From positions 1-21,076 of the IMG/VR virus record IMGVR_UViG_3300046008_000516: a stretch of 21,076 nucleotides of DNA; one strand, given 5' to 3'. The position numbers were made by a program, and so were the translations under genes. Every line of letters starts with the position of its first letter. Position 1 is the stretch's first letter. Below the pieces are notes generated by a model, which was not told the origin of the DNA, searched no databases, and saw only the letters and a program-made list of their open reading frames with translations. Shown piece after piece: positions 1 to 21,076 of this stretch. This stretch comes from a virus.

Positions 1-24
1 AAGAATAATTAATAATTTTTTCAT
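1..24 (-). CDS. Start of a gene running off the window (partial)
   Basis: Only the first eight codons (MKKLLIIL) are visible. They look like the start of a signal peptide or membrane segment: two lysines followed by hydrophobic residues. An AAGGAT Shine-Dalgarno sequence lies about six bases before the ATG, and the preceding gene stops one base upstream, as expected in an operon. No function can be given from eight residues. Confidence 0.5.
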
Positions 25-25
25 G

Positions 26-214
26 TTAATCCTTATAATGAAACGAGTCTATAGATTCAAGCTTATCTTTTAACTTTTGTTTTTGATGTTCGATAAAAGC
101 ATCAGATGCACCTTCTTTAATAGGTACATAGAATTGACAGTTTGAAATTGGGGATACAGCAGTGATAAATGTTTTACTTGTATTAAATGGAACATCCATT
201 AAAATATCGTTCAT
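26..214 (-). CDS. Small phage protein of unknown function (62 aa)
   Basis: I do not recognise this 62-residue protein. It has no signal peptide or membrane segment. Its C-terminal third is charged and probably helical (EHQKQKLKDKLESID). Its ATG overlaps the stop of the upstream gene by four bases (ATGA), which suggests translational coupling. The gap to the next gene downstream is one base. The tight packing supports a real gene, but nothing visible indicates its role. Confidence 0.65.
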   Translation of the reverse strand: MNDILMDVPFNTSKTFITAVSPISNCQFYVPIKEGASDAFIEHQKQKLKDKLESIDSFHYKD

Positions 215-1053
215 AGTCGGTCCTTAATTTGTTGATATTTATATTCAACTTCTGGTTTAGTTGTTTCTATCCAGTTACCATTCTTTAATATTTTCCATGT
301 TTGTTCTGACTTATAATAATTGTAGTTGGTTTCATTGAGTTCATAATATGTGATTCTTTCGGAATCTTCGTATCTGGTGATATAATATGGAGAACCGTTT
401 TCTCCAATATCTAATAACGTTTCTATATGTTTAACTGATACCATCTTGTCCTCTTTTCCAAATTTTAGATGTTCCAATAATTTCTTGACAATCGTTAAAA
501 TATTTAGCGTTTTGCCAACTGTAGCATGTTGAACCCAACCTTCTTTTACAATAGTTGGTTCATTTTCATGATAAACCAATTCACCATTAAAAGCATCAAA
601 TGAAATATATTGATATTGATCTGGTAACTTACTAAAATCAATTTCAAATTCTATTTTAATTTTAGTTGTTCCTCCAAACGTAGGACTTGGTAATGAATAA
701 ACACACCAGTAACCATCTACATCTTGCCCTTGATTGATGATAGTACCATTATTATGTTTAACTACTTGACCGATAGTTTCTAATTTTTCTGCTCTAAAGA
801 ATTGAGTTACAGATGTTGTTTCCATTTTAGTTTTTATCTCATCAGGGAAAATTACTTCAACTTTTTGAATTAAATCGCTTACAGTATCATCTAATTCACA
901 TATCTTTTTAATAACTTGATTAAGATATGCAAATGTTCCGATATATGTCGATCGATCAAATAAATTATAATATGGTTTTAAATCAGTTTCATTACTTTTA
1001 ACTACTATCCAACGTTTAATAAAACCACCATTCACATAAACTTTACCTTTCAT
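211..1053 (-). CDS. Phage protein of unknown function (280 aa)
   Basis: This is a 280-residue, probably cytoplasmic protein of no recognisable family. It contains repeated aromatic and acidic stretches and no transmembrane segment. I start it at the ATG at 1053 (MKGKVYVNGG) because a GGAGAG Shine-Dalgarno sequence sits at the right distance. The ATG five codons upstream at 1068 overlaps that GGAG and has no ribosome site of its own. The stop overlaps the start of the 62-aa gene downstream. Upstream is a small membrane protein gene ending at 1094. The function is unknown. Confidence 0.75.
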   Translation of the reverse strand: MKGKVYVNGGFIKRWIVVKSNETDLKPYYNLFDRSTYIGTFAYLNQVIKKICELDDTVSDLIQKVEVIFPDEIKTKMETTSVTQFFRAEKLETIGQVVKHNNGTIINQGQDVDGYWCVYSLPSPTFGGTTKIKIEFEIDFSKLPDQYQYISFDAFNGELVYHENEPTIVKEGWVQHATVGKTLNILTIVKKLLEHLKFGKEDKMVSVKHIETLLDIGENGSPYYITRYEDSERITYYELNETNYNYYKSEQTWKILKNGNWIETTKPEVEYKYQQIKDRL

Positions 1054-1093
1054 TTCATCACTCTCCATAAATAATCATTATGACCAATATTAG

Positions 1094-1231
1094 TTAAATT
1101 GGTAACGAAATTCCAACTAAAAAGACATTGGTCACAATCATCGGATCAAATAAGTTGAAATAAGCAACGACTATTGATGTGACAATGTATGTTCCTAACC
1201 AACTAAAGAACCATTTGTCCGACCTAACCAT
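1094..1231 (-). CDS. Small membrane protein (45 aa)
   Basis: A 45-codon ORF starts inside the end of the upstream gene (ATGGTTAG overlap at 1224-1231) and ends 40 bases before the next start. The product is hydrophobic: after MVRSDKW there is one membrane segment around residues 9-26 (FSWLGTYIVTSIVVAY) and a second, weaker one at 31-45. It is the only coding frame filling this otherwise empty gap. The overlap with the previous stop is typical of translational coupling in this genome. No family is recognised. It could act at the host inner membrane, but that is inference. Confidence 0.6.
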   Translation of the reverse strand: MVRSDKWFFSWLGTYIVTSIVVAYFNLFDPMIVTNVFLVGISLPI

Positions 1232-1745
1232 AATTATTCTTCAACCAAATAATGAACTGTTCCTGTGTTATTAATCCAAACTCAATTAAATTAAACATTC
1301 TTTCTTCGAATACACATAGTAAATGAATCTTGAAAGTAATTGTACTTCTACTATAAGAGTAATCAATATCAGTTGCATGAAACTTATTATATAGGAATTC
1401 AATTACGGTTTCGTCCATTGAATCATCTATGACTGCTAACGCTTCTTTTTTATCTGACCCATGAATATACCATTTGTCTGTATGATTTGTAGTTATTCTA
1501 ACGGAACAATCAATCAATAAAGGGTCTACGATAATTTCGATTTCATCTGTTTCCTTGATAGTGTATTTATAATCATTACATCGACCATACCAGTTACAAT
1601 AACCACCGTTTGATTTACTTTCAATTTCACGTTGAAATTTAAATTGTCCAACCTGGAAAACGAAACCTTCTTTTGGATGGATATTACCGTTTTCAGGGTC
1701 TTCTGTATAAAGTTCACGATGTTTTAAAAATTCAGTTAAGTTCAT
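1224..1745 (-). CDS. Phage protein of unknown function (173 aa)
   Basis: The 173-residue product is soluble and acidic, begins MNLTEFLKHRELYTEDPENG and ends with an aromatic, helical tail. A short cysteine-containing stretch (GGYCNWYGRCNDY, about residues 47-59) is its most distinctive feature, but two cysteines alone do not make a recognisable metal site. The start overlaps the stop of the small acidic gene upstream (1732-1869), and the end overlaps the start of the 45-aa membrane protein. It belongs to the short transcription unit driven by the promoter at 1909-1937. No function can be assigned. Confidence 0.75.
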   Translation of the reverse strand: MNLTEFLKHRELYTEDPENGNIHPKEGFVFQVGQFKFQREIESKSNGGYCNWYGRCNDYKYTIKETDEIEIIVDPLLIDCSVRITTNHTDKWYIHGSDKKEALAVIDDSMDETVIEFLYNKFHATDIDYSYSRSTITFKIHLLCVFEERMFNLIEFGLITQEQFIIWLKNNYG

Positions 1746-1869
1746 TTACCAACTCCACTAATTCGTCTTCGTCCGACCAATCCGCCATATATTTTGCTTC
1801 GTTAAGTTCAACCAATTCATCGTAGCAAAGGTGTTTGTGTAATTCATTAAAGATATGTTCTTCTTTCAT
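1732..1869 (-). CDS. Small acidic protein (45 aa), first gene of its unit
   Basis: The 45-residue product (MKEEHIFNELHKHLCYDELV...) is strongly acidic, especially at its C terminus (DWSDEDELVELVNELN). An ORF extends upstream to an ATG at 1941, but that stretch contains the -35 and -10 boxes of a promoter and a conserved leader. The true start is therefore the ATG at 1869, preceded by a GGAG Shine-Dalgarno sequence. Small acidic proteins behind strong promoters are common among early phage genes that act on host factors. That is context only; no family is recognised. Confidence 0.65.
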   Translation of the reverse strand: MKEEHIFNELHKHLCYDELVELNEAKYMADWSDEDELVELVNELN

Positions 1870-1887
1870 TTTTAACGCTCCTATAAG

Positions 1888-1903
1888 GTTTCTTTCTAAG
1901 TTG
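1888..1903 (-). repeat. Conserved 16-nt transcript leader, copy 1
   Basis: The minus-strand sequence CAACTTAGAAAGAAAC begins five bases after the TATAAT box. The identical 16-mer lies at 12246-12261, also exactly five bases after a TATAAT. Two transcripts would thus share the same 5' end. Confidence 0.7.
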
Positions 1904-1908
1904 GGCAT

Positions 1909-1937
1909 ATTATAGGCGATTATGGTTGTCCTGTACA
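1909..1937 (-). promoter_or_regulatory. Sigma-70-type promoter for the 1869 gene unit
   Basis: On the minus strand TGTACA (1937-1932), a 17-base spacer and a perfect TATAAT (1914-1909) form a good bacterial promoter. The predicted transcript starts near 1903, at a 16-base leader that is repeated exactly behind the promoter at 12267-12295. It drives the small genes from 1869 down to the window edge. Confidence 0.7.
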
Positions 1938-2030
1938 ACATTATTTTAACTATTTTACATTAGTTATATAGGAAACATAATAAAATCAATGAGTTAGCAT
2001 TCTAGTTATGCCGAAATAAATTATTGAGCA

Positions 2031-2045
2031 ACGCGGTAACCGCGT
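2031..2045. repeat. GC-rich 15-nt palindrome
   Basis: ACGCGGTAACCGCGT is a perfect palindrome with seven-base arms around one central base, in very AT-rich surroundings. It lies between the polymerase terminator (2053-2090) and the promoter at 1909-1937. It could be a protein-binding site or a short hairpin; the sequence does not decide. Confidence 0.45.
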
Positions 2046-2052
2046 ACACAAC

Positions 2053-2090
2053 AAAATACCCTTATATCTTAGTTGGTATAAGGGTATTTT
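2053..2090 (-). terminator. Rho-independent terminator after the DNA polymerase genes
   Basis: A 14-bp perfect stem (AAAATACCCTTATA at 2053-2066, complement at 2077-2090) with a 10-base loop lies three bases after the last polymerase stop codon. The stem ends in A/T runs on both sides, so it can work in both directions. It closes the polymerase transcription unit. Confidence 0.85.
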
Positions 2091-2092
2091 TA

Positions 2093-3031
2093 TTAGAAGA
2101 AGTCTTCCAACGAAGATTGTTCTTCCGATGTCCAACCTAAAGGAGCAATTAACGTATTACAAGAATTTAAAAACGCCTTCTCAAACATTAATTCCTTATC
2201 CACATATTTATGTAATCCAAACTCAACTGGCAATTTACCAACAAAACCAATTACATTTTCTTTACTAGGATTTCGCTTGTCCAAATAAAGGTATTTTATT
2301 TTGTTCCCTTCGAAAATCTTTTCGTATCTATCAGTAAGGTTCATTTCATCAAGATGATGGTTATACAATAAAGCTGCCCTAGAGTTAATTGGTGTACCCT
2401 GTGTATAAATTGAATTAGGTGAACCAGAATAAACATTAACACCATTAACACCAGTAGGAATTGAAATATCCTCTACTGGAAATTTCATGAAATCGGATTT
2501 AAAATCAGCAACTTTTTTCTGTAACGTTTTTTCATCGCCGTATAATACAGTATCTAGTAATTCCTTTAATTCAGTTTTAACAACTGCTGGTGTAGATGAA
2601 CGGACAAGTTCTAATCCTGTAACTGCTTTTTTAGGCGTTGCGTAACGAACACCCTCATTATCATAAACAGAAATTATGTATTTCTTTTTTGCATGTAGTA
2701 AAAATCGGTCAGATAGCTTCTCCCTCTTCATAATCATCTTGTTTTCATAAGCATTAGTATATTCCGCTAACTCGTCATAAGATTTATTGATAATTGGTTG
2801 TAATACTTTATCGCAAAACTTATCCATAAAATCAATTTTAGCTTCTACTGATTTATCCTTTACTGGAGATGAATTAACAATATCCTTTAACGAAATAAAA
2901 TTAGAATTATGGACACAAATATCATTAGCAAAAAAGTTATGATTATCCTCGACTTCGATATCGAATACATCTAATTCTATTTCACCTAAATCTTCAATTA
3001 CAAAATTATTATAAAATTTTACTTCTAACAT
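2093..3031 (-). CDS. 43: Split-intein C half fused to the C-terminal part of DNA polymerase
   Basis: Residues 1-42 are the C-terminal half of a split intein. They end in the block F/G signature NFFANDICVHN, with the penultimate His and terminal Asn. Residue 43 (Ser, codon 2905-2903) is the +1 nucleophile and starts the C-extein, SNFISLKD. This continues family B polymerase directly after motif C (compare T4 DTDSVYVCVDKV). The remaining 270 residues are the rest of the palm and the thumb, a length close to that part of T4 gp43. The last residues (SSLEDFF) resemble the clamp-binding tail of gp43. The gene has its own AAAAGGTAA Shine-Dalgarno inside the endonuclease gene, 23 bases of which it overlaps. 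This supports separate translation and protein trans-splicing with the N half encoded at 3466-4372. Confidence 0.93.
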   Translation of the reverse strand: MLEVKFYNNFVIEDLGEIELDVFDIEVEDNHNFFANDICVHNSNFISLKDIVNSSPVKDKSVEAKIDFMDKFCDKVLQPIINKSYDELAEYTNAYENKMIMKREKLSDRFLLHAKKKYIISVYDNEGVRYATPKKAVTGLELVRSSTPAVVKTELKELLDTVLYGDEKTLQKKVADFKSDFMKFPVEDISIPTGVNGVNVYSGSPNSIYTQGTPINSRAALLYNHHLDEMNLTDRYEKIFEGNKIKYLYLDKRNPSKENVIGFVGKLPVEFGLHKYVDKELMFEKAFLNSCNTLIAPLGWTSEEQSSLEDFF

Positions 3032-3521
3032 ATTCGGTTACCTTTTCAATTGTTTCTAATTTATTATTTCGGAAATCATACTCCCAAACGTAATAAATGT
3101 CCATATTACGTTCTTCTAATAAAGCGGCTTTCTTTTTAATATCTTTATTCCATATTTCTTGTGCAGTTTTATTCGTATACCCTCTAAATTTCGGGATATC
3201 TGTTGATTTAAATATAGCTGGTTTTGCTTGATATAAAATCATCTTGTCTAAAGTAACTTTATTACCAATTTCAAGAATCCTTTTATATCTTTCGATTAAA
3301 TTTTCTGTTTGATTAGATTCTATAAAATTTGGGATTGTATGCTTAAATACATTTTGTAATTTTAAATCGTTATCGATACAATCCAATAAAAATTTAGCAA
3401 CTGCATCTATACATTCATCTGATGCAGTTAAATTACTTTTATTCATTTTATCAATAACTTTATCTCTAGCTTGAGATAAAGATAAGTTCATCTGTTTTAA
3501 TGATTTCAGTAGGCTTGACAT
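3009..3521 (-). CDS. Vsr-like homing endonuclease nested in the split intein
   Basis: A 170-residue protein is encoded between the two intein halves, in different frames that overlap both (56 bases with the N half, 23 with the C half). Its C-terminal part, about residues 119-153 (TAQEIWNKDIKKKAALLEER, then YYVWEYDF), resembles the core of very-short-patch-repair-like endonucleases. That family is known to occur as free-standing genes inside split-intein 'fractured genes' of phages, and I-Bth0305I is a member. I cannot place all catalytic residues with confidence. It would cut intein-less polymerase genes and spread the cassette. The start is uncertain: ATG 3521 or ATG 3491, neither with a strong Shine-Dalgarno. 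The alternative is an unrelated ORF, but its position and the YYVWE motif argue against that. Confidence 0.7.
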   Translation of the reverse strand: MSSLLKSLKQMNLSLSQARDKVIDKMNKSNLTASDECIDAVAKFLLDCIDNDLKLQNVFKHTIPNFIESNQTENLIERYKRILEIGNKVTLDKMILYQAKPAIFKSTDIPKFRGYTNKTAQEIWNKDIKKKAALLEERNMDIYYVWEYDFRNNKLETIEKVTEYVRSKIL

Positions 3522-4372
3522 TTAAAATTTTACCATCTCTTTTAATTATAATACTATGATCCGCTGTAACTTCAACGGACTTACCATTTAATGTAATTCT
3601 AAACATTTTCTTTTTTACCTTATGTTTCATTACATACTTAATTTTTTTAGATTCTAATTCTTGTGTTTCTGGATTAATACTTAACGTAAATGTATCGTCA
3701 ACAGGTTTTACATAGTCCTTATTTAATTCATCCCGTTTAATAAATACCTGACAACTATCATAAAATGATTCTATTGATTGTTCTAACCCATTGATTCTTA
3801 TTACAGAATCACCCGCAACACTATCGGTATCGGCGTAAAGAACGTAATCTTTATCTTTAGTTTTTAACATTTCTCCTAACTTTTCATTAAATGTATTAGA
3901 AATCCATCTAATTGCTAACTGCCCTGCCAACGTAATTGTTGTTGCCATCCTAATATCAAAGAATAAAAAGTTAGATTCTCCTAAACTGCCATATAAGCTG
4001 TTAATCTTTTTCATTCAGTATAGATTCGTTATTTCTATACCCGTCAATTAAGACAGCTATATATCCCTATATAGAATAGACTATCTCTTCACATCTAATA
4101 ATAGTGTGCTGTGCGCTTCCAATCACTTGATTGTACTTCCCGTAGGAATAGTCGTTACACCTTCAACAGAGTGACATCTATCGACGTTAAACTGAGGCTT
4201 GGCACGGTATTGTCTGTTCTAGATATCCACCGTTTTCACACAGTTTTAAATCACCTAACAGTTAAGCGATTTTAATGGCTAATTGCTCATTATCTTTTGT
4301 TGATATTGTTTGTGTTAAATGTTTTTTATAGTCTAATAATTCTTGTTTAGACATTTCATTGATTTGTTTCAT
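3466..4372 (-). CDS. 43: DNA polymerase fingers/palm fragment with split-intein N half (spliced over a group I intron)
   Basis: Exon 1 (4372-4265) encodes 36 residues from MKQINEMSKQ to DNEQLAIKIA. Exon 2 starts at 4005 with INSLYGSLG, so the spliced product restores family B motif B (K-I-A-I-N-S-L-Y-G). Motif C follows as YADTD, and the intein begins at Ser (3822-3820). Its block A is SVAGDS and its block B is VTADHS, with Thr and His three apart. The intein half is 118 residues and ends at the stop at 3466. The start is set by AAGGAG nine bases upstream, directly after an in-frame TAA that ends the preceding polymerase fragment. Product: about 97 polymerase residues plus IntN, to be joined to the 2093-3031 product. 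Without intron removal the message encodes only 36 residues, because the intron begins with TAA. Confidence 0.9.
4006..4264 (-). ncRNA. ORF-less group I intron (about 259 nt) in polymerase motif B
   Basis: The sequence shows the parts of a self-splicing group I intron. P1: exon AAATCGCT (4272-4265) pairs with GGTGATTT (4255-4248), with a U-G pair at the splice site. P10: CTGTTA (4261-4256) pairs with TAACAG of the 3' exon. A core segment CTAGAACAGACAATACCGTG is similar to the T4 td intron core. P7: GACTAT (4153-4148) pairs with ATAGTC (4084-4079). The intron ends in G at 4006 and starts with an in-frame TAA. Precise removal joins LAIKIA to INSLYG in frame. There is no endonuclease ORF inside. 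The class is probably IA by similarity to td; that subgroup call is inference. Confidence 0.88.
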
Positions 4373-4381
4373 TTCAACTCC

Positions 4382-5746
4382 TTAAATTTCAGATAAACGT
4401 TTCTTAACTAATTCCAACTCTTGTTCAAGTTTTAATTGTTCCTTTCTGACTTCTTTTCTTCTATTATAATATGATAACATTAACTCAGGAAGGAAACCTC
4501 TTTCTTCTTTTTTATAACACCAACCACTAGGAGTTTTAATTAAGCCATCATCTGGTAACGGTTTTTTAGCTAATAAGTAATCTACATCAATATCAGGGTA
4601 ATAAACGTCCGTTAACATTTCTGGACTGATATTATACTGAATAATTAGATGTGGATATAATGATGCTAAATCCATAGATGCAACCCACTCATGCATACCA
4701 ACGATTGGATCTTTAACATAGGCACCTGGATAAGATTCTTTAACTTTGCCGTGCTTTTGTAAAGGCATCGTTGTTTTCTTTTTATTCAAGTAATTAAAGA
4801 TAAGTGTTTCCCACATACCAACTGGAGAATAAACATCTTCGTAATTAATTTTTGCAAGATAAGCGATACCAATATGCAGTTTAATCATACCTTCTTTTTC
4901 TTCGAAGTCCGTGATTAACATAGTATCGATAATGTTATAATCCACGAATTTATTCCAGCACAATTGTTTTAGTTGGTTATCTAGTTTAATATAGTCTTCA
5001 CTAATTGTAACAAATTGATCACGTTGGAATGCTAACTGTTGTAAATCGTTACCATTTTGGTCTGGAATTGGGTTGCCGTTATAAAAGTCTTTGAATTGTT
5101 CGAATTCATCGTGGTTGACTTTTGTGTGTCCTAAAACTTCTTGTGCGATATGGTCTAATTTATATGATTCATAAGTACCGCGACCATATTTTTTGAATAG
5201 TTCCATGTAGTCTAGGTTACTGATTCCGAATAATCTGATGCAGATGTTTCTGTCTTCTCCGTCTTTGATGAATGCTTTGGCTGCTGGTGATTTTGGTGGA
5301 CATGGTTTACAGATATTAAATGGTGAAAGTTGGTTAGTAATGTCTTTGCCTAAGACTTTAGTCATTCGGTGGTATACATAAGGAATATCAAACGTATTAT
5401 TATTCCACCCCGTGATCACATCAGGTTGATTATTTTTCCAATGATTAAGGAATTTAAGTAGTAGTTCTTTTTCGTTTTCTGTGTAGATGTAATTTGGGTT
5501 GTGCCCGGTATAAGGTTTGCTACCGAAAGTGATGGGTGTTTTTGTTTTGAAGTCGACTAAGGTGATTAAAAGGATTTCTTGTACTGGGTTACGCCAATTA
5601 GGAAAAGAACCATCATTATAATTAGTATAATAAGTTGTTTCGTTCCAACTAACCCATGAATTTGTTAATTCATCAAAAACTTCATAATCGGCTGTATTAT
5701 AATTGTCTAAAAATTCATTAATCAGTATTTCTTGATAATTGTTCAT
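4382..5746 (-). CDS. 43: DNA polymerase middle fragment: exonuclease and palm motif A
   Basis: This 454-residue fragment carries Exo II (TGWNNNTFD, 112-120), Exo III (YNIID, 270-274) and polymerase motif A (SMDLASLYPHLI, 357-368, catalytic Asp 359). It lacks Exo I, which is encoded at 6506-6907, and motifs B and C, which lie downstream. Homology seems to begin only near residue 46 (GSFPNWRNPVQEI). The first 45 residues have no obvious counterpart and may derive from the insertion event. The ATG follows an AGAAGGA sequence about 12 bases away, inside the tail of the degenerate HNH gene. It ends (KKRLSEI) in the fingers domain at a TAA that is in frame with the next fragment. A split between motifs A and B is also known in some T4-like Aeromonas phages. 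Confidence 0.93.
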   Translation of the reverse strand: MNNYQEILINEFLDNYNTADYEVFDELTNSWVSWNETTYYTNYNDGSFPNWRNPVQEILLITLVDFKTKTPITFGSKPYTGHNPNYIYTENEKELLLKFLNHWKNNQPDVITGWNNNTFDIPYVYHRMTKVLGKDITNQLSPFNICKPCPPKSPAAKAFIKDGEDRNICIRLFGISNLDYMELFKKYGRGTYESYKLDHIAQEVLGHTKVNHDEFEQFKDFYNGNPIPDQNGNDLQQLAFQRDQFVTISEDYIKLDNQLKQLCWNKFVDYNIIDTMLITDFEEKEGMIKLHIGIAYLAKINYEDVYSPVGMWETLIFNYLNKKKTTMPLQKHGKVKESYPGAYVKDPIVGMHEWVASMDLASLYPHLIIQYNISPEMLTDVYYPDIDVDYLLAKKPLPDDGLIKTPSGWCYKKEERGFLPELMLSYYNRRKEVRKEQLKLEQELELVKKRLSEI

Positions 5747-6499
5747 TTAAGTATTCATTCCTTCTATTAGTCATTCTTGTTTTCATTGCAAGCGTTCTAT
5801 CTTTAATATAATCTATAAATTCTTCTTCTGACATTTTCCCATATTTTTCTTGCTCTAAACGTTTTTGGTTTGTCTTTTTACCTTTTTTACCAGCAGATAT
5901 AGATTTACCTCTTTTTATATGATCGCATACCCATAAAGATTTTGAAAGTCGTTCTTTCTGTTATTCTTGTGTTAGTGAATTATTAAAATTTTTTAATCTT
6001 TCACTTTGTTCAGTTTTTTTACTATCATTTTCATATTGTATTTTTTGAAAATGATTTGGTAAAAATTTTTTATCGCTTTTAATATTAACTTCGAAAGTTT
6101 CATTACAACCGCAAATACATATTCTAGTAATAAATTTATTTTTAATACCATTTATAATTTTTAACCTACCTTCTTCTGTTTTACTTGGATGATTTTCAAC
6201 AAATAATTTTCTACACCAATCATATTTTCTATTATTATTCCTATTTCCATTATGCGAATCTATAGACATAAATCTAAATGCGCAAATTAAGCTAGAAATA
6301 TATTGTGTATTTTTATATATTTTAACTAATAATGCATGAGCGGTATAATGTTCTCTAGCAAATAATCTAATTAGATTAGACTTACTATCATCACCGTTCA
6401 TACATTTAGGAATAATATGATGGACTTCAGTATAGTCAGTTTCTTTATAAATACGTTGTTTTGCATTATCAATTAAAGTTAATTATATTTAAATGACAT
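5718..6499 (-). pseudogene. Degenerate HNH homing endonuclease inserted in the polymerase gene
   Basis: The conceptual protein has the phage HNH signature DYTEVHHIIPKC...DSKSNLIRL...REHYTAH, a cysteine pair region (CICGCNETF) and a basic tail (DHIKRGKS, then GKKGKKTNQ). It appears broken twice. The likely start (ATG 6499, MSFKYN) is one base out of frame with the HNH part. An in-frame TAA at 5963-5961 separates NNSLTQE from QKERLSKSLWVCDH, which continues open for 80 codons to 5718. The longest intact ATG ORF (6401-5961) begins after the first HNH histidines. No group I intron core is visible around it, so it looks like a free-standing gene that split gene 43. A sequencing error or an unusual start codon could mimic decay. 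Confidence 0.7.
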
Positions 6500-6505
6500 A
6501 GAGAT

Positions 6506-6907
6506 TTATGATTTATTTTTTCTAATTTTTATTTTTTTATTGCCAAAATTCATGGATGCAGTTGTTTCAATATCGATTGCAACGATGTTTAGTTTATCGA
6601 TGTCCCATTGGATTTCTTCTGGATATTGTTCTGATATAAATTGCGCGACATAATTAGGGTACCCGTTGACAATGATTCCAGATGTATTTTTATATTGTTC
6701 GATAAAATTATCTGTGTCTTTCATTGATCCAGGTTTAATAGGATAAACTGGGATTTCGTCTCTCATTGTTTTCCATTGGTCGCTTTTATCCTTACTGGAG
6801 CTGACATACATAGTTGGTTTAAAATCAATGATTTCTGTTCCAGTATCGAATCTGGCATAGATTTTGTCATTCATTTTGAATACATTAGTGTATAATTTAC
6901 TACTCAT
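6506..6907 (-). CDS. 43: DNA polymerase N-terminal fragment with Exo I
   Basis: This 133-residue fragment matches the N-terminal domain of T4-type family B polymerase. It has the PGSMKD segment near residue 59, then NIVAIDIETT, where Asp112 and Glu114 are the Exo I metal ligands of the 3'-5' proofreading site. Homology stops right after Exo I. The tail (NKKIKIRKNKS) is basic and looks like scar sequence. The rest of the exonuclease domain is encoded in the 4382-5746 gene, beyond a degenerate HNH gene. To proofread, this piece would have to associate with the other fragments non-covalently. A CGGAG Shine-Dalgarno precedes the ATG, and a TATAAT box lies 38 bases upstream of it. Confidence 0.92.
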   Translation of the reverse strand: MSSKLYTNVFKMNDKIYARFDTGTEIIDFKPTMYVSSSKDKSDQWKTMRDEIPVYPIKPGSMKDTDNFIEQYKNTSGIIVNGYPNYVAQFISEQYPEEIQWDIDKLNIVAIDIETTASMNFGNKKIKIRKNKS

Positions 6908-6914
6908 TTATTTC

Positions 6915-7000
6915 TCCGTATTGTTAAAGAACTATCCTAAGTTTATTATAGAATCTGTACAAAGTAAAATGGCTCGTGGATTAGACGATCCGTATTGTTA
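6915..7000. repeat. 12-nt direct repeat flanking the polymerase promoter region
   Basis: TCCGTATTGTTA occurs at 6915-6926 and again at 6989-7000. The pair brackets the gap between the exonuclease gene and the polymerase. One copy contains the polymerase Shine-Dalgarno (CGGAG on the minus strand), and the other spans the exonuclease stop codon. Confidence 0.5.
6945..6950 (-). promoter_or_regulatory. TATAAT box upstream of the DNA polymerase (weak candidate)
   Basis: A perfect TATAAT precedes AAACTTAGGATAG, which partly resembles the leader found at the 1909 and 12267 promoters. No -35 hexamer lies 16-18 bases upstream. TTTACT is only 12 bases away, a spacing reminiscent of activator-dependent middle promoters of T4. 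It may be such a promoter or chance. Confidence 0.35.
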
Positions 7001-7576
7001 GATACCGAATAGCATCTGGATTGCGTCAATCTGGCAATCCACAGTCGGGTGATGTTTCAATTTAAATAATTCTTCATAGTTTAAATCATCATGTGGATAC
7101 TCTACTTTACAATAACCACGTTCTGTAGTAGTTTTAATACAATCTAGCATCGTCCTAGTGTCCCTATAATTCCAATAAGGGAATATAAAGTCAACGCCGG
7201 TGGCTCTACATAAACTATCGATTGACATTTGATCAAGACTACCACGAACCCATACTAATTCTTGTTTATAGTTAGGATATTGTTCGATCCATTTTCTAAG
7301 TTGTGTTAAACCATCTAAAATATTGACGTCTGTATCGCTAGGGAATAAAGAAATTCGTTTGGCTTCGATTGGTTGTTTGTCCCACCAATCTAAAGTGTCT
7401 TTGGAAGTGACCCGTTTATATTTTTCGATTTGTTCTTTCGCGTTTAGCTTAATGAAGATACTATCCTTTTGTAAATCCGAATAAGTAGAATCCATTCTGG
7501 CATAACACATACCAATAGATAAAATGACAGTATTTGATTCTACTGCTAATGTTTCTACATCTAGGAAAAAACTCAT
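6998..7576 (-). CDS. dexA: DexA-like 3'-5' exonuclease (DEDDh)
   Basis: The 192-residue protein aligns by eye with T4 exonuclease A. FFLDVETL provides Asp6 and Glu8. A central segment reads SKDTLDWWDKQPIEAKRI and then PSD.D (T4 has STIEWWKNQSPEARKN...PSDED). VWVRGSLD supplies Asp115, and the C-terminal H-x4-D (His175, Asp180) completes the DEDDh set. The YWNYRDTRT segment also matches T4. The enzyme removes nucleotides from 3' ends of DNA (or RNA, as in the related Rv2179c-type family) and may help degrade host DNA or process ends. It is cytoplasmic. Its start overlaps the stop of the upstream lipoprotein gene, and polymerase gene 43 follows. Confidence 0.88.
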   Translation of the reverse strand: MSFFLDVETLAVESNTVILSIGMCYARMDSTYSDLQKDSIFIKLNAKEQIEKYKRVTSKDTLDWWDKQPIEAKRISLFPSDTDVNILDGLTQLRKWIEQYPNYKQELVWVRGSLDQMSIDSLCRATGVDFIFPYWNYRDTRTMLDCIKTTTERGYCKVEYPHDDLNYEELFKLKHHPTVDCQIDAIQMLFGI

Positions 7577-7758
7577 TTCAAAGCTCCAATGTTAATAGGA
7601 TTACCAGAGGTACATTTTGCTAACGTGCTTCCATCTGACTTCACGATAGAAACTAATCCGTTTTGATTTCTACATAATTTATAAGCGGATTCGATTTCTG
7701 TTACGCTTATTTCAGATGTACAACCAGTTAATAATACAGTTAATAATAAATATTTCAT
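7573..7758 (-). CDS. Small lipoprotein (61 aa)
   Basis: The product begins MKYLLLTVLLTGC, a short signal peptide with lipobox LTGC, so Cys13 should be lipidated after signal peptidase II cleavage. The mature part is about 49 residues with two further cysteines (YKLC and AKC) that could form a disulfide in the periplasm. I start at 7758. The frame stays open further upstream, but that stretch is low-complexity antisense-like sequence with no gene character. The gene begins one base after the coiled-coil membrane protein stops, and its stop overlaps the start of the exonuclease gene. An outer-membrane spanin subunit is possible, but the cysteine pattern also fits common phage lipoproteins of unknown role. 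Confidence 0.75.
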   Translation of the reverse strand: MKYLLLTVLLTGCTSEISVTEIESAYKLCRNQNGLVSIVKSDGSTLAKCTSGNPINIGALK

Positions 7759-7759
7759 T

Positions 7760-8164
7760 TTAATAATCCGATGATGAACAAGAAGAACTTCCAGTATCGT
7801 ATGAACTATCACTATTACAGTATGATGATGTACAATCATTAGAACTTGAAGATATAATTTCATTCGCACTAATTAAAGGAATTGCGCTTGGTAACGAAGC
7901 AGTTTCGCTTGAATGATTATTTTCACTCGTTTGTTTCGGTGTATTAAGTGCGGACGTCGAAATTTTACTACCATTAATTTTCAATTTATCAATGACAGAA
8001 TAATATTTATTTTCGTAGTTTAATTTTTCTTTTTGTGTTAGTGTCAGTTCATTTTCTAATTCGGAAATGCGTACCTTTAATTCAATGTTTTGTTCGCGTT
8101 GTTTTATTGCATAATTAGCCAATAATAAAAATCCTACGCTAACTCCGATAGTTACAATAATCAT
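7760..8164 (-). CDS. Membrane-anchored coiled-coil protein with Ser/Cys-rich tail (134 aa)
   Basis: Residues 1-19 form an N-terminal membrane anchor (MIIVTIGVSVGFLLLANYA). Residues 22-60 are a charged helical stretch with coiled-coil character (ELKVRISELENELTLTQKEK). The rest is low-complexity, ending in a serine, aspartate and cysteine-rich tail (CTSSYCNSDSSYDTGSSSC). An AGAGGATAAT Shine-Dalgarno fixes the start. A membrane anchor with a periplasmic coiled coil next to a lipoprotein gene is the layout of an inner-membrane/outer-membrane spanin pair, and T4 keeps its spanins beside pseT. The Ser-rich tail is atypical, so this is only a candidate. Confidence 0.75.
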   Translation of the reverse strand: MIIVTIGVSVGFLLLANYAIKQREQNIELKVRISELENELTLTQKEKLNYENKYYSVIDKLKINGSKISTSALNTPKQTSENNHSSETASLPSAIPLISANEIISSSSNDCTSSYCNSDSSYDTGSSSCSSSDY

Positions 8165-8172
8165 ATTATCCT

Positions 8173-8415
8173 CTAAAATAAATCTTCACTCATTAATACG
8201 GTCACTTTACTACTAATCTGTCCAGTTGTAAACGCATATTCTGCGGCTTCTTGTCTATTCAAAAATTCATGATTATCATTAACGAATCCCATGACTTTAT
8301 CTTTTATAAATGCAACCGAAACATCGAACATTTTATTTGCTACATCACCATGTCGATTTGGAAATTTCAACCAATATACGATGTCGTCTACTAAAATAGC
8401 AGAACCAATTAACAT
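8173..8415 (-). CDS. Conserved-looking phage protein (80 aa)
   Basis: The second half (HEFLNRQEAAEYAFTTGQI, then VTVLMSEDLF) resembles a small phage protein family that ends in a 'NRxEA..A...GQI......L.SEDL' pattern. I know of no function for it. The first half includes IVYWLKFPNRHGD. No membrane segment or signal peptide is present. The start overlaps the upstream gene's stop by seven bases, and an AAGG about 11 bases upstream is the ribosome site. It is part of the chain of small genes between pseT and dexA. Confidence 0.75.
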   Translation of the reverse strand: MLIGSAILVDDIVYWLKFPNRHGDVANKMFDVSVAFIKDKVMGFVNDNHEFLNRQEAAEYAFTTGQISSKVTVLMSEDLF

Positions 8416-8915
8416 AATTGTAATACCTTGTAAAACTTATTATAATCATTTCTAATGAGTACACCATCATAATGTGTATCTTTATCTGTGGTTACTATGA
8501 TACCAACATCGAGATGTTCCGTGATATGTGTCATTTTACCTTGATATGTCATGATAACTAATGATTGGTCTGGTAAATCGGATTCGATAAACTCGAACCC
8601 GCTAAATTCATTACCTATAAAATCTAAAACATATTTTGGTACGATAATAGTTGTACCATTACCTCGTCTTGTTTCTTGAGCGATTAAATTAGAATATGAC
8701 TGTAATTGATACCGTAAATTTTCATTTAATGTTAATGGATTTTTATCTAATTCTAATAATTTATCATAAATGTAACCTAATGTATCATTTTCACGCTGAA
8801 CTAAACTTTGTTTAATTGTAAGTGAATAAATTTCTTTACTTGTATCTAGGTGAAGATAGAAAGCTCTATTGTCTATTGTTTGTTGTTTACCAACGATTTG
8901 TAATAATGAGCGCAT
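8409..8915 (-). CDS. Unknown protein with a capsid-like motif (168 aa)
   Basis: This soluble 168-residue protein starts behind an AAAGGAA ribosome site. Around residues 75-98 it reads LIAQETRRGNGTTIIVPKYV, which resembles the 'EA..I...TRRG.GN..IVSP.V' segment of T4-type major capsid proteins (gp23/gp24). A later DVGIIV recalls their 'DAGI' segment. The protein is far too short for a capsid subunit and lies among DNA-metabolism genes, so it could be a shortened capsid-fold derivative or the likeness may be chance. No function is claimed. Confidence 0.75.
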   Translation of the reverse strand: MRSLLQIVGKQQTIDNRAFYLHLDTSKEIYSLTIKQSLVQRENDTLGYIYDKLLELDKNPLTLNENLRYQLQSYSNLIAQETRRGNGTTIIVPKYVLDFIGNEFSGFEFIESDLPDQSLVIMTYQGKMTHITEHLDVGIIVTTDKDTHYDGVLIRNDYNKFYKVLQLC

Positions 8916-8916
8916 A

Positions 8917-9438
8917 TCATTCCTTTATTAAATTAAAAATATCGTCAACTGCTTTATCCGATACTTCAACGACATGAAATAAAGTATCGATTCCTTTTAA
9001 AACTTTTAAAATCTTATCATCGATTTCGATTGCTTCTTCTTGTGTTTGATTTCGTCCATATTCTTGATACGGATGATTTTCTAAATTACGTTTAAGGAAA
9101 ATGTCCACTGTATCGAAATAATCATGTCCTTCTATAATGACATTCTTTAAACTTGGCAATTCAAACTCGTCCGACAAATAAACCAATTGGAGTAATGATG
9201 GTGAATCTGTAATAACATAATCTACTTGATCTTTTAATCTGCGTAATCTAGAGAACTGTTTAGCAAATACATATTCCTGATTCTTTAAAATTGTATGCCG
9301 TTTGTCATAAGTTAAATCTTTCGCGTATTCAGTAACGAGTTCTACTTTATACCCAGCGGATTTCATTTTATAGAATAAACCAGCTGCAGTTGTTGATTTA
9401 CCAGTAGAAGGTCCACCATATAGATTAATTACTTTCAT
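8917..9438 (-). CDS. AAA/NadR-like P-loop ATPase (173 aa)
   Basis: The protein opens with a Walker A motif, NLYGGPSTGKSTTAA (residues 5-19). It then has EYAKDLTYDKR and VDYVITDSP, where the acidic residue at the end of the strand can serve as Walker B. This matches the AAA_28/NadR-type kinase-like ATPases found in many phages, whose members include nicotinamide ribonucleotide adenylyl-transferase/kinase domains and uncharacterised nucleotide kinases. The substrate cannot be read from the sequence. It is cytoplasmic. Its stop lies one base from the next gene's start, and its own start overlaps the upstream gene. Confidence 0.8.
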   Translation of the reverse strand: MKVINLYGGPSTGKSTTAAGLFYKMKSAGYKVELVTEYAKDLTYDKRHTILKNQEYVFAKQFSRLRRLKDQVDYVITDSPSLLQLVYLSDEFELPSLKNVIIEGHDYFDTVDIFLKRNLENHPYQEYGRNQTQEEAIEIDDKILKVLKGIDTLFHVVEVSDKAVDDIFNLIKE

Positions 9439-9830
9439 TTTAATTCCTCGATAAATTTTGTTACTTTTTTACTATTTTTAGCTAAGTGCCATTTCATATC
9501 TTTCGTATATAGTTTATATGCCCATACTGGATGTTTTATAAATCTAGGGTTGATACGAAACCATTCATCCTTTTGAGCTAATCTTAAACCCATGACTAAT
9601 TGGTCAATAACGTTTTCGTCTGGTCGATAATCAATTGTATAATAGTCATCTTGTTCGAGTCTTGTAAATAATAAATCTTTTGCTTTTTGTTTACTGTAAA
9701 TGTCTTCTTTATTTGAATACGCGACAGTAAATGAAATTTTACCTATTTCTTTATTGACATAATATAATAATGAGATAACATTCGTTTGATGTTTTGATGT
9801 ATCACCAATAAAATGAAATAAAATAGTCAT
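9435..9830 (-). CDS. Phage protein of unknown function (131 aa)
   Basis: I do not recognise this protein. It is basic towards the C terminus (YKLYTKDMKWHLAKNSKKV), with an aromatic and helical middle (QDDYYTIDYRP, then WFRINPRFIKHPVWAY). There is no signal peptide or membrane segment. Its stop overlaps the ATPase start by four bases, so the two are probably co-translated and may be functionally linked. Six bases separate it from the upstream secreted-protein gene. Confidence 0.7.
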   Translation of the reverse strand: MTILFHFIGDTSKHQTNVISLLYYVNKEIGKISFTVAYSNKEDIYSKQKAKDLLFTRLEQDDYYTIDYRPDENVIDQLVMGLRLAQKDEWFRINPRFIKHPVWAYKLYTKDMKWHLAKNSKKVTKFIEELK

Positions 9831-9836
9831 TTGTTC

Positions 9837-10040
9837 CTACCGTTTATGTGGAATGCAATATGATTTAACGTTTTTAATTGTAGAATTCGAATACAAACTT
9901 TTTTCTGTTTGTGTCTGTAAATTATCGATGATAGTTTGTTTAGCAAATTCACAAGAATCTTTATCTACAAATTCTGTAGTTGATTGTGAAATGCCACCTT
10001 GACCTGTGGCGACGATTAATAATAAAATATAACTGTACAT
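9837..10040 (-). CDS. Small exported protein (67 aa)
   Basis: The N terminus MYSYILLLIVATGQGGISQS looks like a signal peptide, and 'GQGG' after a hydrophobic stretch recurs in small exported phage proteins I have seen. The mature part has two cysteines (CEFAKQ and the C-terminal SYCIPHKR) that could form a disulfide in the periplasm. It has no lipobox. It is the first gene after the promoter at 10077-10105. No family function is known to me. Confidence 0.7.
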   Translation of the reverse strand: MYSYILLLIVATGQGGISQSTTEFVDKDSCEFAKQTIIDNLQTQTEKSLYSNSTIKNVKSYCIPHKR

Positions 10041-10076
10041 AATGTTTATCCTTAATTAAATTTAAATCGCTAGATG

Positions 10077-10105
10077 ATTATAGCTTGGAACTAATGTTAA
10101 GTAAA
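10077..10105 (-). promoter_or_regulatory. Sigma-70-type promoter upstream of the 10040 gene
   Basis: TTTACT (10105-10100), a 17-base spacer and TATAAT (10082-10077) lie on the minus strand directly behind the pseT stop codon. It would start transcription near 10070 and feed the genes from 10040 towards the polymerase. Confidence 0.7.
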
Positions 10106-11014
10106 TTAAAAATCTTCGTAGTAATTACCGACATTAATAACTTTGAAACTATTTTTGGTTGAACTCATATCTGTCCATAATCTAATGACTTGTTTCCTAT
10201 CGTCGATCACCAAATCCACGCGATAATTAGGAGCTACATTTTCCCAGAATAATTGTTCTTTCACTATTCTATCTTTAATCGAACTGTTGTTGGGTCGCAT
10301 TAATAATTGATATTGTTCAAGTTTGAAATATCTTTTCAACCATTCTAACGTTTTATCCCTGCAAATAGAATCTCTTCCAGATAAGAAAATAATTTCGTGT
10401 GAATATTCATATCGGTTGACTAAATCCACGATTTCTTCGATTGGTTCATCTGTTAATACTTTATCCCAATCGAATGGACCTCTATTATAATGTGCAGCCA
10501 CCGTACCATCAATATCACAAATAATCGCTGGTGGTTTAGTTTTATCTTTTACATATTTTTTAATTCTGGTATATTCGTAATCTAGTTTTAACCAATCAAA
10601 CCATTGTTTATTAATCACGGTTTCTCCAACCGAACTGACACGTTGTTTGTCTCGTTTAATTGCAGTATCGTAATCAACAGGGAATGATTTAATTTCTACT
10701 TCGTAACCTTTAGATTCCATATACGCGATATCTTGTTTGAGATAATATGGATTCAAATTCGTATTGGAGAATATAATATCCTTTCCCGCTAAAATAGCTT
10801 CATATCGTGTAATATTACAACGTTCGGTAACAATATTTTCATTGACTTTCGTGAATTTATAATATCTCCACATATTATCTTCTATTTGATAATCAGTTGT
10901 TTCTAATAAAAGTTTTTGCCTTACTTCGTCCCGATTGATATTGACCATAACTTGTGTTTCTGCCCAATATGATTTACCACTAGCAGAAACACCAACTGTA
11001 AAAATAGCTTTCAT
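10106..11014 (-). CDS. pseT: Polynucleotide 5'-kinase/3'-phosphatase (T4 PseT-like)
   Basis: The 302-residue length and two-domain order match T4 polynucleotide kinase. The N-terminal kinase has P-loop GVSASGKS (8-15), NINRDEVRQ (25-33) and SNTNLNP (83-89, T4 SDTNLNP). The C-terminal HAD-type phosphatase has DIDGT (167-171) with nucleophile Asp167 and Asp169, then LSGRDS (211-216), RIVKEQLFW and VIDDRKQV (269-276). It repairs RNA or DNA ends with 3'-phosphate and 5'-OH. In T4 this restores tRNA cut by the host anticodon nuclease, together with RNA ligase; no ligase gene is in this window. An AAGGAGT Shine-Dalgarno supports the start. Confidence 0.95.
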   Translation of the reverse strand: MKAIFTVGVSASGKSYWAETQVMVNINRDEVRQKLLLETTDYQIEDNMWRYYKFTKVNENIVTERCNITRYEAILAGKDIIFSNTNLNPYYLKQDIAYMESKGYEVEIKSFPVDYDTAIKRDKQRVSSVGETVINKQWFDWLKLDYEYTRIKKYVKDKTKPPAIICDIDGTVAAHYNRGPFDWDKVLTDEPIEEIVDLVNRYEYSHEIIFLSGRDSICRDKTLEWLKRYFKLEQYQLLMRPNNSSIKDRIVKEQLFWENVAPNYRVDLVIDDRKQVIRLWTDMSSTKNSFKVINVGNYYEDF

Positions 11015-11028
11015 ATTTACTCCTTGAA

Positions 11029-11523
11029 TTAAAAACTGTTGTATATTAAAATATCATCGCCTAATTTATGGATAGGATGTTTCTTTTTAAACATGCTCAA
11101 CGATTTAGATAAACCGTTTCCAGAATATACGAATATTTTATCGCGTTTCCTTATATACGAATTATATTTATCTGGTATAGAATCTAAACACATTATGCGT
11201 TCGCCATACAATGAATATTCATTTTCAATTCCGTTTGGAATGTCTTTCAATTCGATAGTTATAGGTTCATTTAATTCATGTACGAAAACTCGCCAACCAT
11301 CCGTAGAAACAAACGAATCCTGCATATAAACTTTATATTCTTTTTCTATTTCTTGTAATAAAGAATCTGTGTAATAAACAGTTTCACTAGAAACTCTCAA
11401 TAATTTATTATATCTTTTGAATAAATCCATATAATTTTTATTGGTTAAATCGGATTCATAAAAATCTGTTATTAATGTTGTTCCATGTTTACTAGGAACG
11501 TAAATATCAGAAGAAAAACTCAT
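11029..11523 (-). CDS. Phage protein of unknown function (164 aa)
   Basis: This soluble 164-residue protein has no recognisable domain. Its C terminus is basic (SLSMFKKKHPIHKLGDD), and a mid-protein segment reads DGWRVFVHELNEP. It begins inside the stop of the 88-aa gene upstream (ATGA overlap) behind GAGGTAAC, and ends 14 bases before pseT. Operon membership with pseT is the only hint to its role. Confidence 0.7.
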   Translation of the reverse strand: MSFSSDIYVPSKHGTTLITDFYESDLTNKNYMDLFKRYNKLLRVSSETVYYTDSLLQEIEKEYKVYMQDSFVSTDGWRVFVHELNEPITIELKDIPNGIENEYSLYGERIMCLDSIPDKYNSYIRKRDKIFVYSGNGLSKSLSMFKKKHPIHKLGDDILIYNSF

Positions 11524-11786
11524 AATGTTACCTCGAATCTGTTATCGCATAATCTATAGGTTTTCTTTTTATCTATATTAATTTCTACAGATAAACCATT
11601 AACTAAATCAGTGAATGCAGTCATGTAATCGGTTTTAAATGGTTCGATGACATTATCAAATTTATCAAAGAATATATTAATCAAATCATTTACAGTTGGT
11701 TTAATTTCATATTCTTTGACGATGTGATGCATTCCATGAATATCTATTCGATAAAGTATCCAATTTGCATTCGATTTATACTGCAT
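11520..11786 (-). CDS. Phage protein of unknown function (88 aa)
   Basis: An 88-residue protein beginning MQYKSNANWILYRIDIHGMHH, with no membrane segment and no motif I recognise. Its start overlaps the last codons of the small membrane protein gene (stop 11776-11778), and its stop overlaps the next gene's ATG. This chain of overlaps supports real translation. Confidence 0.7.
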   Translation of the reverse strand: MQYKSNANWILYRIDIHGMHHIVKEYEIKPTVNDLINIFFDKFDNVIEPFKTDYMTAFTDLVNGLSVEINIDKKKTYRLCDNRFEVTL

Positions 11787-11901
11787 AATAAAACCCTATA
11801 CAACTAATGGTACCAAATAAATAGAAAATCGTGAGGAATGATTTTTCCATTATAGAAATTATTAAACCCACAATGAAAAATAACAAAATGCAGATAGTCA
11901 T
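11776..11901 (-). CDS. Small membrane protein (41 aa)
   Basis: A 41-codon ORF with a good Shine-Dalgarno (AAAAGGTAA) fills the gap between the 93-aa and 88-aa genes. The product is almost entirely hydrophobic, with segments at about 2-18 (TICILLFFIVGLIISIM) and 22-41 separated by a short MEKS loop, so a two-pass membrane hairpin is likely. It overlaps the start of the downstream gene. The role is unknown; such proteins in phages may be involved in lysis or superinfection control, but nothing here shows that. Confidence 0.6.
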   Translation of the reverse strand: MTICILLFFIVGLIISIMEKSFLTIFYLFGTISCIGFYYAV

Positions 11902-11941
11902 ATAAGAATTTACCTTTTAATCAAACATTTAACGATGCATT

Positions 11942-12223
11942 TTAGTTATAAGGATTAAAACCTAACTGTTGTTCTAGTAACCAATCGGCGTCGGCTTGTC
12001 TTTGTTTTGATTTCCGAATGCGATATTCTTGGTCTGCTTTTTCTTCTGGTGTGGTAGCGACGATTACAGTTGCTTTGCAACTATCGCGGAGTTTTTCAAA
12101 TTCTTCGAAACCCGCGACCATTGTATTGTCGTTTCTTGGTGTACGAATTGAACCACCAGCTTGTTTTCCAAAACGTGAATCTTCTGCGTCTCTGTATTCT
12201 TGTGAACCTTCATATAAAAACAT
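11942..12223 (-). CDS. Phage protein of unknown function (93 aa)
   Basis: A hydrophilic 93-residue protein, rich in charged residues, ending in a predicted helix (EYRIRKSKQRQADADWLLEQ). It starts behind TTTAGGAGTTAAAATA and is the first gene after the promoter at 12267-12295. That promoter's 16-base leader is shared with the promoter of the small acidic gene at 1869. First position behind a strong host-type promoter suggests early expression. No family is recognised. Confidence 0.7.
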   Translation of the reverse strand: MFLYEGSQEYRDAEDSRFGKQAGGSIRTPRNDNTMVAGFEEFEKLRDSCKATVIVATTPEEKADQEYRIRKSKQRQADADWLLEQQLGFNPYN

Positions 12224-12245
12224 TATTTTAACTCCTAAATATTGT

Positions 12246-12261
12246 GTTTCTTTCTAAGTTG
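12246..12261 (-). repeat. Conserved 16-nt transcript leader, copy 2
   Basis: CAACTTAGAAAGAAAC begins five bases after the TATAAT box, identical in sequence and spacing to copy 1 at 1888-1903. Confidence 0.7.
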
Positions 12262-12266
12262 TAATC

Positions 12267-12295
12267 ATTATAATCGATCACAACCAAGTTGTCCA
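12267..12295 (-). promoter_or_regulatory. Sigma-70-type promoter for the 12223 gene
   Basis: TGGACA (12295-12290), a 17-base spacer and TATAAT (12272-12267) lie in the gap behind the methyltransferase gene. The start point is predicted near 12261, at the shared leader. Confidence 0.72.
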
Positions 12296-12298
12296 GGT

Positions 12299-13903
12299 TT
12301 ATTTTGTTGTTTCCAAAATAATTACAGAAACATTAGCGTTCTTAAAGAAACCAGAATAAGGTCCATGATATTTACAGTTAGGTATTACTTTTTGATTCTT
12401 TGCTGATTCTGGTAATATAGCGACTAACTTACCATTTCTATTCAATTTATTATAAGCCGCAAGTAAATGAGATTGCCATCTTCCTTCACTAAACGGAGGA
12501 TTCATGATGATTCTATCGTAGACTTTAATATCTATTTTAGAATGTTCCAAGAAATCTTCGTTGATTACGTTAAATCCTTTTTCTTCTAAAATCTTACTGT
12601 GTAGTAAAGAAACTTCTATGCAAGTGATCCGTGATTTATCTTCAATAGTATCGACCAAATTACCTTGCCCAGCGGATGGTTCTAATACTGAATGTGTTTC
12701 TTGAATATCAGCTAACTCAATGACTTTATCGGCAAGTTCAGTTGGCGTGGGATAATACTGAAATGATTTAAAGTTAGGGATGCAACCCATTAACTTGATT
12801 TCAGATATGATACTAGATGGTTCATAATCGAATAGGAAATAACCTTTAGTTTGTTTAACACCTCCGATTGATTCTAGAACTGATTCCACTTCGGCAACAA
12901 GTTGTTTATCTCTACCATAGGAACTAATAACCAGTGTATTTGGTACGATAATTGATTTACTATTGGAATCTAATTCTTTATGAGGAGAAGTAGGTAGCAT
13001 TTCTAATACCGCGAAGGGTAAAGGTTTTTGTATTAGTTCATAGGATTTTTGTTTTCTTTCTGGTTTAACTCTAAACTGCGAAGGAATAGCCATTGGATAT
13101 AAGTTAGCGAGGATAGAATTCAATCTCCATGCCATATCTGGATGTACTTCTAAATGAACTGTTCCTTTCTTAAACAATTTAATTTTGAGTGAATTACCAT
13201 CTAATGGAACCCACTCTCCATACATTCTTTTCAATGTATACAATAATGAAGTAGACGCATCGAATTTTAAGTCATCACGCCCCATGAATTTCGCGACGAC
13301 TGACCTCAGGTCGTTGATAACACCAGCGATTTTATAGTTTGGATAAGAATACGCATCTAATGCATGATTTATGATCATTCTCTTGCTAAATCCTTCTGGT
13401 TGGTTAGTCACATGACTTCCAGATAAACTTCTGAAAATTCCATCGACTCGTTCAGAAAAGAATTGTGTTCGCATCATGAGTAGGTTCTGCAAAGTATCCC
13501 TAACGATATTTTCTTCGAAAGGAGGTAAATCTTTTTCTGGATTCTTACCTTCTTGATAACCGTGTTGTTTCCAAGCGGACATAGAAATATTCCAATCGTC
13601 CCTACGTTTCTGTGGCATATAATCAAGAACATCGGTTAATCTTAATGCTTTATTCCAGTATTCGGTTTCTAATGATTTGATGGCTGGTTTCAATTCGAAT
13701 AGGTTTTGAATATCTACTCGATGAGCATCTTCTTTGACATTACCATCAACAAAATATTTGATTACTGTTGAATGATTATCCGAAATGATTGTGGATAATT
13801 CCGTGAGTTTATTTTTACTGGAGTTGAATTCTGATATTAGGAAGTCTACTAAATCGGAAGACATCGGAGCGAAGAATTCTACTTCGCCTACAAGTTCAAA
13901 CAT
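12299..13903 (-). CDS. DUF4942-type DNA methyltransferase (534 aa)
   Basis: The N-terminal half (about 80-300) looks like the DUF4942 domain, with ERVDGIFRSLSGSHVTNQPE near 151-170. The C-terminal part is a SAM-dependent methyltransferase. YYPTPTELADKVIE (383-396) comes first, then motif I LEPSAGQGNLV (407-417) and the catalytic NPPF (468-471). NPPF marks amino-methyltransferases of the N6-adenine/N4-cytosine type. Phages use such orphan enzymes to protect DNA from host restriction; the target here is unknown. There is no restriction partner nearby. It is a single-gene unit with its own promoter at 13938-13966, and GAGGAATATT is its ribosome site. Confidence 0.85.
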   Translation of the reverse strand: MFELVGEVEFFAPMSSDLVDFLISEFNSSKNKLTELSTIISDNHSTVIKYFVDGNVKEDAHRVDIQNLFELKPAIKSLETEYWNKALRLTDVLDYMPQKRRDDWNISMSAWKQHGYQEGKNPEKDLPPFEENIVRDTLQNLLMMRTQFFSERVDGIFRSLSGSHVTNQPEGFSKRMIINHALDAYSYPNYKIAGVINDLRSVVAKFMGRDDLKFDASTSLLYTLKRMYGEWVPLDGNSLKIKLFKKGTVHLEVHPDMAWRLNSILANLYPMAIPSQFRVKPERKQKSYELIQKPLPFAVLEMLPTSPHKELDSNSKSIIVPNTLVISSYGRDKQLVAEVESVLESIGGVKQTKGYFLFDYEPSSIISEIKLMGCIPNFKSFQYYPTPTELADKVIELADIQETHSVLEPSAGQGNLVDTIEDKSRITCIEVSLLHSKILEEKGFNVINEDFLEHSKIDIKVYDRIIMNPPFSEGRWQSHLLAAYNKLNRNGKLVAILPESAKNQKVIPNCKYHGPYSGFFKNANVSVIILETTK

Positions 13904-13937
13904 AATATTCCTCTGTTAAAAATGATTACTTGAATAA

Positions 13938-13966
13938 ATTTTAACTCATTTTCGCTCTAATGTAAA
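13938..13966 (-). promoter_or_regulatory. Sigma-70-type promoter for the methyltransferase
   Basis: TTTACA (13966-13961), a 17-base spacer and TAAAAT (13943-13938) lie 35 bases before the methyltransferase ATG. Confidence 0.75.
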
Positions 13967-14180
13967 CAATTTTTAACCACAGCTACAACCAGCTACCCAG
14001 GTACATTCTTAGGAAACCATTAAAAATCGAGAAAAAGGTAAGTATGTTAGGTATAAAAATCATCAGTTTTCTAAAACTCTTTAGAAATCAATAACTTATC
14101 CGTTTTTCTAAAATAGAAAAAGTTGTTATAAATCAAGTAGTTATCAGTTATGGTATGGAATTTAAGAAATTTTAGATAAA
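13967..14180. other. Gene-poor gap between topoisomerase and methyltransferase
   Basis: This 214-nt stretch lies in the 318-nt gap that also holds the terminator (14181-14217) and promoter (13938-13966). It contains two inverted repeats (see 14068-14121). A hydrophobic 26-codon reading frame (minus strand 14063-13983, MIFIPNILTFFSIF...) has no convincing ribosome site, and I do not call it a gene. Confidence 0.5.
14068..14121. repeat. Two adjacent AT-rich inverted repeats built on TTTCTA/TAGAAA
   Basis: TTTCTAAA (14068-14075) is mirrored by TTTAGAAA (14080-14087). TTTTTCTA (14103-14110) is mirrored by TAGAAAAA (14114-14121). Four half-sites of the same hexamer lie within 54 bases of a non-coding gap. 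They may bind a regulator or form weak hairpins; neither is shown. Confidence 0.5.
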
Positions 14181-14217
14181 AAGAAATCCCATAGGAATTA
14201 TCCTACTGGGATTTCTT
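14181..14217 (-). terminator. Rho-independent terminator after gene 52
   Basis: AAGAAATCCCATAGGA (14181-14196) pairs with 14201-14217 around an ATTA loop, with one bulged base. On the minus strand the stem runs into TTTCTTTTTAT. It lies four bases after the topoisomerase stop and closes that unit. Confidence 0.85.
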
Positions 14218-14221
14218 GAAA

Positions 14222-15532
14222 TTAGAATTTTAAATCTTCTAATTCTTTTAGGTACATTTTTTGTGGAGTTGTTTTGCTTAATGTAGAAATATCTTTATTC
14301 AGTTTATTGATATATGAATCGAGTTTATCGATATCGTCCTTCGTTAAATTATAAATGCGGATTTGTAATAAGTTATCAATCTGGATAAAAGAATTATCTA
14401 CGAGTAATTGTTCAAGTTCTTTTTTGGATTTGGAAGCGAATAGTTTGGAATTTTCGATATAAAATTGAATGAATCTTTGTTTTTCTAAACTCCAAATCAA
14501 ATCTTCATTTAATAATTCAATTTGTTTTAATCGGCGTTCTTCGTATTTTAGTAATCTGTAGTCAACGAAATATCTAACAATTTCGGATACTGAATCATAA
14601 ACTTGTAATTTATGATTTGTATTCCATAACGTTAGGTTTTCAGTATCTTTAGAAACTAATTTGAATAATTCATAAAGTTTATCGATTGGTAACGATGTAG
14701 TTGTTCTAGGTACGGTAACTTCAATATCGAATCCATCGACTGTAGAATCATCATCATAATCTTTAATAATACCTTTTTCTTTGAGTTTAGATAATGTCGA
14801 TTTAATATCATCTAAATATGTACCAACTGGAATTTCAGTAATTTTAATTGTAGTGGTATTCGTAATCTCCAATTTACCAGTAATAATCCATTGATTATCA
14901 TTTTCGCCTGGTGTAATTGTACCATTGAATCCTTTATACCAGGGGATTAACTTTTTTCTTGGTTCATTTTTTAGAATTGAAATAATATCATTTTTGATAT
15001 CCGTTGGATTATACGATAAGACTTTACTTGCAAATCCAGTACCAATTCCTTGAGTTCCGTTGAGTAATACCACTGGTAAAATAGGCACATAAAATTTAGG
15101 TTCAATCTGTTGTTCATCATCATAATTATAATCGATGATTAAATCATCTTCTTTCTTAAATAATAACCTAAATTCTGGAGTTAATTTTGTAAAAATATAA
15201 CGAGCTGCAGCTGGAATAGAAGATAGACGTGAACCAAACTGACCAATAGGTTCTAATAGATTAACGTTATTAGAACCAGCAAAAGATTGAGCTAAATTAC
15301 AAATTACACCAGCAATACCAACTTCGCCATGATGGAACGCCGTTTCATATGCAACTTGAGAACATAATTGAGCGACTTTAATTTCGGTATTTGAACGTTT
15401 AGCACTTGTAAATAATACCTTTCTAGCAGTAATTTTCTGTCCATCTATTACATTTGCTATCGAACGTTCGCTATCATAAGTTGCATACGTTTTATATTGT
15501 GTTTCGAAAAAATCTTTGACATTTATTTTCAT
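14222..15532 (-). CDS. 52: DNA topoisomerase II medium subunit (T4 gp52-like)
   Basis: The 436-residue protein is the DNA breakage-reunion subunit, homologous to GyrA/ParC and T4 gp52 in size. It has EPIGQFGSR (94-102) and AARYIFTKL (109-117) with the catalytic tyrosine Tyr112, then LLNGTQGIGTGFASKVL. The C-terminal part is a coiled-coil segment and ends without a GyrA-type beta-pinwheel, as in T4. It forms type II topoisomerase with the large subunit encoded just upstream, relieving or separating DNA during phage replication. The start overlaps the large-subunit stop (GTATGA), and CAGGAGAA is the ribosome site. Confidence 0.94.
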   Translation of the reverse strand: MKINVKDFFETQYKTYATYDSERSIANVIDGQKITARKVLFTSAKRSNTEIKVAQLCSQVAYETAFHHGEVGIAGVICNLAQSFAGSNNVNLLEPIGQFGSRLSSIPAAARYIFTKLTPEFRLLFKKEDDLIIDYNYDDEQQIEPKFYVPILPVVLLNGTQGIGTGFASKVLSYNPTDIKNDIISILKNEPRKKLIPWYKGFNGTITPGENDNQWIITGKLEITNTTTIKITEIPVGTYLDDIKSTLSKLKEKGIIKDYDDDSTVDGFDIEVTVPRTTTSLPIDKLYELFKLVSKDTENLTLWNTNHKLQVYDSVSEIVRYFVDYRLLKYEERRLKQIELLNEDLIWSLEKQRFIQFYIENSKLFASKSKKELEQLLVDNSFIQIDNLLQIRIYNLTKDDIDKLDSYINKLNKDISTLSKTTPQKMYLKELEDLKF

Positions 15533-17421
15533 ACATTATTCTCCTGTAATCCAAGCCAATCTTTACGTCTATCGGTTGCACCTTTTTCTTTGCCAAAAAT
15601 AAGTTTAAACATTTTTGAATCGTCCAACGAATCGATAGTAACTTGTACAAGATTATCCACTAAATTTTCTTCGGATAAATATTCTTTCCATTCTTTATCT
15701 GAAGATGTACCTAAACCTTTATAGTATTTCGATTCATATTTTTCATTAGAATGTTCCAACTTCCATTGTTCAAATACTTCAGAATCATAAAAATTTATAT
15801 TTTTAGATTTATATTTTACTTTGACCAATGGAGTATTCAAAATGTAAATGTAACCCAAATCAAATAATTCTGGCCAATATTTATAAAACATATTCATAAG
15901 GAGTCCACGAATATTGTAGCCGTCTAAATCTTGGTCCGTCGCTAGGACAATTTTACCGAATCTAATACTTGTCATCGGAGTTACTTGTACACCTAATTGT
16001 AAACCAGTGATTGTCATGATACTCTTAAATTCTTTATTCTCGACAACTTCCTTAATATCCATTTCAAATACATTGATTGGTTTGCCCCTTAATGGAAAGC
16101 CAGCGTGTAATTTTGAATTTCTACCAGCTAGGATCCCGTTTAGAGCGGAATCTCCTTCTGATAGCAGAAGACACGTAGAATCCCTATCTTTACTCGTTGC
16201 ATCATGGAATTTAGGTACATTTTTCGGATCGGCTTTATCCAAATTCTTATTCAACTTCCGTAACTCTGCATTATTCATCGCAAGTTCTTTAGCCGCTGCC
16301 CAATCCAAAATAGATTGAACAACATCCAATGTAATAATCTTTTGAATAAACTTATCCGAACAAGTCCAAGTAGATCCATAATCTGTCACTACCGATACCA
16401 TATTTTCTTTTGTCTGACTTGAAAATTTAGGTCTATTGATATTACATGAAATAAATACATGCAGATGACTTTTAATATCCGATGGTTTTACTTCAATCTT
16501 ATGTTTCTTTTTAATAAAGGCTCTTAGTTTTTCGGTAATCTGATTGACTACATAATTAACATGAGTTCCACCCATATAAGTTTCAACACTGTTAACGAAA
16601 CTTGTTTGATTAAACCCAGATGAACTTGATAAACCAATGTGCCAATTGGTATCTTCATCCGTTACAAATGTTTCGGAATATAAACCGATATAATCATTAA
16701 ATGATTTAACATTCAATTGATTATCATTAAATGAAACTTTCAATTTAGGATTACAACCAGCGACATCAATTAATCGTTTTAGGATTTTATTTGTGTGATT
16801 GATATCCAATGAACCTAATTTAAAAAATTCTAAATCTGGTTTAAACGTGATTCTAGTAAAATGTTGTTTAGATTTTTTAATTTCTGGTTCGGAACGTTCC
16901 GACATTCCATTTTTAAATTCTTGATGAAAATAGTTTTTACCGTCTGCTGTTTCTACAATAAAATATTCACTAAGGATAGAAGTTAATTTACTACCTAGTC
17001 CATTCGTACCAATCGTAGCTTGATCTTCGTCATCCGAATAATTACTACCAGAACGTAAAACGCCAAAAATAATCTCAGGAACATATTTGCCAAATTCTTG
17101 ATGAATTTCTACGGGAATACCACCATTATCTTCAATGACAATTTCGTTATCAGTGATGTTAACTTTTAGTTCATTTAGTTTCTTTGGATTCCTAATATGT
17201 TCATCGACCGAATTATCGATAACTTCCGATACAATTTTAATCAACGCTGGAATATAATCGACATTTGTTTGATACATTTTATTCGAACCAAAATCGTATA
17301 GGAATTCTTGATTTGATTCTAATGATGGACTTCCTGCGTACATCCCGACTCTACGTCTGACATGCTCAAGCTCGGATAATACTTGATACTGTTGTTCAAT
17401 AGTTTTTAAATGTTCTGTCAT
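15529..17421 (-). CDS. 39: DNA topoisomerase II large subunit (T4 gp39+gp60 in one chain)
   Basis: The 630-residue protein combines the GHKL ATPase and TOPRIM parts. In the ATPase, SEVIDNSVDE supplies Glu66 and Asn70, followed by DNGGIP (98-103), GTNGLGSK (138-145) and the QTKE lysine loop (336-339). In the TOPRIM part there are EGDSA (422-426) and DQDLDG (496-501), then KYYKGLGT. T4 splits this protein into gp39 and gp60, the latter read through a translational bypass. Here it is one continuous frame, as in most relatives. AAGGAAATTAA is the ribosome site. Gene 52 follows with a four-base overlap, giving coupled production of the two subunits. Confidence 0.95.
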   Translation of the reverse strand: MTEHLKTIEQQYQVLSELEHVRRRVGMYAGSPSLESNQEFLYDFGSNKMYQTNVDYIPALIKIVSEVIDNSVDEHIRNPKKLNELKVNITDNEIVIEDNGGIPVEIHQEFGKYVPEIIFGVLRSGSNYSDDEDQATIGTNGLGSKLTSILSEYFIVETADGKNYFHQEFKNGMSERSEPEIKKSKQHFTRITFKPDLEFFKLGSLDINHTNKILKRLIDVAGCNPKLKVSFNDNQLNVKSFNDYIGLYSETFVTDEDTNWHIGLSSSSGFNQTSFVNSVETYMGGTHVNYVVNQITEKLRAFIKKKHKIEVKPSDIKSHLHVFISCNINRPKFSSQTKENMVSVVTDYGSTWTCSDKFIQKIITLDVVQSILDWAAAKELAMNNAELRKLNKNLDKADPKNVPKFHDATSKDRDSTCLLLSEGDSALNGILAGRNSKLHAGFPLRGKPINVFEMDIKEVVENKEFKSIMTITGLQLGVQVTPMTSIRFGKIVLATDQDLDGYNIRGLLMNMFYKYWPELFDLGYIYILNTPLVKVKYKSKNINFYDSEVFEQWKLEHSNEKYESKYYKGLGTSSDKEWKEYLSEENLVDNLVQVTIDSLDDSKMFKLIFGKEKGATDRRKDWLGLQENNV

Positions 17422-17430
17422 TTAATTTCC

Positions 17431-18111
17431 TTAATAAATAAATTCTTTCGTATTATTCGATTCGATCAATAACTGTTCTAACTCAGTTAATTCACCATTT
17501 TCTATTTCCAACACTGGATACATAGTTAATTCATTCAACTCAAACATTTTATTACATATATTCCTTAAAGTAAATCCCTTTTCTTGTAATTCACCTTTAC
17601 TTAAAGTAGAATAAATACCAATCTTATCTAACTCTGGTAACTTATTTTCAAGTAAACATTCCGCAATGTATAAACACCTTGAAACATGAAATACTTTCCT
17701 ATTCTTTTTATCTTTGCTTGTTCCTAGTAATTTAAGGTCAAATTTGGCTCTACCAATGAAACCTTTAATGATCTTAGAAGTTCTACACATCTTTAATTTA
17801 TCATGGAAACTTGGAATATCAGAAAACAATACTAACTCCGCGAAGATATTAGATTCGCCAGATAGTAAGTTCATATTAAATGTTCGTTCTGTCGTTAATA
17901 ACCATTGAGTATCATTTTCTATATCATCGAACTGGAAGCAATGGAAATTAGGATAAATCTTATCCGTAATGAAAATGTCATCTAAAATTAATAAAATGTC
18001 TTTATCTGAATTTTCATCATTTGTTCCGTATAAACAAGAACCGAATATATATTCGGATAAAACGTGTAATTTTAATACATCGAATTGTTCTTTAGTGATT
18101 TTAATATTCAT
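17431..18111 (-). CDS. Nucleotidyltransferase-fold protein (226 aa)
   Basis: Residues 21-42 read YIFGSCLYGTNDENSDKDIL, the GS...(S)DxD signature of the polymerase-beta nucleotidyltransferase superfamily. Asp36 and Asp38 are metal ligands, and a later acidic residue could complete the site. Phages and bacteria carry such proteins of the uncharacterised RlaP-like kind; the substrate could be a nucleotide, RNA end or protein. The gene follows a 130-aa unknown gene with no gap and precedes the topoisomerase genes by nine bases. An antitoxin or MNT-type toxin-antitoxin role is possible, but no HEPN partner is adjacent. Confidence 0.8.
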   Translation of the reverse strand: MNIKITKEQFDVLKLHVLSEYIFGSCLYGTNDENSDKDILLILDDIFITDKIYPNFHCFQFDDIENDTQWLLTTERTFNMNLLSGESNIFAELVLFSDIPSFHDKLKMCRTSKIIKGFIGRAKFDLKLLGTSKDKKNRKVFHVSRCLYIAECLLENKLPELDKIGIYSTLSKGELQEKGFTLRNICNKMFELNELTMYPVLEIENGELTELEQLLIESNNTKEFIY

Positions 18112-18504
18112 CTAGTCAAACCTACAGTAACGATATTCATATTCGGATTGAACCTTATTCATTTCACATACTAACGTTTTACCGTCTTTATGCCATTGTT
18201 CGATATAAGATTTGTTCATACGAGGGGGTTCACCAACGTCATCGATAAGGTATTCCCAAACATGATGCCAATATTTATAAGCGATGAGTAAAGAATCTGG
18301 CAAATTTAATTCATCTTCATCTATCATGATACCAGTTTCATAATCCCAGAATCCAGATGAACAATGATCAGGAAATACTTTGATTATTTTTCGTTCTGGT
18401 TCATCTGTGGCAATTGAATTAACACGTTCGTTGAATTCTTCAATACTCATATTTTCAAATTTTACTTGCATTCCTTCAAGAAATAATTGACCTGGAGTTT
18501 TCAT
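18112..18504 (-). CDS. Phage protein of unknown function (130 aa)
   Basis: A soluble, tryptophan- and tyrosine-rich protein. A segment near residue 43, VFPDHCSSGFWDYETGIMI, resembles a phage family with 'CSSGLWD' whose function I do not know. It overlaps the upstream module protein's stop by four bases and abuts the nucleotidyltransferase gene, so the three are probably co-translated. Confidence 0.72.
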   Translation of the reverse strand: MKTPGQLFLEGMQVKFENMSIEEFNERVNSIATDEPERKIIKVFPDHCSSGFWDYETGIMIDEDELNLPDSLLIAYKYWHHVWEYLIDDVGEPPRMNKSYIEQWHKDGKTLVCEMNKVQSEYEYRYCRFD

Positions 18505-18932
18505 TTTGTAGTTTTATATACAATTTTGACGTTGCCAATTTCATCTATTTGTTTATCAGATAAATGAAGAACTTTTTTAAATTTATCCAAACTTTCTTTT
18601 TTCCAATCTGCACCTTCATTCCAATATTTTAATAATCTCGCAGAATGTAACTTGGCAAATAAAATAATTTGTTTCTTCTTTTTATTTTTCATTTTCTTGG
18701 TAGTATCAATGACAACCTCTAATTTTGGAATAGAAACAATAAATTCTTTTTCTGGTTCATCAGTAGGTTCAAATTTAATTCTACAACCATGAGATGCATT
18801 CTTAAAAGAAATGTAAATGACACCTCCATCAATTCCAGATTGATTCGGATAAAGATTTGTCATTTCGACTATCAATTCTTTAGTTAATATCATATCTTCA
18901 TGAAATTCTTTAAATTGCATTAATTCTTTCAT
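18501..18932 (-). CDS. Single-module paralogue of the adjacent 236-aa protein (143 aa)
   Basis: I recognise no family, but residues 20-126 match each half of the neighbouring protein at 18938-19648. The module opens with an N-L-x-x-x-x-S-G-I-x-G-G-V pattern (NLYPNQSGIDGGVIYIS) and closes with ARLLKYWNEGADWKKESLDK and a hydrophobic tail. The middle is divergent and carries a lysine run (KKMKNKKKKQ). This looks like a third copy of the module in its own gene. The function is unknown. It starts five bases after the neighbour stops. Confidence 0.75.
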   Translation of the reverse strand: MKELMQFKEFHEDMILTKELIVEMTNLYPNQSGIDGGVIYISFKNASHGCRIKFEPTDEPEKEFIVSIPKLEVVIDTTKKMKNKKKKQIILFAKLHSARLLKYWNEGADWKKESLDKFKKVLHLSDKQIDEIGNVKIVYKTTK

Positions 18933-18937
18933 AACAA

Positions 18938-19648
18938 TTACTCCTTTTGTTCTATTTTTGATATTTTTAAAGATTCTAAGAATTCATCCATAGGTTCAGG
19001 ATGCCATTGAATACCATATTCCCAGAAATGTTGTAATCTAACATTTTGTATTTGTACAAACTTTCTTAGTTTATTTATCATTGCGATATCAAAATCTGTG
19101 TCATTCATAATAATGTTAGAATTTGAATCAATGACTATAAATTTTTTACTTTTAAGTTTATCTCTACATTTAATTATAAATGTATCCTTTTCTATATTCT
19201 TAGAAGTGATAGCTATAAATACACCTTTGATACCAGTAAGGCTACTATCAAGGTTACAAAATTCAAAATCTATTTCACCAAGTGTTGTTGGATATCTATG
19301 CACAAACTTTTCAAAAAACACACTGGGAACTTTCAATGCCTTGAAGAATTCTTCTGAATCTTTTTCTTTCCAATAAATACCGCTATCCCAGTAATTTAAT
19401 AACTTGACTCTATTAACCTGGATAAATACCTTTAATCTTTCTAATGTGTAATCTTTGATATCTAATGTAGAACCAATGACATTTAAGCCTAAATCGATTG
19501 TAATGCATTCATGTTGAGTATCAAGAGTTCTGAAGAATTTAACGAAACATATTCCATCATCTTGTTTTGTTGTAATTCTGACAAATCCTCCTCTGAACCC
19601 AGTATAAGATTTGTCAAGATTTTTACTATTGAAATCATATAAAATCAT
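18938..19648 (-). CDS. Protein made of two repeats of an unrecognised module (236 aa)
   Basis: Residues about 1-108 and 125-232 repeat one another. The first copy has NLDKSYTGFRGGFVRIT and later RVKLLNYWDSGIYWKEKDSE. The second has NLDSSLTGIKGVFIAIT and later NVRLQHFWEYGIQWHPEPMD. Both copies end in a similar hydrophobic turn (FFKALKVPS and FLESLKISK). The gene downstream holds a third copy. I start at the ATG at 19648. A TTG at 19681 would add 11 residues but lies within the end of the lipoprotein gene. The module may bind a ligand through its conserved YW..G..W face, which is inference. Confidence 0.75.
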   Translation of the reverse strand: MILYDFNSKNLDKSYTGFRGGFVRITTKQDDGICFVKFFRTLDTQHECITIDLGLNVIGSTLDIKDYTLERLKVFIQVNRVKLLNYWDSGIYWKEKDSEEFFKALKVPSVFFEKFVHRYPTTLGEIDFEFCNLDSSLTGIKGVFIAITSKNIEKDTFIIKCRDKLKSKKFIVIDSNSNIIMNDTDFDIAMINKLRKFVQIQNVRLQHFWEYGIQWHPEPMDEFLESLKISKIEQKE

Positions 19649-19652
19649 TAAA

Positions 19653-19799
19653 TCACCATCTTCTGCCGTGACTATGTCCAAAATGATGATGATGTGGAAC
19701 TACAGGATAATAAGAATGTTGTGGATAATATCTACCTGCTGGTGCTACTACACAACCTTCTAATGATAATACCATTAAAAATAAAGTTAATAATTTCAT
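19653..19799 (-). CDS. Histidine-rich small lipoprotein (48 aa)
   Basis: The product is MKLLTLFLMVLSLEGC followed by a 33-residue mature part. SLEGC is an acceptable lipobox, with Cys16 the lipidation site. The tail has HHHHFGHSHGRRW, a likely metal-binding or highly charged patch facing the periplasm. The gene lies 26 bases behind the -10 box at 19825, carries an AGAGG ribosome site and is the first gene of the unit leading to the topoisomerase genes. No family is recognised. Confidence 0.7.
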   Translation of the reverse strand: MKLLTLFLMVLSLEGCVVAPAGRYYPQHSYYPVVPHHHHFGHSHGRRW

Positions 19800-19824
19800 T
19801 TGAAATACCTCTAATTAAAAATCC

Positions 19825-19853
19825 ATTATAGTTCATTCACTTTAATTTGTAAA
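19825..19853 (-). promoter_or_regulatory. Sigma-70-type promoter for the lipoprotein-topoisomerase unit
   Basis: TTTACA (19853-19848), a 17-base spacer and TATAAT (19830-19825) give the closest match to the bacterial consensus in the window. It sits right behind the 54-aa gene and drives the genes down to the terminator at 14181-14217. Confidence 0.8.
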
Positions 19854-19856
19854 GAT

Positions 19857-20021
19857 TTATTTTCTTGGTTTTCTATAAATTTTAGGTTTATTTGTTACCG
19901 TTTCTTTGGTGACACTTTTCACTGGTGGTTTATTACAAAAAGTTTCTTTCAACCAATTATCGAATTCTTTTCTAAATTCATCTGAAACATTAACGGCTGG
20001 TGATAATTTTAAAGTTTTCAT
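19857..20021 (-). CDS. Small basic protein (54 aa)
   Basis: The 54-residue product (MKTLKLSPAVNVSDEFRKEF...) has a short helical part with DNWLKETF and a lysine-rich C terminus (KPKIYRKPRK). It has an AGGAA ribosome site and sits between a hairpin at 20048-20074 and the promoter at 19825-19853. The basic tail could bind nucleic acid, but that is only a guess. I recognise no family. Confidence 0.6.
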   Translation of the reverse strand: MKTLKLSPAVNVSDEFRKEFDNWLKETFCNKPPVKSVTKETVTNKPKIYRKPRK

Positions 20022-20047
20022 TTATTATATTCCTATAGTTAACAGAA

Positions 20048-20074
20048 AGCCATTAAGAAGATTACTTAATGGCT
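20048..20074 (-). terminator. Hairpin, probable weak terminator
   Basis: AGCCATTAAG (20048-20057) pairs perfectly with CTTAATGGCT (20065-20074) around a seven-base loop, nine bases after the 155-aa gene ends. On the minus strand it is followed only by TTCTGTT, so termination may be partial. Confidence 0.6.
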
Positions 20075-20082
20075 ATCGTTGT

Positions 20083-20550
20083 TTATTTATTATTAAATTG
20101 GTCTGTTAATTCTTTTGCTTTTTTATTCGCTTCTTCCTGAGTTAATTTACCAGCATTAAATGAATCTTGTATAGCCATTAGTTTTACTGCTAACGCCAAC
20201 GGACTCTTTTTGAACTCTTGTTTAGATAGTTCCCGTTCCTTTTCTTGCGCCAATTTTTTAGTTTGTGCTAATGTTAAACCATTAACTTCACCAATAGTCG
20301 GTATCTTTAATTGTTTAGCTAATGAAGGAGTCATTCCAACAATTTTACCTTTATTAATTGTCACACTAGATCCTTCTACATTACCATTTAATGGAAAGTT
20401 AGGGTGTTTAATCTTATAGGTTTTCCAGTCTGGATCTTTTTCAAAATCTAATGGAGTGACGATAGCGATATTACCTTTCTTTAATTTAACTTCTGCTTCG
20501 TTAAGTACAGTTGATAATACGTCTTGTTTAAAATCTTCGTATGTTAACAT
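20083..20550 (-). CDS. Phage protein of unknown function (155 aa)
   Basis: A soluble, lysine-rich protein with a helical C-terminal half (LAQTKKLAQEKERELSKQEF and a QEEANKKAKEL tail). The first half includes a repeated 'NGNVEG..VTINKGKIVG' strand-like part. There is no signal peptide or membrane segment. The ribosome site is weak. It is followed by the hairpin at 20048-20074. The function is unknown; a structural or assembly role is possible but unsupported. Confidence 0.72.
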   Translation of the reverse strand: MLTYEDFKQDVLSTVLNEAEVKLKKGNIAIVTPLDFEKDPDWKTYKIKHPNFPLNGNVEGSSVTINKGKIVGMTPSLAKQLKIPTIGEVNGLTLAQTKKLAQEKERELSKQEFKKSPLALAVKLMAIQDSFNAGKLTQEEANKKAKELTDQFNNK

Positions 20551-20572
20551 TATTTTATATCCAGTAAAATAA

Positions 20573-20863
20573 TTATTTAATAACTTTCATTAGATCATCC
20601 GCATCTGTTACTCGCAATAAACACATATCTAAAATGAAATCATTTAATTGTGGATTTTTATCCTTTAATGTCACCAGTTCAACTACTATATGAACTGGTG
20701 ACAATGAACCAAACATATAATTACCCATATAAGTCAAGTTATTGGTTTCACACAATTGATTCTGATAGTCTAGTTTTACTTTACCTGGTGTTGTATCTTT
20801 ATACTCGATACACATAATATATTTTACTGTAGATTTTGAAATTTCAGTTTCTTGTAATAACAT
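20573..20863 (-). CDS. Phage protein of unknown function (96 aa)
   Basis: I start this gene at the ATG at 20863 (MLLQETEISK), which has an AGG ribosome site and lies 13 bases behind the previous stop. The ATG at 20896 would overlap the upstream gene by 20 bases and has no ribosome site. The 96-residue product is soluble with no motif I recognise. A perfect 11-bp hairpin lies inside its coding sequence (20671-20701). Confidence 0.7.
   Translation of the reverse strand: MLLQETEISKSTVKYIMCIEYKDTTPGKVKLDYQNQLCETNNLTYMGNYMFGSLSPVHIVVELVTLKDKNPQLNDFILDMCLLRVTDADDLMKVIK
20671..20701. repeat. Perfect 11-bp inverted repeat inside a gene
   Basis: TCACCAGTTCA (20671-20681) and TGAACTGGTGA (20691-20701) flank a nine-base loop, within the 96-aa gene. 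In RNA this makes a stable stem for such AT-rich sequence. There is no U-run after it. Confidence 0.55.
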
Positions 20864-20876
20864 AATTAACCTATAG

Positions 20877-21076
20877 TTAGTCTTTAATGCGTTCAATTTT
20901 TAATGAACCAAATTCTAATTCTTTACCTATAATATCATTCGTCAATGCTTTAATCTTGACGATATCATCTTCAGTTGGTTGATACTTGATACTGACATGA
21001 GGAATGAATTCAGGATAAGAATGTTTGAATCCTAATTCCTTTAACGCTTTATGTTGTTTTACTAAATCATCCGACC
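20877..21076 (-). CDS. Probable 2H phosphoesterase, C-terminal part (partial)
   Basis: The last 65 residues of a gene that continues past the window edge. The segment YPEFIPHVSIKYQPTEDDI contains an H-x-S motif (HVS) followed by an 'IKY' strand, and the end reads LEFGSLKIERIKD. This is the pattern of the second catalytic motif and last strand of 2H phosphoesterases (LigT/cyclic-phosphodiesterase fold). That superfamily includes RNA 2',3'-cyclic phosphodiesterases and the phage anti-CBASS enzyme Acb1 (T4 57B). The first H-x-S/T motif lies outside the window, so the assignment and subfamily stay tentative. Confidence 0.6.
   Translation of the reverse strand, partial: SDDLVKQHKALKELGFKHSYPEFIPHVSIKYQPTEDDIVKIKALTNDIIGKELEFGSLKIERIKD

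What the first reader, a model, noticed from the sequence alone, without database searches (positions are those of the whole stretch)
5718..6499. HNH homing endonuclease in decay inside gene 43
The HNH signature is intact, but the start is out of frame by one base and a TAA at 5961-5963 interrupts a reading frame that continues for 80 codons with clear family character (SLWVCDHIKRGKS). This fits the decay phase of the homing cycle, while the split it caused in the polymerase persists.
Basis: partly seen in the sequence, partly recalled or inferred. Interest (0 to 1): 0.6.

Follow-up and report, generated by a model that had tools for sequence, protein, structure and literature searches.

The report
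Decayed homing nuclease splitting phage polymerase
A selfish DNA-cutting gene that long ago broke a virus's DNA polymerase gene in two has itself just been disabled here by two mutations, while related viruses carry working copies, recently transferred copies or an untouched polymerase at exactly the same spot.

Summary
On the minus strand, 6499-5718 holds a complete HNH homing-endonuclease gene with two lesions: a shifted reading frame just after the ATG and a TAA at 5961-5963. It sits between two parts of a T4-type gene 43. A second assembly (L001) carries the same lesions.

At least 15 other uncultivated T4-like virus contigs have an open HNH gene at the same site, between a 43A ending in ..IKIRKK(T) and a 43B beginning ..YEVWDE..W. 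These align through both lesions. The 80 codons after the TAA are 38-48% identical to their C-termini.

Unsplit polymerases of Stenotrophomonas phage Yut2 and Xanthomonas phage X1 show the empty site. L033 and L055 share about 99% of the HNH block inside flanks at about 81%, the footprint of recent homing. Empty, active and decayed stages therefore all occur at one site.

The split lies inside the proofreading exonuclease domain, unlike the known fingers-domain split of Aeromonas phages. In this window gene 43 is broken further: a bare fingers split, an ORF-less group I intron and a split intein. All catalytic motifs survive, so a multi-chain polymerase is probable but untested.

The parts
6506..6907 (-). 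43A: N-terminal piece of T4-type DNA polymerase gp43 (133 aa) with exonuclease motif I (AIDIETT); ends in the conserved tail KIKIRKNKS*
   Evidence: phrog_262 and phrog_2062 DNA polymerase; 34-38% identity to intact gp43; same tail in all split relatives
5718..6499 (-). Decayed HNH homing endonuclease gene (about 257 codons if read through)
   Evidence: phrog_655, E 3.6e-37; open homologues at the same site
6479..6484 (-). Lesion 1: reading-frame shift between the six-codon start frame (MSFKYN*) and the HNH frame opening at 6482
   Evidence: three-frame translation; homologues read MNYxxIYxxLI..HHIIP in one frame
5961..5963 (-). Lesion 2: in-frame TAA
   Evidence: no stop at this column in any open homologue
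5721..5960 (-). 80 codons after the TAA: conserved C-terminal part of the HNH family (RGK.IS..KKGKKTNQ)
   Evidence: tblastn E 1e-11 to 1e-18, 38-48% identity to L022, L023, L025, L033, L043, L084 and others
4382..5746 (-). 43B: exonuclease motifs II and III and polymerase motif A (454 aa). The first about 44 aa continue a native insert of the exonuclease domain; the ATG overlaps the end of the HNH frame
   Evidence: Pfam DNA_pol_B_exo1 6.8e-17 and DNA_pol_B 1.1e-12; N-terminal stretch aligned with unsplit Yut2 and X1
4265..4372 (-). 43C exon 1, behind a strong ribosome-binding site (AAGGAG); begins after a bare split in the fingers domain
   Evidence: frame reading; same structural position as 43A/43B of Aeromonas phages 25 and 44RR
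4006..4264 (-). ORF-less group I intron. Core 4274-4057 matches Rfam; the ends are inferred from P1 pairing and the protein alignment (..QLAIKIA|INSLYG..)
   Evidence: RF00028, 53.1 bits against gathering 50, E 6.4e-13
3466..4005 (-). 43C exon 2: polymerase motif B, YADTD, then N-half of a split intein (from about 3822)
   Evidence: Pfam Intein_splicing 8.7e-7 and phrog_27191 1.8e-56
3009..3521 (-). 170-aa ORF between the intein halves, in the place where 'fractured gene' arrangements carry a free-standing endonuclease; identity not established
   Evidence: phrog_22677 unknown function 6.8e-10; no phage tblastn match
2093..3031 (-). 43D: C-half of the split intein (..ANDICVHN|S, to about 2906) and C-terminal part of gp43
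   Evidence: phrog_262 1.5e-85, Intein_splicing 9.3e-5

Best explanation
A free-standing HNH homing endonuclease gene inserted in an ancestor into a native loop of the gp43 proofreading-exonuclease domain, just downstream of motif I. It divided gene 43 into 43A and 43B. The two products are inferred to reassemble without splicing. The same nuclease still sits at this site, and at least once recently moved, in other T4-like viruses; there it is inferred to copy itself by cutting and gene conversion with short flanking tracts. In this virus the nuclease is dead, from a frame shift at its start and a TAA two thirds of the way through. The break in the polymerase stays, because only an exact deletion could undo it. 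Shown: the lesions, intact homologues at the same site, unsplit polymerases, the homing footprint, and intact polymerase motifs. Inferred: that the lesions abolish nuclease activity and that the polymerase pieces work together.
For: Open HNH genes at the same site in L022, L023, L025 (GTG start), L033, L043, L049, L055, L084, L186, L187, L188, L190, L194, L195 and L202, aligning through both lesions. Conserved 43A tail and 43B start. Empty site in Yut2, X1 and close IMG/VR records, where the same insert is read in one frame. Homing footprint L033 vs L055: 8 differences in 865 bases of the HNH block against 441 in 2338 of 43B (Fisher p 8e-54), with the conserved block reaching into both polymerase flanks; HNH dS 0.012 against 1.77 in 43B. 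Purifying selection on open copies, L043/L084 dN 0.135, dS 0.69. Same lesions in L001. No group I intron around the HNH gene.
Against: Only one other assembly of this virus is known, nearly identical, and it may share its source population. No expression data exist. The endonuclease activity and target site of the family are untested. HNH and 43B distances are correlated (Mantel r 0.90, p 0.0002), so most copies look vertically inherited and clear horizontal transfer is seen in one cluster only.
Confidence: 0.87

Rival explanations
1. The gene is functional in two parts, or is expressed by programmed frameshifting and stop readthrough.
For: Both frames keep family-conserved residues (84% of conserved positions), and the two assemblies agree.
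Against: 15 or more homologues have one open frame. The only window of overlap for the start shift is one codon between two stops, with no slippery heptamer. The next ATG (6401) lies after the catalytic HH. TAA is the ordinary stop of neighbouring genes, including 43A and 43B.
Confidence: 0.06
2. The lesions are sequencing or assembly errors.
For: Metagenome contigs; AT-rich stretch.
Against: An assembly from another IMG metagenome number is identical over the whole gene.
Confidence: 0.03
3. The HNH gene lies in a group I intron, so that 43A and 43B are spliced at RNA level.
For: Phage HNH genes often sit in introns; this same gene 43 has a group I intron farther down.
Against: No intron match at the HNH site here or in L033 and L188, in searches of about 1 kb stretches; a search of a shorter stretch finds the real intron. 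43B starts with an ATG, and its N-terminal stretch is conserved as protein.
Confidence: 0.03
4. The whole gene 43 is decaying, and the window shows a dead polymerase, not a split working one.
For: Four ORFs, an intron and a split intein in one gene.
Against: Every catalytic motif (exo I, II, III; pol A, B, C) and the intein junction residues are intact in frame, and each piece has its own start. Gene 43 is a core gene of T4-like phages. The 43A/43B enzyme of phage 25 is reported active (PMC2988022).
Confidence: 0.08

Closest known systems
Split gene 43 of Aeromonas phages 25 and 44RR (43A / seg-type HEG / 43B with a group IA2 intron; IC-UTS)
   Same: T4-type polB split into separately translated pieces, with a free-standing homing endonuclease and a group I intron in the same gene. 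The window's 43B/43C break lies at the same fingers position; the phage 25 intron is also found by Rfam.
   Different: The HNH split here is in the exonuclease domain after motif I, with another endonuclease family. The intron is about 7 codons upstream of the phage 25 one. A split intein is present as well.
mobE in nrdA of Aeromonas phage Aeh1 and mobA in topoisomerase gene 60 of T4
   Same: Free-standing homing endonuclease splits an essential phage gene whose products still work as separate chains (PMC2988022).
   Different: Other target genes; here the endonuclease is dead and the split remains.
phrog_655 HNH homing endonucleases of T4-like phages (e.g. next to uvsW in Tequatrovirus)
   Same: Same HNH core, about 30-36% identity.
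   Different: Different C-terminal half and a different site. The C-terminal module RG..IS..KKGKKTNQ defines a subfamily seen here mainly in gene 43.
Truncated HEG in the gene 43 intron of phage JSE and in T4 nrdB
   Same: A dead homing endonuclease left in a phage gene (PMC2993671).
   Different: Those lie in introns; here the dead gene separates two coding pieces.

Membership tests
HNH homing endonuclease (phrog_655) | Profile match over the catalytic domain | tested here: met
   130 bits, E 3.6e-37, residues 3-156
HNH homing endonuclease (phrog_655) | Catalytic HH and N of the HNH motif present | tested here: met
   VHHIIPKCMNGDDSKSN and REHYTAH align with open copies
HNH homing endonuclease (phrog_655) | One open reading frame with a usable start | tested here: not met
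   Frame shift at the start and TAA at 5961-5963; hence a pseudogene of the family
Free-standing homing endonuclease gene | Occupied and empty alleles of one site | tested here: met
   15 or more occupied loci; unsplit Yut2, X1 and IMG/VR records
Free-standing homing endonuclease gene | Transfer by gene conversion with short flanking tracts | tested here: met
   In relatives L033/L055; not testable for the window copy
Free-standing homing endonuclease gene | Cuts the empty allele | not testable with these tools
   Needs a cleavage assay with an open homologue
Group I intron-encoded endonuclease | Group I intron core around the ORF | tested here: not met
   No match at the HNH site in the window, L033 or L188
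Split gp43 DNA polymerase | All exonuclease and polymerase motifs kept across the pieces | tested here: met
   Sequence reading and alignments
Split gp43 DNA polymerase | Pieces co-purify and polymerise | not testable with these tools
   Reported for phage 25 only (PMC2988022)
Fractured gene (split intein around a free-standing endonuclease) | Intein N- and C-halves at one site with an ORF between | tested here: met
   Intein_splicing halves at motif C, below Pfam's gathering score but with E 8.7e-7 and 9.3e-5; ORF 3009-3521
Fractured gene (split intein around a free-standing endonuclease) | The ORF is a Vsr-like endonuclease | tested here: inconclusive
   Only MTES_1575 at E 0.099, phrog_22677 of unknown function, no useful PDB match

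The most novel reading that the evidence does not exclude
A working replicative polymerase made of three chains (43A, 43B, and 43C joined to 43D by protein trans-splicing, with 43C needing group I self-splicing). Its proofreading active site is divided between two polypeptides because an exonuclease-domain split, conserved across many T4-like viruses, has outlived its endonuclease.
Probability: 0.5. Interest if true: 0.68.

Novelty: new member of a known kind. Interest (0 to 1): 0.48.

Why it matters
Free-standing homing endonucleases in phages are expected to go through invasion, fixation and decay, but the stages are rarely seen at one site. Here one site in an essential gene shows empty, recently homed, long-held and decayed alleles in natural viruses. 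It also shows that the damage can be one-way: the nuclease dies and the polymerase stays in pieces. The split runs through the proofreading exonuclease, so the system gives a direct test of how a divided replicative polymerase assembles and keeps its fidelity.

Tried and rejected
Group I intron at the HNH site: rejected.

The 43A tail and 43B N-terminal extension as part of the mobile element, or as a new docking or intein-like module: considered because both are conserved next to the HNH gene. Rejected when unsplit Yut2 and X1 polymerases showed the same stretch in one frame.

Tail tests with PHROGs, Pfam and phage tblastn gave nothing. Only environmental loci resolved it.

Plain protein scans of viral contigs with the window HNH and 43A found only the same virus. 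A first regular-expression count of unsplit loci was wrong (minimum gap too long) and was redone.

Whole-window Rfam scan missed the group I intron; a short-stretch search found it.

L203 was first read as a second decayed copy, but its five in-frame stops are all TAG, so it is left open.

Full report
What is in the sequence. The region is read on the minus strand. An ATG at 6499 opens six codons (MSFKYN) and stops. The HNH frame lies one base away, opens at 6482 and contains TEVHHIIPKCMNGDDSKSN..REHYTAH. It is closed by TAA at 5963-5961 and then stays open for 80 more codons to 5720. There is no ATG, GTG or TTG in the HNH frame upstream of the catalytic HH. The protein matches phrog_655 homing endonuclease at E 3.6e-37. 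The flanking ORFs 6907-6506 and 5746-4382 are parts of a T4-type DNA polymerase gp43.

Are the lesions real? A second assembly, IMGVR_UViG_3300042328_000646 (L001), is identical to the window over 8446 bases except one base at 3126. How independent the two samples are is unknown.

Homologues. A profile scan of IMG/VR with the HNH family, and a second with its C-terminal module, gave loci in which an HNH gene sits between 43A and 43B. L022 (cut at the contig start), L023, L025, L033, L043, L049, L055, L084, L186, L187, L188, L190, L194, L195 and L202 each have one open HNH frame of about 260-290 codons. L193 is a near-copy of L055. L023, L033, L043, L084 and others start with ATG; L025 starts with GTG. 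The alignment passes through both lesion points without a break. The window's 80 codons after the TAA are 38-48% identical to their C-termini. The window keeps 48 of 57 family-conserved residues, within the range of open copies (81-98%), so decay is recent.

The site. 43A ends in ..KIKIRKKT* (window KIKIRKNKS*), and 43B starts with a stretch ..ITLGEF..YEVWDE..W... This stretch is absent from most cyanophage-type polymerases, where motif I and the next conserved block are 4 residues apart (76 loci). In Stenotrophomonas phage Yut2 and Xanthomonas phage X1 it is present in one unbroken frame; in Yut2 it reads DIEVRTDGYDDEDEAQVRRVFSNEAETWTVGEIRNYDGAAQYEVYDLMHDRWYPIES. IMG/VR records L205-L207 agree. 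The HNH gene therefore entered a native insert of the exonuclease domain with almost no loss of polymerase codons. No intron is found there.

Homing in relatives. L033 against L055 (different metagenomes): about 81% nucleotide identity in 43B and similar upstream. In the block holding the HNH gene there are 8 differences in 865 bases, against 441 in 2338 bases of 43B (Fisher p 8e-54). The conserved block reaches into the polymerase coding sequence on each side, by roughly 40-150 bases. HNH dS is 0.012 against 1.77 for 43B. L049 and L055 differ by about 15% upstream and are nearly identical from just before the HNH start onward. These are footprints of recent transfer at this site. Across all loci HNH and 43B distances are correlated (Mantel r 0.90, p 0.0002; rank correlation only 0.52), so older history is mainly vertical. 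dN/dS of open copies is about 0.2 (L043/L084), so they are under purifying selection.

Rest of gene 43. After 43B there is a second, bare break at the tip of the fingers, with a strong ribosome-binding site before 43C. This is the same place as the 43A/43B break of Aeromonas phages 25 and 44RR. Inside 43C a group I intron (RF00028, 53.1 bits) interrupts ..QLAIKIA|INSLYG; its ends are my inference from the P1 pairing ATCGCT/GGTGAT and the protein alignment. At motif C, YADTD is followed by the N-half of a split intein; the C-half lies in 43D (..DICVHN|SNFISL), with a 170-aa ORF between them. Joined, the polymerase reads YADTDSNFISL. Exo I is in 43A; exo II, exo III and motif A are in 43B; motifs B and C are in 43C with 43D. 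All are intact. That a multi-chain enzyme works is inference. The precedent is the split enzyme of phage 25, reported to co-purify and polymerise (PMC2988022).

Judgement. The finding is a dead member of a known kind of element at an insertion site for which I found no earlier report in the papers searched. The searched library lacks most subscription journals, including the main paper on gp43 insertions (J Mol Biol 2010, 395:457), so novelty of the site is not proven. The homing cycle model (PMC3229294) predicts the stages seen.

Noticed in passing
L033, L049, L055 about 3834-4890: HNH gene and a short stretch of polymerase on either side nearly identical between viruses otherwise about 81% identical: a footprint of recent homing in nature.
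   Followed up: yes
window 4264-4006: ORF-less group I intron between KIA and INSLYG of gene 43; missed by whole-window Rfam scans and found only in a short-stretch search.
   Followed up: partly
window 3822-2906: Split intein at polymerase motif C (YADTD|S), with a 170-aa ORF of unestablished identity between the halves, overlapping both.
   Followed up: partly
L203 1-580: HNH remnant at the same site with five in-frame stops, all TAG, and no TAG in the 43B frame; could be amber recoding or decay. No suppressor tRNA found in the 5 kb held.
   Followed up: partly
L204 3982-4720: At the same site the HNH N-terminal domain is not recognisable and the tail has stops; possibly another decayed or replaced copy.
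   Followed up: no
L023 5774-6334: A second, different HNH-like ORF splits the same gene 43 again, between polymerase motif A and the fingers, so L023 gene 43 is in three pieces.
   Followed up: no
L049 versus L055, around 3771: Sharp change from about 85% to about 100% identity just before the HNH gene, continuing through 43B and beyond; looks like one-sided co-conversion or a recombination breakpoint.
   Followed up: no
L199, L200, L201: Genes with the same C-terminal module (about 28% identity) outside gene 43, in viruses with a different neighbourhood.
   Followed up: no
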